Part shown: in pieces, positions 1-64,000 of the stretch
How the letters are laid out: every line of letters begins with the position of its first letter
Numbering within the stretch: position 1 is the stretch's first letter
Source of the DNA: Planctomycetota bacterium
Lineage (GTDB): Bacteria; Planctomycetota; UBA1135
Direction: 5' to 3'
Length of the DNA: 64,000 bases
NCBI GenBank assembly: GCA_002705055.1
Contig: PAHY01000006.1
Span: forward strand, 1 to 64,000
Notes under the pieces: model-generated
The model's database searches: none
What the model was told of the DNA's origin: nothing
The model's input: the letters and a program-made list of their open reading frames with translations, nothing else
Position numbers and translations under genes: made by a program

Positions 1-201
1 CTGCTCGGCCGCGGCGCGGACCTGCTCCGCCTGCCAGTGCAGATTGATCACCAGTTCGCGGACCCCGGCTGCTGCCAGCGCTTCGATGGCAAAGCGCAGC
101 GGGGTGGTGCCGGCGATCGGCACACAGGCCTTCGCGTAGCGGTCGCGCAGCGCACCCAGTCGGGTGGCCTTGCCGGCGGCGAGCAGCAGAGCGCGACTCA
201 T
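1..201 (-). CDS. murU: MurU-like sugar-1-phosphate nucleotidyltransferase (5' part only)
   Basis: Only the first 67 codons are present; the gene runs off the left edge of the window. The N-terminus LLLAAGKATRLG is the nucleotide-binding loop of the NTP_transferase family (usual form AAGxGTRL, here with Ala for the central Gly), followed by KACVPIAGTTPL, the KPLxPxxGxPLL-like region. The start ATG overlaps the stop of the upstream kinase gene by ATGA, so the two are probably translationally coupled. Known from Pseudomonas: MurU converts MurNAc-1-phosphate to UDP-MurNAc after AmgK phosphorylates MurNAc, bypassing de novo UDP-MurNAc synthesis. The pairing with an AmgK-like kinase is the reason for choosing MurU over other nucleotidyltransferases such as glucose-1-phosphate or mannose-1-phosphate enzymes. 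The assignment is an inference because most of the protein is not visible. Confidence 0.75.
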   Translation of the reverse strand, partial: MSRALLLAAGKATRLGALRDRYAKACVPIAGTTPLRFAIEALAAAGVRELVINLHWQAEQVRAAAEQ

Positions 202-1145
202 GCCTCGTCCGCCCGCAGCGCGGCTACCCGGCCAAGCGGGGCCAGGCTGCGCCAGGCCTCGGTGTCCTCGGCTTCGATCGCGGCGAGCAGGGCGCGAGCG
301 TGGCGGAGCGCGCGCTGCTCGGCTTGGCGGTAGGAATCGCGCCCTTCGCCGATCAGCTTGCCGAAGGTGCCGAGCGCCTTCAGCACCCGCTGCAGCGCGG
401 TGCGCTGATACTGGTTCGCGCAGGCGCGCGCGTCCAAACCGGCGATCTCGCCGAGCTGGATCCGCTCGGCCTCGAGCACCGCGCGAACGTCGGCGTCGAG
501 GTCGACGTAGGCGTCGGTCATCAGCGAAGCGAGGTCATAGAAGAGCGGGCCGCGCCGCATGTCCTGATGATCGATCAACACCAGCTGTCCCTCGTGGATC
601 AGCACGTTGCGCGCATGCAGATCGCGGTGCTGCAGCGCCTGCGGACCTTCGGCGGCCATCGCCGCCAGCGCATCCAGCGCGGTGAGGATCTCCTGGCTGC
701 TGGCTTCATCAAGCTGCGGAGCGAGCCGCGTCGCGAGGCTGGAGGTGGCGAACATGCGCAGCTCGCGGCGGAACAGCAGGACATCGAGAGCAAGCGCGCG
801 ATTCGGATGCCCGGACGGCAGTTCGGCCAGGAAGTAGCGCCGATGCACGCCGAGCAGGGCGGCGTAGTGAGCCGGAATCGGCTGGTGCTCCAGATGCAGA
901 TCGCCCAGGTCTTCGACCAGATAGACCGTGTCCATGGACAGGCCCAGGCGGGGCACCCGTACCCCGAGTTCGAGCAAGAACTCGGTGATCTCGCGCGGCG
1001 GCGGAGAATCCGAATGCACCCGCAGCCAGCCTGCGGTATCCGGATGCAGGCCGCGCGCGTAGCGCCGGGCGCTGGCCTCCGGGGTGAGCTCGACGCTGTC
1101 GTACTGCCCGCGCAGCCAGGCGCGTTCGGTGGTGGAGGTGGTCAT
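198..1145 (-). CDS. amgK: AmgK-like sugar kinase (aminoglycoside phosphotransferase fold)
   Basis: The 315-residue protein has the phosphotransferase fold of the APH/choline kinase family. The catalytic loop HRDLHARN lies at residues 163-170 and the metal-binding IDHQD at 181-185, followed by RRGPLFYDLASL. This QD-x(3)-GP-x2-YDL pattern is characteristic of AmgK (N-acetylmuramate/N-acetylglucosamine 1-kinase) rather than of antibiotic kinases. The N-terminal ASARRY and VYLVEDLGD also fit AmgK. Its stop overlaps the start of the MurU-like gene and its start overlaps the stop of the isomerase-like gene, both by four bases, giving a three-gene operon. The likely role is anomeric phosphorylation of MurNAc or GlcNAc recovered from cell-wall turnover. 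The sugar specificity is inferred from the family and the neighbour. Confidence 0.8.
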   Translation of the reverse strand: MTTSTTERAWLRGQYDSVELTPEASARRYARGLHPDTAGWLRVHSDSPPPREITEFLLELGVRVPRLGLSMDTVYLVEDLGDLHLEHQPIPAHYAALLGVHRRYFLAELPSGHPNRALALDVLLFRRELRMFATSSLATRLAPQLDEASSQEILTALDALAAMAAEGPQALQHRDLHARNVLIHEGQLVLIDHQDMRRGPLFYDLASLMTDAYVDLDADVRAVLEAERIQLGEIAGLDARACANQYQRTALQRVLKALGTFGKLIGEGRDSYRQAEQRALRHARALLAAIEAEDTEAWRSLAPLGRVAALRADEA

Positions 1146-2002
1146 GGGGAGGAGGCCGGGTGGGCGATCCCCGGCAGGACGGCGGCACTCGCGGCCAGGG
1201 TTTCGGCGAGCACTTCCGCCGGTGGCCGCGCGCCGCGGCTGAGGTCGCGCACTTCGAGGGCGCCCGCACCCTGATAGCCGGCCGCGTGCAGCCGCTCGAG
1301 CACCTGGGCCCAGGGGATCGTGCCCTGCCCCGGAGCGAGGTGGGCATCGCTCCGGCCATCATTGTCGTGCAGATGGAGGTGGCAGAGCCGCGGCGCGGCC
1401 TGCTCGAGCTCGTCGAGCACCCCGCCGTCGACATGCGCGTGGCCCAGGTCCAGGCAGATGCCGGCCCGGCCTTCCGGATCCAGCTCGTCGAGCAGCTCGA
1501 CCAGGGCGCCGGCGCGGGTGCCGCTCGAGATGATGTTCTCCAGGCAGAGCTGGACCTCCGGCGCCGGCGGGTTCGAGAGCAGATCGTGGACCGCCTCGCG
1601 GGCCAAGGCGTGCTCATCCGGGCCCCAGGCGTCGCGCTGCCAGCCCAGGTGCAGGACCGCGTGGCGGGCCCCGAGGGCGGCCGCGGCCTGCATGCCCAGC
1701 CGCGCTCCCGCCAGGGCCTCGGCCCGCCGCTGCGGATCGGGGTCGATCAGCGACCACTTCGCGCCCTGCTCAAGGAGCTCGGGGACCGAGGGGTAGAAGG
1801 GCAAGTGCACCGAGCCCGCCTCCAGGCCCAGATCGGCCAGACGGGCGCGCAGCGCCTCGCAGGCATCCAGCTGCCGCCAGGGCAGGTGCGGCTCGGCCAG
1901 CCACAGCTCCAGTTGCGTGATCCCTGCCGCCCGGGCGGTAACGAGTTCTTCGGGCTCGCACCGGCCGTAGACCAGCAGGTGGGACGACAGACTGAGCTGC
2001 AT
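1142..2002 (-). CDS. Sugar phosphate isomerase/epimerase-like TIM barrel
   Basis: This 286-residue protein belongs to the AP-endonuclease-2/xylose-isomerase-like TIM barrel family. Candidate metal ligands are H66 in SVHLPF, H118 in VLHLG, E155 in LEN, D185 and H188 in LDLGH, H222 in LHDND and E260 near the end. It has no signal peptide and is probably cytoplasmic. It is the first gene of an operon with the AmgK-like and MurU-like genes, which suggests a role in amino-sugar or cell-wall sugar metabolism, but no substrate can be read from the sequence. A DNA-repair endonuclease IV is less likely because the full set of three metal sites is not obvious. The start ATG follows a -10-like TAGGAT by eight bases, so the mRNA is probably leaderless. 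Confidence 0.75.
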   Translation of the reverse strand: MQLSLSSHLLVYGRCEPEELVTARAAGITQLELWLAEPHLPWRQLDACEALRARLADLGLEAGSVHLPFYPSVPELLEQGAKWSLIDPDPQRRAEALAGARLGMQAAAALGARHAVLHLGWQRDAWGPDEHALAREAVHDLLSNPPAPEVQLCLENIISSGTRAGALVELLDELDPEGRAGICLDLGHAHVDGGVLDELEQAAPRLCHLHLHDNDGRSDAHLAPGQGTIPWAQVLERLHAAGYQGAGALEVRDLSRGARPPAEVLAETLAASAAVLPGIAHPASSP

Positions 2003-2009
2003 GGGGCGT

Positions 2010-2016
2010 TATCCTA
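2010..2016. promoter_or_regulatory. Mirror-image -10 boxes of a bidirectional promoter
   Basis: The seven bases TATCCTA read TATCCT on the plus strand (2010-2015) and TAGGAT on the minus strand (2016-2011). Each ends exactly eight bases before a start codon: ATG at 2024 on plus and ATG at 2002 on minus. The whole intergenic region is 21 bases, too short for any other promoter. Both transcripts would start at or just before the start codon. No good -35 is seen. Confidence 0.65.
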
Positions 2017-2023
2017 GACATCC

Positions 2024-3583
2024 ATGCGCTGGATTTCTCTAGCCCTCTTCGCATCCCTTGCTCTCCTGGCAAGTCCCGCCGCCGCGCAGACCGACCCGGC
2101 GGTCAAGGACTTCAAGCGTTACTTCAAGAAGGCCAAGGAAACCGTCGAGCGGGTGGAGTTCGTGCGCTCGCTCGAGAAGATCGACGATCCCGGCGTCGCC
2201 AAGGAGCTGCTCAAGGTCCTGAAGGACAAGGAGCCGGCGGTCGCGGCGGCTGCCGCCGAGGTGCTGGCCCAGCTGCCCTCGCCCGAGGCGCGCGCGCCCA
2301 TGCTGGAGATTGTCGAGAAGGGTAAGCCGGCAGAGCAACTCGGGCCGATCCTGCGCTGCGCGGCCAAGGGCAAGTGGGAAGAGTTCCTCCCGCTGCTGCG
2401 CCCGCACCTCGAGCACAAGGAGGACGGGGTCCGGCTCTGGGCGGTGCGCGCGGTTGGCAATATGAACGACGAAGAGTCGCTGCCGCAGATCGTGACCCTG
2501 GCGGGCGAGGATCCCAACCCGCTGGTGCGCGTCGCGGCGATCGAGTCGATCGTGCAGATGGGCAAGCCGCAGCTGGAGCTGTGCATGCCGCCGCTTCTGG
2601 CAGGCTTGAAGGACGAGGACACCAGCGTGCAGGTGGCCTCCTGCCTGGCTTTTCGCACGCTGCGGCACAAGGACGCGATTCCGGCCCTGATTGACACCTG
2701 GCAGAACGGCGAAGGGCTGGTGCTGCAGCACATCTATCCGACTCTCCTTGAGATCACCGACCTGCAGTTCGGCGCCGACGCCGAACAGTGGGGCCGCTGG
2801 TGGGAGAACGCGCAGGAGCGCTTCGAGATCCCCAGCGACGCCAAGCTGGCCGAGCGCCGCGAGGCCCGCGCCAAGACCGCGGCGCTTTACGTGCCCAAGG
2901 AAGGCAGCGCGGCCTTCGCCGGCATCGCCACACCCAGCCGCGAGGTCGTGTTCGTGATCGACGTCTCGGGTTCGATGGAGGACGCGGTGCTCGAGCGGGA
3001 GAAGTTCCGCCAGGCCGGCCACACGCAGTTCGCCAAGATGGACATCCTCAAGAAGGAGCTGGTTCAGGCGATTGACGGGCTGGAAGGCAACGTGATGTTC
3101 AACGTGCACGCCTTCGCCAGCGAAGTGGAGTCCTGGCGCAAGGACCTCGTCCCGGCCAATGCGCTGAACAAGAAGTCGGCCTCGGAGTTCGTCAAGAAGC
3201 TCAAGCCGATCGGCGGCTCGGCGGCGCAGGCCCGCGCCTCGGCCGGCCTGAGCGGCTCGGCGGGGGTCTCCGCCGGGCGCACCAACACCTATGCGGCGCT
3301 GATGGCCGGGCTGGGCGTCCAGGACGAAAAGGTGGCGCTGGCCGTGACCCGCGATGATTCGATCGAGGTCGAAGGAGTCGGCGACACGATGTTCTTCTTC
3401 TCGGATGGCCTGCCCACGGTGGGGGCGCTCGTCGACACCGACGAAATTCTCGAAGCCATCCGCAAGTTCAACGAGTTCCGCCGCATCTCGATCCACGCGG
3501 TCGCGATCGGCGATTTCAAGAAGACCTGGATGCGACGGCTGGCCGAGGAGAATTCCGGTCAATTCGTCGATCTCGGTCGCTAA
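2024..3583 (+). CDS. Secreted HEAT-repeat and von Willebrand factor A (VWA) domain protein
   Basis: The 519-residue protein starts with a signal peptide (residues 1-21, cleavage after SPAAA). Residues of about 40-260 form alpha-helical HEAT/PBS-type repeats with recurring patterns such as EVLAQLPSPEAR, AVRAVGN and AAIESIVQMG. A VWA domain follows, with the metal-ion-dependent adhesion site DVSGS at 313-317, a TNTYAALMAG segment supplying the conserved Thr, and FFFSDGLPTVG supplying the later Asp. VWA domains bind partners through a divalent metal; HEAT repeats are protein-binding scaffolds. The combination is frequent in planctomycete-type genomes, usually with unknown function. No transmembrane anchor is seen, so a periplasmic or extracellular location is likely. 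It is transcribed from the short promoter shared with the minus-strand isomerase gene. Confidence 0.8.
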   Translation: MRWISLALFASLALLASPAAAQTDPAVKDFKRYFKKAKETVERVEFVRSLEKIDDPGVAKELLKVLKDKEPAVAAAAAEVLAQLPSPEARAPMLEIVEKGKPAEQLGPILRCAAKGKWEEFLPLLRPHLEHKEDGVRLWAVRAVGNMNDEESLPQIVTLAGEDPNPLVRVAAIESIVQMGKPQLELCMPPLLAGLKDEDTSVQVASCLAFRTLRHKDAIPALIDTWQNGEGLVLQHIYPTLLEITDLQFGADAEQWGRWWENAQERFEIPSDAKLAERREARAKTAALYVPKEGSAAFAGIATPSREVVFVIDVSGSMEDAVLEREKFRQAGHTQFAKMDILKKELVQAIDGLEGNVMFNVHAFASEVESWRKDLVPANALNKKSASEFVKKLKPIGGSAAQARASAGLSGSAGVSAGRTNTYAALMAGLGVQDEKVALAVTRDDSIEVEGVGDTMFFFSDGLPTVGALVDTDEILEAIRKFNEFRRISIHAVAIGDFKKTWMRRLAEENSGQFVDLGR

Positions 3584-3586
3584 GCT

Positions 3587-3628
3587 GGGAGCGTCCCGGG
3601 GCACTTGCCATTCCCCGAGCGCGCTCCC
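3587..3628 (+). terminator. Stem-loop after the VWA gene, probably a terminator
   Basis: GGGAGCG (3587-3593) can pair with CGCTCCC (3622-3628), with an inner CGGGG/CCCCG stem at 3597-3601 and 3613-3617. It lies four bases after the stop codon. There is no T-run behind it, so termination could be Rho-assisted. The loop contains the -35 box of the following tRNA promoter. Confidence 0.4.
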
Positions 3629-3633
3629 ATAAT
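3605..3633 (+). promoter_or_regulatory. Sigma-70-type promoter of tRNA-Pro
   Basis: TTGCCA (3605-3610) and CATAAT (3628-3633) are separated by exactly 17 bases, each matching consensus at five of six positions. Transcription would start about eight bases before the tRNA. This is one of the few clear two-box promoters in the window. Confidence 0.65.
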
Positions 3634-3648
3634 GTCCGGCCTTCGGTT

Positions 3649-3725
<77 letters not shown>

Positions 3726-3797
3726 TCCCGCCCACCGGCGAAGGGCCTTCTTATCACGCATCGCGTGAATCGACGGCCCCCCGGTGTTTGCTTCCTC

Positions 3798-3803
3798 GGA
3801 GGA
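3798..3803 (+). promoter_or_regulatory. Strong Shine-Dalgarno site of rho
   Basis: GGAGGA ends seven bases before ATG 3811 and fixes the rho start there instead of at the in-frame GTG 3784. Such a clear site is rare in this window. Confidence 0.8.
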
Positions 3804-3810
3804 AGCTTTG

Positions 3811-5196
3811 ATGACCGAAGATCAACCGCCCGAAAAGGCAGCGGTTCGGCGTCGACGTCGCCGTCGTCGTCGTCGCCCGGCAGGTAGCCGGGCGCCGCAA
3901 GCCACTCCCACGGATGCCGAGGCCGAGGCCACGGACACCGCCGCCGACGATGCGGCTGTGGCCCCGGATGCCGATGCCTCCGAGGCCAAGTCCCCGCGCG
4001 GCAAGCGCGCGAAGCGGGACAAGGACGAGAAGCCCGAAAAGCGGGAAAAGCGCGACAAGCGCGAAGAACAGATCCAGGTGCGCGGCATCCTGGAGCTGCG
4101 TAAGGACGGCACCGGCTTCCTGCGCCAGTTCGAGCACGACCTGGCCGAGCGCAAGGACGACCCCTGCGTGCCCAACGCGATGGTGCGCAAGTTTGGCCTG
4201 CGTAACGGCATGCTGCTGACCGGCCGGGCCTGGCCGGGCAAGGGCAAGCAGGGCGCGCGGATGGACTTCCTCGAGACCATCGACGGCCTCGACATCAAGG
4301 AACGCCGCAAGGCTCCCGGCTTCAAGAAGCTCACGGTCATCGACCCGGACTTCCACTACGAGCTGGGCACCGCCGAGCACGAGTATCAGCTGTCAATGCG
4401 TATCCTCGATCTGCTGGCGCCGATCGGACGCGGCCAGCGCGGTCTACTGGTAGCCCCGCCGCGGACCGGCAAGACCACCTTCCTGCAGGGCATCGCCAAG
4501 AGCATTCAGGAGCTCTATCCCGACGTGCACCTGATGGTGCTGCTCATCGACGAGCGCCCGGAAGAGGCCACCTACTGGCGGCGCAGCGTCGAACATGGCG
4601 AGGTCTACGTCTCGACCATGGACGAGAAGCCCAAGAACCACGTCCGGCTCGCCGAGATGGTCCAGTTCCGGGCCGAGCGCCTGGTCGAGCAGGGCAAAGA
4701 GGTCGTCATCCTGCTGGATTCGATCACCCGCCTGACCCGCGCCTACAACAACACGGTGGGCGGCAAGAACTCCAAGACCATGTCTGGTGGTCTGGATTCG
4801 CGGGTGTTCCAGAAGCCCAAGGCCTTCTTCGGCTCAGCCCGCAACACCGAGAACGCCGGCTCGCTCACGATCCTGGCGACGGCGCTGGTCGATACCGGCT
4901 CGCGGATGGATCAGGTGATCTTCGAAGAGTTCAAGGGCACCGGCAATATGGAGGTCACGCTCGACCGCGCCCTGGCCGATCGCCGCGTCTTCCCGGCCAT
5001 CAACATCACCGCCACCGGAACGCGCAAGGAAGAGAAGCTGTTCACGCGTCAGACCATGCGCAAGGTCAACATCCTGCGCCGGGTGCTGTCGCGGATGCGT
5101 CCGCGCGAGGCTGTCGAGATGCTGATCGATCGCCTGGCGATGTATCCGTCGAACCGAGAGTTCCTCGAGGCGTTCTCCCTGGATGATGTCGACTGA
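3811..5196 (+). CDS. rho: Transcription termination factor Rho with charged N-terminal extension
   Basis: This is Rho, the hexameric RNA/DNA helicase that ends transcription. The 461 residues include a cold-shock-like RNA-binding segment ([14 protein letters not shown], about residue 93), the P-loop PPRTGKTT near residue 217, [12 protein letters not shown], the Walker B region [11 protein letters not shown] and the Q/R-loop region [20 protein letters not shown]. The start is set by a GGAGGA site. Residues 1-90 are unusual: ten consecutive arginines (13-22), then an Ala/Asp/Glu/Thr-rich acidic stretch, then a Lys/Arg/Glu-rich stretch; they replace the normal short Rho N-terminal domain. Such insertions in high-GC bacteria are known to add RNA-binding capacity or promote condensates. 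The 3' end overlaps the next ABC gene by 14 bases. Confidence 0.95.
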
Positions 5197-6190
5197 TTCC
5201 AGCGCGCGCGCCGAGCAGCCGGTCGTCCTCGCGGACGGTCTGGCCAAGGCCTACGGTGAGGTCCGCGCGCTGCAAGGGGTCAGTTTCTCGATCCCGGCGG
5301 GCTCAGTGGTCGGTTTTCTTGGCCCCAACGGCGCGGGCAAGACGACGGCCATCAAGATTCTGACCGGCTCGCTGGCTGCGGATGCGGGCCGCGCATCGAT
5401 CTGCGGCTACGACGTCGAGCGCGACGCCCAGGCGGCACGCGCCTCGATCGGCTACCTGCCGGAGAACAACCCGCTTTATCCCGAGATGCGGGTCGACCGC
5501 TTCCTTCGCTTCGCCTGGGAGGCGCAGCGCACCGACGGGCAAAGCGAAACCCGCGAACAGGCGATCGAGCGGGTGGTCGAGGCGACCGGGCTGGCCATGG
5601 TCTTTCGCCGCGCGATCGGCAACTGCTCCAAGGGTTACCGACAGCGAGTCGGCTTTGCTCAGGCGCTGCTGCACGATCCGCCGCTTCTGATTCTCGACGA
5701 ACCCACCAACGGCCTGGACCCTCTGCAGGTGGTCGAGATCCGCGAGCTGATTCGGCAGCTCGGCCGCACCAAGACGGTGCTCTTGACGACCCACGTCCTG
5801 CCCGAAGTCGAAGCACTCGCCGATCGCGTGGTGCTGATTCATCAGGGGCGCAAGGTCGCCGATGATTCATTGGATCGGCTTTCCGCTGCGGGGGAGGGGC
5901 GCCTGATTCAGCTCTCGGTGCAGGCGCCGCCGGCCGCGCTGGAAGCGGTCCTGCAAGGCTTCGGCGCCGAGATCGTGCAGCTGCGCCCCGGTGCATTCGG
6001 CAGCGCCGACAGCACGCGCGCGCTGTTGCGCGTCGAGCGTTTTGACGCCGCTCAGCTGGCAGCGCTCTCTCAGGCCGTGCAGGAAGCCGGCCTGGCGCTG
6101 CTCGAACTGGCTCCGCATGCCGGCGGACTCGAATCCCTATTCCAGGGCCTCGATCGCCATGCCCCGGTGGGCGAGGAGGCCGTGCAGTGA
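5183..6190 (+). CDS. ABC transporter ATP-binding protein, GldA type
   Basis: The 335-residue protein is an ABC-2-type ATPase. Walker A GPNGAGKT is at about residues 47-54, the Q-loop region YLPENNPLYPEM follows, a diverged signature CSKGYRQRV lies near 150 and Walker B ILDEPTNGLDP near 171-181, with an H-loop in LLTTHVLP. A C-terminal 80-residue extension is typical of GldA/NatA-like subunits. The start lies inside the end of rho (ATG 5183 or ATG 5186), and the 3' end overlaps the permease by GTGA. With the next three genes it forms a Gld-type exporter. In Bacteroidota GldA/F/G are linked to gliding, but in most phyla the role of this cassette is unknown, so gliding is not implied here. Confidence 0.85.
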   Translation: MMSTDSSARAEQPVVLADGLAKAYGEVRALQGVSFSIPAGSVVGFLGPNGAGKTTAIKILTGSLAADAGRASICGYDVERDAQAARASIGYLPENNPLYPEMRVDRFLRFAWEAQRTDGQSETREQAIERVVEATGLAMVFRRAIGNCSKGYRQRVGFAQALLHDPPLLILDEPTNGLDPLQVVEIRELIRQLGRTKTVLLTTHVLPEVEALADRVVLIHQGRKVADDSLDRLSAAGEGRLIQLSVQAPPAALEAVLQGFGAEIVQLRPGAFGSADSTRALLRVERFDAAQLAALSQAVQEAGLALLELAPHAGGLESLFQGLDRHAPVGEEAVQ

Positions 6191-6909
6191 AACGCGCCCT
6201 CCTCCTGGCTCGGCGCGAATGCGCGGCGGCCTTCGACTCGCCGATCGCCTACGTAGTGCTGGCGACTCTGCCGGTGCTCACCGCGCTGTTCTTCTTCGTC
6301 CTCGGCGGGTTCTTCGCCGAAGGCCGCGCCGATCTGCGCAGCTTCTTCGCGCTCCTGCCGCTCGTGCTCATCCTGATCGCGCCGGCGATCACGATGCGCA
6401 TGTGGGCCGAAGAGCGCCGCTCCGGCACCGAAGAGCTGCTGTTCAGCTACCCCTTCCGGGTGCGCGATCTGGTGCTGGGCAAGTGGCTGGGGGCGCTGGC
6501 TCTGCTGGCCCTGGCGCTGCTCGCTACCGGGCTGGTGCCGCTGACGGTGGCCTGGCTCGGGCCCTTGGACTGGGGTCCGGTCTGGGGCGGTTATCTGGGT
6601 GCTCTCCTGCTCGGCGGGGCCTGCCTCGCCGCGGGTCTGTTCCTCTCGGCGCTGACTTCGAATCAGATCGTCGCCTGGCTGCTGGGCGTCCTGCTGCTCG
6701 CGGCGCTCAACCTGCCCTCGCTGCTGCTGCCCTTTGTTCCGGTCTCCTCCGGCACGGCGCGGGTGCTGCTCGCGGTCGATCTGCGGGAGCGCTTCCAGGG
6801 CCTCGCGCGCGGCGTGCTCGCGTTCGGGGATCTGGCCTACTTCCTCGGCTTCACCGCGCTCTTCCTGTGCCTGATGGGCCTCGTTCTTGAGAACCGGAGG
6901 TTCCGATGA
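6187..6909 (+). CDS. ABC-2 type permease, GldF-like
   Basis: The 240-residue membrane protein has six hydrophobic segments in the ABC-2 arrangement, beginning with LARRECAAAFDSPIAYVV, the usual cytoplasmic helix plus first membrane segment of GldF-like permeases. The conserved MRMWAEERRSGTEELLF after the second segment is a family hallmark that contacts the ATPase. It starts at GTG with GTGA overlap from the ATPase and ends with ATGA overlap into the GldG-like gene, so the four genes are co-translated. It presumably forms the membrane channel with the preceding ATPase; the substrate is unknown. Confidence 0.85.
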   Translation: MKRALLLARRECAAAFDSPIAYVVLATLPVLTALFFFVLGGFFAEGRADLRSFFALLPLVLILIAPAITMRMWAEERRSGTEELLFSYPFRVRDLVLGKWLGALALLALALLATGLVPLTVAWLGPLDWGPVWGGYLGALLLGGACLAAGLFLSALTSNQIVAWLLGVLLLAALNLPSLLLPFVPVSSGTARVLLAVDLRERFQGLARGVLAFGDLAYFLGFTALFLCLMGLVLENRRFR

Positions 6910-8609
6910 GCCGCGTCTTCCAGGCCCGCCGTCAGGCGCTCTGGTCGGCCGCGCTGCTGTTCGGCATCGTGGTCCTGGCCGTCGCCTTGGCGCAGCGGGT
7001 GCGCGCGCGCCTCGACCTCACCTCCGAGTCGCTCTACACCCTGTCGCCTGCGCTGGTCGAGATGGTCGAGAATCTCGACGACCGGCTGCAGCTGAAGCTC
7101 TACTTCAACCGCGACGTCGAAGGGGCCGAGCATCTGCTGCCGCAGCGCCTCAGCATTCAGGATCGCCTCGCCGAGATCGAAGCGATCGGCGGCGACAAGG
7201 TAGCGGTCGAGACGGTCGACCCGACCACCGATCTGCTCGCTGCTCGCGACGCCGAGCACCTGGGGATTGAAGCGGTCACCATCACCGACGCCCGCGTCGG
7301 CGGGGTCAGCGTTGAGAAGCTCTATCAGGGGCTGGAGCTGCGCTATCTGGACCGCAGCGAGCTGATTCCATTCGTGGTGCCGGACGAGTTTGAGTTCGCT
7401 TTCGCCAGTCGTCTGGCCGCGCTTCTGCAGGGTGACCGACGACCGGTCCTGGGCTTCTTCTCGCGCGAGCCGCTGCTGGCGCCGCCGGTGCCCGGGGTGG
7501 ATCAGGTCGCTTCGCCGGAGCGGATCTTCGAGGAGTTCCGCGAAATCCTGGCCGGGCGCTACGCCGTGCGCGATCTGCCGCAGGTGGGCGCCGAGTACCC
7601 GATTCCCGAAGACCTCGTCGGTCTGGTCGTCGGGCGCCCGCAGGACCTCACGCCGGACGAGGTCCAGGCGCTGCGGGCCTACCTCGAGAGCGGCGGCCGA
7701 GTGCTGATGCTGGTCGACCACGAGATCGTCGATCAGGCCGCCGGTTTCGGCACCACCGGCCTGGTGACCGGGGTCGATGGCTGGCTGCAGGAGTACGGGA
7801 TCACCGTGCACCCGCACTTCGTCTGGGATCCGGAATGCCGCTCGGTGCCGGTCGATGTCCAGGTGGTGCGCGGCCCCAACGGCGAGCCGATTCGCAACCC
7901 GATCTACGCGCCGTATGCGCTCTATCCGGTGGTGCGCGGCGCGGGCCTGAGCGCCAGTCACATCGTCACCGCGCAGCTCGACGAAGTCGACCTGATCTGG
8001 GCTCACCCGGTGGTCTACAAGCAGAATGAACTTGGCCTGACTGCCGAGGTGCTGCTGCGCAGCTCACCGCAGGCGCGCGCTTTGCCGGCCGACACTCGGC
8101 TCGACATCAGCCGGGCCAATGTGCAGCTGATCGATGCTCAGGCGGCGCGGCAGAAGACCGTGCAGGCCTTTGATCTAGCGGTGGCGCTGCGCGGTTCCTT
8201 CGCGGCGGGCGCACCGGAAGGCTTGCTCGTCGTGATCGGTGATACCGACCTGTTCCAGAATCCCACGCTGCAGGCCGCTGCTTCCAACCGCAAGCTCGCA
8301 CAGAACCTGGTCGACTGGCTGGCATCGGACGAGCGCCTCATCACGCTGCGCACGCGCGGCCGTGCTCTGCGGCCGCTGCGCGATTTCTACGCCGAGGCCT
8401 TCGCCGCGGCGGGCGGCCCGGCGGAGACCGAGGTCGAGACCCGCGCCCGCGACAAGGAGGCCCGCCAGGCACGCGATCGTATGGAACGCTGGATCGCCTG
8501 GACCAACGTGCTGCTGCCGCCGATTCTGCTGCTGATCGCCGCGCTCGCTCACTTCGCCCGCCAACGCGTGCTGGCCGGACGCGCCTATCGTCAGGGGGCA
8601 GGCTCATGA
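6906..8609 (+). CDS. GldG-like ABC system auxiliary protein
   Basis: The 567-residue protein has an N-terminal membrane segment (residues about 12-32), a large extracytoplasmic region and a C-terminal membrane segment (ILLLIAALAHF) before a short basic tail. The region SLYTLSPALVEMVENLDDRLQLKLYFNRDV matches the opening of the GldG/ABC_transp_aux family, and a segment near residue 260 (LESGGRVLMLVDHE) resembles its GATase-like domain. Such proteins pair with GldA/GldF-type ATPases and permeases. Both ends overlap neighbours by ATGA, so it is an integral part of the four-gene operon. The molecular role of this family is unknown outside the gliding-motility literature. Confidence 0.8.
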   Translation: MSRVFQARRQALWSAALLFGIVVLAVALAQRVRARLDLTSESLYTLSPALVEMVENLDDRLQLKLYFNRDVEGAEHLLPQRLSIQDRLAEIEAIGGDKVAVETVDPTTDLLAARDAEHLGIEAVTITDARVGGVSVEKLYQGLELRYLDRSELIPFVVPDEFEFAFASRLAALLQGDRRPVLGFFSREPLLAPPVPGVDQVASPERIFEEFREILAGRYAVRDLPQVGAEYPIPEDLVGLVVGRPQDLTPDEVQALRAYLESGGRVLMLVDHEIVDQAAGFGTTGLVTGVDGWLQEYGITVHPHFVWDPECRSVPVDVQVVRGPNGEPIRNPIYAPYALYPVVRGAGLSASHIVTAQLDEVDLIWAHPVVYKQNELGLTAEVLLRSSPQARALPADTRLDISRANVQLIDAQAARQKTVQAFDLAVALRGSFAAGAPEGLLVVIGDTDLFQNPTLQAAASNRKLAQNLVDWLASDERLITLRTRGRALRPLRDFYAEAFAAAGGPAETEVETRARDKEARQARDRMERWIAWTNVLLPPILLLIAALAHFARQRVLAGRAYRQGAGS

Positions 8610-9646
8610 GCACGCGCAATCGCGTCCTGGGGCTGGTCTTCCTCGTGCTGCTCGCGCTCACGCTGGTGATCGAGAAGCCCTGGCAGGGCGACGCGCACGC
8701 GCGCACTTTGGCGACGGTGCGCCCCTTGCTGCCCGAGCTGCGCCAGGACGTCGAGATCGGGCGTGTCCGGATCACACCGGCGCTGGGGGGCGAGGCCGTG
8801 CAGGTCGAGAAGGTGCTCGACCGCGGCCGCCCGCGCTGGGTCGTCCCCGAGGCATTCGATCACCCCGCGGATGTGATCAAGCTCGGGCGGCTGATCGAGT
8901 CGCTGCGCGCGCTGGAGACGCGCAATCTCGAATCGGTTCAGGCCGACTCGCATGCCACGTACAAGCTGCGCGAAGGCGAGGCCATCGGCATCGAGGTGTG
9001 GTCCGACGAAGGCCAGCTGCTGGCCCATGTGCTGATCGGCGGCCTGCGCGGTCAGGACGTGCTCGACGGCGGCGAGCCGATCGTGCAGTTCTACGTGCGG
9101 CGCGCCGAAGACAACGAGGTCTATCGCAGCAACGCGGTCTATCTGCCGCCGGAAGACCCGGTGCGCTGGTGCGACACCCGCTTCCTGACCGCGGTCGGCG
9201 AAGAGCAGATCCGCTTCCTGCAGCGCACGGACCACATCGGTCGCGAATCCTGGCGCATCGTCCTGGACCCCGAGGTGCAGGTCGAGGCGATCAGCGACTC
9301 CGAACGCGAGGTGGAAGCCAGCGGGCGCTGGCGCATGGTGATGCCCGAGCCTGGCCTGGTCCCCGATTTTGCCGGCGACTCCTGGGTCTTCACGATGCTG
9401 GGCCTCGAGGCCGCGGACGTGATCGGCTTTGCCAACACCCCGGAAGGCGAACAGCGCTTTGGCGAGCTGCAGAACACCTTCGAGGTCGGCCTCGAAGAGG
9501 GCAGCTTCCGCATCGATCTGGGTGCCGTGCTGGCCAACAATCGCCGCGCGGCGCGGGTGCACGGTCTGCCACACCTTTACGCGCTTGAGGATTTCGAGGT
9601 CGAGCAACTCACGCAGTCCGTCGCGGACATGCGGATGGTCGAGTAG
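8606..9646 (+). CDS. DUF4340-type protein of the Gld-like ABC operon
   Basis: The 346-residue protein starts with an uncleaved-looking membrane segment (residues about 5-22, VLGLVFLVLLALTLVIEKP), followed by a soluble, mostly beta-rich region. The pattern IGRVRITPALGGEAVQVEK, then a glycine-linked KLGRLIESLRALETR segment, is what DUF4340 proteins show; these are commonly found as the last gene after GldG-like proteins. The start overlaps the GldG-like stop by ATGA. No catalytic residues are apparent. I infer that it is an extracytoplasmic subunit of the same exporter-like complex. The operon ends here, followed by a 169-base gap. Confidence 0.75.
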   Translation: MSTRNRVLGLVFLVLLALTLVIEKPWQGDAHARTLATVRPLLPELRQDVEIGRVRITPALGGEAVQVEKVLDRGRPRWVVPEAFDHPADVIKLGRLIESLRALETRNLESVQADSHATYKLREGEAIGIEVWSDEGQLLAHVLIGGLRGQDVLDGGEPIVQFYVRRAEDNEVYRSNAVYLPPEDPVRWCDTRFLTAVGEEQIRFLQRTDHIGRESWRIVLDPEVQVEAISDSEREVEASGRWRMVMPEPGLVPDFAGDSWVFTMLGLEAADVIGFANTPEGEQRFGELQNTFEVGLEEGSFRIDLGAVLANNRRAARVHGLPHLYALEDFEVEQLTQSVADMRMVE

Positions 9647-9692
9647 CGTTCCGTTTCAGGGACAATTCCTGCGCTTTCGTCGGCGGCGGGCC

Positions 9693-9707
9693 TGGCACAG
9701 CGTTTGA
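9693..9707 (+). promoter_or_regulatory. Possible sigma-54 promoter upstream of the TonB receptor
   Basis: TGGCACAGCGTTTGA matches the -24/-12 consensus TGGCACG-N4-TTGC except at two positions, with the right spacing between the two blocks. Predicted transcription start is near 9718, about 100 bases before the receptor gene. The -12 GC is GA here, so activity is uncertain. The rest of the 169-base gap (9647-9815) shows no riboswitch or repeat that I recognise. Confidence 0.35.
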
Positions 9708-9815
9708 ACTGAGCGGCGCCACATGCGTCTCCCTCGCCTCATGCAAACCTCTGTGTCATGCAGACCCACGTGAAAGGTACGACCTCACCTTTGCGGATCT
9801 CTTCGCGTCCTCCTT

Positions 9816-11891
9816 TTGGTTAGCCTGACAGTCCTGGCGAATCCGCTTTCGGGGCAGCAGCAGGAGCCGCGGCGGGACCCCCAAGATCCGGTTTCAGTGC
9901 CCGAGGTGGTCGTGCTGGGAACCTGGCAGGGGCAGACGATCCCGCGAGTTTCACTCGATCATCCCGCATCCCGCGATGTCCTGACTCCCGAGCAAATCCG
10001 GCGGATCGGCGCACGCGATCTGAACGATCTGGTGCAGACTTTTCCGGCGATGAGCACTCGGCCCTATAACGGGGGCGAAGCGGCCGCGCCGAGTTTCTCG
10101 ACCCGCGGCTTGCCGGACGATGGCTTGACTGAGTATGTCGATGTTCTGATCGACGGAACACCGGCTGCGGCGCTGCCGTATGGCTGGACGGCATTCTCGT
10201 TCCTGCCGTTGTCGCCTGAGCGGGTTTATGCCGTCGATCTGATCCGTGGCGGCCACACGGTGCGTTACTCGCCGAACACGGTCGGCGGAGTCCTCAACTT
10301 CCTGACCGAACCGGTCCCGACTCAGGGCGCAGTTTTGCGGTTCCAGCAGTGGATTGGCAGCAACGACTTTCGGGCCAGCACAATGTCCTATGGCGCTAGC
10401 GACGGCGACGGCGGAGGCTTCCGGGCGACTTTCACAGACCGTTCTGGCGACGGGATTCGGCGCGGTGCTCCCTTCGACCAGAAGGACCTGCACTTGCGGT
10501 TCGACCAGCGTTTGGATGAGCGAACTCGTGTCTCCACAAGCGTTTCCTGGTTTGAGAATGACCACGACGCGCCGGGCGGCTTGACCCGGGCGGCTTTCGA
10601 TGCCGACCGTTGGGCTAACGGCCGGCCGGCCAATCGCTTCCGCGGCTCACGCGGCGCGATTGATTCAGTGGTTCATCGCGACTTTGGCGAGGAATCCTGG
10701 GGCGAACTCTCCCTCGCCCTGAGCGGGACGACCCGCCACCTTCGCGCCCAACGCCCACATTTCGGGGCGCCGGCCACTCTGAGTGACTGGAAGGACGAGA
10801 GTTACTGGGCGACTGTCGCGGCCCGCGCCGAGCGCCGCTTCGGGTGGGCCGGGGCCCGGCACCAGTTGCATGGCGGCTTGAAGCTGCACCGAGAATGGCT
10901 GCCGAGCTACCGGATCACCAGCGAAGCCTGGCCGGGTGGCGGGGCGCGGACGGTTTCCCAGGACTGGGGGTTCCGGTCGACGGTGGTGGCTGCGCACATC
11001 GACGATACGATCCGATTCAACGACTCCGTGCAGGCCGTGATCGGGGTGCGTGCCGAAGCCGTGCCGCAGACTGGCGGATTCGACTCCGTGTCGGGAATGC
11101 ACTACGACGACGACTTCTCAGCGCTGCTTCCGGCGGCGAGTTTGTCCTGGAAGACCTCAGAGAGCACGGCCGTATTCGCCAACTACAATGAGAGTTTTCG
11201 CGCTCCCCAGGTCTGGGGCTACGCATATACAACGAGCCCCTCAGAGGAGCTGAAATTCGAACGCGGCCGGGCCCTCGAGTTCGGCGGTCGAGTTCAGAAC
11301 TTCCACGGTCTGCATGCCAGTGCGGCTCTCTGGCGGGCCGAATTCGATGACTTTGGAGTCTTCTACAGCGGTTTCTACGAAAACCTCGGCGCCATCAAAG
11401 CGACCGGCGTCGACTTCGTGGTGGAGTGGGAGCCTGGGGTCTGGAATGACGCGCTCGAGGGTTGGGGCGTGTGGGGGTCGTGGACCTTGCAGGATTCCGA
11501 ATTGCAGGAGGGGCCAAACGCGGGCAACGAGACGCCCTATGCGTGGGAGAACAAAGCGTCCTGGCGTCTGTGGTGGCAGCCGCTTCGCCAGACCGAATGG
11601 TCGTTGGGTGGCGTCTATGTCGGCCCCAGCTTTTCGGACGACGCGAACACCAAGACGGAGAGTGCTGACGGTACCCTGGGCGAGAATGACGGGTGGACCA
11701 TTTGGGACACACGGATCGCCCATGAGGTCTTCGTGACCGAAGCGGCTGGCGTGACCCTTGCCTGCGGCGCGACAAACCTGTTCGACACCGAGTGGGAAGT
11801 CCATAGCCGCGGCGGGTTCTTCGGCGGCGGTCTCGTGGCGGGAGCCCCTCGCCAAGTGTATGTCATGGTGGAGTTCCAGCTCGACTGGTGA
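9816..11891 (+). CDS. TonB-dependent outer-membrane receptor, FecA-like
   Basis: This is a 22-strand TonB-dependent receptor of about 690 residues. The plug carries the family features SVPEVVVLGTW (TonB-box vicinity), PEQIRRIGARDLNDLVQ, FSTRGLPDDG, VDVLIDGTPAAALPYGW and GGHTVRYSPNTVGGVLNF, all closest to FecA-type siderophore or metal-citrate receptors. The C-terminus ends FQLDW, the aromatic-terminated beta-signal for BAM insertion. The N-terminus is odd: no ATG is available, the nearest in-frame start is TTG 9816, and the resulting signal peptide (LVSLTVLANPLSG) lacks a basic start. The open frame continues upstream to 9774 without a start codon, while ATG 9758 is in another frame, so a one-base frameshift at the CCTCCTTTTGG stretch is possible. 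It overlaps the next lipoprotein gene by GTGA. Ligand unknown. Confidence 0.85.
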   Translation: MVSLTVLANPLSGQQQEPRRDPQDPVSVPEVVVLGTWQGQTIPRVSLDHPASRDVLTPEQIRRIGARDLNDLVQTFPAMSTRPYNGGEAAAPSFSTRGLPDDGLTEYVDVLIDGTPAAALPYGWTAFSFLPLSPERVYAVDLIRGGHTVRYSPNTVGGVLNFLTEPVPTQGAVLRFQQWIGSNDFRASTMSYGASDGDGGGFRATFTDRSGDGIRRGAPFDQKDLHLRFDQRLDERTRVSTSVSWFENDHDAPGGLTRAAFDADRWANGRPANRFRGSRGAIDSVVHRDFGEESWGELSLALSGTTRHLRAQRPHFGAPATLSDWKDESYWATVAARAERRFGWAGARHQLHGGLKLHREWLPSYRITSEAWPGGGARTVSQDWGFRSTVVAAHIDDTIRFNDSVQAVIGVRAEAVPQTGGFDSVSGMHYDDDFSALLPAASLSWKTSESTAVFANYNESFRAPQVWGYAYTTSPSEELKFERGRALEFGGRVQNFHGLHASAALWRAEFDDFGVFYSGFYENLGAIKATGVDFVVEWEPGVWNDALEGWGVWGSWTLQDSELQEGPNAGNETPYAWENKASWRLWWQPLRQTEWSLGGVYVGPSFSDDANTKTESADGTLGENDGWTIWDTRIAHEVFVTEAAGVTLACGATNLFDTEWEVHSRGGFFGGGLVAGAPRQVYVMVEFQLDW

Positions 11892-13090
11892 GTCTGATGC
11901 GCAGATCCTTCTACTTTTGTTTCCTTCTCGGCTTGGTGACCTCGTGTGCGAGCCCAACCGGCACCCCTTCTTCTGGTTCGGGCGCGGCTGCCTCCACGAC
12001 GGTGGCCGATCACTCATGGAGCAAGGCAGTCGACGCGGATCCGGCGAAGATCCATGCGCGGCTTTCCTCCGCCTCGGCCGACTGGGAGGCCTCGCTCGTG
12101 ATCGACAACGACAAGACAGGGATTTGGACGGTCAAGCCGTTCTCATTCTTCCCGCAGTACGCGACGCAAGAGCTCTTCGGGCTCGATGATCTCGGCCGCT
12201 GTTGGGTTCTCGTTTCATACAGCGGCAAGTGGACTCCTTTCCCGATCCTGCGCGACGGCGTCTGGCTCGGCGCGCTGGCGCAGGGCGAGGCGGATCCGCG
12301 AGTCGCTGGCCCTGAGGTCTATACCGGCGGCGCCGCGGGTCGGCTCTACCAGCTGCGCGCCTATCACGACGGCGGCCTAGACGCGCGCCGGATCGCCGCT
12401 TTCCCGGGCAAGGAGCTGCATACCGTGGTTGCAGGCGAATTCGATCCGCGCAATGACTCACCCGAGGTTCTCGTCTTTACGCGGCCGGGGGCTTGGTATC
12501 GGGTCAGCCCGACCGGCGAGCATGGGGAATGGGTCAGCGAGGAACTGGGGCCGCTTCAGGCGCGGATCCGCGACGCGTTAGTTCTGTCGGCCGATGAATC
12601 CGGTCGGAGTCCGATCATTACGGCGGCACGCGATGGTGCGATCCGGGAGCTGCGATTCGACGCCGGCGGTCCGCAGTGGTCGCTCATCCACCAGGTCGGA
12701 CAGGGGCGTGGACGTCTCGCGGCAGGATCGGATGGCCGGGTCGTGTACAGCACCGCCGACGACGGAAGGGTGTTTCGCCATGAGCGTACGGCTTCGGGAT
12801 GGCAGACCGAGCTGGTCTACTCCGGTTCGCACGGGCCGCGTGGCTTGGCAGCCGGTCGCTTCCATCCCGATCCGCAGCAGGAATGCCTCGCGCTGTTCGG
12901 CTACAGCGGTCGGGTTGAACTTCTGACTCGCGCGCCCGGCCAGGCTTGGCAGACTGAAGTGCTATTTGTCGACCGCGACAAGGGCCACTGGCTTTGCGCG
13001 GGCGAGTTCGACGGCCGGAACAACACGCTTGAGATCTTCGCTTCCGGCTACGGCGGCCGGATTGTGATGCTCTCGCGCGGGGCCGACTAG
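11888..13090 (+). CDS. Surface-type lipoprotein with propeller-like repeats
   Basis: The 400-residue protein begins with a lipoprotein signal ending at C20 (VTSC); ATG 11897 is an alternative start. The mature part contains recurring segments of about 45-60 residues with a GxFDPRN/E...(hydrophobic)...G-x-(hydrophobic) pattern: GEFDPRNDSPEVLVF near 183, GRFHPDPQQECLALFGYSG near 324 and GEFDGRNNTLEIFASGYGG near 375, with weaker copies between. This looks like a beta-propeller of FG-GAP/VCBS-like blades. GTGA overlap with the TonB receptor means strict co-translation. By analogy with BtuG, a propeller lipoprotein that caps BtuB, it may capture the receptor's ligand; this is inference. No enzyme motif is seen. 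Confidence 0.7.
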   Translation: MSLMRRSFYFCFLLGLVTSCASPTGTPSSGSGAAASTTVADHSWSKAVDADPAKIHARLSSASADWEASLVIDNDKTGIWTVKPFSFFPQYATQELFGLDDLGRCWVLVSYSGKWTPFPILRDGVWLGALAQGEADPRVAGPEVYTGGAAGRLYQLRAYHDGGLDARRIAAFPGKELHTVVAGEFDPRNDSPEVLVFTRPGAWYRVSPTGEHGEWVSEELGPLQARIRDALVLSADESGRSPIITAARDGAIRELRFDAGGPQWSLIHQVGQGRGRLAAGSDGRVVYSTADDGRVFRHERTASGWQTELVYSGSHGPRGLAAGRFHPDPQQECLALFGYSGRVELLTRAPGQAWQTEVLFVDRDKGHWLCAGEFDGRNNTLEIFASGYGGRIVMLSRGAD

Positions 13091-13112
13091 GCACGGGCCA
13101 GCTTGGCGCGGC

Positions 13113-15887
13113 CTAGAACTCGTAGGGCCACAGACTGCGCCAGTCCTGCGGCGGGGCGGGGAAGCCACCCTGCTGCAGCGCCTGCGCGGCGGGGCCGCTG
13201 ACCTTGACCTCGCGCAGCGCCGCGCGCGACAGCGCTTCGCCGCAGGCGCGGAAGATGCCTTCGGCGTCCATGCCGTGGTAGCCGTAGATCTCCTTCGGTC
13301 GGCCGGACTTCGAGAACTTCTTCACGCCCAGCGAGACCTGCGGCACGCCCACGATCGAACCGGCGTTGTCGAGCAGGCCCGGTTCGCCATCGACGACCGA
13401 GACGATCGGCACGCAACGGCCGGCCAGAGTGCGCACTTCGCCGGCCGTCTGACCGGCTTCCGGCGCCAAGTGCAGGTCGCCGCGGACGCCCAGCTTGCGC
13501 AGCTGGGCAAAGTCATCGCGCTCGGCGAAGCGGCCCAGCAGCAGATCCGCGCAGGTGACCACCAGCAGGTCGGCGTAGATGCCGACTTCACGCAGACGCT
13601 CGACGGCGGTCAGCGCCTCGATGGTGGGCCCGCCCATGGACAGGATGCGCACCACGTTGTCGCCCGGCTGATAGCCGTCTTGGCCCTCATGGTGAATCAG
13701 CCAGTAGCCGCCGGCCAGCACGTCCTCGCGGACTGCGCTGAGGATCTCAAAATCCTGCTTGGGCTTGCCGTCCACCTGGTGTTGCGTCTGGGCGCGCAAG
13801 TGCTTCAGGAAAGGCTTCTGCGGCACGCCCATCGTGACGCCGCGCACGACCACGCCCTCGCGGTCTTCGTTGTCGCCGGTGACGTGACGCCGCACCGACT
13901 CGGCCAGGATCCACTCCATCTCCTTGGCGTAGAAGGGCTCCCAGCTGAGCATCGACGGCATCTGGATATCCGACTTCCAGGAGTGCTGCGCGCCTTCGGG
14001 CGACAGCGTGACCCCGGAGGGCGTGCCCACGCACAGGAAGCCGGCGCGCCAGTAGACGTTGTAGTAGAACTGGTCGAGCGCGCGTTTGATGAAGAAGTCG
14101 TAGACCGTCATCATCGGCAGCAGCGGCACGCCGAAGTAGTCGTCGCCTTTGCCGAAGGAACCGGCGGCCGACATCGCGGCCTGTTCGGCGATCTCAAAGC
14201 GCACGTGACGCGAGGTCGCCGCCTGCGACTGGTGCAGCTTGGGGCGACCGCGTTCGGACCATTCGAGGCGCGTTTCGAGGTCTTCGCCGACCTCCGGGCC
14301 ATAGATCTTGCCGTCCATGGTCGGGTTGATGTTGGTCGAGGTGCCGACGTCCGGCGACATGGTCAGCACCATGTCCGCGGCCTCGGCCCAGCGCGCTTCG
14401 TCCTCGCTCAGGTCGCGGCCCATGTCGACGCCCGCCTTCTGGAACTCGTCGTGGGTGCCGATCCGCACCAGCTTGCCGGCGACCTGTCCCCACATCCATT
14501 GCGTGTGGACAATCGGCATCATCGAGAGGTTGATGCCGAGATCCTCGGGCAGCGGCAGCGTGGGAGCGAGGCGCTCGGCGAAGGCCTTGCGGTTGGTCTC
14601 GGCGACGCCTTCGAGCTCTTCGATGCCGGCGCGGACGGCTTCCTGCCGCGCCGCGAGCAGCTGCAGCTCGGGGCCGTCGGCGTCCCAGTCGCCGGCACGG
14701 TCATAGGGGTTCTCCATCGACAGCCCCTGATGCGCGAGCAGTTCCGCGACCTCGCCCTCGTCCGGCAGCGAGGAGTGGTTGCCGGGCTGGGCGAAGTTCG
14801 ACAGACCGAAGCCCTTCGCGGTGTGGGCCACGATCAGCACCGGGCGGGTGCTGGCGCGCGCGGTCTCGAAGGCGCGCAGGATGTTGACCAAGTCGTGACC
14901 GCCCAGATCCGTCACCAGCCGCACGACCTCCTCGTCGCTCAGCTCGGCCAGCAGCTTCTCGGCCTTCGGCGCGCGCGCGGTCAGGGTCTCGCGGGTGAGC
15001 GCGGCGTCGCGCTTCCACAGCAGACCCTGGAACTCGTAGTCGGTCAGGCCGCCCTCGAAGGCGGCGCGCAGCTCCTTGCCGCCGTTCTTGCGGCCGAACA
15101 CATCTTCGCGGAAGTGCCCGTGACGCAGCTGGATGACCTCCCAGCCGTTCGCCTCGAGCATGCCCTCGATGCGGACATCATCGTTGCCGCCGAGGCCCTC
15201 AGCGTTGACCAGCCGGGTGCCATCGAGCGACTGGCGGTTGTAGTCGACGATCCAGGTGATGTTGTCGATCTCGCGCTCGGCGAAGTCGGTGATCGCTTCC
15301 ATCAGCGATCCCTCGCGGAACTCGGAGTCACCGAGCAGGCACCAGAAGTGCGGGTCCTGCGACTCGATCAGACCGCGGTCGACGAGGTAGCGGTGCATCA
15401 GCGCGACGTAGCCGGCGTTGACCGGCGGGATGCCGACCGTGCCGCTGGGCAGGATGCGCCAGTTGTCCGGGTCGCTGGCCGCGTGGTAGCTCTGGAAGAC
15501 CGGCTCGCCGTCCTGCGAGAACTTGCGCAGGCGGTGCATCGCGCCCTCGGCGGTAGCATCGTCCATCCAGCTGCCGTCGGCGTTGCGGAACACCCGGCTG
15601 TGGTAGTGCAGGGTGTGATCGAGCGGCGCCAGGTGCGGCTTGGCGCACCAGAAATCCTGCGGCTGGCGCGCGACCAGATGGAGCGCGGTGCACAGATGCA
15701 GCGAAGAGGTACACGCCGCCGGGTGACCGCCCACCTTGGGGTCGGTGGTCTCGGCGTCCGGGCGGTGGTTCGCTTCCCAGATCATGTGCGCGGTCTGGGC
15801 GAGCGCGCGCTCGGCGATCGAGTGGAGCGCGGTGAGGGCCTCGGCGTTCAGGCCGAAGGGCAGGGATTCCGACTTTGTGGAGGGCAC
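13113..15887 (-). CDS. aceE: Homodimeric-type pyruvate dehydrogenase E1 (AceE-like)
   Basis: The 924-residue protein has the single-chain AceE architecture: N-terminal transketolase-like domain with GGHPAACTSSLHLCTALH, a thiamin diphosphate motif LLGDSEFREGS with the partner DYNRQSLDGT about 30 residues on, then pyrimidine-binding and C-terminal transketolase domains. It would decarboxylate a 2-oxo acid, most likely pyruvate, and acetylate the lipoyl domain of an E2. The first motif is GDS rather than GDG, and FREGS replaces MDEPE, so it belongs to a diverged branch. No E2 or E3 gene is nearby. It starts at GTG and is divergent from guaB, with a perfect TATAAT 57 bases upstream. Converging with the lipoprotein gene, it leaves only a 22-base gap. 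Confidence 0.8.
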   Translation of the reverse strand: MPSTKSESLPFGLNAEALTALHSIAERALAQTAHMIWEANHRPDAETTDPKVGGHPAACTSSLHLCTALHLVARQPQDFWCAKPHLAPLDHTLHYHSRVFRNADGSWMDDATAEGAMHRLRKFSQDGEPVFQSYHAASDPDNWRILPSGTVGIPPVNAGYVALMHRYLVDRGLIESQDPHFWCLLGDSEFREGSLMEAITDFAEREIDNITWIVDYNRQSLDGTRLVNAEGLGGNDDVRIEGMLEANGWEVIQLRHGHFREDVFGRKNGGKELRAAFEGGLTDYEFQGLLWKRDAALTRETLTARAPKAEKLLAELSDEEVVRLVTDLGGHDLVNILRAFETARASTRPVLIVAHTAKGFGLSNFAQPGNHSSLPDEGEVAELLAHQGLSMENPYDRAGDWDADGPELQLLAARQEAVRAGIEELEGVAETNRKAFAERLAPTLPLPEDLGINLSMMPIVHTQWMWGQVAGKLVRIGTHDEFQKAGVDMGRDLSEDEARWAEAADMVLTMSPDVGTSTNINPTMDGKIYGPEVGEDLETRLEWSERGRPKLHQSQAATSRHVRFEIAEQAAMSAAGSFGKGDDYFGVPLLPMMTVYDFFIKRALDQFYYNVYWRAGFLCVGTPSGVTLSPEGAQHSWKSDIQMPSMLSWEPFYAKEMEWILAESVRRHVTGDNEDREGVVVRGVTMGVPQKPFLKHLRAQTQHQVDGKPKQDFEILSAVREDVLAGGYWLIHHEGQDGYQPGDNVVRILSMGGPTIEALTAVERLREVGIYADLLVVTCADLLLGRFAERDDFAQLRKLGVRGDLHLAPEAGQTAGEVRTLAGRCVPIVSVVDGEPGLLDNAGSIVGVPQVSLGVKKFSKSGRPKEIYGYHGMDAEGIFRACGEALSRAALREVKVSGPAAQALQQGGFPAPPQDWRSLWPYEF

Positions 15888-15944
15888 AGTGAGGATCCAG
15901 AGAAGGACTTCTCGTGCGGGGGATGGCCCCGGGCAGAAAGGGGA

Positions 15945-15950
15945 TTATAG
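15945..15950 (-). promoter_or_regulatory. -10 box TATAAT of the aceE-like gene
   Basis: A perfect TATAAT on the minus strand lies 57 bases before the GTG start, giving a leader of about 50 bases that is pyrimidine-rich and has no clear Shine-Dalgarno site. Confidence 0.55.
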
Positions 15951-15978
15951 GGCATGGACCCCGAGGTTCGCGCCACCG

Positions 15979-15984
15979 TACAAT
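15979..15984 (+). promoter_or_regulatory. -10 box of guaB (leaderless)
   Basis: TACAAT ends five bases before ATG 15990, which supports that ATG as the start and predicts a leaderless message. Confidence 0.55.
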
Positions 15985-15989
15985 GGGCC

Positions 15990-17435
15990 ATGGACCTGCA
16001 ACTCGCCCTCACCTTCGACGATGTCCTCCTGCTGCCGCAGGAGTCCGACATCCTCCCGACCGAGGCCGACACCCGCACTCTGTTCTCGCGCAACGTCCGC
16101 CTGAACATCCCGGTCGCCTCGGCGGCCATGGACACCGTCACCGAGTCGCGGATGGCCATCGCGCTGGCCCAGCAGGGCGGGATCGGCGTGATCCACCGCA
16201 ATTTCTCGATCGAGCAGCAGGTGGCCAAGGTCGACGCGGTCAAGCGCTCGGCCCACGGGATCATCACCGATCCGCTCACCCTCGAGCCGGGCGACACCAT
16301 CGCCGAGGCCCGCAGCCTGATGAACGAGCACGGGATCAGCGGCTTCCCGGTCCTCGAAGGCGAGCAGGTGGTCGGCATCCTCACCCGCCGGGATCTGCAG
16401 TTCCAGGGCGGCGACGACCACAAAGTGGCCGAGATCATGACTCGCGAGCTGGTCACGGCCCCGGTCGGCACCTCGCTCGAGGAAGCGCGCCGGCTGATGG
16501 AGAACGCCAAGATCGAGAAGCTGCTGATCGTCGACGAACAGGGCGAGCTCGAGGGCCTCATCACCAAGCGGGACATCACCATGACCGAGAAGTTCCCGGC
16601 GGCCGCCAAGGACGCCGAGGGCCGGCTGATCTGCGCCGCCGCGGTGGGGGTCCACGACTACGACCGCGCCGAGGCCCTGGTCCAGGCCGGCGTTGACGTG
16701 CTGGTCATCGACACGGCGCACGGTCATAGCCGAAACGTCATCGACTCGGTCCGCGAGCTGCGCCGCCGCGATCTGGTCGACATCGTCGCCGGCAACATCG
16801 CCACCGCCGAGGCCGCCGAGGCGCTGATCGAGGCCGGCGCCGACGGCATCAAGGTGGGCATCGGGCCGGGTTCCATCTGCACCACCCGGGTCGTGGCCGG
16901 GGTGGGGGTGCCGCAGTTCACGGCGATCGACCAGGTCAGCCAGGTCTGCGCCGCCGAGGACGTGCCGGTGGTCGGCGATGGCGGCATCCGCCACTCGGGC
17001 GATGCGGTCAAGGCGCTGGGCGCCGGGGCGACCTGCGTCATGCTGGGCTCGCTGCTCGCCGGCACCGACGAGTCGCCCGGCGAGAGCTTCCTCTACCAGG
17101 GCCGCTCCTTCAAGGCCGTGCGCGGCATGGGTTCGCTCGCGGCGATGGTCGAGGGCGGCAAAGCCCGCTACGGCCAGGCCAGCGTGCACGACAACCAGAA
17201 GCTGGTCCCCGAGGGGATCGAAGGCATGGTCCCCAGCCGCGGCCCGCTGCAGCCCTTCGTCTACCAGTTCGTCGGCGGCATCCGCGCCGGCATGGGGTAC
17301 GCCGGGGCCGAGACCCTCGAGATCTTCCGCTCGCGGGCGCGCTTCGTGCGCATCACCGGCGCCGGGATGCGCGAGTCGCATCCGCACGACGTCAAGGTCA
17401 CCAAGGAAGCGCCCAACTACTGGATGCACCAGTAA
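15990..17435 (+). CDS. guaB: Inosine-5'-monophosphate dehydrogenase
   Basis: IMP dehydrogenase oxidises IMP to XMP with NAD+, the committed step to GMP. The 481-residue protein starts [12 protein letters not shown], the canonical N-terminus. Two CBS domains occupy about residues 95-205 ([25 protein letters not shown]). The catalytic cysteine is C297 in GPGSICTTR, and the NAD/IMP loop [10 protein letters not shown] follows. The C-terminal flap GMVPSRGPL is present. An in-frame ATG exists 36 bases upstream, but homology and the TACAAT box favour 15990. It precedes guaA by 43 bases, so the two steps IMP to XMP to GMP are encoded together. I see no purine riboswitch. Confidence 0.97.
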
Positions 17436-17478
17436 TCCCCGTCCTCGTCGCGCCGCCCCTTTCTCCTCCTTCGCTTCG

Positions 17479-19017
17479 ATGCACGAACGCATCCTCATCG
17501 TCGACTTCGGATCCCAGTACACGCAGCTGATCGCGCGGCGGGTCCGTGAACACCAGGTCTTCTCTGAAGTGGTCCCAGCGCACCGCGCGCACGAACACCT
17601 CGGCGAGGATCTCAAGGGCATCATCCTTTCCGGCGGCCCAGCCAGCGCCTACCTCGAGGGCGCGCCCACGATGAGCGAGGCCGTGCTCGAGGCCGGCGTG
17701 CCCATCCTCGGCATCTGCTACGGCATGCAGTGGCTGTGTGAGCATCTGGGCGGGGCGGTGGTCCCCGGCGAAAGTCGCGAGTTCGGCTTCACCGAGATGC
17801 ACCTGGACCACCGCGAAGGTCTGTTCAGCGGCGTCTCGGCGGACACGGTGGTGTGGATGAGCCACGGCGACCGGGTCGAGAAGCTGCCTGCCGGCTTTGC
17901 CCGGCTCGCGCACACCGCCGACTGCCCCGAAGCGGCCATCGGCGATGAAGCGCGCAAGCTCTACGGCCTGCAGTTCCACCCGGAGGTGGCGCACACCCGC
18001 GAAGGCATCACGGTGCTGCGCAACTTCCTGCACTGGGTCTGTCGCTGCAGCGGCGACTGGACTCCGGGCGACCTCGCCCAGGAGCTGGTGCGGAGCGTGG
18101 CGGAACAGGTCGGCGAGACCGGCGAGATCGTGCTGGGTCTGTCCGGCGGGGTCGATAGCAGCGTGGTCGGAGCCATCTGCCAGCAGGCGATCGGCCGGCG
18201 CTGCCACGCGATCTTCGTCGACACGGGTCTGCTGCGCGCGGGCGAGCGCGAGCTGGTCGAGAACACCTTCCGCGACCACTTCGAGCTCGACCTCACCGTG
18301 GTCGATGCCGAGGATCGCTTCCTCGGCAAGCTCGCCGGGGTCACCGACCCGGAGCAGAAGCGGAAGGCGATCGGCTACGAGTTCGTGGAGATCTTCCGCG
18401 AGCAGGCCAAGCGCTTTGAGAACGCGCACTTTCTGGGTCAGGGCACGCTCTACCCGGACGTGATCGAGTCGGTCGCGGCGCACGGCGGGGCGACCGAGGT
18501 CATCAAGTCGCACCACAACGTGGGCGGTCTGCCCGAAGACCTGGAAATGGAGCTGGTCGAGCCGCTGCGCCTGCTGTTCAAGGACGAGGTCCGCGAGCTG
18601 GGCCGGGTCCTGGGGCTGCCTGAAGAGATGGTGGCGCGTCAGCCCTTCCCGGGGCCCGGGCTGGCGGTGCGCTGCGTCGGCGAGTGCACGCCGGATCGCG
18701 TCAAGCGGCTGCGCGCCGCCGACGCGATCGTGCGCGAAGAGTTTGAGCGTCGCGGCGAGCACGAAGGGGTCTGGCAGTACTTCGCGGTGCTGACCGGCGC
18801 CCGCTCGGTCGGCGTGATGGGTGATCAGCGCACCTACGAGGAGGCCTGCGCGATTCGCGCGGTGCAGTCGAGCGACGGCATGACGGCCGACTGGGTGTAT
18901 CCCAGCCACGCCTGCCTGCAGGCGATCTCGAATCGGGTCATCAACCAGATTCGCGGCATCAACCGCGTCGTCCTGGACGTGACCTCGAAGCCGCCCGGCA
19001 CCATTGAGTGGGAATAG
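17479..19017 (+). CDS. guaA: GMP synthase (glutamine-hydrolysing)
   Basis: GuaA aminates XMP to GMP using glutamine and ATP. The 512-residue protein has an N-terminal class I glutamine amidotransferase domain with IVDFGSQYTQLI at the start, nucleophile C80 in GICYGMQ and FHPEV supplying His and Glu. The ATP-pyrophosphatase domain follows with the PP-loop LGLSGGVDSS near residue 221, and the C-terminal dimerisation domain ends with PPGTIEWE, the invariant GuaA C-terminus. It lies 43 bases after guaB on the same strand and is probably co-transcribed with it. The start ATG has no visible Shine-Dalgarno site. Length and motifs are fully normal. Confidence 0.97.
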   Translation: MHERILIVDFGSQYTQLIARRVREHQVFSEVVPAHRAHEHLGEDLKGIILSGGPASAYLEGAPTMSEAVLEAGVPILGICYGMQWLCEHLGGAVVPGESREFGFTEMHLDHREGLFSGVSADTVVWMSHGDRVEKLPAGFARLAHTADCPEAAIGDEARKLYGLQFHPEVAHTREGITVLRNFLHWVCRCSGDWTPGDLAQELVRSVAEQVGETGEIVLGLSGGVDSSVVGAICQQAIGRRCHAIFVDTGLLRAGERELVENTFRDHFELDLTVVDAEDRFLGKLAGVTDPEQKRKAIGYEFVEIFREQAKRFENAHFLGQGTLYPDVIESVAAHGGATEVIKSHHNVGGLPEDLEMELVEPLRLLFKDEVRELGRVLGLPEEMVARQPFPGPGLAVRCVGECTPDRVKRLRAADAIVREEFERRGEHEGVWQYFAVLTGARSVGVMGDQRTYEEACAIRAVQSSDGMTADWVYPSHACLQAISNRVINQIRGINRVVLDVTSKPPGTIEWE

Positions 19018-19092
19018 CGCCCGCGCTTTTCGGTTGAGGTGCGCTGCGGGGCAGCCGTGAAAGGGCGGTACCCCTGCTTTTTGCACTTGAAC

Positions 19093-19446
19093 ATGAAGAC
19101 CGAGGTGATTCTGCGCGGCCCGTTCGCGCATCGTCGTTCCCGCCTGGCGCGCGCCTGTGAGGCGCGCCTCCGCCAGACCCTCGCCCGGCTCGCGACGCGC
19201 GTCAGTCGCGCCGAGTTGCGCCTGGAGTCGCGCTCCGCGCACGATCCCAGTTGCCGGGCCACTCTGGCGGTTCGTCCGCTGCACGGCAGCGCCTTCCTGG
19301 TGACCGCGGACGCCGCGCGCCCCTGGCAGGCGGTCTCGCAGGTCGCTCTGGCGGCGCGCAGGCAGCTCAGCGAACTGCGACGGCGCAACCGCTCGCGGAC
19401 GCGTCGGGCGCAGCGCCACTGGAGCGAACAGCGTTGGGCGGCCTAG
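19093..19446 (+). CDS. Small basic HPF/RaiA-like ribosome-associated protein
   Basis: The 117-residue protein is rich in arginine (pI clearly basic). Its layout, a beta-alpha-beta start (EVILRGPFAHRRSRLARACEA), a strand RATLAVRP, a hydrophobic strand SAFLVTADAARPW and a final helix QVALAARRQLSELRRR, resembles the HPF/RaiA fold that sits in the decoding centre of idle ribosomes. The match is to overall pattern, not to invariant residues, so function is inferred. ATG 19093 is chosen because upstream codons have no protein-like character. It ends tail-to-tail with pcm: the TAG stop shares the bases CTAG with the stop on the other strand. Confidence 0.55.
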   Translation: MKTEVILRGPFAHRRSRLARACEARLRQTLARLATRVSRAELRLESRSAHDPSCRATLAVRPLHGSAFLVTADAARPWQAVSQVALAARRQLSELRRRNRSRTRRAQRHWSEQRWAA

Positions 19447-20081
19447 CTCTGGTCTCGGGAGCGCGCCGCAACGAAGCGCACCGGGAACAGCGTCTCGACC
19501 AGCTTCGCGCCCTGCGTGTCGGCCTCGTAGACCAGCAGTTCCTGGACGCCGGCGCCCACCGGCGCCACCAGGCGTGCGCCGACCGCCAGTTGATCCAGGA
19601 GCGCGGGAGGCACATAGGGCACCGCCATGTGCAGGATGATCGCGTCGTAGGGGGCGTGGTCGTAATCGCCCAGGCGTCCGTCGCCGAGGAAGATCTGCGC
19701 GTTGGCATAGCCCAGGGCGGACAGCGACTTCCGGGAGCGTTCCACCCAGATCGGGTCCACCTCGATGGCGCGCACGGAGCCGGCGAGCTCGCACAGGAGC
19801 GCCGTGCTGTACCCGCTGCCGGAGCCGATCTCGAGCACCCGGTCGCCGGGTTCGAGTTTCAAGGCCTGCAGCATCGCCGCCACCACGCTGGGCTGGGAAA
19901 GCGTGACCCCGGCGGACAGCGGAAGGACCTCGTCCTCGAAGGCCCGCGGCCGGTCGCCCGGAAGGCAGAAGCGATCCCGCGGCACCTCACGGAAGACCCG
20001 CAGGACGCGTGCATCCGCGATCCCGCGCTGCTTCAGGCAGCGCTGAAGTTGCTGGATGGCCTGATCGCGTGGGGTGGACAA
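19443..20081 (-). CDS. pcm: Protein-L-isoaspartate O-methyltransferase
   Basis: The 212-residue enzyme methylates isoaspartyl residues in damaged proteins, starting their repair. Family features in order: REVPRDRFCLP, then the start-of-fold segment LPLSAGVTLSQPSVVAAML, the SAM-binding motif VLEIGSGSGYSTALL near residue 79, IEVDPIW, IFLGDGRLGD and the post-III segment YDAIILHMAVPYVPPALLDQL. The start codon is TTG; no upstream ATG or GTG is available in frame before the promoter. The -10-like TAGCTT lies 27 bases upstream and overlaps the -10 of the divergent gene. It converges with the HPF-like gene, sharing CTAG at the stops. Confidence 0.9.
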   Translation of the reverse strand: MSTPRDQAIQQLQRCLKQRGIADARVLRVFREVPRDRFCLPGDRPRAFEDEVLPLSAGVTLSQPSVVAAMLQALKLEPGDRVLEIGSGSGYSTALLCELAGSVRAIEVDPIWVERSRKSLSALGYANAQIFLGDGRLGDYDHAPYDAIILHMAVPYVPPALLDQLAVGARLVAPVGAGVQELLVYEADTQGAKLVETLFPVRFVAARSRDQS

Positions 20082-20108
20082 GGTCTGCTTGTGGACGGGG
20101 GGGCTGCG

Positions 20109-20118
20109 AAGCTACGAT
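20109..20118. promoter_or_regulatory. Overlapping divergent -10 boxes between pcm and the membrane-protein gene
   Basis: AAGCTACGAT contains TAGCTT on the minus strand (20114-20109, toward pcm) and TACGAT on the plus strand (20113-20118). The two share the central TA. The plus box ends six bases before GTG 20125, so that gene should be leaderless; pcm would have a leader of about 20 bases. Confidence 0.55.
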
Positions 20119-20124
20119 TCGAGG

Positions 20125-20697
20125 GTGCTGCTGCTCGCCGCGCAAGATCTGTCGCAGACCCTCGACGTGGACTACATGGTCCTCGGTCTGGTCTGCTATC
20201 TGATCGCGGGGGTCTTCATGATCCTATCGATCGGGCGGGGGCGGCCCCGCACCCGCGCGCAGTTCGTGCTCGGTGTCTCTCCCGAGAGTCTTTCCAGTCT
20301 GCGCGCTTCGGTCATGGCCAAGGGCCGCAGTTTGGTCGCGGCGATCTACTTTGTCAGCGGCACGACCTTCCTGCTGGCGGCTTTTCTGCTGCCCGGCGAG
20401 CCGTCTCCGACCAAGCAGTACTGGGGTGCCGGTCTGCTGATGGTGGTCGCGGCGCTGGTCATGTTCCTGCTTGATGGACACGTGCGGCGCGTCATGCGCA
20501 GCCATCTGCGCCAAGAGCTGACGGCCCAGGACTTCACCTTTGAAGATCACATCGGGCTGACCCGCGAGATCGGCGAGCTGTTCGGCATCGAGCCGAAGCA
20601 GGGCGAAACCCTCGACGCCTATGTCCGGGCGGTGCGCGAGGCATTGGGGGTCACCGCAACGTCACGCGGCGGCGGCGGCTACGGCGTACGACGCTAG
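20125..20697 (+). CDS. Membrane protein of unknown family
   Basis: I do not recognise this 190-residue protein. It has three or four hydrophobic segments: YMVLGLVCYLIAGVFMIL near residues 18-35, LVAAIYFVSGTTFLLAAFLL near 71-90 and AGLLMVVAALVMFLL near 101-115, followed by a charged cytoplasmic-looking tail ending in a glycine-rich GGGGYGVRR. The GTG start at 20125 is chosen because a TACGAT box ends six bases before it. It is a single gene, divergent from pcm and 20 bases ahead of comF. No function can be inferred. Confidence 0.65.
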   Translation: MLLLAAQDLSQTLDVDYMVLGLVCYLIAGVFMILSIGRGRPRTRAQFVLGVSPESLSSLRASVMAKGRSLVAAIYFVSGTTFLLAAFLLPGEPSPTKQYWGAGLLMVVAALVMFLLDGHVRRVMRSHLRQELTAQDFTFEDHIGLTREIGELFGIEPKQGETLDAYVRAVREALGVTATSRGGGGYGVRR

Positions 20698-20717
20698 TTC
20701 CTGTCACCGATCACCGG

Positions 20718-21455
20718 GTGACGCGTCTTCCTTGTATGGGAGGATGGTCATCAAGCGTCGGTGCCCTGTTGGGGGTGCGTTGCCCCGCCTGCACGCAGGC
20801 GCGGATTCAGGCGCACCAGCAGCTCTGTGCCGGCTGCCGGCCGCTCCTGGCCGATGTGGGCTGCGACCCGGATCTGCTCTGGGGGCCCACGCAACCGGTC
20901 GAGGTGGCACCCTTTCCACCCGGCCTGGCCTGCGGCGAATATCAGGGCAGTCTGCGCCGCATGATCTTGCAGGCCAAGCAGGGTCCCTCCACCGCGGCTT
21001 TGCCCGTGTTGCGCCGGCAGTTGCTGCACGCCATCCGGGCACGCAAGCTCCCGCCCGGCCATCTCATCGCGCCGCCGGCATCGCGGCTGCGTCGTTGGCA
21101 GGGCTGGCACTTGGCCGATGAACTGGCGCAGTCCCTGGCGCAGCGCCTGGGCTGGCCCACTCTGCGTCCGCTGCGGCGGCGGCGCGAGCGACCACCGCAG
21201 GCCGGGCTGGGGGCGGGCGCGCGGCGCATCAACCTGGCGGGTTCCTTCGCCTGGCGTCAGGCGGGGTGGGTCCAGCGTGCGGCCCAGCGGCGGCCCCTGC
21301 GCCGCGTCTACCTCATCGACGACGTGCTCACGACGGGGGCCACCTTCCGCGAGTGCGCGCGGCTGTTTCAGCAGGCCGGGGTCGAAGAGGTGCGGCCGGT
21401 GGTGCTGGCCTGGGTGCCGGATCAGCTGGCGGCCTCGTCTCCGGCGCAACACTAG
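20718..21455 (+). CDS. comF: ComF-family phosphoribosyltransferase-like protein
   Basis: The 245-residue protein has the ComF layout: an N-terminal zinc-finger-like pair CPAC/CAGC (residues about 23-40), a middle segment GEYQGSLRRMILQAKQG (the YxGxLRxLIxxxK motif), and a C-terminal phosphoribosyltransferase loop VYLIDDVLTTGAT near residue 200. In naturally competent bacteria ComF helps DNA move into the cytoplasm; in others the role is unknown. GTG 20718 is the longest start and ATG 20736 an alternative. The TAG stop codon is also the first half of the -10 box of gluQ. Confidence 0.85.
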   Translation: MTRLPCMGGWSSSVGALLGVRCPACTQARIQAHQQLCAGCRPLLADVGCDPDLLWGPTQPVEVAPFPPGLACGEYQGSLRRMILQAKQGPSTAALPVLRRQLLHAIRARKLPPGHLIAPPASRLRRWQGWHLADELAQSLAQRLGWPTLRPLRRRRERPPQAGLGAGARRINLAGSFAWRQAGWVQRAAQRRPLRRVYLIDDVLTTGATFRECARLFQQAGVEEVRPVVLAWVPDQLAASSPAQH

Positions 21456-21458
21456 GAT
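21453..21458 (+). promoter_or_regulatory. -10 box of gluQ, built on the comF stop codon
   Basis: TAGGAT begins with the TAG stop of comF and ends eight bases before the gluQ ATG, predicting a leaderless message. Confidence 0.5.
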
Positions 21459-21466
21459 GCAAGCGC

Positions 21467-22423
21467 ATGGCCCGCTCTCCGTCTTCGCCGCGCGCGCGCC
21501 TCGCGCCCAGTCCTACCGGCGTGCTGCACCTGGGCAATGCCCGCAGCTTTGTGCTGGCCTGGCTCGCGGCCCGCAGCGAAGGGGCCTGGCTGCAGCTGCG
21601 CATCGAAGATCTCGACGGCCCGCGCGTTCGCGCCGGGGCCACCGAGTCCATCCTCGAGGACTTCGCCTGGCTCGGCCTCGATTGGGACAGCGGTCCGCTC
21701 ACGCAGGCCGATCGCGTCGACGAGTTCCAAACCGTGCTGGATCAACTGCATCAGCAGGGGCAGGCTTACCCCTGTATCTGTTCACGCCGCGATATCGAGC
21801 AGGCTGCTTCAGCCCCGCACGCCGGCGAGGAAGGCCTGATCTACCCGGGTACCTGTCGAGGGCGCTTCGCCACGCTCGCGCAGGCTCAGGCCGCCAGTAC
21901 GGATGGTCGGGTGGCCTGGCGCTTTGCAGTCCCGCCGGGGCAGACTGTTTCCTGGATCGACGAAGTCGCCGGTCCGCAGTCCTATCTGCCCTCGAGCCAG
22001 CTGGGCGACTTCGTGATCTGGAAGAAAGACGCCGAGCCGGCCTACCAGCTTGCTGTCGTCGTCGACGACATCGCTGCGGGCATCAACCAGGTGCTCCGCG
22101 GCGACGATCTTCTGCCCAGCACCGCGCGCCAGCTTCTGCTCTACGAGGCGCTGGGGCACGCCCCGCCACGCTGGCTTCACGTCCCGCTGGTGGTCGGCAC
22201 GGACGGTCGTCGGCTTGCCAAGCGTCATGGCGACACCTCCTTGCGGCACCTGCGCGCATGCGGGGTCAGTGCATCCCAGGTGCTGTGCTGGATCGCCCGT
22301 GTCTCGGGGATCGGGGTCGAAGAGCAGCCCCAGTCGGCGCGCGCTCTGCTGCCCGGATTCGATCTGGCAGCGCTCCCGCGCCAGGCCGTGGTCTGGCACG
22401 GCCCCCAGGACCTGGACTCTTAA
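21467..22423 (+). CDS. gluQ: Glutamyl-Q tRNA(Asp) synthetase
   Basis: GluQ-RS activates glutamate and attaches it to queuosine at the wobble position of tRNA-Asp. At 318 residues it is the length of a GluRS catalytic core without the anticodon-binding domain, the hallmark of the family. Motifs: ARLAPSPTGVLHLGNARS with the HIGH-like HLGN, RIEDLDGPR, and a KMSKS-like RRLAKRHG. A zinc site is suggested by CICSRRD and, further on, YPGTCRGR. ATG 21467 is fixed by homology and the -10 box. It is followed by the terminator region of the convergent small lipoprotein gene. Confidence 0.92.
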   Translation: MARSPSSPRARLAPSPTGVLHLGNARSFVLAWLAARSEGAWLQLRIEDLDGPRVRAGATESILEDFAWLGLDWDSGPLTQADRVDEFQTVLDQLHQQGQAYPCICSRRDIEQAASAPHAGEEGLIYPGTCRGRFATLAQAQAASTDGRVAWRFAVPPGQTVSWIDEVAGPQSYLPSSQLGDFVIWKKDAEPAYQLAVVVDDIAAGINQVLRGDDLLPSTARQLLLYEALGHAPPRWLHVPLVVGTDGRRLAKRHGDTSLRHLRACGVSASQVLCWIARVSGIGVEEQPQSARALLPGFDLAALPRQAVVWHGPQDLDS

Positions 22424-22445
22424 CCACCTGCGAAGCAGGGGGCAC

Positions 22446-22479
22446 AAAAAGAGCACGACCCCGTCAAGCGGGGTCGTGC
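22446..22479 (-). terminator. Rho-independent terminator of the small lipoprotein gene
   Basis: On the minus strand an 11-base-pair stem GCACGACCCCG/CGGGGTCGTGC (22453-22479, five-base loop) is followed by TCTTTTT (22452-22446). This is a textbook intrinsic terminator for the gene at 22525-22833. Confidence 0.85.
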
Positions 22480-22480
22480 G

Positions 22481-22518
22481 CGGGCCGCGTGGCCCGAAGG
22501 GTGGCCGGCGAGCCGGCC
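22481..22518 (-). other. Two further hairpins in the 3' untranslated region
   Basis: GGCCGGC/GCCGGCC (22503-22518, two-base spacer) and CGGGCC/GGCCCG (22481-22496) lie between the stop codon and the terminator, so the mRNA ends in three consecutive stem-loops. They may protect the transcript from 3' exonucleases; no function is proven. Confidence 0.5.
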
Positions 22519-22524
22519 GTACGC

Positions 22525-22833
22525 CTAGTAGACGTAGGGGTCGTCCTTGTCGTAGTTAAAGAACCACTTGTTGAACGAGTCGTAGACCTCGGTCATGTCC
22601 TTGTGGAAGGAGCGATCACGGGCCTCGTACTCAGCCGCCAGGCTGGCGTTGGTTTCGGCGGACAGCATGTCCATGCCGTAGGGCTCACTGCTGTGGACGT
22701 AGTGGCCCGGGGTGAAGACGTAGGTGACGCCGTCCTCGATGGCCTTCGCACCTGCGACGACCACGGAGCAGGAGCCGAGCGAGAGGGAGGCCGCAGCAAG
22801 GGTGGCGGCTGCCAGAACGCGAAGTTTGCTCAT
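22525..22833 (-). CDS. Small lipoprotein of unknown function
   Basis: The 102-residue protein has a basic start, a hydrophobic alanine/leucine-rich stretch and a lipobox ending at C22 (LGSC), followed directly by a second hydrophobic run SVVVAGAKAIEDG. The mature part is rich in acidic and aromatic residues, ending WFFNYDKDDPYVY. I recognise no family. It is a monocistronic gene with its own canonical promoter (TTGACT-17-TAGGCT) and strong terminator, a pattern of well-expressed envelope lipoproteins. The leader has no Shine-Dalgarno site. Confidence 0.75.
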   Translation of the reverse strand: MSKLRVLAAATLAAASLSLGSCSVVVAGAKAIEDGVTYVFTPGHYVHSSEPYGMDMLSAETNASLAAEYEARDRSFHKDMTEVYDSFNKWFFNYDKDDPYVY

Positions 22834-22887
22834 GATGTTGTTGGGCGCGAGAGGCCCACGGAGGGGGGAACCCCGAAGGGTCCAGAA

Positions 22888-22916
22888 AGCCTAGGAGGCC
22901 CCTCGACGGGAGTCAA
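22888..22916 (-). promoter_or_regulatory. Sigma-70 promoter of the small lipoprotein gene
   Basis: On the minus strand TTGACT (22916-22911) and TAGGCT (22893-22888) are 17 bases apart, giving a leader of about 47 bases. It is the best-matching -35 box in the window. Confidence 0.7.
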
Positions 22917-22932
22917 CCAAGGCCGGCGCGGC

Positions 22933-22938
22933 TATCCT
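22933..22938 (+). promoter_or_regulatory. -10 box of hisS
   Basis: TATCCT ends ten bases before ATG 22949, predicting a leader of only a few bases. It lies back-to-back with the lipoprotein promoter. Confidence 0.5.
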
Positions 22939-22948
22939 GACGGGTCTC

Positions 22949-24274
22949 ATGGCCAAGGCCACCTTCCGAGCCCCGCGAGGCACGCGCGACATGCTGCCCG
23001 AGGACCTGGTCCTCATTCAGCACCTCGAACGCACCGCCCGGAGCGTCGCCGTCAGCAGCGGCTTCGCCGAAATACGCACCCCGTTCTTCGAGGAAACGCG
23101 ACTTTTCACCCGTTCGCTGGGCGAGACCTCGGATGTGGTCTCGAAGGAGATGTTCACGGTGCCCAGCCGGGCGGCCGGCGGCGAAGACGGCGGGAACTCC
23201 TACACCTTCCGCCCGGAAGGCACGGCGAGCGTCGCACGTGCTTATGTCAACGGGGGTTACGCCGCCAAGGCTCCGCTGCAGAAGTGGTACTACCTGGGGC
23301 CGATGTTCCGATACGAAAGGCCTCAAAAGGGGCGGGAACGGCAATTCACCCAGTTTGGAGTCGAGGCGTTCGGGGCCGCCAGCCCGCTGCTCGACGCCGA
23401 GGTCGTGGATCTCGCGGTCCGCTTCTTTGAGGCGCTGGGCTTCGGCAGCGAGCTGGAGGTGCGGGTCAACACCATGGGCGACCCGGAAGACCGCGATCGC
23501 TGGCGCGAGCGGCTGAAGGACTACTTCCGGCCGCAGCTGGCGACGCGCTGCGCCGACTGTCAGGATCGCTTCGAGCGCAATGTGTTTCGCTTGCTCGACT
23601 GCAAGGTGCCGGCCTGCGTCGAGGCAAATCAGGGTGCTCCGGCCCTGGCTGAAGTCCTCGGCCCTGAGGCCTCCGCGCATCACGAGGGCTTTCTCGCCGC
23701 GCTGCGCGCTTTGGGCCGCGAGCCCGTCATCGACCCCTCGATCGTGCGCGGCCTGGACTACTACACCCGGACCGTCTTCGAAGTGCACTATCCGCCGCTG
23801 GGTGCGCGCTCGGCGCTTTGCGGCGGGGGGCGTTACGACGGCCTGGTCGAAGAGTTCGGTGGCCAGCCCACTCCCGGCGTGGGCTTCGCGGTCGGCTTCA
23901 CGGCGACCGAGCTCGCGCTGCAGGAGCTGGGGCTCCCGCCGGCGCAGGACCTCGCGGATCTCGAAGCCGAGCTGCGCCCGCAGGTCTACGTCGCCGCCGT
24001 CAGCGAAGACGAGCGGGGCCCGGCCCTGGCTCTGGCTTCCGAACTGCGACGGGCGGGCGTGCGCCCCGTGGTGCTCGACTACCGCGGCAAGTCGCTGAAG
24101 GCTCAGCTCAAGGAAGCGGGCAAGTCGGGAGCGGCCTTCACGGTCGTGCTGGGTGCGGATGAAGTCTCGACCGGCACCGCCGTTCTGCGTGATATGCAGG
24201 CGGGGGAAGAGTCCTCGCTTCCCCAGCCCGAACTGGCGGCGCAGATCCTGCGCTCCGCTTCCACGACGAGCTAG
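22949..24274 (+). CDS. hisS: Histidyl-tRNA synthetase
   Basis: The 441-residue class II synthetase charges tRNA-His. Features: N-terminal RAPRGTRDMLPED, motif 1 region SGFAEIRTPFFEET, motif 2 WYYLGPMFRYERPQKGRERQF, the histidine-specific HisA motif near residue 268 (VRGLDYYTRTVFE), the GGGRYDGL loop and a C-terminal anticodon-binding domain (QVYVAAVSEDERGPAL onward). The length is normal. It has its own short promoter and is followed after eight bases by nadD, suggesting joint transcription. A cysteine-rich stretch near residue 193 (CADC) may bind zinc, as seen in some HisRS insert domains. Confidence 0.96.
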   Translation: MAKATFRAPRGTRDMLPEDLVLIQHLERTARSVAVSSGFAEIRTPFFEETRLFTRSLGETSDVVSKEMFTVPSRAAGGEDGGNSYTFRPEGTASVARAYVNGGYAAKAPLQKWYYLGPMFRYERPQKGRERQFTQFGVEAFGAASPLLDAEVVDLAVRFFEALGFGSELEVRVNTMGDPEDRDRWRERLKDYFRPQLATRCADCQDRFERNVFRLLDCKVPACVEANQGAPALAEVLGPEASAHHEGFLAALRALGREPVIDPSIVRGLDYYTRTVFEVHYPPLGARSALCGGGRYDGLVEEFGGQPTPGVGFAVGFTATELALQELGLPPAQDLADLEAELRPQVYVAAVSEDERGPALALASELRRAGVRPVVLDYRGKSLKAQLKEAGKSGAAFTVVLGADEVSTGTAVLRDMQAGEESSLPQPELAAQILRSASTTS

Positions 24275-24282
24275 GCATCGAG

Positions 24283-24909
24283 ATGGGGGCCTCAGCCGCG
24301 CACGAGCGTTGCGTCATCCTGGGAGGGTCCTTCGACCCGGTCCACGGCGCTCACTTGGCGCTCGCGGAGGCCGCCCAGGCCCGGGGAGCTGTGGCCGAAC
24401 TGCTTTGGCTGCCGGCGGCGCGCTCGCCCTTCAAGGACGCCGCACCGAGGATTGCCGACGCCGATCGCGTCGATCTGCTGCGCGCCGTGGTCGAGGCGCG
24501 GCCCGGAGAGCGGATCGAGCTCTGTGAACTGCAGCGCCCGGCGCCCTCGTACATGGTGGACACGCTCCAGCTCTTGAAGGCGAACGGAGAGGAACGCCCG
24601 CTGGCGCTGCTGATGGGGCAGGACACGCTGGCCGGTTTGCCGCGCTGGAAGCAGGCCGACGAGCTCACGCGGCTTGCCGAGTTCTGGGTTGCACCGCGAC
24701 CCGGAGCCGCGCCGCTGGACGAGCAGTTGGTCGAGGTCCGGCAGGCGCTGCCCGGGCTGCGCGTCACCACGCTGGACTTCGTGCCGACCGGCCTCAGTTC
24801 GACGGCGCTGCGGGCCTGCCTGGCCCGCGGCGAAGACCCCGGGGCAGAAGCTCTGCCGCGGCCGGTCTGGGAGCTGATTCAAGCCCGCCGGCTGTACCGG
24901 GCGGGCTAG
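24283..24909 (+). CDS. nadD: Nicotinate-nucleotide adenylyltransferase
   Basis: NadD transfers AMP from ATP to nicotinate mononucleotide in NAD synthesis. The 208-residue protein has the nucleotidyltransferase signature GGSFDPVHGAHL at residues 14-25 with the catalytic His pair, WLPAARSPFKDA for substrate recognition, LLMGQDTLAGLPRWK, and the C-terminal phosphate-binding LSSTALRACL. It sits eight bases after hisS and ends 20 bases before the convergent parvulin gene. In many bacteria nadD is followed by rsfS; that gene is not here. Confidence 0.93.
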   Translation: MGASAAHERCVILGGSFDPVHGAHLALAEAAQARGAVAELLWLPAARSPFKDAAPRIADADRVDLLRAVVEARPGERIELCELQRPAPSYMVDTLQLLKANGEERPLALLMGQDTLAGLPRWKQADELTRLAEFWVAPRPGAAPLDEQLVEVRQALPGLRVTTLDFVPTGLSSTALRACLARGEDPGAEALPRPVWELIQARRLYRAG

Positions 24910-24929
24910 GTCGCGACTGGCTCGCCGAT

Positions 24930-25883
24930 CTAGAACAGCCGAATCTTGGCGGCTTCGATCAGCGAGTTGCGGAGCGAAGTCATCTCCTGGAAGTTCGGCT
25001 CGGCGCTGAGGATCTCGTCGATCAGCGCGTCGCGGACTTCGGCCAGCGAGGTCTCGGTCCGGGAGATCAGCTCCACCACGTGGAATCCCGCACCGGACTC
25101 GACCACCGGCGACAGCTCGCCGGGCTGCAGGCGATCCAGGACGCCCCGGAAGGCCGGGCCATAGAGCCGCCCGTTGTAGTTCTCGATCTTGCCGCCGCGA
25201 TCCTTGGTGACACGGTCGTGCGACAGTTCGGCGGCGACGGTGGCGAAGTCGGCGCCGCTGATCAGCTGTTCGCGCGCCCGCTCCGCCTGGCTTCGCGCCG
25301 TGGCGCGCAGCTGCTCCATGTCGATCGTGCTGGGGTCAGCGCCCTCGCGGACCGCTTCCGCGCGCAGGATGTTGGGCATCGCCACGATGTGCCGGATCTC
25401 CATCCGCACCCCGCCGAGGCCGTGCTTGCGCTCGAACAGCTGCTGAATCTTCTCGTCGGTGGCGACGCGCGTCTTCAGCACCAGGCCGGAGAGGCGCAGT
25501 TCGGTGCGAATCTCGGCTTCGATGCTGTTGCGGAACAGGCCGTAGTCCTGGCCGTTGCGCTCGAGGTTGGCGAGGAAAGTCTGCTCGTCCTGGCCGCGCC
25601 GCATGCCTTCTTCGCGCTCGTTGGCGATGCGCACCACTTCGGCCTCGTCGACGACCACGCCGTACCGGGCGGCCTCGCGCTCGACCAGCAGATCGCCGAC
25701 CATCTCGCGCACCCCGCGCTTGCCGAAGCGCTGGTAGAGATACTCGAGATAGTCCTGCATGGCGATGTCTTCGCCATTGACCTGGGCGACGACGCCCTGC
25801 GGCAGAGGCTCCACGGGCTCGCCCTGGGCGGCGAGACGAGGCGTGGCGAGGAGGAATGCAAGCAGGAAGAGGGGACGCAGCAT
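24930..25883 (-). CDS. Periplasmic parvulin-type peptidyl-prolyl isomerase (SurA/PpiC-like)
   Basis: The 317-residue protein has a signal peptide (residues 1-19, cut after RLAA). An N-terminal SurA-like chaperone segment (VVAQVNGEDIAMQDYLEYL, then DLLVEREAARYGVVVDEAEV) precedes one parvulin rotamase domain at about 160-280, recognised from IRHIVAMP, ISGADFATVAAELSHD, KDRGGKIENY and GAGFHVVELISR. It likely folds or escorts outer-membrane proteins in the periplasm. It has one parvulin domain where SurA has two. The -10-like TTATCT (25924-25919) is 35 bases upstream of the ATG. Divergent from the phosphoesterase gene. Confidence 0.85.
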   Translation of the reverse strand: MLRPLFLLAFLLATPRLAAQGEPVEPLPQGVVAQVNGEDIAMQDYLEYLYQRFGKRGVREMVGDLLVEREAARYGVVVDEAEVVRIANEREEGMRRGQDEQTFLANLERNGQDYGLFRNSIEAEIRTELRLSGLVLKTRVATDEKIQQLFERKHGLGGVRMEIRHIVAMPNILRAEAVREGADPSTIDMEQLRATARSQAERAREQLISGADFATVAAELSHDRVTKDRGGKIENYNGRLYGPAFRGVLDRLQPGELSPVVESGAGFHVVELISRTETSLAEVRDALIDEILSAEPNFQEMTSLRNSLIEAAKIRLF

Positions 25884-26026
25884 GGTCGAAGGGCGGAATC
25901 TTCAGCCGCCGCACCCCAAGATAAGTCAGCGAGGAGAGCTACGGAAGCCACCCGGCGGTGGTTGCGGTCCCGGGCCGGCGTCCCGACAATGGCCGGTCCG
26001 GCTCGGCCGAGCCGGGCCTGCGGGGC

Positions 26027-26794
26027 ATGATCGCATTCATCTCGGATCTGCATTCCAACCTAGAGGCGCTCGAGGCCGTTTGCGCGGATCTCGACGCGCT
26101 GGGGATCCAAGACGTGGTCTGCCTCGGCGACGTGATCGGCTACGGCGCCTCGCCGCGCGAGGTCTGCGAGATCGCGATGAAGCGCTGCGCGATCACGCTG
26201 CAGGGCAACCACGATGCCGCGCTGCTCGACGACCGCGATGCGCGCGGCTTCCACGAGCGCGCCCTCCAGGCGATTGACTGGACCCGTCGGGCCCTCGACC
26301 CTGAGCTCGAAGCTCACTGGGCGATCTGGGACTGGCTGGGCGAGCTGCGCCCGGAGATGGAACTCGAGCCGGCCGGGATGGAGCCCGTGCACATCGTGCA
26401 TGCCAGCCCCTGCGAGCCGCTCGCCGAGTACCTCATGCCCAATCTGCCGGGCGACCACAAGCGGGTGAAGGCCAACTTCGAGAAGGCGCTCCATCGGCTG
26501 ACCTTCTACGGCCACACGCATCACCCGGGCTGGTTCGCGGAGGGCGACGCCTTCCAGCGCGCCGAAGGCCACGACGCCGTGCTCGAGCTCGAGCCCGACC
26601 GTCGCTACCTGATCAACGTCGGGTCGGTGGGGCAGCCGCGCGACTCCGACAAGCGCCTGGCTTACGCGCTGTTCGATGGCAAGAGCGTCCGCTGGCGTCG
26701 ACTCGACTACGACGTCGAGACGGCCAGCGCCAAGATCGCCGCCATCCCCGAGCTGCCCGAGACGCTGAGCAGCCGACTTCTGGTCGGCAAGTAA
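26027..26794 (+). CDS. Metallophosphoesterase (calcineurin-like, YfcE/ApaH-like)
   Basis: The 255-residue protein has all five metallophosphoesterase blocks: FISDLHSN (residues 4-11), GDVIGYG, GNHDAAL, VHIVHASP and GHTHHPG, giving a two-metal active site. NVGSVGQPRD near the end is common to the stand-alone phosphodiesterase/diadenosine tetraphosphatase-like group. It lacks a signal peptide and is cytoplasmic. ATG 26027 is chosen because the upstream in-frame codons from 25958 encode a low-complexity Pro/Gly/Arg stretch and the fold starts at MIAFISDLHSN. It is four bases ahead of yidC. The substrate is unknown. Confidence 0.85.
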   Translation: MIAFISDLHSNLEALEAVCADLDALGIQDVVCLGDVIGYGASPREVCEIAMKRCAITLQGNHDAALLDDRDARGFHERALQAIDWTRRALDPELEAHWAIWDWLGELRPEMELEPAGMEPVHIVHASPCEPLAEYLMPNLPGDHKRVKANFEKALHRLTFYGHTHHPGWFAEGDAFQRAEGHDAVLELEPDRRYLINVGSVGQPRDSDKRLAYALFDGKSVRWRRLDYDVETASAKIAAIPELPETLSSRLLVGK

Positions 26795-26797
26795 TCC

Positions 26798-28810
26798 ATG
26801 AATCTTCGTACGCTGCTGACGCTCGGACTCTGGGCGATCATCGCCTGGCTTCTGTTCCGCGCCTGCTCCCCCAAGCAGGAGAACCCGAACGAGGTCAACA
26901 CCGACTACCGCCCCGAGGTCTTCACCGAGGCCGGCGAAGCGGCTCAGGTTGTGTCCCTCGACAACGGTCTGATTCACTCGGAGTGGACCACCGAAGGGGC
27001 GGGCTGCCTGGAGGTGCGCCTCAAGGAGTTCACGACCAGCAAGGTCACCGACCACATCCCGACCGCCGACGAGCAGCTGACCGTCTTCAAGGCGCAGCGC
27101 GCGATGCCTCCGGGCGGCAATGCGCCCGACTCGCCGCTCTACTACCGCAAGCGTCTGGGGCTGCGCATGATCGAGGCCGAGGGCCAGCTGGGCTCCAGCC
27201 TCGACGCGGCGAATTGGGAGCTCGAGCAGAGCGACGCCCAGACCCTGCAGTTTTCGACCACGGCAGCGAACGGCGTGCGCTTCGTCAAGCGCGTGCACCT
27301 GCCGGAGGGCGCGTACCACTTCGACGTCGACATCTTCGCGGAAGCCACCACGGATCAGCTGACTGGGCGGGATCTGTCGATGCGCCTGGGTACGGGCGGT
27401 GGCATGGTCCGCGAGCCGGACAGCTTCTATCCCAACCCCTATGTCGCGGTGGGCGTGATGCAAAGCGGGGTGGTCGATGACTTCGAGCAGTACTTCCCGC
27501 GCGGCGATCTCCCGGGCAACCTGCGTCGCGACGCCGTCGCCCGCTGGCGATCGGACCTCGGCTACGTGGTGGAAGGTTCCAAGTACTTCCTCTCCGCCCT
27601 GCGTCCGCTGGGGGGCACCTTCCGGGGCGCGGTCGCCGAGATCCTCTACGACGACGGCGCGCGCGAGGCCGACATCCTCAGCGGCCTGGATGAAGAGCAG
27701 GCGGCGCTCTATCGCCGCGTCGGCAGCGCCGAGCAGGCGCTCGCCAACGAGCTGGGCGAGCGCCCCACGGATACCGCGCTGGCCGAGCGCCTCGAGCTCG
27801 CGCAGACCGACGTCCAGCGCATCCGCAACGATCTGGCCATGCGCGTGCAGCAGGTCAGCCTGAACAACGGCGTGTGGTATCGCGGTCCGTACTGGAAGCG
27901 CGCCTCGGTGGCCGGCGACTTCCTGATGCACATCTCGCGCCCGGGCGATCCGGCGGCGCAGGCCTCCTTCCAGTGGTACGTCGGCCCCAAGGACAACAGC
28001 ATCCTGGGCAACTACGGCACGCTGGCCGGCATCCCGGACGCGGCCGACTACGGCAGCAGCTTCTTCTACAAGATGTTCCTGACCAGCTGGGTCGCGCCGG
28101 CGATTATGGCGATGCTCAACCTGTTCCATTCGCTGGTCGGGAACTGGGGCGTGGCCATCATCCTGCTGACGGTCCTGGTGCGCAGTCTGCTGATGCCGCT
28201 CAACCGGCGTTCGCAGCTGAAGATGCAGGAGTACCAGCAGAAGATGCAGAAGGTGAAGCCGCTGCTCGACAAGATCAACAAGCGCTTCAAGGACGACCCG
28301 CGCAAGAAGCAGGAAGAGACCATGAAGCTCTATCGCGAGCACAAGGTCACGCCGCCGCTCGGCGGCTGCCTGCCGATTTTCCTGCAGATGCCGATCTTCA
28401 TCGGCCTGTTCGCCGCGCTGCGTTCGGCGACCGACCTACGTCAGCAGCCCTTCACCGGCTGGATCGAAGACCTCTCGCGGCCCGACGCGCTGATCGACTT
28501 CGGGGCACCGGTCGCGGGCTTCTTCCCGTTCAGCGCGGTGACCAGCTTCAACCTCCTGCCGATCATCATGGTGGTGCTGTGGATCGCGCACCAGAAGTCG
28601 ATGCCGAAGCCGGCCGACCCCAACGCGGCCCAGATGCAGAAGATCATGACCTTCATGCCGATCCTGTTCGGCGTGATGCTCTACAACTACGCGGCGGGTC
28701 TGTCGCTGTACATGATCACCTCCTCGCTGATCGGCATCATCGAGGCGAAGTACATCAAGAAGAAGTGGCCGGTCGGCGGCACTCCGCCCAGTGATGCGGT
28801 CACGGGCTAA
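26798..28810 (+). CDS. yidC: Membrane protein insertase YidC
   Basis: YidC inserts proteins into the inner membrane alone or with SecYEG. The 670-residue protein has the Gram-negative layout: first membrane segment at residues 6-24, a long periplasmic domain to about 410, then the conserved Oxa1 core with five segments (WVAPAIMAMLNLFHSLVG, GVAIILLTVLVRSLLMPL, PPLGGCLPIFLQMPIFIGLF, and so on). The hydrophilic hairpin QEYQQKMQKVKPLLDKINKR lies between segments 2 and 3. The conserved groove arginine is in VRSLLMP. The usual rnpA/rpmH neighbours are absent; mnmE follows after 24 bases, as in the widespread yidC-mnmE order. Confidence 0.95.
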   Translation: MNLRTLLTLGLWAIIAWLLFRACSPKQENPNEVNTDYRPEVFTEAGEAAQVVSLDNGLIHSEWTTEGAGCLEVRLKEFTTSKVTDHIPTADEQLTVFKAQRAMPPGGNAPDSPLYYRKRLGLRMIEAEGQLGSSLDAANWELEQSDAQTLQFSTTAANGVRFVKRVHLPEGAYHFDVDIFAEATTDQLTGRDLSMRLGTGGGMVREPDSFYPNPYVAVGVMQSGVVDDFEQYFPRGDLPGNLRRDAVARWRSDLGYVVEGSKYFLSALRPLGGTFRGAVAEILYDDGAREADILSGLDEEQAALYRRVGSAEQALANELGERPTDTALAERLELAQTDVQRIRNDLAMRVQQVSLNNGVWYRGPYWKRASVAGDFLMHISRPGDPAAQASFQWYVGPKDNSILGNYGTLAGIPDAADYGSSFFYKMFLTSWVAPAIMAMLNLFHSLVGNWGVAIILLTVLVRSLLMPLNRRSQLKMQEYQQKMQKVKPLLDKINKRFKDDPRKKQEETMKLYREHKVTPPLGGCLPIFLQMPIFIGLFAALRSATDLRQQPFTGWIEDLSRPDALIDFGAPVAGFFPFSAVTSFNLLPIIMVVLWIAHQKSMPKPADPNAAQMQKIMTFMPILFGVMLYNYAAGLSLYMITSSLIGIIEAKYIKKKWPVGGTPPSDAVTG

Positions 28811-28834
28811 GGCCGCGCTTCCCACGCGACGGTC

Positions 28835-30220
28835 ATGAGCGGCGGGCGTCGTTCCGCCATCGTGGCGCTCGCGACGCCGCCGCGCCCGGCGGAACGGGCG
28901 ATCCTGCGTCTTTCCGGGCCGGATCTCGCGGCGACGCTGGCGCAGGACGGCCTGCCCGCCGGGCTCGCGTCGGCCTGGGCAGCCACGGCGGGGCAGCGCG
29001 GCGTGCAGGCCTGGGAATGGAGCTGGCTGCCGGGGATTCTGATCCCGGTCGAGCTGTGGTGCTTTCCGGGGCCGCAGTCCGCGACCGGCGAAGATGTGCT
29101 GGAGTTCCACCTGCCCGGTTCATTGCCGGTCGTGCGGGCTCTGGAGGCGGCGCTGCTTCAGGCTTCCGGCCTCGACCCCGCCGAAGCGGGCGAGTTCACC
29201 CGTCGGGCTTTTCTGAACGGGGTGCTGGATCTGACCCAGGCCGAGGCCGTGCAAGCCCTGGTGCAAGCCCAGGACACCGCTGAGGTCGAAGCCGCCGCCG
29301 CGCTGCTCGGTGGGGCGCTCGGCGCGGATCTGCAGCAGACCCGCGATGCTCTCGCGGAAGCCATGGTGCAGATCGAGGCCGGCCTCGATTTTGAAGAGGG
29401 CGACTCGCAGGATCTGCGGCCGGGCGAGATCGCTTCCAGTCTGGATCGCGCGCGGGCCGCGCTGGCTCGCGGTCGCGCCGAGTCCGAGGCGCGCCGGGTG
29501 CGGCATGAAGGACGCTTTCGGATCGGGCTGGTGGGCGCACCCAACGCGGGCAAGACGGCGCTGTTCCGGCGCCTGACCGGTGTCGAGGCGCTGGTCGCGG
29601 ACGAGAAGGGGACGACCCGCGATCGCCTGGAAGCAGCGTGGCCGGACGAGCGCGCGCTGGATCGCTGGATGCTCGCCGATGGCCCGGGCCGCGCCGCGGA
29701 CGCGAGCGATGCGCGCGATCATGCGGCGCAAGCCCGCGCCCGCCAGGCTGACCACTTCGACTTCGTGGTGTACGTGGTCGACGGCTCCGATCCCCGGGCG
29801 CAGCTGCCCGAAGCGATCGCGGCCACGCCGGGCCTGACGGTGTTCAGTAAGGCGGATCGGCCGCGCGCCGTCGAACAGCGGGTCCTCGAGCAGGCGCAGC
29901 AGCGCGGTGCGGTGCTCTGGCTATCGAGCGAAGCGGGGACCGGTCTGGAGCCGCTGGCGGAAGCGGTCGGGGCGGCGGAACGCGCCCGTCATCAGCAGCG
30001 CGGGGCCTCGGCGCGGGCCAGCGTGCGGCATCAGGAGGCACTGCGCCGCGCCGCGGAATCGGTCGAAGCAGCAGCCGCTCTGGACGAAGTCGGGGGCCAC
30101 CAGGACCTCGTCGCGGAAGAGCTCCGCGCCGCCTTGCGGGCGCTCGCGGAACTGGTCGGCGAGTTCACTCCTGAGGACCTACTTGATCAGCTGTTCTCAA
30201 GTTTCTGCGTCGGCAAGTAG
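28835..30220 (+). CDS. mnmE: tRNA modification GTPase MnmE with an atypical G domain
   Basis: MnmE, with MnmG, modifies U34 of certain tRNAs. The 461-residue protein has the tetrahydrofolate-binding N-domain ([20 protein letters not shown]), helical domain, inserted G domain and the invariant C-terminus ending FCVGK with the functional cysteine. In the G domain, G1 GAPNAGKT (about 233-240) and the G2-region KGTTRD are normal, but G3 is DGPG instead of DTAG, the residue aligned to the catalytic Glu of the E. coli enzyme is not Glu, and G4 is SKAD rather than NKxD. GTP hydrolysis may therefore be altered. It lies 24 bases after yidC. No mnmG is present in the window. Confidence 0.92.
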
Positions 30221-30243
30221 AGTGCAGAACGAGGGTTGGAATC

Positions 30244-30261
30244 ACCACGAGGGCTTGTGGT
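30244..30261 (+). promoter_or_regulatory. Inverted repeat upstream of nrdR, candidate operator
   Basis: ACCACGAGGGCTTGTGGT is an 18-base imperfect palindrome (ACCAC/GTGGT arms) 42 bases before the nrdR start. A second CACCACAAC half-like sequence starts at 30285, 42 bases (four helical turns) from the first CACCAC. Paired sites at whole-turn spacing are typical of NrdR boxes, but the bases do not match the known NrdR box closely. Confidence 0.3.
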
Positions 30262-30303
30262 AGAAAGAAGGCCGTACCGGGGCACACCACAACCCCTAGG
30301 AAT

Positions 30304-30789
30304 TTGCGCTGTCCCTACTGCAAGGCCGATAACGGCCGCGTCATTGACTCCCGCTCCTCGGCCGACGGATTCTCGATCCGCCGTCGCCGGGAGTGCCTGG
30401 ATTGCGGGCGTCGCTTCACGACTTACGAGCGCATGGAAGAGACGCCGCTGCGCGTCGTGAAGAAGGACGGCTCGCGCGTTCCGTTCGACCGCAGCCAGAT
30501 CCTGAAGGGCCTGCTCAAGGCCTGCGAGAAGCGCCCCGTCTCGCTTGAGGACCTCGAACAGATCACGACGCGCATCGAGCGCGCGCTGACCGAGATGTTC
30601 GATCGCGAAGTGGGTTCGAAGTACATCGGGCAGCTGGTGATGGACGAGCTCAAGGGGCTCGATCAAGTGGCTTACGTGCGATTCGCTTCGGTCTATCGCG
30701 AGTTCAAAGACGTCGAGCAGTTCGTCGAAGAGCTGCGTCCATTCCTGGAGGGGACCGCGCATGGCACGCCTGGTCAGCCGCGTTCGTAA
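30304..30789 (+). CDS. nrdR: Ribonucleotide reductase regulator NrdR
   Basis: NrdR is the ATP/dATP-sensing repressor of ribonucleotide reductase genes. The 161-residue protein has an N-terminal zinc ribbon (CPYC at residues 3-6, CLDC at about 32-35) with [19 protein letters not shown] between, then an ATP-cone domain starting [17 protein letters not shown]. The start codon is TTG, required to keep the MRCPYC N-terminus. The C-terminal tail beyond [11 protein letters not shown] is slightly extended and overlaps the next gene by 29 bases, so the two are co-translated. An inverted repeat upstream may be its own operator. No ribonucleotide reductase gene is in the window apart from the odd homologue downstream. 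Confidence 0.95.
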
Positions 30790-32425
30790 GCGCGACGGCA
30801 CCGAAGAGTCCTTCGACGGGCCGCGGCTCGCGGATTCTCTGCGCGCAGCGGTCGACGATGCCCTGCCGGATGACGGCTGGGCAGAGCAGCTCGTCGAGAC
30901 CATTCGCGTGGCCTTGGGGCCGCGTGAACAGGCCGTGGAAACGGCCGAGATCGCGCGCGTGGTCGTGCGCACTCTGCGCGAGTGCGGCCAGGTCGAAGCG
31001 GCGCGTGCTTATCGCGGCTTCCGGCGCGCGGTCGAGCGCGCGGTCGCCAAGCTGCGGGTGCACACGCGGCAGGGCCGCGATTCGCGCACGGCACCCTGGG
31101 ACCGCGCGCGTCTCGCGCATTCGCTGCTGCTCGCGCGCCACCTCGAGAACTCGACCGCGCGCCGCGTCGCAGCTCTGGTCGAGCGTCGTCTGGTGATGGC
31201 CGACCTGGGCCATGTCACCGGCCGACTGGTCGCGGCGATGGCCGACAACGAGTGCCGCTCGCTGGGGCTGCGCTCCGATCCGCTCAGTTCGGAAGCGGTC
31301 GGCATCGATCGCAGTGAACTGCGCGCCTGGCTCGGGGGCGATTGCCTGCCCAGCGTGCTGGGTTCGCCGCGGGTCGGGCCCGAGGGGCAGGACCCGCGCC
31401 CGGCGCTGGGCGAGGAGCTGCTCGCGCGCTTCGCGCTCGAGGAAGTGCTGTCCGGCCCTCAGTCGGAAGCGATGGCCCTGGGCATGTTCGCGCTGCCTGG
31501 CCTGGGCGACTGGCTGCGCCCGGCACGCGTGCTGCTGCGCCGTGATCCGGACGAAGCCGAAATGGAGTTCTGGGATCGCGTCCGCGCCGAGCAGAACACC
31601 GCGCGGGAACTGCAGGTCTTCATTCCGCACAGCGCCGACTGGCAGGACGCCACCGTCGACGCTCCGCGCTGGCTGGCGGCGCCCAATCGGCGGCTGCGGC
31701 TGGCGACCACGCACGGCGAACTCGCGGCCGCCTGGTCGCGCGCCGGGCACTGGGTGCAGCTGCCGGCGGCGAGCTTCGCAGCCGCCTCCGATGAGCTGCG
31801 TCAGGAGCTCGCCGACGCAGGCACCGTGGTGCTGTCCTGGTCGCCGCCGCGCCGCCTTCCGCCGGTCGCGGTGCGTCAGCGCGAGATCGTGCAGGGCTGC
31901 GCCGTGGTCAACCTTGCCCGAGCCGCGCTGGAAGCGGGCTCAGCAGACGGTCCGGCCTTCCGCGAAGAGCTGGAAGAAGCGATCGACCTCGCCTGTCGCT
32001 CGCTGCAGTCGCTGGCGCGCCGCGCCGGCGCCGAAGAGCACGCCCGGGTGGTGCTGCTGCCGGGCGGGCTGCCCACCGCACTGCGCACGCTGTTCCCCAG
32101 CGAGCAGCTGGCCGGCGATCAGGTGCGCCGCACCGTGCTCGGCATCCGCACGCTGTTCGAACGACGCGCCCATGAGGTCGGACTTCGCCTGGTGCACACC
32201 GCGCCACCGCATCCCGGCCCGACGGGCATGCGCCTCGCCGAACTCGACGGGCTGCCGCCGGAGCGCGCCTACGCCAGCGACTGGAGCCAGCGCAGCGCCG
32301 ATGGCCTACCGGCGCTGAGCGCCTTTGATACCGCACCCTGGCTGGAATTCCCGGCCGCCGCCGCGTTGCAGGAGCCCACCTGGCAGCGCTTCGTCCCGAA
32401 TCCCTCGGATCTCGCCGGCTCCTAG
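30761..32425 (+). CDS. ATP-cone protein with a degenerate NrdD-like barrel
   Basis: The 554-residue protein starts with an ATP-cone ([20 protein letters not shown], residues 6-25, to about 95) and a second, degenerate cone-like segment (about 110-175). Residues of about 365-540 align by eye with class III ribonucleotide reductase Nrd[15 protein letters not shown] matches the VxNLPRxxxxA segment, [20 protein letters not shown] the following helix, then [24 protein letters not shown] matches the ETGxxFxLxxTP...RxxxxD segment. It stops before the region that in NrdD carries the zinc CxxC pairs and the RVxGY glycyl-radical loop, so it cannot be a normal reductase. The 29-base overlap with nrdR points to a regulatory or nucleotide-sensing partner. 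Function unknown; the homology needs a profile search. Confidence 0.65.
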
Positions 32426-32439
32426 GCCGGAACTCCCTG

Positions 32440-35400
32440 ATGTACCTCAAACGGATCGAACTGGAAGGCTTCAAGTCCTTCGCTGAGCGCACGGTGGTTC
32501 CCGTGCAACGTGGCCTGACGGGAATCGTTGGCCCGAACGGCTGCGGGAAATCGAACGTCGTCGACGCGCTGCTGTGGGTGCTGGGCGAGCGTTCGGCCAA
32601 GGCGCTGCGCGCCGACGCGATGGAGGACGTGATCTTCAAGGGCGCCGAAGGCCGCGGCGGAGCGCCCTACGCGATGGTCGAGATCGTGCTCGGCGACGAC
32701 CAGGGGCAGGTCGTCGAAGTGGGCGGCGAGGTCTCGGTGGGGCGGCGTCTGTTCCGCACCGGCGAGTCGGAGTTCCTGCTGAACGGTCGCAAGGTGCGCC
32801 GCAAGGATGTGCGCGAGCTGCTGATGGACACCGGCCTGGGTGTGCGCGGCTACATGGTGCTGGCCCAGGGCAAGATCGATGCCGTGCTCGCGGCCAACCC
32901 GGCGGAGCGACGCAGCGTCTTCGAAGAAGCCGCTGGCATTTCGCGCTACAAGGAGCGCAAGAAGGAGACCGAGCGCAAGCTCAGCAACGTTGGCCAGGAT
33001 CTCGAGCGGGTCGATGATGTGCTCGACGAAGTCCAGCGCGCGGTTCGATCGCTGCGCTACCAGGCGGGCAAGGCCAAGCGCTTCCTGGAGATGCGCGACC
33101 GTTACCGCGAACTGCGCGTCCGCGTGGGCCTCGCCGAGCAGTCCGCCTTCGCGGAAGAAGAAGCGCAGCTGCGCAGCGAGGCCGAAGCCCTGGCTGCGAT
33201 GCTGGACTCGCTGCGCGAGGATCGCGCCAGCGCGGAACAACGCCTCGAGTCGCTCGCGCAGGAAGAAGAGACCCTGCGCGCGCGCCACGACGCTCTGCGC
33301 GCCGAGTCTTCCGAGAACAAGGAGCGCGTGGCCGGTCTGGAAGAGCGCGTTCACGGGCTCGAGACCCGCGCGACCGAATCGGATCAGCGCCGCGAGCGTG
33401 ATGCGCTGCGTCTGGACGAGCTGGTTCATACCGGCGAAGAGCGCGCCGCCGACGAGCAGGGGCTGGTCGAGGAGCACGCCCGGCTGCTGGAGGCCCGCGT
33501 CGCAGCGGAGGCCACCCTGGCCGAAGCGCAGCAGGTGTTTGAGGCAGCGCGCGAACGGGCGCGCGCCATCCGCGAGCGCATGGAGAGCATGCGCAAAGGT
33601 GTCCTGGACGCGCTGGCGGAGCGGACCCGCTTCCACAACGAGCTGGCGCAGGCCACGCGCGCGCGTTCCGAGGCCGAGGGCGGCTCGAAGGCGCGTGAGC
33701 GCCGTCTGGCAGAGCTTCTCGAAGATGCCAAGCAGCTCGACTGGGATCACCAGGCCGCCGAGCAGAAGGCGCAGCTCGCCCGTCAGGAGGTGGTCTCCAT
33801 GGAGGGACGTGTCCTGGAGCTGGTCGAAGAGCAGGAGCATCTGCGCGGCGAGGCCAAGGGCCACGCCGAAGCGGCGGGGGAGGCTCGCCGCCGTGCCGCG
33901 GCGGCGCAGGCGCGCCTGGAAGCGCTGGCCGAAGTGGATGGCGACGGGCAGGGTCTGCCGCAGCAGGTGCGAGAGGCGCTCGACAGCGGGCTGCAGGGCG
34001 TGCGCGGTCTGCTGCTCGAAGAGATCGCGATCCCCTCACCCTGGGACCGACTGCTCGAGGACATGCTGGGGCGCCTGCAGCACGCGCTGTGGACCGAGGA
34101 TCGCGGCACAGCAGCGCAGCTGGATCAGGCCGCCTTTGACCTGTTCTTCCCGGTCGACGACGGTGCGGCGCAGCTTGCGCCGATTGCCGGCGCGACTCCG
34201 CTGCGCGCGCGTCTGGCCGGCGATGATGCACGACTCGACGCGCTGTGCGCGCGGCTCGGGGCGGTGTACACCGTCGAGACCGCGGCCGAAGCGCGGCAGC
34301 TGGCGGAGCAGCACCCGCGGGCGCTGTTCCTGTCCGCCGACGGCGAGCTGCACGGCGGCAGCTTCGCCCGCACCGGCATGCTGGCCGACGGCTCGGCGGG
34401 CATGCTGGCGCGGCGCAACGCGCGCGAGGAGGCATCGCGGCTGCTCGAGATCTCGGAGGGCGACTATCGTCGCGCTGCAGCGCGCGAAGAGGAGCTGAAC
34501 GCCCGGCTCGCCGAGCTGGCGACTACCCTCGCCGAGGCCGAGGCTACGCAGCGCGAGGCGCTGTCCGACCGCGAGCGCGCCGAGGCGCGCCTGCAGGAAT
34601 CGCTGGATCGCCGGCGGCGCTCCCAGGAGGAAGTCACCGCGCTCGAACGCGAACTGGCCACTCTGGAGGAGGCGGTGCGCGAGGCCACCGAAGCGGAAGA
34701 GGCTGCGACCCGGCAGCGGGATGAGGCCGAAGAGCGTCGCGTGCAGCTCAACGCCGAGCTGGAAGAGGCGCAGGAGGTCGAGCAGCGCGAGACGGCCGAC
34801 TTCGATCAGGCCAGCCAGCGCCTGCAGGAGGCCCGCATCGAGGCCAACCGCGTGCGCCAAGGGGTCGAGCACCTTGAGTCGCGTCTCGGCGAGAACCGCA
34901 AGCGCGGCGCGCGCGAGACCGAAGAGGTCAGCAAGCTGCGCGCCGAGCTCGAGGAGCTCGCCCGTCGCGCCGACGAGCTGCGCGCCGAGGCCGATCTAGC
35001 CCGAGCCGAGCGCAGCACGCTGCTGGAGAAGCAGGCCGAGCTCACGGAGCGGGTCAGCGAGGCGGCGGCTCAGCTCGCGCGCGCTTCGGAAGCGGTCAGC
35101 ACGGAGCGGGCCTCGCGGAGCGGGGAGACCGAGCGCCTCGATGCGCTGATGGAGAAGCGTCAGACCCTGGCGCTCGAGGTCCAGCGCGCCCAGATGGCGG
35201 CGCAGTCGCTGGTCCAGGGCCTGCTCGAGGAGTTTGGCCAGGGCATCGATGAACTCGCGCAGAGCCTCGGCGTGGATCCGCGCGCACCGCTGCGCGACGG
35301 CGAGCCGCCGGCGGAGGGCGAGGAGGCGAAGCTCCTCGAGCTGGCTCCGCTGCAGGAGGAGCTCGCGGACCTCAAGCGCAAGATCGACGCGATTGGCGCG

Positions 35401-36081
35401 GTCAACCTCGACGCGGTCGAGGAACTCGAAGAGCGCGAGCAGCGCGAGGCCTTCCTGGTCCGTGAGAAGGAAGACCTGCTGGCCGCGCGTCAGAACCTCG
35501 AAGAGACCCTGGCCGAGCTGGACGGCAAGTGCCGGGAGCGTTTCCTGGCCACCTTCGAAGCGGTGCAGGGCAACTTCGAGCACCTCTTCCGGCGCCTGTT
35601 CCGCGGCGGTCGAGCCAGCCTTGAGCTGGGCGAAGGCGAAGATCCCTTGGAGGCGGGCATCGACATCCAGGTGCGGCCTCCGGGCAAGGAGCTCCGTTCC
35701 ATCAACCTGCTCTCGGGCGGGGAGCGGACGATGACCGCGCTGGCGCTGCTGCTGGCCGTCTTCCAGTCGCGCCCCAGCCCCTTCTGCCTGCTCGACGAGG
35801 TCGACGCCGCGCTCGACGACGCCAACGTCGAACGCTTCATCGATGCGGTCAACGACTTCACCGGCGATACCCAGTTCGTGGTCGTGACCCACAACCGGAT
35901 CACCATGTCGCGCTGCGAGCGGCTGTTCGGGGTCACCATGCGCAAGCGCGGGGTCTCGATGGTCGTCTCGGTCGAGCTCTCCGAGATCCCGGAAGCGCCG
36001 GGCGAGCGGCTCGAGCTAAGCGGCGACCAGATTCAGGTGCCGGATCGCGGCGGCCTGGCCAGCAAATCGCCGACGAGCTAA
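32440..36081 (+). CDS. smc: Chromosome segregation protein SMC
   Basis: SMC forms the ring-shaped DNA motor that compacts and separates chromosomes. The 1213-residue protein has the full architecture: N-terminal Walker A GPNGCGKS (31-38), coiled coil to about 500, hinge around 510-680 (AIPSPWDRLLEDML, FARTGMLADGSAGML), returning coiled coil, and C-terminal ABC signature LLSGGERTM near 1090 followed by Walker B CLLDEVDAALDD. The Q-loop and YMVLAQGKIDAV (R-loop region) are present. The coil is very rich in Glu, Ala and Arg. The kleisin partners scpA/scpB are not in the window. The stop shares CTAA with the stop of the convergent gene. Confidence 0.96.
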   Translation: MYLKRIELEGFKSFAERTVVPVQRGLTGIVGPNGCGKSNVVDALLWVLGERSAKALRADAMEDVIFKGAEGRGGAPYAMVEIVLGDDQGQVVEVGGEVSVGRRLFRTGESEFLLNGRKVRRKDVRELLMDTGLGVRGYMVLAQGKIDAVLAANPAERRSVFEEAAGISRYKERKKETERKLSNVGQDLERVDDVLDEVQRAVRSLRYQAGKAKRFLEMRDRYRELRVRVGLAEQSAFAEEEAQLRSEAEALAAMLDSLREDRASAEQRLESLAQEEETLRARHDALRAESSENKERVAGLEERVHGLETRATESDQRRERDALRLDELVHTGEERAADEQGLVEEHARLLEARVAAEATLAEAQQVFEAARERARAIRERMESMRKGVLDALAERTRFHNELAQATRARSEAEGGSKARERRLAELLEDAKQLDWDHQAAEQKAQLARQEVVSMEGRVLELVEEQEHLRGEAKGHAEAAGEARRRAAAAQARLEALAEVDGDGQGLPQQVREALDSGLQGVRGLLLEEIAIPSPWDRLLEDMLGRLQHALWTEDRGTAAQLDQAAFDLFFPVDDGAAQLAPIAGATPLRARLAGDDARLDALCARLGAVYTVETAAEARQLAEQHPRALFLSADGELHGGSFARTGMLADGSAGMLARRNAREEASRLLEISEGDYRRAAAREEELNARLAELATTLAEAEATQREALSDRERAEARLQESLDRRRRSQEEVTALERELATLEEAVREATEAEEAATRQRDEAEERRVQLNAELEEAQEVEQRETADFDQASQRLQEARIEANRVRQGVEHLESRLGENRKRGARETEEVSKLRAELEELARRADELRAEADLARAERSTLLEKQAELTERVSEAAAQLARASEAVSTERASRSGETERLDALMEKRQTLALEVQRAQMAAQSLVQGLLEEFGQGIDELAQSLGVDPRAPLRDGEPPAEGEEAKLLELAPLQEELADLKRKIDAIGAVNLDAVEELEEREQREAFLVREKEDLLAARQNLEETLAELDGKCRERFLATFEAVQGNFEHLFRRLFRGGRASLELGEGEDPLEAGIDIQVRPPGKELRSINLLSGGERTMTALALLLAVFQSRPSPFCLLDEVDAALDDANVERFIDAVNDFTGDTQFVVVTHNRITMSRCERLFGVTMRKRGVSMVVSVELSEIPEAPGERLELSGDQIQVPDRGGLASKSPTS

Positions 36082-36614
36082 GTCGTCGGCGGTTGCGGCG
36101 CCGGGGCCTTCGGCGGGAGCACCGGAATGGGTGGCCGGGGCTTGATGTAGGAGCGCCCCGAATCAACCAGGAAGCGTTCGCGCAGGCAGGCGCGGCCGAG
36201 CAGCATCGGAAAGGCCATGCTGCCGCGCTTGGCCAAGGTGACCTCGGCATCCCAGGTCAGGCCCATGGTCGAGATGCGCGTGGCGATCACGATCCGTTCC
36301 TCGACCGCGCCGTTGGAACTACGGATGTTGCGGCAATCAAGCAGCGGCGCCTCCACCGCGGTGTGCACGCGCGCCCCGCGCTTGCCGGTATGGACGCGGA
36401 AGCGCACCCATTCCGCGCCGTCCTTGGTGAAGTGGCGGATATGGGTCGCGTGCAGGCTGGATGTGCGGGCGCCGGTATCGACTTTGACCTGCACGCCTTC
36501 CAAGCCAAAGTCAGGCAGGTCAACACGCGCGCGCCAGCCGATCACGCGCAGTTCGCGCTTGGCCTTCTTCTTCCTGCGCTTCTTCTTGGATTCAGAAGAT
36601 TGCGGCTCGCTCAT
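36078..36614 (-). CDS. Retropepsin-like 'ATP-dependent zinc protease' family protein (RimB-like)
   Basis: The 178-residue protein belongs to the family found next to RimK-type ligases (Zn_protease, PF05618). A Lys/Arg-rich N-terminus (KKKRRKKKAKR) precedes a single retropepsin-like domain with the active-site motif KVDTGARTSSLHA (Asp46) and a late hydrophobic GSMAFPMLLGRACL. Despite its historical name the fold is that of an aspartic protease, acting as a dimer; relatives trim glutamate tails added by RimK. No RimK is adjacent. The start overlaps the M28 peptidase stop by ATGA. The Pro-rich tail (RPPIPVLPPKAPAPQPP) is unusual. Confidence 0.8.
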   Translation of the reverse strand: MSEPQSSESKKKRRKKKAKRELRVIGWRARVDLPDFGLEGVQVKVDTGARTSSLHATHIRHFTKDGAEWVRFRVHTGKRGARVHTAVEAPLLDCRNIRSSNGAVEERIVIATRISTMGLTWDAEVTLAKRGSMAFPMLLGRACLRERFLVDSGRSYIKPRPPIPVLPPKAPAPQPPTT

Positions 36615-37606
36615 GGTCCGCGCAGCTCAAGCCCTTTGGCGAGCACCCGGGGCAGCGCGGCAAGCACCAGCCGGCCGACCAGGCCGAGGCTCTCGGGGCT
36701 GCACTTGTCGAGGGTGTCCTCGTCGGTGTGCCAGTAGCGATTGCTGATGTTCGGGTAGTTGAAGTCGATCAGGTCGATCGCCGGGATGCCCTTGCGCAGG
36801 AAGGGCCGGTGGTCGTCCTTGATCTCGCGGCTGCCGACGATCAGCGAGCTTTGCCCCATCTCGGTGGCGGTCTGCCGGAAGACCTGATCCAGCCACGGCG
36901 TCGAGAGCTGCTCGACGTTGAGGCCCAGGTCCTTGTCGCCGACCATGTCGAGCAGCACCAGCGCCAGGATCTGTTCGTCGAAGCCTTCATCGACCGCGCG
37001 CTGCGCCAGATGGCGGCTGCCGAAGGTCGAGTTGGTGTCGTCGTCCCAGCGGACCGGATAGAAGGGCTCTTCGCCGTCGAACCAGACCAGGGCGATGCCC
37101 GGGCCTTCGCGGGGCGTGCCCGCTTCGCCGGCCAGCTGGCGGCCGAGCTCGATGAGGACCGCGGTGGAGGAGCCGCCGTCGTTCGCGCCCACGAACTTGG
37201 GGCGATCGAAGGTGTCGTAGTGGCTGGCAATCCACAGCTCGCGCTCGACCGTGCCCGGCCAGCGCGCGATCAGGTTCGTGCCGGTGACCGTGCCGCGGCG
37301 GTTGGCGCCTTCCGGCGGTTCGCACTGGAAGACGTCCTCTTCGAACTGCCAGCCCAGCTTGGCCAGCTCGGCGCGGATGTACTCGCGGGTGCGCTGCGCG
37401 CCCTCGGTGCCGATCCGGCGCCGGCCGATGGTCTCGACCAGATAGGTGAGATCTTGCCAGGCGCGGTCCTGGTCGAAGTTCAGCTCATTCTGATTCGGGA
37501 CAGGCGGCAGCGTGCCGGAGCCGTTCGAGCCGCTGCACGAAGGAGCGGCCTGACAGGCGACGAGCAGCAGAGCTGCCAGCGCGAGACGAATCGAGAGAAA
37601 GCGCAT
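36611..37606 (-). CDS. M28-family lipoprotein peptidase, glutaminyl cyclase-like
   Basis: The 331-residue protein is a lipoprotein (lipobox VAC, C18) of the M28/glutaminyl-cyclase superfamily. Candidate zinc ligands and catalytic residues are H129 in IASHYDTF, D143 in GANDGGSST, E179/E180 in WFDGEE, and H303 in YWHTDED, with H256 in KDDHRPFLRKG. The FDGEE...FGSRHLA spacing and DDHRPFLRKGIPAIDLI resemble bacterial and animal glutaminyl cyclases more than aminopeptidases, so N-terminal pyroglutamate formation is possible. It probably sits in the periplasm or on the surface. It is in an operon with the OPT transporter upstream (7-base gap) and the RimB-like gene downstream (ATGA). Confidence 0.82.
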   Translation of the reverse strand: MRFLSIRLALAALLLVACQAAPSCSGSNGSGTLPPVPNQNELNFDQDRAWQDLTYLVETIGRRRIGTEGAQRTREYIRAELAKLGWQFEEDVFQCEPPEGANRRGTVTGTNLIARWPGTVERELWIASHYDTFDRPKFVGANDGGSSTAVLIELGRQLAGEAGTPREGPGIALVWFDGEEPFYPVRWDDDTNSTFGSRHLAQRAVDEGFDEQILALVLLDMVGDKDLGLNVEQLSTPWLDQVFRQTATEMGQSSLIVGSREIKDDHRPFLRKGIPAIDLIDFNYPNISNRYWHTDEDTLDKCSPESLGLVGRLVLAALPRVLAKGLELRGP

Positions 37607-37613
37607 GAGAGGA

Positions 37614-39626
37614 TCAGGATGCCGGGGTGGCGTCCGAGGACGACGGGCGGCTGGTGCGGAACAGCAGGTAGCCTACCGCGACGAAGGCGATCATCGTGGT
37701 CCAGGTCATGAAGGCCGGCTCGACCCGGGTCTCCGCCCCGGTCACGGCGTCGACTTCGGTGCCGCCGAGCCAGACGAACGGCGTCTCGGTGATGGGTTCC
37801 GCCATCGTGGTGGACATCACCCAGAGCGCGCCGATCGAGGCGAGGCCGATCAGGGCTTCACCGGCGATCAGGCCGGACGCAGCCAGAACGCCGAGCTCGG
37901 CCGGGCGTTTCCCAAAACGCTTCTCGGTGAGCCAGCGCACCAGACCACCCGAGAACACGGCGGCCGACATGCCGAAGGGCAGATAGAGGCCCACCGCGAA
38001 GGGCAGCGCCGGCGCGCCCAGCAGTTCGACGACGATCGCGACGAACATGCCGATGAACAGCAGGGTCCAGGGCAGGTTGCCCTCGAAGATGCCCTCGACG
38101 ATGGCCTTCATGATGTTGGCCTGCGGCGCCTGGAACTCAGGGTTCGCGGCCTGGGCGACTCCTTCTGCCACCGGGCCGGCGATGTTGAGCACCTGCCCGC
38201 CGTCGACCGGCTTCATCAGAATGAAGGGGAAGATCGCCGCGAGCGCGACGGCAGTCGTGACCGTACCGATCAGCTCGCCGATCTGCTGTCGGCGGGGGGT
38301 GGCGCCGAGCAGGAAGCCGGTCTTGAGGTCCTGCGAGGTGTCGCCGGCCATGCAGGCCGCGATACACACCACCGCGCCCACGCTGATGGTCTGCGCCATG
38401 CCCGCGACCCCAGCTGCGCCGTGCGAGACCAGGATCAGCGCCGTACCAAGCAGGGTGGTGATGGTCATGCCCGAGACCGGGTTGGACGAGGCGCCGACCA
38501 GACCGACGATCTGCGAGGAAACGGCGACGAAGATGCCCGAGAAGAGCAGCACCGCCAGCGCGCCCCACATACTGTCGACCACGCCGAAGGCCCACATCGC
38601 GCCGGCGCAGGCCAGGCCGATCGCCACCGCGATGCCGTAAGGGAGGTCGGTGTTGGTGCGCGGCTTCTCGTCGGGCGCGTGCGCTTCGCTGAGCTGGCTG
38701 CGGTGTTTGAGCGAGGCACGCATCGAACCAACGAAACGCGCGAGTGTCTTGAACAAGGAGATCAGGCCGCCAGCCGTGACGGCGCCCGCGCCGATGTACT
38801 TGATGTAGTTGTCGCGCACGGCGTCGGGCACCTGCTCCTGTAGGCTCTCGGTCGCCGGCGGGACGACGCCGGTCACGTAGTCGCCAGCGAAGACCAGCAG
38901 CGGCACCAGCACCAGGACGCCCAACGCCGCACCCGCGAGCATCATGCCGCCGACCCGGATGCCCAGGATGTAGCCGACGCCCAGTAGGCTGGGGGCTGCT
39001 GTGAGGGAGAGGTTAGTGGAGTAGGCGCCCACCCCGCTGCCGAAGCGCAGCGGCATCGAAAGACCTTCCTTGACGACTCCGACGAACTTGAGGCCCAGGC
39101 CGTAGAGCGCGCCCGCGCCCAGGCCGGCGAAGACCTTGCTGGCCGCCGAGCCGCCCGACTCGCCGGCTTTCAGCACCTCGGAGCAGGCGGTGCCTTCGGG
39201 GTACGGCAGGTTGCCGTGTTCCTGAACAATCAGGAAGCGCCGCAGCGGGATCATGAACAGCACCCCCAGCGTGCCGCCCAGCACCGTGGTGAGCAGGAGC
39301 TTGCCGAAGTCCGGGTTTTGGCCCCAGAGGTAGAGCGCCGGCATCGTGAAGATCAGGCCGGCCGCGAGACTTTCGCCGGCCGAGCCGACCGTCTGCGCCA
39401 TGTTGTTCTCGAGGATCTTGCGCTCGCCCTTGGCGGCGCGCAGGATCGCCATCGAGACCACGGCGACGGGGATCGAGGCCGAGACCGTGAGGCCGACCTT
39501 GAGGCCAACGTAGGCGTTGGCGGCGGCGAACAGCGCACCGAGCAGGGCGCCGATGACGACGGCGCGGACGGTCAGCTCGGGGAGGTGCTCTTCCGGCGAG
39601 ACATGCGGGCGGAAGTCGGCGGGCAT
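37614..39626 (-). CDS. OPT-family oligopeptide transporter
   Basis: The 670-residue membrane protein has about 15 hydrophobic segments and prokaryotic OPT hallmarks: LTVRAVVIGALLGALFAAAN at the start, then QEHGNLPYPEGTACSEVL, SSNPVSGMTITTLLG and GDTSQDLKTGFLLGATPRRQ. OPT proteins import peptides or metal chelates with protons. ATG 39626 is chosen because upstream codons lie opposite the glycosyltransferase gene and have no membrane character, and because a TAGGAT box ends eight bases before it. It leads an operon with an M28 peptidase and the RimB-like protein, suggesting peptide use. The substrate is unknown. Confidence 0.9.
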   Translation of the reverse strand: MPADFRPHVSPEEHLPELTVRAVVIGALLGALFAAANAYVGLKVGLTVSASIPVAVVSMAILRAAKGERKILENNMAQTVGSAGESLAAGLIFTMPALYLWGQNPDFGKLLLTTVLGGTLGVLFMIPLRRFLIVQEHGNLPYPEGTACSEVLKAGESGGSAASKVFAGLGAGALYGLGLKFVGVVKEGLSMPLRFGSGVGAYSTNLSLTAAPSLLGVGYILGIRVGGMMLAGAALGVLVLVPLLVFAGDYVTGVVPPATESLQEQVPDAVRDNYIKYIGAGAVTAGGLISLFKTLARFVGSMRASLKHRSQLSEAHAPDEKPRTNTDLPYGIAVAIGLACAGAMWAFGVVDSMWGALAVLLFSGIFVAVSSQIVGLVGASSNPVSGMTITTLLGTALILVSHGAAGVAGMAQTISVGAVVCIAACMAGDTSQDLKTGFLLGATPRRQQIGELIGTVTTAVALAAIFPFILMKPVDGGQVLNIAGPVAEGVAQAANPEFQAPQANIMKAIVEGIFEGNLPWTLLFIGMFVAIVVELLGAPALPFAVGLYLPFGMSAAVFSGGLVRWLTEKRFGKRPAELGVLAASGLIAGEALIGLASIGALWVMSTTMAEPITETPFVWLGGTEVDAVTGAETRVEPAFMTWTTMIAFVAVGYLLFRTSRPSSSDATPAS

Positions 39627-39634
39627 GATCGTAG

Positions 39635-39640
39635 ATCCTA
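39635..39640 (-). promoter_or_regulatory. -10 box of the OPT operon (leaderless)
   Basis: TAGGAT on the minus strand ends eight bases before the ATG at 39626; a TACGAT follows immediately and may be an alternative. Confidence 0.5.
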
Positions 39641-39706
39641 GGCCCGCAAAGGGGTTCAGGCGAGAGAACCCGCGCGGATTCGCCTGCGCGAGCCGGAAAG
39701 AGGGGG

Positions 39707-39712
39707 TACGCT
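39707..39712 (+). promoter_or_regulatory. -10 box of the glycosyltransferase gene (leaderless)
   Basis: TACGCT ends seven bases before GTG 39720 and supports that start codon. Confidence 0.45.
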
Positions 39713-39719
39713 TCCCGGC

Positions 39720-40421
39720 GTGAAGTTGTCCGTCGTCATCCCGGTCTACAACGAGGAAACGACCCTGCGGGACATCCTGCAGCGGGTCCGCGAAACCCCG
39801 TTCGACAAGGAGATCATCATGATCGATGACTGCTCCCAGGACGGAACACGCGCCATCCTGAAGGAGCTCGAGGGCGAGGAAGACCTCAAGATCCTCTATC
39901 ACGAGGTCAACCAGGGCAAAGGCGCGGCGCTGCGCACCGGCTTCCAGCACGCCACCGGCGACGTGGTCCTGATTCAGGACGCCGACCTGGAATACGACCC
40001 GGGCGAGTACCCGATCCTGCTCGAACCCATTCAGAAGGGGCTGGCCGACGTGGTCTACGGCAGCCGCTTCAAGGGCGCGCGAATGGCCCGCGTCCACCTG
40101 TACTGGCACCAGATGGCCAACGGCTTTCTGACCTGGCTCTCCAACATGATGACCAACCTCAACCTCAGCGATATGGAGACCTGCTACAAGGTCTTCAAGC
40201 GTGAGGTCCTCGAGGGCATGGAGCTCAAGTCGAATCGCTTCGGCTTCGAACCGGAGATCACCGCCAAGATCGCGCGCAAGCGGCTCGACGGCAAGCGCGT
40301 GCGCGTCTACGAGGTGCCGATCAGCTACTACGGACGCGACTACGCCGACGGCAAGAAGATCGGCTGGAAGGACGGCGTCGCCGCCATCTGGCACATCCTG
40401 CGCTACAACCTGTTCTCGTAG
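39720..40421 (+). CDS. Family 2 glycosyltransferase (dolichyl-phosphate mannose synthase-like)
   Basis: The 233-residue GT-A enzyme transfers a sugar from a nucleotide donor, in this subgroup usually to polyprenyl phosphate. The N-terminus [14 protein letters not shown] is the donor-binding strand, IDDCSQDGT is the next conserved loop, the metal-binding DxD is D87-D89 in [11 protein letters not shown], and YGSRFKG and [14 protein letters not shown] follow, typical of DPM1-like enzymes. It has no C-terminal membrane segments, so it belongs to the soluble or peripheral type. The start is GTG, seven bases after the -10 box. It stands alone between two divergent or convergent genes. Confidence 0.9.
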
Positions 40422-40433
40422 CGCGCGGGTGGA

Positions 40434-41252
40434 TCACACCCGGGGCCGCGCCGCCGGCCCCGCATAGACGACGCCTTTCGGCGGCGCGACTCTCGGTTCC
40501 AGGTCGCTGCGCCCGGCGTCGTCGAGCGCGGCTCGCGCAGCCTCGGCGGCTAGGCGCGGGCGGTTGTTGTGGCGCGAGAGGTGCGCCAGCGTGAGCTGCT
40601 GCAGGCTGTCCGGGCAGGCTTCGCGCAGGATGCTGGCAGCCTGATCATTGGAGAGATGGCCCAGCCCGCCGGAGATGCGCTGGGCCAGGTGCGGCGGATA
40701 GGGGCCGTTCTCGAGCATCTCGGGGTCGTAGTTGAACTCGAGCACGAGGCTCTCGACGCCGTCGAGGACGCCCTCCATCAGTACCTCGGGGCGGCCGAGA
40801 TCCGAGAAGTAGGCGGCGCGCTGGCCGTCCTGCGACTCGAAGACAAAGCCATGGGTGGGCTCGGCGTCATGCGGGAGCGCGATCGGCGTGATCCGCAGCG
40901 GGCCGACCTGAAAGCTGGCGCGATCCGCGTAGGGGCGCAGCTCGACCCGCCGGCGCGCGATCTCGCTGGCGCGCAGCTGCGGCCGCTGGTCGATCACCTC
41001 CGGGTGGGCATAGAGCGGGGCCTGGGCCCGGGCCGCCACCGCGACCACGTTCGCGCTGTGATCCGCGTGGGCGTGGGTGAGCAGGACCGCGTCCACCGAG
41101 GTCAGCGCGAGCCCGGCGTCGGCCGCGAGGTCGCGACCGGTGCGCTGCGCGATGCCGCAATCGAGGGCCACGACCACGCGGTCATCGCCACGCCCGGCCT
41201 CGATCAGAGCGCAGTTTCCGGTGGAACCGCTGGCCAGCAACACGATTTGCAC
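40434..41252 (-). CDS. Metallo-beta-lactamase-fold hydrolase (YycJ/WalJ-like)
   Basis: The 272-residue cytoplasmic protein has the MBL-fold metal motif THAHADH (H60, H62, D64, H65), an N-terminal LASGSTGNCALIEAG that is the hallmark of the YycJ/VicX group, a third ligand region at PHDAEPTHG, the Asp in YFSDLG and a late H in AHLSRHN. Relatives are 5'-3' DNA exonucleases that affect mismatch repair and cell-wall signalling in Firmicutes. Here it is monocistronic, with a GTG start seven bases after a TAGACT box. Confidence 0.85.
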   Translation of the reverse strand: MQIVLLASGSTGNCALIEAGRGDDRVVVALDCGIAQRTGRDLAADAGLALTSVDAVLLTHAHADHSANVVAVAARAQAPLYAHPEVIDQRPQLRASEIARRRVELRPYADRASFQVGPLRITPIALPHDAEPTHGFVFESQDGQRAAYFSDLGRPEVLMEGVLDGVESLVLEFNYDPEMLENGPYPPHLAQRISGGLGHLSNDQAASILREACPDSLQQLTLAHLSRHNNRPRLAAEAARAALDDAGRSDLEPRVAPPKGVVYAGPAARPRV

Positions 41253-41259
41253 GGCTCCG

Positions 41260-41265
41260 AGTCTA
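41260..41265 (-). promoter_or_regulatory. -10 box of the MBL-hydrolase gene (leaderless)
   Basis: TAGACT on the minus strand ends seven bases before the GTG at 41252. Confidence 0.5.
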
Positions 41266-41283
41266 GCGGCGCAGCCGACTGGT

Positions 41284-41289
41284 TAGAAT
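41284..41289 (+). promoter_or_regulatory. -10 box of the metal-uptake locus (leaderless)
   Basis: TAGAAT ends eight bases before GTG 41298. I searched the surrounding bases for a Zur-like palindrome and saw none. Confidence 0.5.
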
Positions 41290-41297
41290 CAGGCGTC

Positions 41298-41723
41298 GTG
41301 GCTGCGCGCCTGTCCGCCCTGTTCCTGTCGCTCCTGGTCCTGCTAGGAGCCTGGCACGAGGGCGTGCACCTTCTGGAGCACTCGCTGCACGAGGTCGCCT
41401 GCCCGCACGAAGGGGAGGGCCATCACCACGGGCATTCCCATGCGCACCATGCGCACCACGACGGCCACGGCGCGGGGCATGATCATGACCACGCTCCGGT
41501 CGGCACGGACGGCGGCCCGCTGTTCGCGGACCCGGCGCACGCCGGTCATGCCCACGTCTGTTTCGTTTGCTCGACGCCGCCTTCGCTGCCGGTTCTGGTT
41601 CTGCCTCAGGGCATCGACCACCCGCGCGGCAAGGCGCAGTTTGCTCGGGCCTACGCAGACGTAGAAGGATCCTGGGTACGGGATGCCCTGCCGCCCCGGC
41701 GTGGCCCGCCCACGGCTTGTTGA
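41298..41723 (+). CDS. Histidine-rich exported metal-binding protein
   Basis: The 141-residue protein has an N-terminal hydrophobic segment (residues 4-18) that could be a signal peptide or anchor, then about twenty histidines between residues 20 and 86, densest at 42-65 (alternating His with Gly, Asp or Ala). A CFVC pair (C88, C91) after HAGHAH resembles the motif of DUF2946-type small proteins. It is the first gene of a locus for a zinc/manganese-type ABC importer, so a periplasmic zinc buffer or sensor is likely. It starts at GTG eight bases after a TAGAAT box. The specific metal is inferred. Confidence 0.7.
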   Translation: MAARLSALFLSLLVLLGAWHEGVHLLEHSLHEVACPHEGEGHHHGHSHAHHAHHDGHGAGHDHDHAPVGTDGGPLFADPAHAGHAHVCFVCSTPPSLPVLVLPQGIDHPRGKAQFARAYADVEGSWVRDALPPRRGPPTAC

Positions 41724-41848
41724 GAAAGTGAAAGACGGAGTCCCGGCAGCTTTGTCGTGTGGACTCTCAGGCGCCTCATCCGAGCGCGCAACGCGGGGAC
41801 GTGGTGTCCACCGCAGCCTTCCTTCCATGGAACACACTCAACAAGAAC
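41724..41848 (+). other. 125-base gap before the porin gene with a possible hairpin
   Basis: The stretch is less GC-rich than its neighbours. GAGTCC near 41738 and GGACTC near 41760 could form a stem. The porin frame is open back to 41759, so a longer porin N-terminus is possible. I see no clear promoter or metal-regulator box. Confidence 0.3.
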
Positions 41849-43207
41849 ATGAACATTCCTTTGCAGACGTGCGCCGTCACGTCCATCTTCACCCTACTCG
41901 GGGCCAGCTCGCTGTCCGCGCAGCAGGATCCCGAGCGTCCGATTGACCCTTCGGTCTTCGCCGAACAGGAGCCGGCCCAACAGGAGCGGCTCCCCGCTCC
42001 GGACGCAGGCGCCTTCCCCGGCTTCATGGGGACCGAGCGCGGCGGATCGGGCTTCACCTCGCGCTTTGACCCGTCCTTCAACCCGGCCTTGGGCGTCATT
42101 CTCGATGGCTTTGCGCTGTTCGCCGACGCGGGCAGCGAAGAGCGCGAAGAGGCCTACGACCGGATCGAACTGCGCGCCATCGAGTTCGACATCGCCAGTC
42201 GAATTGACCCGCTCGGCTGGGCCTACGTCGTGGCCGAGTTCGGCAACGAAGGCGGCGGCGAGTACAACTTCGAGCTGCTCGAAGCGGCGGTCTGGTTTGA
42301 CCAGCTACCGAACCGTTTTTCGGTGCGGGCCGGTCGCTACTTCAGCGACTTCGGCAAGTGGAACACCGTCCACATTCACGATCGCCCGTATCCCTTCACG
42401 GAAGGCGTGCGTCAGGAGTTTCTGGGCGGAAGCCTGATCTCCAACGGCCTCGAACTGCACCACTGGTTCGGCGTCGGCGATGTGCCGGTGCGCTGGTCGG
42501 TGGGCATCTCATCGGGCTTTGAAGGCCACTCGCACCCGGTGCTGGCGTTTGAAGGCGGCCACGAGGACGAGGGCGATGAACACGGCCACAGCCATGGCTT
42601 CGCCTCCGAATCCGAAGGCGGGCGCGGCCTCGACAACTTCGCCTTCACCGGCCGCATCTCGGCGCAGCACGACGTCGCGGGCGGCTTCTTCCAGTGGGGG
42701 GCCTCGGCCTTCTTCACCGACGCGGGCCTCCTGGAAGAGCACGACGACGGGGGCGGCCCCGAGTTCTTCGAACTGGGCCAGAACACCTTCGCGCTTGACT
42801 TCCTGTACCGCACCGTGGACGGCAGCAACAACACCTTCCGTTCGACGGGGGTGGAGCTGTTCTTCAACGACCGGGACATCTTCGACGAGGACACCGAGAC
42901 CATCGGTTCAGGCGAGGGCGTCGGCCTGTCGGCCTTCTACGAGCAAGGCATCAGCAAGAACTGGTCGCTCGGCGCGCAGGCTTCCTGGTGGGAGCACGCG
43001 GATAAGGAAGACGGAGGCGATTGGTTCACCGGCGAAGATGCCGGTCGCCAGGTCGCGGTCTATGCCACCTGGCGGCTCTCGCACTTCCAGCGGATTCGCT
43101 TCGCGCTCGCGAACTTCGATCCGATGCCCGGCGAGGACGCGGACTGGGTGCTGGCAGCTCAATGGGTCGGCATCCTCGGAAGCCATCACCACGCACTGGA
43201 TTGGTAA
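41849..43207 (+). CDS. Porin-like outer-membrane protein of the metal-uptake locus
   Basis: The 452-residue protein has a signal-peptide-like start (NIPLQTCAVTSIFTLLGASSLSA then QQ) and a body of alternating polar/hydrophobic residues ending HHALDW, the aromatic-terminated beta-signal of outer-membrane barrels. Segments such as FSVRAGRYFSDFGKWN resemble porins and zinc-linked barrel proteins. A His/Asp/Glu-rich loop near residue 237 (HEDEGDEHGHSHG) is well suited to attract divalent metal. It lies between the His-rich protein and the ABC importer, its stop overlapping the binding-protein start as TAATG. The signal peptide lacks a basic residue from ATG 41849; an in-frame GTG upstream would add one. 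Confidence 0.7.
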   Translation: MNIPLQTCAVTSIFTLLGASSLSAQQDPERPIDPSVFAEQEPAQQERLPAPDAGAFPGFMGTERGGSGFTSRFDPSFNPALGVILDGFALFADAGSEEREEAYDRIELRAIEFDIASRIDPLGWAYVVAEFGNEGGGEYNFELLEAAVWFDQLPNRFSVRAGRYFSDFGKWNTVHIHDRPYPFTEGVRQEFLGGSLISNGLELHHWFGVGDVPVRWSVGISSGFEGHSHPVLAFEGGHEDEGDEHGHSHGFASESEGGRGLDNFAFTGRISAQHDVAGGFFQWGASAFFTDAGLLEEHDDGGGPEFFELGQNTFALDFLYRTVDGSNNTFRSTGVELFFNDRDIFDEDTETIGSGEGVGLSAFYEQGISKNWSLGAQASWWEHADKEDGGDWFTGEDAGRQVAVYATWRLSHFQRIRFALANFDPMPGEDADWVLAAQWVGILGSHHHALDW

Positions 43208-44196
43208 TGTTGCGATCGATCTTCATGATGACGCTTGTCGCCGGGTGGCTTGGCCACCCGGCGGCAGCCGCTGCCCCGCAGAATCAGGAGCCGCGTAAGC
43301 AAGCGCTCGAGGTGGTCGCGACGATCCCGGATCTCGCGGATATCTGCGTCGCGATCGGGGGGGATGCCGTCCGGGTGAAGACGCTGGTCCCGGCCGGAAA
43401 CGACCCGCACGCGGTCCTTCCCAAGGCATCGCTGCTGCTGCAGCTTCAGCGCTCGGACATCCTCCTGCTGATGGGGCTCGATTACGAGCATGCCTTCCTG
43501 CCGCCGCTGCTGGAGAAGGTGCGCAATCCGCGCGTCCTTCCCGACGGCGAAGGCTACGTCAACGTCAGCGCCCGCATTCGCGCGCTCGAGGTTCCCGCGA
43601 ACCTCGACCGAGGTGCGGGGGCGGATCTGCACCCGCGCGGGAATCCGCACTTCAACCTCGACCCAGAGCGTGTGCGCGTGGCCGCTCTGGCGGTCCGCGA
43701 TGCGCTGATCGCTGCCGATCCGGGCCGGCGGGAGCAGTTCTCTTCGGCCTGGCAGGAATGGGATCGCAAGCTCGCCAAGCGGCTCGATCTCTGGGAAGCC
43801 TACCTGAAGCCGCTGCAGGGCAAGCCGCTGGTGAGCTACCACCGCAGCTGGTCCTACTTCGCGGACCGCTTTGAGCTGGAGCTTCTCGGCGAGGTCGAGC
43901 CCAAACCGGGGCTGCGTCCCTCGCCGCGCCATCTGGCCGAGCTGGCGACCTCGATGCGTGATCAGCAGGCGCGCGTCCTGCTGATGGAGCCTTGGTATCC
44001 GCGTTCCGATGTCGAGAAGCTGCTTCAGATCACGGGGGCGGAGCTGGTGGTCTGCGCGACCACCTGCGGCGCGACTCGGGACACCATGCACTACATCGAC
44101 TGGATGGATCACCTGGTCGAGCATGTGGGGCGGGCCTATGGTCGGCCGACGCTGGCCGCGTTCGAAGCGGAGCGCGCCGGCACGCCGGACGAATGA
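43207..44196 (+). CDS. Zinc/manganese-type ABC transporter binding protein (ZnuA-like)
   Basis: The 329-residue periplasmic protein has a signal peptide (to about residue 23, AAAA/P) and belongs to the cluster A-I metal-binding proteins. Likely ligands are H68 in NDPHAV, H148 in GNPHFNLDP, H212 in SYHRSW and an acidic residue, perhaps E281 in MEPWYPR. Three His plus one acidic ligand can suit zinc or manganese. The His-rich loop found in many ZnuA proteins is absent; that role may fall to the separate His-rich protein. Its start overlaps the porin stop by one base (TAATG) and its end overlaps the ATPase by ATGA. Confidence 0.85.
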   Translation: MLRSIFMMTLVAGWLGHPAAAAAPQNQEPRKQALEVVATIPDLADICVAIGGDAVRVKTLVPAGNDPHAVLPKASLLLQLQRSDILLLMGLDYEHAFLPPLLEKVRNPRVLPDGEGYVNVSARIRALEVPANLDRGAGADLHPRGNPHFNLDPERVRVAALAVRDALIAADPGRREQFSSAWQEWDRKLAKRLDLWEAYLKPLQGKPLVSYHRSWSYFADRFELELLGEVEPKPGLRPSPRHLAELATSMRDQQARVLLMEPWYPRSDVEKLLQITGAELVVCATTCGATRDTMHYIDWMDHLVEHVGRAYGRPTLAAFEAERAGTPDE

Positions 44197-44843
44197 GCGA
44201 AGCTGCAATCACGCTGCAGAGCGCTGCACTGGGTTACCCCGGGCTCCGCGTGCTCGACGAGGTCGATCTCGTCGTGCGCGCGGGGCAAGTGCTCGCGATC
44301 GTGGGCGACAACGGCAGCGGCAAGTCGACGCTGCTGCGCACGCTTGCCGGCATCCTGCCGCCGCGCGCGGGGCGCCGCGTGGTGCAGGCCGGGTTGCGGA
44401 TCGGCTACGTGCCGCAGCAGGCGCAGCTTGACGCGGTGTTCCCGTACACCGTCGAAGAGGTGATCGCGCAGGGGCTCGCGCGCGCCCCCGGCCTCCCGCG
44501 CACGCAGCGGGGTGCGCACCCGGCCGTTCAGGCCGCGCTCGAGCGGGCGGGGCTGGCCGACCGTGGCACCCGTCGCTTCGGTGATCTTTCGGGAGGGCAG
44601 AAGCAGCGCGCGCTGCTGGCCCGGGCCACGGTGCAGTCGGTGGATCTCCTGCTGCTCGACGAGCCCACGGCAGGCGTGGATCATCAGGCCGAAGAGCGCA
44701 TGCACAGCACGCTGGCGGAACTCGCCGCGGCCGGGACGGGCGTGGTCCTGGTCACGCACCATCCCGAAGCTTGGGAGGAACTGGCCGACGCCTGGTGCGA
44801 TGTGATCGACGGCCGCGTGCAGATGCGGGAGAGCTCGGCGTGA
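44193..44843 (+). CDS. Metal ABC transporter ATP-binding protein (ZnuC-like)
   Basis: The 216-residue ATPase drives the metal importer. Walker A GDNGSGKS is at residues 38-45, the Q-loop in GYVPQQAQLD, the signature LSGGQKQR and Walker B LLLLDEPTAGVDH follow, with the H-loop in LVTHHPEAW. The family normally has VPQ...D-x2-FP, which is present here. ATGA and GTGA overlaps on both sides show tight co-translation with the binding protein and permease. It is a little shorter than E. coli ZnuC and lacks its C-terminal extension. Confidence 0.9.
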   Translation: MSEAAITLQSAALGYPGLRVLDEVDLVVRAGQVLAIVGDNGSGKSTLLRTLAGILPPRAGRRVVQAGLRIGYVPQQAQLDAVFPYTVEEVIAQGLARAPGLPRTQRGAHPAVQAALERAGLADRGTRRFGDLSGGQKQRALLARATVQSVDLLLLDEPTAGVDHQAEERMHSTLAELAAAGTGVVLVTHHPEAWEELADAWCDVIDGRVQMRESSA

Positions 44844-45721
44844 TCGAAACACTGCAGACGATTTGGGCCTTCATGAAGGAAGGCGTGATCATCTCGGTGA
44901 TCGTCGCGCTGGTTCTGCCCTGGGTCGGGGCCATCCTGCTGGTGCGGCGCACCTCCTTCCTGGGGGTCGCGGTTCCGCAGTTCTCCGCGGCAGGCATCGC
45001 GCTGGGGCTCGCGGCGCTGCCCTGGTTCCCGGCGCTCCAGCAGGAGTATCTCGATCACGGCCACCCGCCGCTTGAGTATTTGTTCCTGTTCGCCGCCGGC
45101 GCTGCCGCCCTGGCGCTGTTCGCCTTCGGCGCGATGTCCAGTCGTCGCGGCGGGCACCTGGCCGAAGGACAGGTCGCTGCGGGCTTCGCCCTCGCCACCG
45201 CGATCGCGATGATCGCGCTCGAGTTTGCGCCGAGCGGGGCCAACCTCGTGGAGACCCTGCAGCGTGGCTCGGTGGTGGTGGCCGATGTCCACTCGCTGGG
45301 CGTGGTCGCGGTCGTGGATGGCCTGGCGCTGATCGCGCTGTTCCTGCTGACTCCTGCGATCCTTCTGATCAGCTTTGACCGGGAAATGGCGGTCGTCCTG
45401 GGGCATCGCCCGATGCGGTACGAGCTGGCCTGGAACACGATCGTGGGCGCCTCGGTGGGCGTCGGCGTGATGACCATCGGCCCGGTGCTCGTGTTCGGCC
45501 TGCTGTTCCTGCCGCCGCTGGTCGCGCGCCAGCTTGCCAGCAGCATGCGTCAGTTCCTCGCTCTCGCCGTCCTGCTCGCGCTGCTTCCCATCCTGCTCGC
45601 CTGGCCGGCCTCCTTCGAACTGGACCTGCCTTACGGCCCGACCGCCACGCTGGCGCTCGCCGTCCTGGTGATTCCGTGGGGCATCATGCGGATCCTTCGG
45701 GCGCGCCGCGCGCAGGGCTAG
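44840..45721 (+). CDS. Metal ABC transporter permease (ZnuB-like)
   Basis: The 293-residue permease has seven to eight hydrophobic segments and the ABC-3 family features: RRTSFLGVAVPQFSAAGIALG near residue 35, then LQRGSVVVADVHSLGVVAVV and an EAA-like region around ELAWNTIVGASVGVGV with GPVLVFGLLFLPPLVA. It starts at GTG with GTGA overlap from the ATPase. Its stop codon TAG is part of the TAGAAT -10 box of the next gene. It forms the channel of the zinc/manganese-type importer encoded here. Confidence 0.88.
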   Translation: MIETLQTIWAFMKEGVIISVIVALVLPWVGAILLVRRTSFLGVAVPQFSAAGIALGLAALPWFPALQQEYLDHGHPPLEYLFLFAAGAAALALFAFGAMSSRRGGHLAEGQVAAGFALATAIAMIALEFAPSGANLVETLQRGSVVVADVHSLGVVAVVDGLALIALFLLTPAILLISFDREMAVVLGHRPMRYELAWNTIVGASVGVGVMTIGPVLVFGLLFLPPLVARQLASSMRQFLALAVLLALLPILLAWPASFELDLPYGPTATLALAVLVIPWGIMRILRARRAQG

Positions 45722-45724
45722 AAT
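45719..45724 (+). promoter_or_regulatory. -10 box of the ArsC-like gene, built on the permease stop codon
   Basis: TAGAAT starts with the TAG stop of the permease gene and ends six bases before ATG 45731, predicting a leaderless message that begins inside the operon. Confidence 0.5.
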
Positions 45725-45730
45725 CGGGGC

Positions 45731-46096
45731 ATGACCAGCGAACTCGACTGGTATCTGCACCGCAAGAACTGCGCCTCCTGCGCCAAGTCCCAGGCCTGGA
45801 TCCTCGAGCAGGGCCTGGAAGCCATTGAACAGATCGATGCGCGCAAGGAACGATTCGACGAGCAGCAGGCGCTGCAGCTCGTCGCGGGCTGCGCCCCGGT
45901 CTTTGTCGCGCGTGGCAAGTCCTGGCAGGCGTACGACCCGCAGGACCCCGCGCAGGCGGCCGAGATGCGCAAGAAGATGATGGGCCCGCATGGAACCCTG
46001 CGCGCGCCGGCCCTACGGTTTGGCAAGGTGTTCGCGATCGGCTTCCACGAAGAGATGCTGCAAGCCGCCCGCGCCGCGGCAGATCAGGCTGAATGA
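45731..46096 (+). CDS. ArsC/Spx-family thioredoxin-fold protein
   Basis: The 121-residue protein resembles the ArsC/YffB/Spx family: strand LDWYLHRKNC, redox pair C14-x-x-C17 (CASC), helix AKSQAWILEQGLE, then strand IEQIDARKERF, and a long helical segment, with LRAPALRFGKVFAIGF in place of the usual (M/I)xRP(I/V)...G. In arsenate reductases the N-terminal Cys is catalytic; Spx uses CxxC as a redox switch. The RP motif is changed to RAP, so reductase activity is uncertain. It overlaps the RDD gene by ATGA. Confidence 0.65.
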   Translation: MTSELDWYLHRKNCASCAKSQAWILEQGLEAIEQIDARKERFDEQQALQLVAGCAPVFVARGKSWQAYDPQDPAQAAEMRKKMMGPHGTLRAPALRFGKVFAIGFHEEMLQAARAAADQAE

Positions 46097-46833
46097 GTTC
46101 CAAGCTCTGGTACTACGCGACGGCGGAAGGCTCGCAGGGCCCGGTCGATGAGGAGGAGCTGTTCCGCCTCGTCGAACAGGATGTGATCCGGCCCGAAACG
46201 CTGGTCTGGACGGAAGGACTCGCCGCGTGGACGCCGGCCGGCCAGCTGGCGGTCATCGACCAGGCGCGGCATCACTTCGAGCCGCCGCCGCCTCCGCCCG
46301 ATCCGGTCCAGCGTCCGCGCTCGACGCTGCGCCCTTCGGCACCCGATCCGGTCCGCCGCTTCGCCGCCCGCAATCTGGACTTTCTGGTCTTTCAGATGCT
46401 GGTGCTGCCGCTGATCGGGCCGCTCGATACCTCGAATACCGGGCAGCTGGCCTGGGTGCTCGGCTCGCTCTACCTCAGCTGGGCGCTGATCGAGTCGATC
46501 CTGCTCTCCACGCTCGGCTATACCCCGGGCAAGTGGCTGCTGCGGATCGAGGTCACTGATCCCTACGGCCGTCGTCTAGATTTTGTCCGCGCGATGCGGC
46601 GCTCCTTTGACGTCGCGGTGCGCGGGGTGGGGCTGGGGCTGCCCTTCTTCCACATCTTCGCGCAGCTGTTCGGCCTCTATCAGCTGACCGGCAAGGGGAT
46701 CACTCCCTGGGATCGCGCGGCTTCCTGCGTGGTGACGCATCGCCCGCTCGAACTCAGCCGCTGGCTGATCTTCCTGATGCTGGTCCTGCTCATGTACCAG
46801 CAGTCGGGCGGCTGGCTGGAAGCGACCCCTTAA
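46093..46833 (+). CDS. GYF_2- and RDD-domain membrane protein
   Basis: The 246-residue protein combines an N-terminal GYF_2 domain (residues about 5-50, WYYATAEGSQGPVDEEELF ... TLVWTEGLAAW), a Pro-rich linker (EPPPPPPDP) and a C-terminal RDD domain with three to four membrane segments, recognised from RRFAARNLDFLVF, LGYTPGKWLLRIEVTD and RAMRRSFDVAVRG. GYF_2 domains bind partner peptides; RDD proteins are poorly understood and some transport Na+. It is co-translated with the ArsC-like gene. Its TAA stop shares TTAA with the stop of the convergent lipoprotein gene. Confidence 0.82.
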   Translation: MSSKLWYYATAEGSQGPVDEEELFRLVEQDVIRPETLVWTEGLAAWTPAGQLAVIDQARHHFEPPPPPPDPVQRPRSTLRPSAPDPVRRFAARNLDFLVFQMLVLPLIGPLDTSNTGQLAWVLGSLYLSWALIESILLSTLGYTPGKWLLRIEVTDPYGRRLDFVRAMRRSFDVAVRGVGLGLPFFHIFAQLFGLYQLTGKGITPWDRAASCVVTHRPLELSRWLIFLMLVLLMYQQSGGWLEATP

Positions 46834-48152
46834 GGCTCGGTCGGCACGCGTTCGGCGGCCCAGCGGCTGCGGCGCTCGCGTTCGCCTTCGGGCAAGGCGT
46901 CAAACAGCTCCGGCGGATACTCGGCTTCGAGTTCAGGCTCGAGCGCGAACCAGAGGGTGTACAAACTGTACTGCGCTTCGGCGGGGAAGCGCGCGAAGGC
47001 CTCTGCATCGGAGATCAACTGCTGGAGGCTGGGCAGATAATCCTGCCCCGCGCAGCGCAGCAGCGCGTCGGCCGCTGCTGCCGCGGTTTCGCGACTGCCG
47101 TGCTGCAGCCAGTAATGCAGGTCTTCGGTGGCGGCAGCGAAGCGCCCGGCGCCGAGCGCCTCGCAGGTGCGCGGGCGGAGCCCCGCCACGCCCAGCTTCG
47201 AGCGCAGCGCGGCCACGTAGTCGTAGGCGCGGGCCTCACACCACGGACGGATCGGCACGCCCATCCAGCTCAGCGTCTGCAGCGCGTGTTCGCGCACGTA
47301 GCGGTCCTCGTCGAAGGAAAGCTGCTCGAGGATCGGCACCACCGCGCCGCGCTGGCGGATCAGCACAAAGCGCGCGTCGTCCACGGGGCGCAGCGGCTGG
47401 CTGCGGAGGCGCTTGCACATCTGCACGATCTCGGCGTGGACCTCGGGCTCGAAGGCAGCGGGCTGCTCCTCATCCGGCGCGAGTCGCCGCTCGGCGGCCC
47501 AGAGCGCGCGCACCTTCGTCAGGTGCTCCCAGTCCGCGGCGAAGTCCGCGCCCGGTTCCCAGCCTTCGGTGGCTGGCAACTGGGGGATCACGGTCGCGGC
47601 GTAGCTGCGTGCGGCTTCCTCCGCGGCGTCGCTCGGCTCACGTTCGAGCACCGCGGCGATGGCGTCCAGCCCCGAGCCGTTGCCATGACGCAGCAGCGTG
47701 TCGGCCAGGCAGACCGCCGACCAGAGGTCTTTCTCGTACTTCAGGCGCAGGGTCAGGCGCGGCAACAGGCCGGGGCTGCCGGTATCGCGCAGCCAGGCAT
47801 AGGCGGCGCGCTTGTGGTCGAGCTCGACGCGCAGATCCTCGACGACGCCGAGCAGCGCCGCGGTGCGCTCTCGGGCATCCATGTCCTGCAGCTGTCCGGT
47901 CGCCGCGTGGGCCAAGCGGCCGCCGGCGCCGATCGCATCCAGCAGATCGCGCACCTCCTCGACGCGGTCCTGATCGAGGCTCGGAAGCGCCTGGTCGACT
48001 GTTTCCGCTTCCCACTCGGCCAGCACCGGCCGCGTGGTGAAGGCTTCGTACTGCGGCCCCGGCTCGACCTCGGGCGGGCGTTCGCAGGCGCCCAGCAGCA
48101 GCAGACCGCTCGCGAAACCGAGCAGCAGGCGAGCGGTGACGGCACGGATCAT
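46830..48152 (-). CDS. Lipoprotein with HEAT-like repeats
   Basis: The 440-residue protein has a lipobox ending at C23 (LGAC). The mature part is all-alpha with several HEAT/PBS-like helical pairs, for example YAWLRDTGSPGLLPRLTLRL, DRYVREHALQTLSWMGVPI and HGSRETAAAAADALLRCAG. It has no enzymatic motif. It is the last gene of the operon that includes the Fe(III)-type importer and the multihaem cytochrome; its start overlaps the cytochrome stop by ATGA, so it may act as an assembly or docking scaffold for the cytochrome (inference). Confidence 0.7.
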   Translation of the reverse strand: MIRAVTARLLLGFASGLLLLGACERPPEVEPGPQYEAFTTRPVLAEWEAETVDQALPSLDQDRVEEVRDLLDAIGAGGRLAHAATGQLQDMDARERTAALLGVVEDLRVELDHKRAAYAWLRDTGSPGLLPRLTLRLKYEKDLWSAVCLADTLLRHGNGSGLDAIAAVLEREPSDAAEEAARSYAATVIPQLPATEGWEPGADFAADWEHLTKVRALWAAERRLAPDEEQPAAFEPEVHAEIVQMCKRLRSQPLRPVDDARFVLIRQRGAVVPILEQLSFDEDRYVREHALQTLSWMGVPIRPWCEARAYDYVAALRSKLGVAGLRPRTCEALGAGRFAAATEDLHYWLQHGSRETAAAAADALLRCAGQDYLPSLQQLISDAEAFARFPAEAQYSLYTLWFALEPELEAEYPPELFDALPEGERERRSRWAAERVPTEP

Positions 48153-49117
48153 GGCTTCAGCTCCACGCGGCCGAGCTCTTCCGACTCATCGTCCGGCAGG
48201 TAGGGCTGCGTGCGATAGAGCAGGCGCGCTTCGCCCAGGGTGGCACCGTCCGGCATCGGCAGATTCTCGCGCCAGGTCTCGCCCGACGGCAACTGCGTGT
48301 TGACCAGATCGACCTCGTCCCGATAAGGGTCGCGGAAGCGGTGGACGTGTTGCCAATCTCCCCAATTGCCGTCTGCGTCCTGCCAGCGCACCTGTACATC
48401 GGCCGCGCGCGAGCGTTCGTCGGTGGGGAAGTTATGGCCAGCGCCATAGTTCTCGACCGAGAACCACGGGCCCTGGTCGTCGAAGCCGCCCTCGACGCGC
48501 ACGGCGCGCAGCAGCGCCTCGCGGTTGTGCGCCGCCGGGAAGCCGTGATGCCGGCCGCGCCGTCCGCCTTCGCGGAAGGTCTCGGTCATGTGGCAGTCCA
48601 GGCAGCTTTCCCCTTTCAGGTGCGCCGGCGCGGCGCGCCACTGATCGACGGTGCCGTGCTGATTGTGGCAGGAGGCGCAGTGCTGGACCGAGGACATCCT
48701 GGTCTCGTGGTAGGGCTGGCAGGGGGCGCTCGAGCTGGGCGTGCGATTGGCGCTTGCCATGCCACCCTGCGGGCCCTGGTGGCAGCTCAGACAATCTACG
48801 CCGGTGCCACGGTCGGCCGAACGGGCCAGCACGCGTTCGCCGGGCTCGAAGTCGAGCACGGGCCGGGGGGCGTGGCAGGCCAGGCACTCTTCGTTGCGGA
48901 AGTCATTGGAGAGCTTGCGGACCTCCGGGTTGTGGTAGGCGAAGGCGTGATGCGATTCCTCCCATTCCGCGAACACGGCCGAGTGGCACGCGGCGCAATC
49001 CTGGGAAGTCATCGGGCCGCGCACTTCCACCTGCACCGGCGGGGTCACCAGCTTGACGAGAACCCAGGCGCCGACTCCAGTTGCGGCGAGAGCGAGAATG
49101 GCAGGTGCGGCTTTCAC
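48149..49117 (-). CDS. Membrane-anchored multihaem cytochrome c (c554-like)
   Basis: The 322-residue protein begins with an uncleaved-looking anchor (ILALAATGVGAWVLVKLV) and has five CxxCH haem-binding sites at residues 41-45, 78-82, 109-113, 147-151 and 172-176. A sixth site reads CQPYH (133-137), with Tyr replacing the second Cys, and may hold haem by one thioether or be lost. Spacing resembles cytochrome c554/NrfB-type proteins. The C-terminal part is a beta-rich domain without haem motifs. The GTG start overlaps the ABC ATPase stop (GTGA), so electron transfer is linked by operon to metal import. Its electron partner is unknown. Confidence 0.85.
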   Translation of the reverse strand: MKAAPAILALAATGVGAWVLVKLVTPPVQVEVRGPMTSQDCAACHSAVFAEWEESHHAFAYHNPEVRKLSNDFRNEECLACHAPRPVLDFEPGERVLARSADRGTGVDCLSCHQGPQGGMASANRTPSSSAPCQPYHETRMSSVQHCASCHNQHGTVDQWRAAPAHLKGESCLDCHMTETFREGGRRGRHHGFPAAHNREALLRAVRVEGGFDDQGPWFSVENYGAGHNFPTDERSRAADVQVRWQDADGNWGDWQHVHRFRDPYRDEVDLVNTQLPSGETWRENLPMPDGATLGEARLLYRTQPYLPDDESEELGRVELKP

Positions 49118-49779
49118 GACGGAGAGTTTGCGGAGTCGAGAGAGAGTTGGCGCCCGCCGAGGCGGGTGGCTTCCTCGGGATCGTGGGTGACCAGCACGAC
49201 CGCGGCGTCGGTCGCCGCGAGGACCTGATCCAGCAGCGCGAAGCCCTCGGCGCGGCTGGTCGCATCCAGGCTGGCGAAGGGTTCGTCCAGCAGCAGCAGG
49301 CGCGGATGGGTGACCAGGGCGCGCGCCAGCGCAACTCGGCGCGCTTCGCCGCCGCTGAGACGGGCCGGCTTGCGGTCGGCGAGGGACGCGATGCCAAGAG
49401 CGCGCAGGCTCTCGTCCGCGCGACCGCTGGCTGCGCTGCCGCGCAGACCCTGCGCGCGCAGGGCGTCGAGCAGGTGCTGGCGGACCGTGCGGGTCGGCCA
49501 CAACCCCAGATCCTGGAAGACCAGCTGCAGCGATCGCTCCCAGGGTGCCAGCAACTGGCGGCCATCCTGCATGGCCAGCTTGCCGTGGAGATTCAGCGTC
49601 CCTGCTTGCGCGGGCTGCAGCCCGGCCAGCACCCGCAGCAGCGTGGTCTTGCCGCGTCCGGACCGGCCAGTGATCGCCAGACGCTCGCCTGGCGCGAGCT
49701 GCAGAGCGAAGTCCTCCAGCACGCTCTGGTCGCCAAAGCGACAGTGCAGTCCGGAAAGGTCGAGGGCGAGATCAGACAT
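49114..49779 (-). CDS. ABC transporter ATP-binding protein (Fe(III)-type)
   Basis: The 221-residue ATPase has Walker A GRSGRGKTT near residues 38-46, Q-loop in LVFQDLGLWP, signature LSGGEARRVALARAL, Walker B LLLLDEPFASLD and the switch His in VLVTHDPEEA. FQDxxLxP and the compact size suit the FbpC/ThiQ/PotA group; the C-terminal regulatory domain of FbpC is missing. It overlaps the permease gene by eight bases upstream and the cytochrome gene by GTGA downstream. It is assigned to iron from its neighbours. Confidence 0.87.
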   Translation of the reverse strand: MSDLALDLSGLHCRFGDQSVLEDFALQLAPGERLAITGRSGRGKTTLLRVLAGLQPAQAGTLNLHGKLAMQDGRQLLAPWERSLQLVFQDLGLWPTRTVRQHLLDALRAQGLRGSAASGRADESLRALGIASLADRKPARLSGGEARRVALARALVTHPRLLLLDEPFASLDATSRAEGFALLDQVLAATDAAVVLVTHDPEEATRLGGRQLSLDSANSPS

Positions 49780-51334
49780 CGCGGCGGCGCAGGGAAGTCC
49801 AGGCAGCGTAAAGCATGGCCGGAAGGAAGAGCAGAATGGCGATCAGCAGGCCGAAGGCGGCGACGAAACCATCGCGGGCGAAGTGCAGCGCGTTGAAGTA
49901 ACGCACCGCCGCGCTCTGATTGGCTCCCGGGAGCAGAATCGCGAGGTCCAGCTCGCGGACCGCGAAGACCACGACGAGACCTGCAGCGAGCAGCCAGGCC
50001 GAAAGCTGAGGGGTCACGAAGACCTGCAGCAGCCGGCGCGGGTAACTCAGCCCCAAGGTCAACGCGGCTTCATCGCGGCTGCGCGGGACACTCTGGAAGC
50101 GCTCGGCGAGCAGGAAGACCGCGATCGGCAGGAAGCGGCCGGCGTACACCAGCACCACCAGTCCGGTGCCCTGGTAAAACTCCGACCAGCCGGGGCGGTT
50201 GGCGAAGGCGATCGCGCCCATGCCGTAGCCCACGCCCGGCACGAGCAGCGGCAGCGCCGTAAGCGTCATCAGCAGACGCGCCGTGCGGCCGCGGCGGCTG
50301 GCCAGGAGGTGGGCCAGGAAGGGGGCGAGCAGCAGCGCGACGAGGCCTGCCAGGGAGGCATTGCTGAAGGACCGACCGACGTCCTCGCGGCCGCGGTCGA
50401 AGGCAGCCTGCACCGACTCCGAAGCGCGTGAACCCCAGGTGCCGGGGGCCTCCGGCCCTGCCACGCCGAGCTCGAAGACGATCCGTCCGAGCGGCAGCAG
50501 CAGCGTCAGCCCGAGCAGGCTCCAGGCCAGCAGGCTCCAGGCCGGCGTGGCCCGGCCCCAGTCCAGCGCGTCCGCCTGGCGTCCGCTGCCGGGCGTTTCC
50601 TGCGACCAGCGATCGCGGGCCCAGAGGCCGAGATAGAGCACCAGCGCGCAGAGCAGGATGAGCGGGGCGGCCGCGCGCGCGCCGGCCCAGTAATCGTCGT
50701 CGCGGAAGTGATTGAAGACGTGCCCGGGATAGACCCCGAAGGTGTCACCGAGCGCGGCCATGTAATCCGGCACCGCGAAGTCGGTGATCGAAAACAGGAA
50801 AGCCAGGCTGCCGCCCAACGCCACGGCCGGTCGGGCCGTCGTCAGCATCTCGCGCAGGGCGAGGCGGCGGCCGCCGCACAGCAGCGCGCTCTCATGGGCC
50901 GCCCCCGGCTGCACCGCCAGGGCGCGGCTGGCGAGCAGCGCCGGCAGCGGGGCGTAGCACATGCCCAGCGTGAAGACGCTTGCCCACAGGCCGTCCCAGC
51001 CCGTCAGTCCGTTCCAGCCCTGGGCCATCAGCAGCGGCGGCAGCAGCAGGGTCAGCGGCGTGAGCAGGGCCAGCAGCTCCGCGCCCCAGACCCGCGTGCG
51101 ATGGGCGAGGATCGCCAGCGGCAGACCGACCAGCACGGCCAGCCCAGCCGACAGCGCCGCCATCCAGACGCTCCGCCAGAACACCAGCGCGACCCTTGCT
51201 TCACCCAGCTGGGTGAAGGCATCGCCCCGGAAGATCGCCGCGAGCAGAGGGCCGAGCGGCCCGATGACCAGCCCCAAAGCCAGCAGGGCGGCGAAGCCCT
51301 GCCAGACTCGAGCCTGGCGCAGGAGACTGGGCAC
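49772..51334 (-). CDS. FbpB-like two-domain ABC permease
   Basis: The 520-residue membrane protein has about twelve hydrophobic segments in two homologous halves, each with an EAA-like loop (ESALLCGGRRLALREM and DEAALTLGLSYPRRLLQVFV). This fused permease layout is typical of Fe(III) importers (FbpB/SfuB) and thiamin importers (ThiP). The first half has the FSITDFAVPDY segment common in iron-type permeases. It is three bases downstream of the binding-protein gene. Confidence 0.87.
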   Translation of the reverse strand: MPSLLRQARVWQGFAALLALGLVIGPLGPLLAAIFRGDAFTQLGEARVALVFWRSVWMAALSAGLAVLVGLPLAILAHRTRVWGAELLALLTPLTLLLPPLLMAQGWNGLTGWDGLWASVFTLGMCYAPLPALLASRALAVQPGAAHESALLCGGRRLALREMLTTARPAVALGGSLAFLFSITDFAVPDYMAALGDTFGVYPGHVFNHFRDDDYWAGARAAAPLILLCALVLYLGLWARDRWSQETPGSGRQADALDWGRATPAWSLLAWSLLGLTLLLPLGRIVFELGVAGPEAPGTWGSRASESVQAAFDRGREDVGRSFSNASLAGLVALLLAPFLAHLLASRRGRTARLLMTLTALPLLVPGVGYGMGAIAFANRPGWSEFYQGTGLVVLVYAGRFLPIAVFLLAERFQSVPRSRDEAALTLGLSYPRRLLQVFVTPQLSAWLLAAGLVVVFAVRELDLAILLPGANQSAAVRYFNALHFARDGFVAAFGLLIAILLFLPAMLYAAWTSLRRRDV

Positions 51335-51337
51335 GAT

Positions 51338-52360
51338 CTACTGCGTGAAGATCTTCTGGAACTCTTCCTCGACTTCCTGAAGCTCCGTCGCCGCAGCTTC
51401 CCAGTCGACGGCGAGCACCGCAAAGTCCCGGAACGGAAGCTGCAAGCCCTCGGGGGCCTTTGCCTCCGGGTGCAGCGGGATCTGGCGCGCGCGACTGTTG
51501 GCTAGGTACTCCTCAATCTCCGGCGAGACCAGGTAGTCGATGAACTGCTGCGCCGCCTCCATGCGCTCGCTGCCCGCGATCATGCAGGCGGTGTTCGGGA
51601 TCAGCAGCGTGCCCTGGACGGCATCGGTCTGGTCGGGGTAGACGACCTCCATGGCGTAGCCGTTGGCGATGGCTGCTGCGGCGTCATCGGTGTCGGTGAG
51701 GCACCACGGGAAATCGCCCTGGCAAACGCGCTTCATGGAGGTGGCGTTGCCGTTGGTCAAGGCGATTCCGGATTCCCGGGACGCGCGCAGCCAATCCAGA
51801 ACCTGTTCCCGTCCCAGCTGCTGCGAGAGCACCGCGAAATGGGTCAGCGTGGTGCCAGTCAGCGGCTGGGCCATGCTGCCGTACTTGGCATACTCGGCGG
51901 CGGTCATCTCCCAGATCGAAGGGGGCAGGCTGGTGCCGGCGGCTTCGAGCTGCTTCGGATCCACCATCAACACCCGCGCGCGCGCGGCGAAGCCGACCCA
52001 GTGCCCCTCGGCGTCGCGAAACTCGGCCGGAATCGCGCGGGTGGCCTCCGACTCTGCGGGCTGCGTCAGGCCCAGCCGCTTCAGCCGAATCGTGTGGGCG
52101 ATCTCGTTGTTCCAGAAGACGTCACACTGCGGCGCGTCCTTCTCGGCGATCAGCCGATTCACCAAGCCGACCGTCTTGTTCTGCTCGACGTCGTACTGGG
52201 CGCGCACCTTGAGGCCGGTGCGCTCCTCGAACATCTTGATGATGGGCTCGGAGTGCTCCTGGTCGTGCGAGGCGTAGACGACGAGGTCATACTCGGCGCC
52301 GCCACAGGCAGGAAGGGTCCAGGCTACGAGCGCCAGGAGGGGGACGAGGGAGGCTCGCAT
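51338..52360 (-). CDS. Fe(III)-type substrate-binding lipoprotein (FbpA-like)
   Basis: The 340-residue lipoprotein (lipobox LPAC, C19) is a cluster D periplasmic-binding protein. YDLVVYASHDQEHSEPII, DVFWNNEIAHTIRL, RDAEGHWVGFAARARVLMV and the C-terminal YLVSPEIEEYL align with FbpA-type iron-binding proteins. Which residues bind iron cannot be fixed by eye. ATG 52360 is chosen because the signal peptide starts there and a TAAGTT box ends seven bases upstream. It leads a five-gene operon with permease, ATPase, multihaem cytochrome and HEAT lipoprotein. Other oxyanion or thiamin ligands cannot be excluded. Confidence 0.83.
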   Translation of the reverse strand: MRASLVPLLALVAWTLPACGGAEYDLVVYASHDQEHSEPIIKMFEERTGLKVRAQYDVEQNKTVGLVNRLIAEKDAPQCDVFWNNEIAHTIRLKRLGLTQPAESEATRAIPAEFRDAEGHWVGFAARARVLMVDPKQLEAAGTSLPPSIWEMTAAEYAKYGSMAQPLTGTTLTHFAVLSQQLGREQVLDWLRASRESGIALTNGNATSMKRVCQGDFPWCLTDTDDAAAAIANGYAMEVVYPDQTDAVQGTLLIPNTACMIAGSERMEAAQQFIDYLVSPEIEEYLANSRARQIPLHPEAKAPEGLQLPFRDFAVLAVDWEAAATELQEVEEEFQKIFTQ

Positions 52361-52367
52361 GCCGCAG

Positions 52368-52373
52368 AACTTA
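52368..52373 (-). promoter_or_regulatory. -10 box of the Fe(III)-type importer operon (leaderless)
   Basis: TAAGTT on the minus strand ends seven bases before the ATG at 52360. Confidence 0.45.
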
Positions 52374-52418
52374 GCAACGAGCGTGCCGAGCCCCGCTGCC
52401 GCCGGGCGAAACTCAGAT

Positions 52419-52434
52419 GTTCCCTGCAGGGAAC
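52419..52434. promoter_or_regulatory. Perfect 16-base palindrome, operator or hairpin
   Basis: GTTCCCTGCAGGGAAC is a perfect palindrome, 59 bases upstream of the iron-importer start and six bases after the sulfatase-like gene's stop. It could be a dimeric repressor site for the importer operon, or a small terminator hairpin (stem six, loop TGCA) for a gene on either strand. It does not match the Fur box. Confidence 0.4.
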
Positions 52435-52440
52435 CTGCGA

Positions 52441-53979
52441 TCAGTCGCCGTCCGACTCGTCGGCGAACTCCTCGGGATCGACGTAACCCAGGTCGATCAT
52501 CAGATTGCGTTCCTCCTCGCTGAGTCGTTTCCAGTCGCGCACCCCGGGGGCGAGCTGGTGTTCCAGCTGCCAGTCCGCGGCCTTGTCCTCCCAGGCCTGC
52601 TTGGCGGGTTGGATCGCCTCCAGCCAGGCTGCTTGTCGGCTGGCGAGGTCCTGCTTCTCGCCGGGGTCCTGCGCGAGCTCGTAGACCTCGGGGGCTCGCT
52701 CGCTGTCGGGGAAGAACATCGCCTTGCGCTCGCCCTCGCGCCACGAGAGCTGATGCTCGGGCCAGTTGGACTCGCCGATGATCGTGTGCGCAGCGGCGGG
52801 GTCGGTGGTGCCGAAATCCAGCACCCGACCCAGCATGCTGGGGGGCAGCGAGTCGGCGTCGAGACCGCCCCAGTAGAGCAGGGTCGGCATCACATCCAGC
52901 AGGTCGACTGGGTCGGCGCGGCGCCCGGTGACGGTGCCCGGCCCCTGGACCAGGAAGGGAATGTGCGCGGTCGATTCGTAGATCTGATGGTGACCGTACT
53001 TGCCGTGCTCCCAGAACTCTTCGCCGTGGTCCGAAGTGAGCAGGAACAGCGTGTTGCTGCGATCGATGCCGCGCGCCTTCAGTTCGCCGATCAGGCGCCC
53101 GAAGGCGGTATCCATCTGGCGGATCTCAGCCTGATAGAGGGCCTGGAGAAAGCGCAGGTCCTCCGGCTCGGGGAACTCGCCTTCTTCGGGCAGCGCCGGC
53201 CGGTAGTAATCGCCCTGCAGTTTGCGAATCGCGCCCTTCATCCCCAGGTTCGCGACCCAATGATCGCGGGCACCCTGCCAGGCGGCGCGCAGCGGGCCCT
53301 GATAGTTCGGGTCGGCGAAGCGCTCGACGTGCTCGGGGGCAGGCACGTAGGGCGTGTGCACCTGATAGGTGTGCAGGAACAGGAAGAAGGGCTGATCGGG
53401 CTTGCGTTCCTGATCGAGCCACTGCAAGGCGCGATCGACCCGGTTGTCGGCGCCGAGGAACTTCGAATCCCAGGTCTGGAAGCCCTGGGCGAAGCCGCGG
53501 TTCTCTTGCAGGTTGCCGCCATCGGCGATCGCCGCCGTCTGATAGCCGACCTCGGCGAGCACCTCGGCCAGCGTGATCGCTCGCTGCGAGAGCGCCGGGA
53601 AGATCGGCTCCTCGTCTTCGCCGCGCGGGACGCGGTTCCAGACGCCGTGAATGCGCGGGTAGGTGCTGGTGAAGAGGCTGGCGTGCGAGGGCGAAGTGCT
53701 GGAGGCCGGCGCGAAGGCGCGATCAAAGACCAGCGATTCTTCCGCGAAGGCGTCGAGCGAGGGCGAGGTGGGAGCCTCGTGCCCGTACATCCCGAGATAA
53801 TCCGCCCGCTGCGTGTCCATCAGGAAGATCAGGATGTTGGGTCGCTCGTCGGCGCGCAGCGGCGCCGAGGATTCTTGCGTTGAAGAATCCGAGCCTCCCG
53901 GCGCAGGGCTTTCGCCACATGCGCTCAGAATGCCGCCCAGAGCCAGGGCGAGAAGGAATCGGTCGCGGAGGAATTTCAT
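52441..53979 (-). CDS. Sulfatase-like lipoprotein of the alkaline phosphatase superfamily
   Basis: The 512-residue lipoprotein (lipobox SAC, C21) has the sulfatase fold: NILIFLMDTQRADYLG with metal Asp55, the nucleophile region SSTSPSHASLFTS near residues 93-105, and SDHGEEFWEHG supplying late metal ligands. True sulfatases need C/S-x-P-x-R, with the Cys or Ser converted to formylglycine; here the equivalent reads T95-S-P-S-H, with Thr and no Arg. The enzyme is thus unlikely to be a formylglycine sulfatase and may be a phosphodiesterase or phosphotransferase using Thr. ATG 53979 is fixed by the signal peptide. It shares a bidirectional promoter with the aminotransferase. Confidence 0.83.
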   Translation of the reverse strand: MKFLRDRFLLALALGGILSACGESPAPGGSDSSTQESSAPLRADERPNILIFLMDTQRADYLGMYGHEAPTSPSLDAFAEESLVFDRAFAPASSTSPSHASLFTSTYPRIHGVWNRVPRGEDEEPIFPALSQRAITLAEVLAEVGYQTAAIADGGNLQENRGFAQGFQTWDSKFLGADNRVDRALQWLDQERKPDQPFFLFLHTYQVHTPYVPAPEHVERFADPNYQGPLRAAWQGARDHWVANLGMKGAIRKLQGDYYRPALPEEGEFPEPEDLRFLQALYQAEIRQMDTAFGRLIGELKARGIDRSNTLFLLTSDHGEEFWEHGKYGHHQIYESTAHIPFLVQGPGTVTGRRADPVDLLDVMPTLLYWGGLDADSLPPSMLGRVLDFGTTDPAAAHTIIGESNWPEHQLSWREGERKAMFFPDSERAPEVYELAQDPGEKQDLASRQAAWLEAIQPAKQAWEDKAADWQLEHQLAPGVRDWKRLSEEERNLMIDLGYVDPEEFADESDGD

Positions 53980-53996
53980 GCCGATGGCCGCCGCTC

Positions 53997-54003
53997 TAGG
54001 ATA
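53997..54003. promoter_or_regulatory. Mirror-image -10 boxes between sulfatase-like and aminotransferase genes
   Basis: TAGGATA reads TAGGAT on plus (53997-54002) and TATCCT on minus (54003-53998). The sulfatase-like ATG is 18 bases away, leaving a leader of about a dozen bases; the aminotransferase ATG is 52 bases away and has a leader of about 45. Confidence 0.55.
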
Positions 54004-54054
54004 CCCCGAGCGTGGCCCTCGCCGCGCGCCGCCTTTGGATTCCGCCTCTCTCCC

Positions 54055-55248
54055 ATGACGCGCACTCTGACTCCCCTCACTCTTGCCGAGCGCATGGGCC
54101 GCCTCGGAACCGAGACGGCTTTCGAGGTCCTGGCCAAGGCCAAGCAGCTCGAAGCCCATGGCAAGGACATCATCCACCTCGAGATCGGCGAGCCCGATTT
54201 CGATACCCCGAAGAACATCATCGAGGCCGGGGTCGATGCGCTGCGCAACGGCTACACCCACTACGGCCCGGCGGCCGGCCTGCCCGAGGCCCGCGAGGTC
54301 GTGGCCGACTACGTGGCGCGTACCCGCGGCATCGCATGCGGCGCCGACGAGGTCGTGATCGTGCCGGGCGGTAAGCCCACCATGTTCTTCGCCATCCTGG
54401 CGCTGGTGAATGCCGGCGACGAGGTCATCTATCCCAACCCGGGCTTCCCGATCTATGAGTCGATGATCAACTTCGTCGGCGGCAAGGCGGTGAGCTGCCC
54501 GATCCGGGAAGAGAATGCCTTCGCGCTCGACCCGCAGGACGTGATCTCGCGGATCACCGACAAGACCAAGATGGTCGTGCTCAACTCGCCGGCCAACCCG
54601 ACCGGCGGCGTGACGGGCAAGGCCGAGCTCGAGCAGATCTGCGCCGAGCTGAAGAAGCACCCGGACATCTGGATCCTGTCCGATGAGATCTACAGCCGGA
54701 TGCTGTACGACGGCGCCGAGCACTTCAGCCCGCTGAGCGACCCGGAGCTGCGCGATCGGATCATCCTGCTCGATGGTTGGTCGAAGACTTACGCGATGAC
54801 CGGCTGGCGCCTGGGCTTCGGCGTGATGCGCCCGGACCTGGCGGCGCAAGTCGCCAAGCTGATGGTGAACAGCAACTCCTGTTCGGCGGCGTTCACCCAG
54901 CGCGCCGGGATGGAGGCGCTGACCGGGGATCAGTCCGCGGTCGACGCGATGCTGGCCGAGTTCGACAAGCGTCGCAAGCTGATCGTCGAGCTGGCCAACT
55001 CGGTGCCGGGCATGAGCTGCCACCTGCCGGTGGGGGCTTTCTACATCATGCCTTCGATCAAGCAGACGGGCCGCAAGGCCAAGGAACTGCAGGACATGCT
55101 GCTCGAAGAGGCTGGGGTCGCTTCGCTGGCGGGCACCGCCTTCGGCGCCGAAGGCGAAGGCTACCTGCGCTTCAGCTACGCCAACTCGGTGGAGAACATC
55201 GAACGCGCCTTTGACCGCATCCGCGATTGCTTCGCGAAGCTGGCATGA
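54055..55248 (+). CDS. Class I/II PLP aminotransferase (aspartate aminotransferase-like)
   Basis: The 397-residue enzyme belongs to fold-type I aminotransferases. Hallmarks in order: [50 protein letters not shown] and the PLP lysine K244 in [14 protein letters not shown]. The layout is that of subfamily Ib aspartate aminotransferases and prephenate aminotransferases. It ends with ATGA overlap into the threonine aldolase gene, so two amino-acid enzymes are made together. Its exact amino acid is unknown. There is no Shine-Dalgarno site before the ATG. Confidence 0.88.
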
Positions 55249-56279
55249 GTCGGGTCGCTGACTTCCGTTCGGATACGGTCACGCGCCCGACCGCGCGCAT
55301 GATCGAGGCCATGGCGGCCGCCCACGTCGGCGACGATGTGCTGGGCGACGATCCCACCGTGATGCGCCTGGAGGCCACCTTCGCCGCGCTATTCGGCAAG
55401 GAGGCGGCGATCTTCCTGCCCTCCGGCACGATGGGCAATCAGTGCGCGGTGGCGGCGCACATCGTCCCGGGCGAAGAGGTCATCGTCGAGGCCAACTCGC
55501 ACATCTTCAAGTATGAAGGCGGCGCGCTGGCCCGCATCGCCGGGGCGCACGTGAACATGATCCAGGGCGAGCGCGGGATGTTCCCGCTGCCGGATCTGGC
55601 CCGCGCCTTCCGCGCTCCCTCGGTGCACTTCCCGCGCACCGGGCTGGTCTGCGTCGAGCAGACGCACCTGATGTCGGGCGGCTGCATCGTGCCGATGGAG
55701 TACCTCGAAGAGGTCAAGGACATGGCCGCGCACCATGGCGTGCCGGTGCATATGGACGGCGCCCGGCTGTGGAATGCCCAAGCCGAAACCGGCGTCTCCT
55801 TTGAGGAGTACGGGCGCATCTGCGACTCGGTGTCGGTCTCGCTTTGCAAAGGCCTTTCCTGCCCGGTCGGTTCGATGCTGATCGGCGATGGAGCCTACAT
55901 CGAGCGCGCGCGCCACGTGCGCAAGTGGATGGGGGGCGGCATGCGCCAGGCCGGCTACCTGGCGGCCTGCGGCCTCGTGGCGCTCGAAGAGACGCTGCCG
56001 CTGATCTCCGAGGACAACGCGCGCTGCCGCGGGCTCTCGGTCGCCGCGCTAGGCCTGGATGGGCTCAAGATGGCGCAGGATACGGTCGACACCAATGTGC
56101 TGTTCCTCGAGGTCACCGCGCCCAAGCTGGACGCGCCGATGCTCGAGTCCGAGCTGGCCGAACGCGGCGTCCTGGCCCTGGCGCTCGGTCCGCGCCTGCT
56201 GCGCTTCGTGACCCACCGCGGCATCACCCACGCCGATGTCGACCACGCCGTGAACGCTCTGCAGTCCATTCTCTCCTAG
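55245..56279 (+). CDS. ltaE: Low-specificity L-threonine aldolase
   Basis: The 344-residue PLP enzyme splits threonine or allo-threonine into glycine and acetaldehyde. [14 protein letters not shown] at the N-terminus, [31 protein letters not shown] and the PLP lysine K202 in [16 protein letters not shown] are diagnostic. The start ATG overlaps the aminotransferase stop (ATGA) and fits the usual DxRSDTxTxP start. It is four bases ahead of the phosphohexomutase gene. beta-Tyrosinase-type lyases are ruled out by length. Confidence 0.93.
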
Positions 56280-56283
56280 TTCG

Positions 56284-57642
56284 ATGTCTGTCTTCAAAGC
56301 CTATGACATCCGGGGCACCTACCCGGATCAGATCGATCTCGAGCTGGCGCGTCGCGTCGGCCGCGCTTTCGCCGATTTCCTCGGCAAAGGGCCGCTGGTG
56401 GTGGGGCGCGACATGCGCACCATGGCCGTCGAGGTGCAGTCGGCCTTCATCGAAGGGGTGCTCGACGCTGGCATCGATGTCCTCGACATCGGCCTGGCCA
56501 GCACCCCGCAGACCTACTACGCGATCGGCAGCCTGAAGGCGGCCGGTGGTGCCGCGGTCACGGCCAGTCACAACCCGGCGCAGTACATCGGCTTCAAGGT
56601 CACGCGCGAGGAGGCGATTCCGATCTCGGGGGACACCGGCCTGAAGGACATCGAGAAGCTGGCCACCACGCCCGAGGCGCCGGCCCCGGTCGCGCAGCGC
56701 GGCAGTGTCACGCAGGTCGATACGCTGCCGGGCTACCTGGACCACGTCTGCCGCTGGGCGGACATCGCGCGTCCGGTCAAGATCGCCAGCGATGCGGCCA
56801 ACGGCATGGCGGCGCATACTTTCCCGGCGCTGCTGGAGCGACTGCCCGAGATCGAGAATCACGGGCTCTACTTCGAGCTGGACGGCACCTTCCCCAACCA
56901 CGAAGCCAACCCGCTGAAGCACTCGAACCTGGTCGATCTCCAGGCCAAGGTGCGCGAGACCGGCGCCGAGCTGGGGGCGGCCTTCGATGGCGACTCCGAC
57001 CGCTGCTGCTTCGTCGACGAGACCGGGCGGCCGCTGGGCAATGACATCATCACCACGCTGGTCGCGCGCGAAGTGCTCAAGAAGGAGAAGGGCGCGGCGA
57101 TCGTTTACGACCTGCGGTCTTCGTGGGTCCTGCCGGAGACGGTGCTCGCCGGCGGCGGCAAGCCGGTCAAGGAGCGCGTCGGCCACAGCTTCCTGAAGGA
57201 GCGGATGCGCGAGCACGACGCGCCCTTCGGCGGCGAGCTGTCGGGTCATTACTACTTCCGCAAGAACTGGTACGCCGACAACTCCGAGATCATTCTGCTC
57301 GCGGTCCTCAACATTCTCAGCCGCAGCGAGAAGACCTTGAGCCAGCTCGCCGACGAGCTGCTGTGCTACCACAGCACCGGCGAGATCAACTTTGAGGTCG
57401 CCGACAAGGCGGGCGCGCTGCAGAAGCTGAAGGACTCCTTCCCGGACGGTCAAATCGACGAGTTGGATGGAGTCACGATTGCCTACGGTCAGCCGGATCA
57501 GCCGGGCTGGTGGTGGGTCAATCTGCGGCCCTCCAACACCGAGCCGCTGCTGCGCATGACTCTCGAGGCCGATGAGGCCGAAGTCATGGAGCGACAGAAG
57601 GCCAAGGTCATCGAGATTCTCGGCGTTCAGCCGGAGGAATAG
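56284..57642 (+). CDS. Phosphomannomutase/phosphoglucomutase
   Basis: The 452-residue enzyme interconverts hexose 1- and 6-phosphates. It has the four alpha-D-phosphohexomutase signatures: phosphoserine S95 in TASHNP, metal loop DGDSDR, sugar-binding GELSGH and phosphate-binding RPSNTEP. FKAYDIRGTYPDQI at the start is typical of the AlgC/ManB group. It supplies activated sugars for polysaccharide or glycoprotein synthesis. It follows the threonine aldolase by four bases and precedes arginase by two, so it is part of one operon. Confidence 0.94.
   Translation: MSVFKAYDIRGTYPDQIDLELARRVGRAFADFLGKGPLVVGRDMRTMAVEVQSAFIEGVLDAGIDVLDIGLASTPQTYYAIGSLKAAGGAAVTASHNPAQYIGFKVTREEAIPISGDTGLKDIEKLATTPEAPAPVAQRGSVTQVDTLPGYLDHVCRWADIARPVKIASDAANGMAAHTFPALLERLPEIENHGLYFELDGTFPNHEANPLKHSNLVDLQAKVRETGAELGAAFDGDSDRCCFVDETGRPLGNDIITTLVAREVLKKEKGAAIVYDLRSSWVLPETVLAGGGKPVKERVGHSFLKERMREHDAPFGGELSGHYYFRKNWYADNSEIILLAVLNILSRSEKTLSQLADELLCYHSTGEINFEVADKAGALQKLKDSFPDGQIDELDGVTIAYGQPDQPGWWWVNLRPSNTEPLLRMTLEADEAEVMERQKAKVIEILGVQPEE
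57633..57637 (+). promoter_or_regulatory. Shine-Dalgarno site that decides the arginase start
   Basis: GGAGG ends seven bases before the TTG at 57645, supporting this weak codon as the start. Confidence 0.65.
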
Positions 57643-57644
57643 AG

Positions 57645-58574
57645 TTGCCGGATCGTGGCAAGTCCTTGCGCCTGATCGGCGTTCCGCTCGACCACGGGGC
57701 CAGCCGCCGCGGCACCGATATGGGCCCGAGCGCGCTGCGCATCGCCGGCCTCGGGCGCGCGCTCGAGCGTCTCGGCTGGTCGGTCGAACGCGAGGAGGAC
57801 GTCCCGGTCGCGGCCATGGAGACGCAGGCCTCGAGCGCCGAGCACGAGCTGAAGCATTACGAGCTGATTCTCGCGGCGTGCACCGATCTGGCCGCCCGCG
57901 TCCGTCGCGTCCTCGAACAGAATCAGGTGCCGCTGGTCCTGGGGGGAGATCACTCCATCGCGATGGGGACCATCTCCGGGGTTTCCTCGTACGTGCGCGC
58001 GCAGGGAGCGGAGCTGGGGCTCATCTGGTTTGATGCCCACGGCGATATGAACACGCCGTCCAGTTCGCCTTCCGGCAACATTCACGGGATGCCGCTGTCC
58101 CACGTCCTCGGCGTCGATGGCGTGGACGAGGGTCTCGCAGGGATCGAGGGCTTCGCGCCCAAGGTCAAGCCCGAGAACGTGGCGCTGATCGGGATTCGCG
58201 ATATCGATGACAAGGAGCGCGGCATCATTCACGAGTCCGGCATCCGCACCTTCACGATGAGCGAGATCGATCGCCGCGGCATGGCGGCGGTCACCGCCGA
58301 AGCGCTCGAAGTGGTCACCTCCGGAACGAGCGGTTTCCACGTGTCCTTCGACGTGGACGGCTGCGATCCGGCGGTCATCCCGGGCTCGGGCACGCTGGTC
58401 CCGGGCGGCGTCAGCTATCGCGAGGCGCACTATCTGCTCGAAGAGTGCGCGGCGACGCGCAAGATGCTGTCGATGGAAGTGGTCGAACTGAACCCCTTCC
58501 TGGATCAGGGCAACATCAGCGCCGAGCGGGCACGGGATCTGATCCTGTCCGCCTTCGGCAAGCGCATTCTCTGA
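57645..58574 (+). CDS. rocF: Arginase/agmatinase family ureohydrolase
   Basis: The 309-residue enzyme hydrolyses arginine (or a related guanidino compound) to urea. Mn2+ ligands are H103 in GGDHSIAMG, D130, H132 and D134 in FDAHGDMN, and the two aspartates of SFDVDGCDPAVIPG. RLIGVPLDHGASRRGTDMGPSALR at the start is arginase-type, and the loop PSSSPSGNIHGMPL is the arginine-contacting segment. It therefore looks like arginase rather than agmatinase. TTG start with GGAGG seven bases before. It converges with the K+ channel gene after a four-base gap. Operon with phosphohexomutase, aldolase and aminotransferase. Confidence 0.9.
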   Translation: MPDRGKSLRLIGVPLDHGASRRGTDMGPSALRIAGLGRALERLGWSVEREEDVPVAAMETQASSAEHELKHYELILAACTDLAARVRRVLEQNQVPLVLGGDHSIAMGTISGVSSYVRAQGAELGLIWFDAHGDMNTPSSSPSGNIHGMPLSHVLGVDGVDEGLAGIEGFAPKVKPENVALIGIRDIDDKERGIIHESGIRTFTMSEIDRRGMAAVTAEALEVVTSGTSGFHVSFDVDGCDPAVIPGSGTLVPGGVSYREAHYLLEECAATRKMLSMEVVELNPFLDQGNISAERARDLILSAFGKRIL

Positions 58575-58578
58575 TCCG

Positions 58579-59598
58579 CTAGGGCTGCGAGGCCTGGAAC
58601 GCGTCGAGGTCTTCGCGCAGGCCCATCAGCATCAGGTGATCGCCCGGGGCAAGCGGGTGGTCCGCCGCCGGATTGAACTGCGGGCGTGGGGCGCCGGCCG
58701 CCCGCACCGCGACGGCGATCAGCCGGAAACGGTTGCCCAGGTCGAGAGCGCGCAGGGTGGTCGTCTTCGGATCCTGGCCGAGCGGAAGCTCGACTTCCTC
58801 GATCAGCATCTCGTGATCCTCGCCGCCGAGGGCCAGGTCGGCGAGCTCGACCGCGCTCGGACGCAGGAACGCATGCGCGAGGCGCTTGCCGCCCAGCTGG
58901 TAGGGGGTCACCACCCGCGTGGCGCCGACCAGCAGCAGCTTGCGCTCCGTCAGCGGATCTTCGGCTCGGGCCACGATCGGGCACTCGGTGTTGTGCTGGC
59001 GCGCCGTCAGGGTGATGAAGACGTTGCCGGCATCGCTGCCGATCGCGGCGATCACGCCGCTGGCCCGCTCGATCCCAGCCTGCAGCAGCAGCTCTTCATC
59101 GGTGGCGTCGCCGTGCAGGCAAAGCACGCCCTCGGATTCGAGCTCGTCGAGGATTTCCTCATTGGACTCGATGATCACGTAGCTCCGGCCGGCCGCGTCG
59201 AGTTCGCGGCGGACAATCTGGCCGAGGCGACCGTGGCCGCACAGGACGATATGCCCTGAGAGTTCGTCGATCACTTTCTGCATCTTGTTGCGATGGTGGG
59301 CCCAATAGTGGCTGAGCAGGTTCATGCCCAGCAGGTTCACGGCGAGCGCGGTGGTCAGCAGGCCGCCGCCGATGATGACCATGACCACGAAGCGGCCGAG
59401 GTTGGAGGGTTCGTGGAGCTCGCTGAAGCCAACCGTGGTGACCGAAATCACCGTGAAGTACAGACATTCGAACCACGGCCAGCCTTCGATCAAGCGCAGC
59501 GAGACGGTGCCAAACAGCAGGACACCCAATCCGAGGGCGATGACCCGCTTGAGTTGCCTGCGCTGAACCTCTTGCTCGTAGTTCTTGACCGGCGCCAC
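58579..59598 (-). CDS. Two-segment potassium channel with TrkA-type regulatory domains
   Basis: The 339-residue protein has two membrane segments around a pore loop with the selectivity filter TTVGF (residues 54-58), then a TrkA_N/RCK Rossmann domain (from about 116, HIVLCGHGRLGQIV, with ESNEEILDELESEG) and a TrkA_C domain to the C-terminus. This is the MthK/Kch architecture: K+ channel gated by a nucleotide or ion binding to the RCK ring. GTG 59598 is chosen because a TAGAAT box ends seven bases before it and homology starts there; the in-frame upstream codons run into the divergent mcsB gene. Confidence 0.88.
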   Translation of the reverse strand: MAPVKNYEQEVQRRQLKRVIALGLGVLLFGTVSLRLIEGWPWFECLYFTVISVTTVGFSELHEPSNLGRFVVMVIIGGGLLTTALAVNLLGMNLLSHYWAHHRNKMQKVIDELSGHIVLCGHGRLGQIVRRELDAAGRSYVIIESNEEILDELESEGVLCLHGDATDEELLLQAGIERASGVIAAIGSDAGNVFITLTARQHNTECPIVARAEDPLTERKLLLVGATRVVTPYQLGGKRLAHAFLRPSAVELADLALGGEDHEMLIEEVELPLGQDPKTTTLRALDLGNRFRLIAVAVRAAGAPRPQFNPAADHPLAPGDHLMLMGLREDLDAFQASQP

Positions 59599-59605
59599 GC
59601 CTCGG

Positions 59606-59615
59606 ATTCTACAAT
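59606..59615. promoter_or_regulatory. Overlapping divergent -10 boxes between K+ channel and mcsB
   Basis: ATTCTACAAT contains TAGAAT on minus (59611-59606) and TACAAT on plus (59610-59615), sharing the central TA. They end seven and eight bases before the start codons GTG 59598 and ATG 59624. The gap between the genes is 25 bases. A TTGACC at 59585-59590 could be a -35 for the plus direction, at 19-base spacing. Confidence 0.65.
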
Positions 59616-59623
59616 CCGGGTCC

Positions 59624-60778
59624 ATGGATCCGAGGCTCGAGCCCATCCTGCATCGCACTCCTACCTGGCTGGAAACAGACGGCCCGGACGGGGATGTCGT
59701 GGTGTCGAGCCGAGTGCGTCAGGCCCGCAACCTAGCCCAGACGCCCTTCCCGCGGCTGATCGCGGGCGACGAGGCCCAGCAGCTCTGCGTCGAAGTCGAA
59801 GAGACGCTCGGGCCGCTGTTCCGTAACGGCTTGGTGCTCGATCCCGGCGAGCTGGACGAGGCCGAAGGGGAGTTTCTGATCGAACGGAGCCTCGCCACCC
59901 GCGATCTGGTCGACGCCTCGGTGCCGACCCGCGTGCTGTTTCTGGGCGACGGCACCCTGGCGCTGATGGTGAACGAGGAAGATCACTTCCGCGCGCAGGG
60001 CTTCGCCGCGGGCCTCGATCTGGCCCAGGCTTGTGAGTCCTGCAGTCGGCTCACCGCCGAGATCGCGCGCCGCTTCCGCCTAGCGCGCCATGATCGCTAT
60101 GGCTATCTCACCGCGTGCCCGACCAACGTCGGATCGGGGATGCGGGCCAGCCTCATGCTGCATCTGCCGGCGCTGGCCCGGGCGACGCAGCCGCTGCATC
60201 AGATGATTCAGGTCGCGCGACGCGCCAATCTCGCGGTGCGCGGGGTGCATGGCGAGGGCAGCCGGGCGCTCGGCAATCTCTATCAGATCTCCAACCAGAT
60301 CACGCTGGGCGTCTCATCCACCGAGCAGATCGCCACGATCGAGTCCTTCGGCCGCGAGCTGATCGGCTTTGAGCGCAGGGAGCGCGGCACGCTGATGCGC
60401 GATCCCGAGGCGCGGACGGCGCTGATCGCCGACGCCAAGGAAGCCTGGGAGAAGCTCAGCACCGCCGAGGCCATCAGCACCGCCGAGGCTCTGACGAAAC
60501 TGTCGGTCCTGCGACTGGCGCTGCTTGCGGGCGTGGGAGACGCGCTGGGGATTGATCCGCTGCCGACCGCGGCCCAGGTCCTCACGCTGTGCTATCAGCT
60601 TCAGCCGGGGCACTTGCAGGCGCGATTCGGCCAGAGCCTCGATCCGCTGCGCCGGGATCGCTCGCGGGCGCTGCTGGTGCGCCAGGGCTTGGGGCCGGCG
60701 GCGGAAGCGGGGCAGGGCTCACAGGACGAGACGGATAGCCCGGGCAGCGCCGACCCGGACGACGCGGAGGACGCGTGA
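59624..60778 (+). CDS. mcsB: Protein-arginine kinase McsB
   Basis: McsB phosphorylates arginine residues of proteins, marking them for ClpC/ClpP degradation in Firmicutes. The 384-residue protein has all the guanido-kinase hallmarks: VVVSSRVRQARNL, MVNEEDHFRAQGF, YGYLTACPTNVGSGMRAS, LMLHLPAL and GEGSRALGNLYQISNQIT. The C-terminal 35 residues are an acidic, low-complexity tail. Its usual partners McsA, CtsR and ClpC are not in the window. It starts from the overlapping promoter shared with the K+ channel and ends with GTGA overlap into moaA, an unexpected partner. Confidence 0.93.
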   Translation: MDPRLEPILHRTPTWLETDGPDGDVVVSSRVRQARNLAQTPFPRLIAGDEAQQLCVEVEETLGPLFRNGLVLDPGELDEAEGEFLIERSLATRDLVDASVPTRVLFLGDGTLALMVNEEDHFRAQGFAAGLDLAQACESCSRLTAEIARRFRLARHDRYGYLTACPTNVGSGMRASLMLHLPALARATQPLHQMIQVARRANLAVRGVHGEGSRALGNLYQISNQITLGVSSTEQIATIESFGRELIGFERRERGTLMRDPEARTALIADAKEAWEKLSTAEAISTAEALTKLSVLRLALLAGVGDALGIDPLPTAAQVLTLCYQLQPGHLQARFGQSLDPLRRDRSRALLVRQGLGPAAEAGQGSQDETDSPGSADPDDAEDA

Positions 60779-61809
60779 GCGACTCTCCGCTGCTCGACCG
60801 TCGCGGTCGTCCGCTGCGACAGCTGCGGCTGAGCGTGACGGACCGCTGCAATCTGCGCTGTCAGTACTGCATGCCCGAAGAGGACTACGCCTGGCTGCCG
60901 CGCCCGCAGATTCTCAGCCTCGAGGAGCTCGCCCGGCTCGCGGCCGTCTTCGTCTCCTGCGGAGTGCGCGGGGTCCGGCTGACTGGCGGCGAACCTCTGC
61001 TGCGCAAGAACCTCCCCGAGCTGGTCGCGCGCCTGGCCGAACTCCCCGAACTCGAGGACCTCGCGCTCACGACCAACGCGGTCCATCTGCCGGCCCATGC
61101 GCGCGCGCTGCGGGCGGCTGGTCTCAAGCGGCTGACCGTCTCGCTCGACACGCTCGATCCGCAGCGCTTCGCGCACCTCACCCGGCGCGACCGCTTTGAC
61201 GAGGTCCTGGCCGGCATCGACGCCGCCGCCGAGGCCGGCTTCCGCGGCACGAAGCTCAACGTCGTCGTGCAACGCGACTTCAACGTCGACGAGCTGCCCG
61301 CCCTGCTGCGCTTCGGTCGCGAGCGCGGAATCGAGGTGCGCTTTATCGAGTACATGGACGTCGGCGGAGCGACCGCCTGGACCCAGCAGATGGTCTACTC
61401 CCGCGCCGAGATCCTGGAGGATCTGCGCGAGGCCTGGGGCGAGATCACCGAGCTGCCGCGCCGAGATGCGGCGCCGGCCGATCGTTTTCAGCTGGAGGAT
61501 GGAACTGTGTTCGGGATCATCGCCTCGACGACGCAGCCCTTCTGCTCGAGCTGCGATCGCAGTCGAGTGACCGCCGACGGCACCTGGTTCCGCTGCCTCT
61601 ATGCGCGGCAGGGCACCTCGCTCCGTGAGCTTCTGCGCGATCAGGGCGAAGAGGCGGTGCGCGCCTGTATTGTCGAGACCTGGTCGGCGCGTCGGGATGC
61701 AGGAGCCGAAGAACGGTTCGCGCTGAAGGAGCGGCGCGGCCCGCTGCAGAATCCGGGCCGGCCGGCAGACGAAGATCCGCTTCTCGAGATGCGCACGCGC
61801 GGCGGCTGA
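60775..61809 (+). CDS. moaA: GTP 3',8-cyclase MoaA
   Basis: MoaA starts molybdenum cofactor synthesis by turning GTP into 3',8-cyclo-7,8-dihydro-GTP. The 344-residue radical-SAM enzyme has the N-terminal cluster motif C25-x3-C29-x2-C32 (RCNLRCQYC), RLTGGEPLLR for SAM binding, SLDTL, and a C-terminal second cluster C257-x2-C260-x13-C274 (FCSSCDRSR ... FRCLY). It ends with the functional GG tail (RTRGG). The GTG start overlaps the mcsB stop (GTGA). MoaC and other moa genes are not in the window. Length is normal. Confidence 0.95.
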   Translation: MSDSPLLDRRGRPLRQLRLSVTDRCNLRCQYCMPEEDYAWLPRPQILSLEELARLAAVFVSCGVRGVRLTGGEPLLRKNLPELVARLAELPELEDLALTTNAVHLPAHARALRAAGLKRLTVSLDTLDPQRFAHLTRRDRFDEVLAGIDAAAEAGFRGTKLNVVVQRDFNVDELPALLRFGRERGIEVRFIEYMDVGGATAWTQQMVYSRAEILEDLREAWGEITELPRRDAAPADRFQLEDGTVFGIIASTTQPFCSSCDRSRVTADGTWFRCLYARQGTSLRELLRDQGEEAVRACIVETWSARRDAGAEERFALKERRGPLQNPGRPADEDPLLEMRTRGG

Positions 61810-61867
61810 GGCGGGCGCGCTGAGCTTGCGGGGCGCGCTAGCGCACTAGCTCGCTGGGCGCGCGGGT
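61810..61867. repeat. Convergent gap with three GGGCGCGC copies and a small hairpin
   Basis: GGGCGCGC occurs at 61813-61820, 61831-61838 and 61856-61863, and GCTAG/CTAGC (61837-61850) can form a five-pair stem with a CGCA loop. It lies between the moaA stop and the stop of the opposite lipoprotein gene, so a terminator role is possible. No T-run is present. Confidence 0.35.
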
Positions 61868-62323
61868 CTAGAACATCTCAACCCGCGACCAAACATCCTG
61901 TTCGCCGCGGGTCAGAGCCCAGGCGATGCCGATCGGCTCGTGGTGTTCCCGGAAGCGAAACTCGATCCGATCCAGGCTGAGCTTCTGGCCGGCCACGCGG
62001 TGCGGCTTCGACTGAGCAAAGACCCGGTCCACCGTCTCCTGGAAGGCGCCATCCCCGTTCATGTCCTGGAAGATCCGTGCGCTGAAGCGGTAATCGGCGG
62101 GATCGAGGCCAGCGGCGAGATTCACCGAGCTGGAGTTGCTCTGGCCCACATCGCCGTAGCGGTAGTGCTCGCAGGAGATCTCTCCCAGGGGAATCTGCCG
62201 CCCTTTCGAGTCGTAGCCGTAAGCCGTATGCGTAAACGAGCCGCCGCCGTAGCTTCCGCCGGAATAACGCATTCCGCAGGCGGGGAGCGCCAGCAGCAGG
62301 GCAAGCAGGGAAAGCCGCAGCAT
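61868..62323 (-). CDS. Small lipoprotein of unknown function
   Basis: The 151-residue protein has a lipobox ending at C16 (LPAC) after a leucine-rich signal. A glycine/serine/tyrosine-rich linker (SGGSYGGGSF) follows, then a mostly beta-like part with acidic and aromatic residues (DMNGDGAFQETVD resembles a calcium-binding loop). I recognise no family. Its ATG is seven bases after a TATCAT box that mirrors the -10 of the divergent gene. Probably an envelope protein. Confidence 0.7.
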   Translation of the reverse strand: MLRLSLLALLLALPACGMRYSGGSYGGGSFTHTAYGYDSKGRQIPLGEISCEHYRYGDVGQSNSSSVNLAAGLDPADYRFSARIFQDMNGDGAFQETVDRVFAQSKPHRVAGQKLSLDRIEFRFREHHEPIGIAWALTRGEQDVWSRVEMF

Positions 62324-62329
62324 GGGGCC

Positions 62330-62336
62330 TATGATA
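62330..62336. promoter_or_regulatory. Mirror-image -10 boxes between lipoprotein and secreted-protein genes
   Basis: TATGATA reads TATGAT on plus (62330-62335) and TATCAT on minus (62336-62331). The start codons ATG 62341 and ATG 62323 are five and seven bases away, and the gap between the genes is 17 bases. Both messages should be leaderless. Confidence 0.65.
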
Positions 62337-62340
62337 GGGC

Positions 62341-63984
62341 ATGCGCATCCTCCCCGTCCTGATGCTTGCCGCCTGCTGGGCCCTGGGTTCGGCCGCCGCG
62401 CCCGCGCAGATCTTTGAAGTGGTGTTCCACGACGAGAAGACTGCCAAGAAATACAAGAAGGACATGGTCGAGATCGAGGGCCGCCTGCGTTACATCGGCG
62501 AGCTGCGCAGCGGGGTCGACTACAAGCCGGGCCAGGGCAGCAACTACGACCGGGCCGGCCGCAGCGAGTGGTTCCTGCCGAACCCCGACGACCCGACCAA
62601 GCTGCCGTACAAGGTCGATGACGACGGCCGGATCACCAAGGCGATCAAGAAGCAGGTCGGTGGGGTCCAGAACGCGCACATTGCGGCCATCACTATGTTC
62701 GCGCCCAACAGCAGCTGGCACGCGATCGGCCGCGAGTTCGAGCAGCGCATGGCGCGCATCGAAGAGCTGGAAGAGACGCGTGACCGCGAGGAAGAAGGGG
62801 GATCCGCGTGGCAGCTGAAGCATCGCGCGCTCCTTGAAGAGATCGAGCAGTCGCGGGTCTGGCTCGGCGGCTTTGGGTTTACCGGCGCCGCGGAGGATCT
62901 CGCGCGCGAGATGAAGAAGCAGACCAAGGTGGTCGGGCGCGAAGCCGCGGTAGAGCGCGAGCGCCGAGCGATGGAGGGCATCGGTGAGGTGCGCGTCGCC
63001 CAGGAGGTCAATGCCTCCGCCGAGCAGTGGGCGCCGGGCCACATCTTCAAGATCCAGGAGAGCCAGCATTGCCGGATCATCTACCACGCGGGGATTCCCG
63101 ACGGCGCCGTGGCCGGTTCACTGAGCATGGCCGAGAAGGCCATCCTGGGATTCCGCGCTCGGTTCGTGGAGCCCTACCTCGCGGAGGATTTCCCGGATCG
63201 CATCCCCGAAAAGGTCTTCATCGAGTGGTACTTCGGCCCAGACGATCTCACCGCGCACGAGAAGATGTACGAAGAGCATTTCGGCATGATCTGGGGGCCG
63301 AATAAGGCCGAGCGCCTCAAGATGGAGGGCTCGCGCAACATGCGCGGCGGCGAGAACCCAGACTGGCTCTACTACTGGCGCAACGTCGCGCAGGAGGATC
63401 CGGCCGGCAAGGTGGCTAACAACCTCGGCGTCACGCTGGCGACGGTGCACTACGGCACCAACTTCACCAAGGTCCCCATGGATTGGGTCGAAGAGGCCGT
63501 GGGCTACTGGGTCTCGCTCGAGTATCTGGGCCGCAACGTCGTCACCAACAAAGCCTTTGACTGGGGCAAGGACGATGAAGGGCGCACCGTGGGCCGCGGC
63601 GGTCGCAAGGACGAGGATGACAAGAAGACCGTCGGCGAGGGCTTCGTCCAGGCCGGCGAACGCACGCTCTATCTGCAGTCTGCGCTCGGTGAAGGCTCGC
63701 CGTTCTCCGCGCTGATGACCACGCGGCTCTTTGATATGCAGCGCGGCGACGTGGCGAAGTCCTGGGCGATGTTCGAGTATCTCGTTCGCACCGACCCGAA
63801 GCGCTCGCAGATCTTCCTCCGCGAGATGGCTAAGTTCGCCCGCGAGGGCGGCGACTTTCACGAGAAGCTGCGCAAGCGCGCGGAGTCCCTGTTCGAGGTG
63901 CGTGGCGAGGACGTGTTCCGCAAGCTCGACCGAGACTGGGAGGCTTGGGTGCGCTCCCAGCTCGGCCTGAGTCCCAAGGACTGA
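62341..63984 (+). CDS. Secreted protein with a degenerate gluzincin-like peptidase domain
   Basis: The 547-residue protein has a signal peptide ending near residue 22 (AAAPA then QIF). The first part is charged and alpha-helical with a coiled-coil-like stretch (RMARIEELEETRDREEE). From about residue 235 it resembles peptidase-MA/gluzincin-type proteins (DUF1570-like) common in planctomycetes: YFGPDDLTAHEKMYEEHFGM and, near 375, TVHYGTNFTKVPMDWVEEAVGYWVS. In active relatives this would be HExxH ... P-x-W-x-x-E-G; the Glu of HExxH is missing, so it is probably not a protease. Function unknown. Confidence 0.65.
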   Translation: MRILPVLMLAACWALGSAAAPAQIFEVVFHDEKTAKKYKKDMVEIEGRLRYIGELRSGVDYKPGQGSNYDRAGRSEWFLPNPDDPTKLPYKVDDDGRITKAIKKQVGGVQNAHIAAITMFAPNSSWHAIGREFEQRMARIEELEETRDREEEGGSAWQLKHRALLEEIEQSRVWLGGFGFTGAAEDLAREMKKQTKVVGREAAVERERRAMEGIGEVRVAQEVNASAEQWAPGHIFKIQESQHCRIIYHAGIPDGAVAGSLSMAEKAILGFRARFVEPYLAEDFPDRIPEKVFIEWYFGPDDLTAHEKMYEEHFGMIWGPNKAERLKMEGSRNMRGGENPDWLYYWRNVAQEDPAGKVANNLGVTLATVHYGTNFTKVPMDWVEEAVGYWVSLEYLGRNVVTNKAFDWGKDDEGRTVGRGGRKDEDDKKTVGEGFVQAGERTLYLQSALGEGSPFSALMTTRLFDMQRGDVAKSWAMFEYLVRTDPKRSQIFLREMAKFAREGGDFHEKLRKRAESLFEVRGEDVFRKLDRDWEAWVRSQLGLSPKD

Positions 63985-64000
63985 GTCTGACCCCCGTGAG

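Follow-up and report, generated by a model that had tools for sequence, protein, structure and literature searches.

Bidirectional promoters came out of start-site mapping, where the products that matter are hard to tell. As set out in PMC10268837 and PMC12825309, such promoters are defined by start sites on opposite strands that lie 7-25 bp apart, a distance of 18 bp being the commonest class. In their symmetric -10 form (Warman et al. 2021, as presented in these two papers), positions -7 and -11 coincide reciprocally on the two strands. They often lie between divergent genes and then yield two mRNAs. In E. coli, the two polymerases exclude each other, and the two directions are predicted to compete when one of them is activated (PMC12825309). 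Leaderless-type promoters form a second described group, and are routine in Deinococcus and Actinobacteria (PMC12340547, PMC3160421). Here, we describe a locus from an uncultured Planctomycetota bacterium at which the element TATCCTA very probably serves as one -10 element that is read both ways, giving two leaderless or near-leaderless mRNAs.

The gap at 2003-2023 and its flanking genes

The window, meaning the whole stretch of 64,000 nucleotides that was analysed, is one contig of a 3.85-Mb genome with 67% GC. Positions 2003-2023 of this window are the entire 21 bp between two divergent start codons, and read GGGGCGTTATCCTAGACATCC. The features of the locus are as follows:

1-201, - strand: start of a MurU-like nucleotidyltransferase gene, cut by the contig end (MurU models below cut-off; it follows the kinase in relatives)
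198-1145, - strand: AmgK-like sugar kinase, second gene of the operon (PF01636; AmgK models below cut-off), overlapping the TIM-barrel gene by 4 nt
1142-2002, - strand: xylose-isomerase-like TIM-barrel protein of 286 aa (PF01261, E 2.8e-35), with orthologues in 23 of 25 same-family relatives
2003-2023, no strand: intergenic gap, defined by the sequence, the ORFs and a gap length of 19-24 bp in 22 of 24 same-family genomes
2010-2016, no strand: shared TATCCTA core, in which two candidate -10 hexamers are shifted by one base against each other and the -11A/-7T pairs at 2011 and 2015 are reciprocal
2010-2015, + strand: putative -10 hexamer TATCCT of the HEAT/VWA gene, 8 nt from the ATG at 2024
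2011-2016, - strand (read 2016-2011): putative -10 hexamer TAGGAT of the TIM-barrel operon, 8 nt from the ATG at 2002
2024-3583, + strand: HEAT-repeat and VWA-domain protein of 519 aa with a signal-peptide-like start (Pfam HEAT_2 and VWA_3), the divergent neighbour in relatives

An earlier, sequence-only reading of this DNA had noted the 21-base gap and a -10-like hexamer on each strand exactly 8 nt from its own ATG, and the sequence confirms both. The same reading was wrong in calling TATCCTA a mirror image: reversed, the string becomes ATCCTAT, and it is not a full palindrome either, as only the outer TA...TA is inverted-symmetric. The relevant symmetry is the TA-NNN-TA inverted repeat, in which the -11A and -7T of each promoter stand opposite the -7T and -11A of the other; this pairing, the feature of symmetric promoters, is present at 2011 and 2015. 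Neither side contains a Shine-Dalgarno site in the 8 nt from hexamer to ATG, which read AGACATCC on the + strand and AACGCCCC on the - strand. As for the start codons themselves, orthologues of the leftward protein align from residue 1 at the left start (CAT at 2000-2002, - strand), and the right start (ATG at 2024) finds support in the conserved length of the gap and in an N-terminus that resembles a signal peptide.

The canonical distance from a -10 box to the start site is 6 nt. The earlier description of both genes as leaderless holds approximately, since this spacing would place transcription starts about 2 nt before each ATG, a start at the A of the ATG being also possible. For this genome, we predict an mRNA leader of 0-2 nt, with start sites on opposite strands that would lie between 18 bp apart (canonical spacing, about 2 nt before the ATGs) and 22 bp apart (at the ATGs). 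The gap has no space for any other leader, which counts in favour of a shared promoter. A -35 motif was sought among leaderless genes, and none was found, which counts against it.

The leftward operon (1-2002, - strand) resembles one for cell-wall sugar recycling and is kept in relatives, with matches that fall under curated cut-offs. The kinase occupies the same position in 22 of 23 loci from the named relatives, which are mostly uncultured Planctomycetota. On the other side, a tRNA-Pro (CGG) lies at 3649-3725 (+ strand) between the VWA gene and a gene resembling transcription terminator Rho, a label that comes from reading the sequence only.

The core among relatives

Nearly all of the TIM-barrel orthologues have a divergent VWA gene across a short gap. 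The earlier reading had named as its refutation a loss of the symmetric element in close relatives whose gene order is unchanged; the element proved instead to be retained across 15 genera: exact TATCCTA is present in 20 of 24 same-family gaps (this genome counted), the other four have related variants, and the TIM-barrel proteins across these 24 gaps are only 46-62% identical. Since TATCCTAG occurs only 10 times in the whole genome and TATCCTA is exact in so many orthologous gaps, the core exceeds what chance would give. Outside the core, conservation is mostly 0-0.7 bit, the exceptions being the VWA start codon and two G residues, one located two bases before the core and the other immediately following it; that the core stays exact while its flanks drift also speaks for a shared promoter. 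The spacing between core and start codon is mostly 7-11 nt on the left side and 5-9 nt on the right. In G015 and G010, the core is 22 and 15 nt, respectively, from the left start, and these two cases count against the shared-promoter reading.

The variant cores are TAACCTA in G010 and TAATCTG or TAACCTG in three genomes of genus g10. The g10 variants retain the rightward TANNNT together with the leftward -11A and -7T; their leftward reading is CANNNT, not TANNNT, which makes the leftward promoter there probably weaker or displaced and also speaks against the shared-promoter reading. Taken together, the reciprocal -11A/-7T pairs and the rightward TANNNT are each present in 24 of 24 anchored gaps, an agreement that is partly by construction for the four variant cores, which were picked by eye, and unaffected for the 20 exact ones. 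L027 and L028, two relatives that belong to another family, show no element of this kind beside the start.

In one relative (G002, locus L094), a 1,511-bp stretch with an open frame stands between the TIM-barrel and VWA genes. It is bounded by two exact 61-bp direct repeats, each spanning the whole shared element, with one copy per gene, so that each gene would retain a complete predicted promoter. G002 is a metagenome-assembled genome, so the repeats may reflect an insertion accompanied by duplication or, alternatively, an artefact of assembly. The first 119 residues of the frame in the insert gave no Pfam match.

Leaderless-type boxes and other divergent pairs

In a 0.86 Mb sample of the genome, annotated with a home-made gene caller (which performed poorly on G012, with 44 genes in 260 kb), TANNNT lies 5-10 nt before 104 of 603 starts (17%), with a peak at 6 nt, compared with 13-16 in control stretches of the same width. 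The signal recurs in several relatives from other genera. Leaderless-type promoters therefore appear to be routine in this lineage, and the focal gap has the feature of leaderless genes, a TANNNT at a short fixed distance (8 nt on both sides) in a genome enriched for it.

The seventh base sets the focal site apart from boxes that serve a single gene. In this genome, the base after a one-sided TANNNT is A in 6 of 88 cases, whereas at the focal site it is A in 21 of 24 gaps for the rightward reading and in all 24 for the leftward one; a binomial figure for this contrast treats genomes as independent and is not to be taken literally, the contrast itself being large. The centres TCC and GGA each occur in 7 of the 88 one-sided boxes. 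The leftward hexamers of the two conserved pairs (TAGGAT and TAGAAT) together make up 24 of the 88, compared with 10 for the rightward ones (TATCCT and TATTCT). For the focal hexamers alone, the counts are equal (TAGGAT 7, TATCCT 7), and a stronger leftward direction at the focal pair is for this reason only a guess.

The second conserved pair is pdxJ/rsmD, also divergent, in which a gap of 18-24 bp with a TANNNTA core is present in 12 of 15 same-family genomes (11 with TATTCTA, one with TATCTTA), 7-10 nt from pdxJ and 6-9 nt from rsmD. These loci are L201 (contig C37 of this genome, G000, near 48535-48557) and its relatives L249-L263. In G006, G013 and G014, the pdxJ/rsmD gap is 48-118 bp with no shared element visible; in G013, a TACCCT box of its own stands 8 nt upstream of rsmD. 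At ispG and its neighbouring phosphoesterase gene, a common TATTGTA is seen in this genome only, and the two were rejected as a conserved pair; many relatives keep a TAGAAT-type box at ispG, with a variable seventh base. The contrasts at pdxJ/rsmD and ispG fit the expectation that the extra symmetric base persists only at boxes used by two genes.

Across the genome, the raw pattern CAT-N4-9-TANNNTA-N4-9-ATG occurs 18 times, compared with 3 for the backwards pattern, with a family-wide excess of about twofold. These raw counts were dropped as evidence, given that an ATNNNAT control occurs 22 times in this genome and more often in many relatives, and a coding-frame test was used instead, which demanded a coding score of at least 36 in both directions and no gene spanning the element. 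By this measure, 9 of the 18 matches open into coding frames both ways, as against 1 of the 15 control matches examined (Fisher p 0.008). About nine candidate pairs of this kind are hence visible in the genome, two of them within the window, the second being:

62324-62340, no strand: gap of 17 bp with TATGATA at 62330-62336, between the ATGs at 62323 (-) and 62341 (+)

It separates a rightward gene of 547 aa from a small, lipoprotein-like gene that runs leftward. The gene at 62341 was considered as a further conserved pair and rejected: -10-like boxes recur close to its start in several relatives, but a search beside the gene did not find the leftward partner there. Partners among the pairs include OsmC/YbjQ, SRAP/DUF2238, a chorismate-binding enzyme with a tyrosine recombinase, IspG/phosphoesterase, PdxJ/RsmD-like proteins and a BNR-repeat sialidase-like pair; among the nine, L196 has a left side without a Pfam match. 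The sialidase-like pair (L204, G000:C43:33288-33309) consists of two divergent genes with a common TATCCTA. We would give even odds to a broader proposal, namely that divergent leaderless pairs in this Planctomycetota family are systematically organised around a 7-bp TANNNTA core that makes up practically all of their shared regulatory DNA, that pairs such as pdxJ/rsmD and TIM-barrel/VWA have stayed locked to one element for as long as the family has existed, and that the three central bases set the balance between directions.

The proposed shared promoter, its alternatives and described systems

Under the shared-promoter reading, sigma, most likely with the housekeeping RNA polymerase, would act on TATCCT for rightward transcription of the HEAT/VWA gene, and on TAGGAT of the other strand for leftward transcription of the TIM-barrel/AmgK-like/MurU-like operon. 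Because each promoter's -11A and -7T pair with the -7T and -11A of the other, a single melting site of a few base pairs would serve both directions, and two polymerases could not occupy the element simultaneously. Transcription would begin at each ATG or about 0-4 nt from it, and translation would proceed without a Shine-Dalgarno site. We infer initiation in both directions, the exact start sites and mutual exclusion from the sequence. The proposal of the earlier reading that one element drives both genes gains support from the retention in 15 genera, the genome-wide signal, the pdxJ/rsmD pair, the rarity of A as a seventh base at one-sided boxes, and the G002 copies.

It is unlikely that the core is instead a -10 box in one direction, probably TAGGAT for the TIM-barrel operon, with the HEAT/VWA promoter inside the TIM-barrel gene and a coincidental rightward reading. 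Bacteria do have promoters within coding sequence, and TAGGAT-like boxes match the commonest pattern of this genome, TAG(A/G)AT; against this, the rightward TANNNT is kept in every gap, one-sided boxes seldom carry the symmetric base, and at ispG, a one-sided case, the seventh base varies. The VWA start, moreover, mostly stays 5-9 nt from the core, and the VWA gene in G002 retains its own copy of the element.

Less likely still is that the core binds a regulator of both genes, instead of or besides acting as a promoter element. The central three bases (TCC in 20 of 24 gaps) are conserved beyond the bare needs of TANNNT, as a regulator site would explain, yet conservation covers only about 8-10 bp and inverted symmetry only CTA-NNN-TAG, where typical dimer operators are longer; the core also sits exactly where the leaderless -10 boxes of this genome sit, and gene pairs of unrelated function have different centres. 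Chance, by which a short run of AT-rich DNA inside a GC-rich gap would resemble two -10 boxes, could draw on the raw CAT-TANNNTA-ATG counts, which are no higher than those of the control, but the exact retention across genera contradicts it and makes it extremely improbable. Of 13 divergent gaps of 16-26 bp, 6 contain a centred element, where shuffling would give 0.08, though four of these six are the focal locus or its orthologues.

Comparative genomics indicates here that practically all the promoter DNA of two protein genes can reside in a single shared -10 element, and that selection can maintain this element across many genera. If this is true, the locus would be a minimal natural setting in which to study how the ratio between two transcripts is determined by one 7-bp element. 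It also suggests that symmetric promoters can be found by sequence alone in uncultured leaderless lineages, with practical aid to start-codon annotation in this Planctomycetota family.

The locus has in common with symmetric -10 promoters the shared -10 element, the reciprocal -7/-11 positions and, at canonical spacing, predicted start sites 18 bp apart. It differs in that the genes in the cases described are not reported as leaderless and have extra promoter DNA or regulator sites between them, whereas the gaps found here span 16-24 bp, contain little besides the element and are kept at specific pairs family-wide. With leaderless -10 genes (Deinococcus-Thermus, PMC12340547; bacteria generally, PMC3160421), it shares a TANNNT placed about 12 nt upstream of the start codon and the lack of a Shine-Dalgarno site, but in both of these papers each gene has a single box; neither "divergent" nor "bidirectional" appears in the text of PMC12340547, and "divergent" is also absent from that of PMC3160421. 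The EcoRV restriction-modification promoters (PMC5333194) are likewise two divergent promoters with overlapping polymerase sites and coupled transcription, though they have a C-protein regulator and a C transcript that is not leaderless. In the papers searched, we found no description of leaderless pairs with a common -10 element. Symmetric -10 bidirectional promoters and leaderless -10-adjacent genes are known; what we did not find described is the two combined, and conserved, so as to fill practically the entire space between the genes of specific pairs. The element appears to work like the symmetric -10 bidirectional promoters and, on testable features, to belong to them, and it has the sequence features of leaderless -10-adjacent genes too. 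Judged by sequence comparison, the arrangement is an unusually compact, conserved form of a known promoter type.
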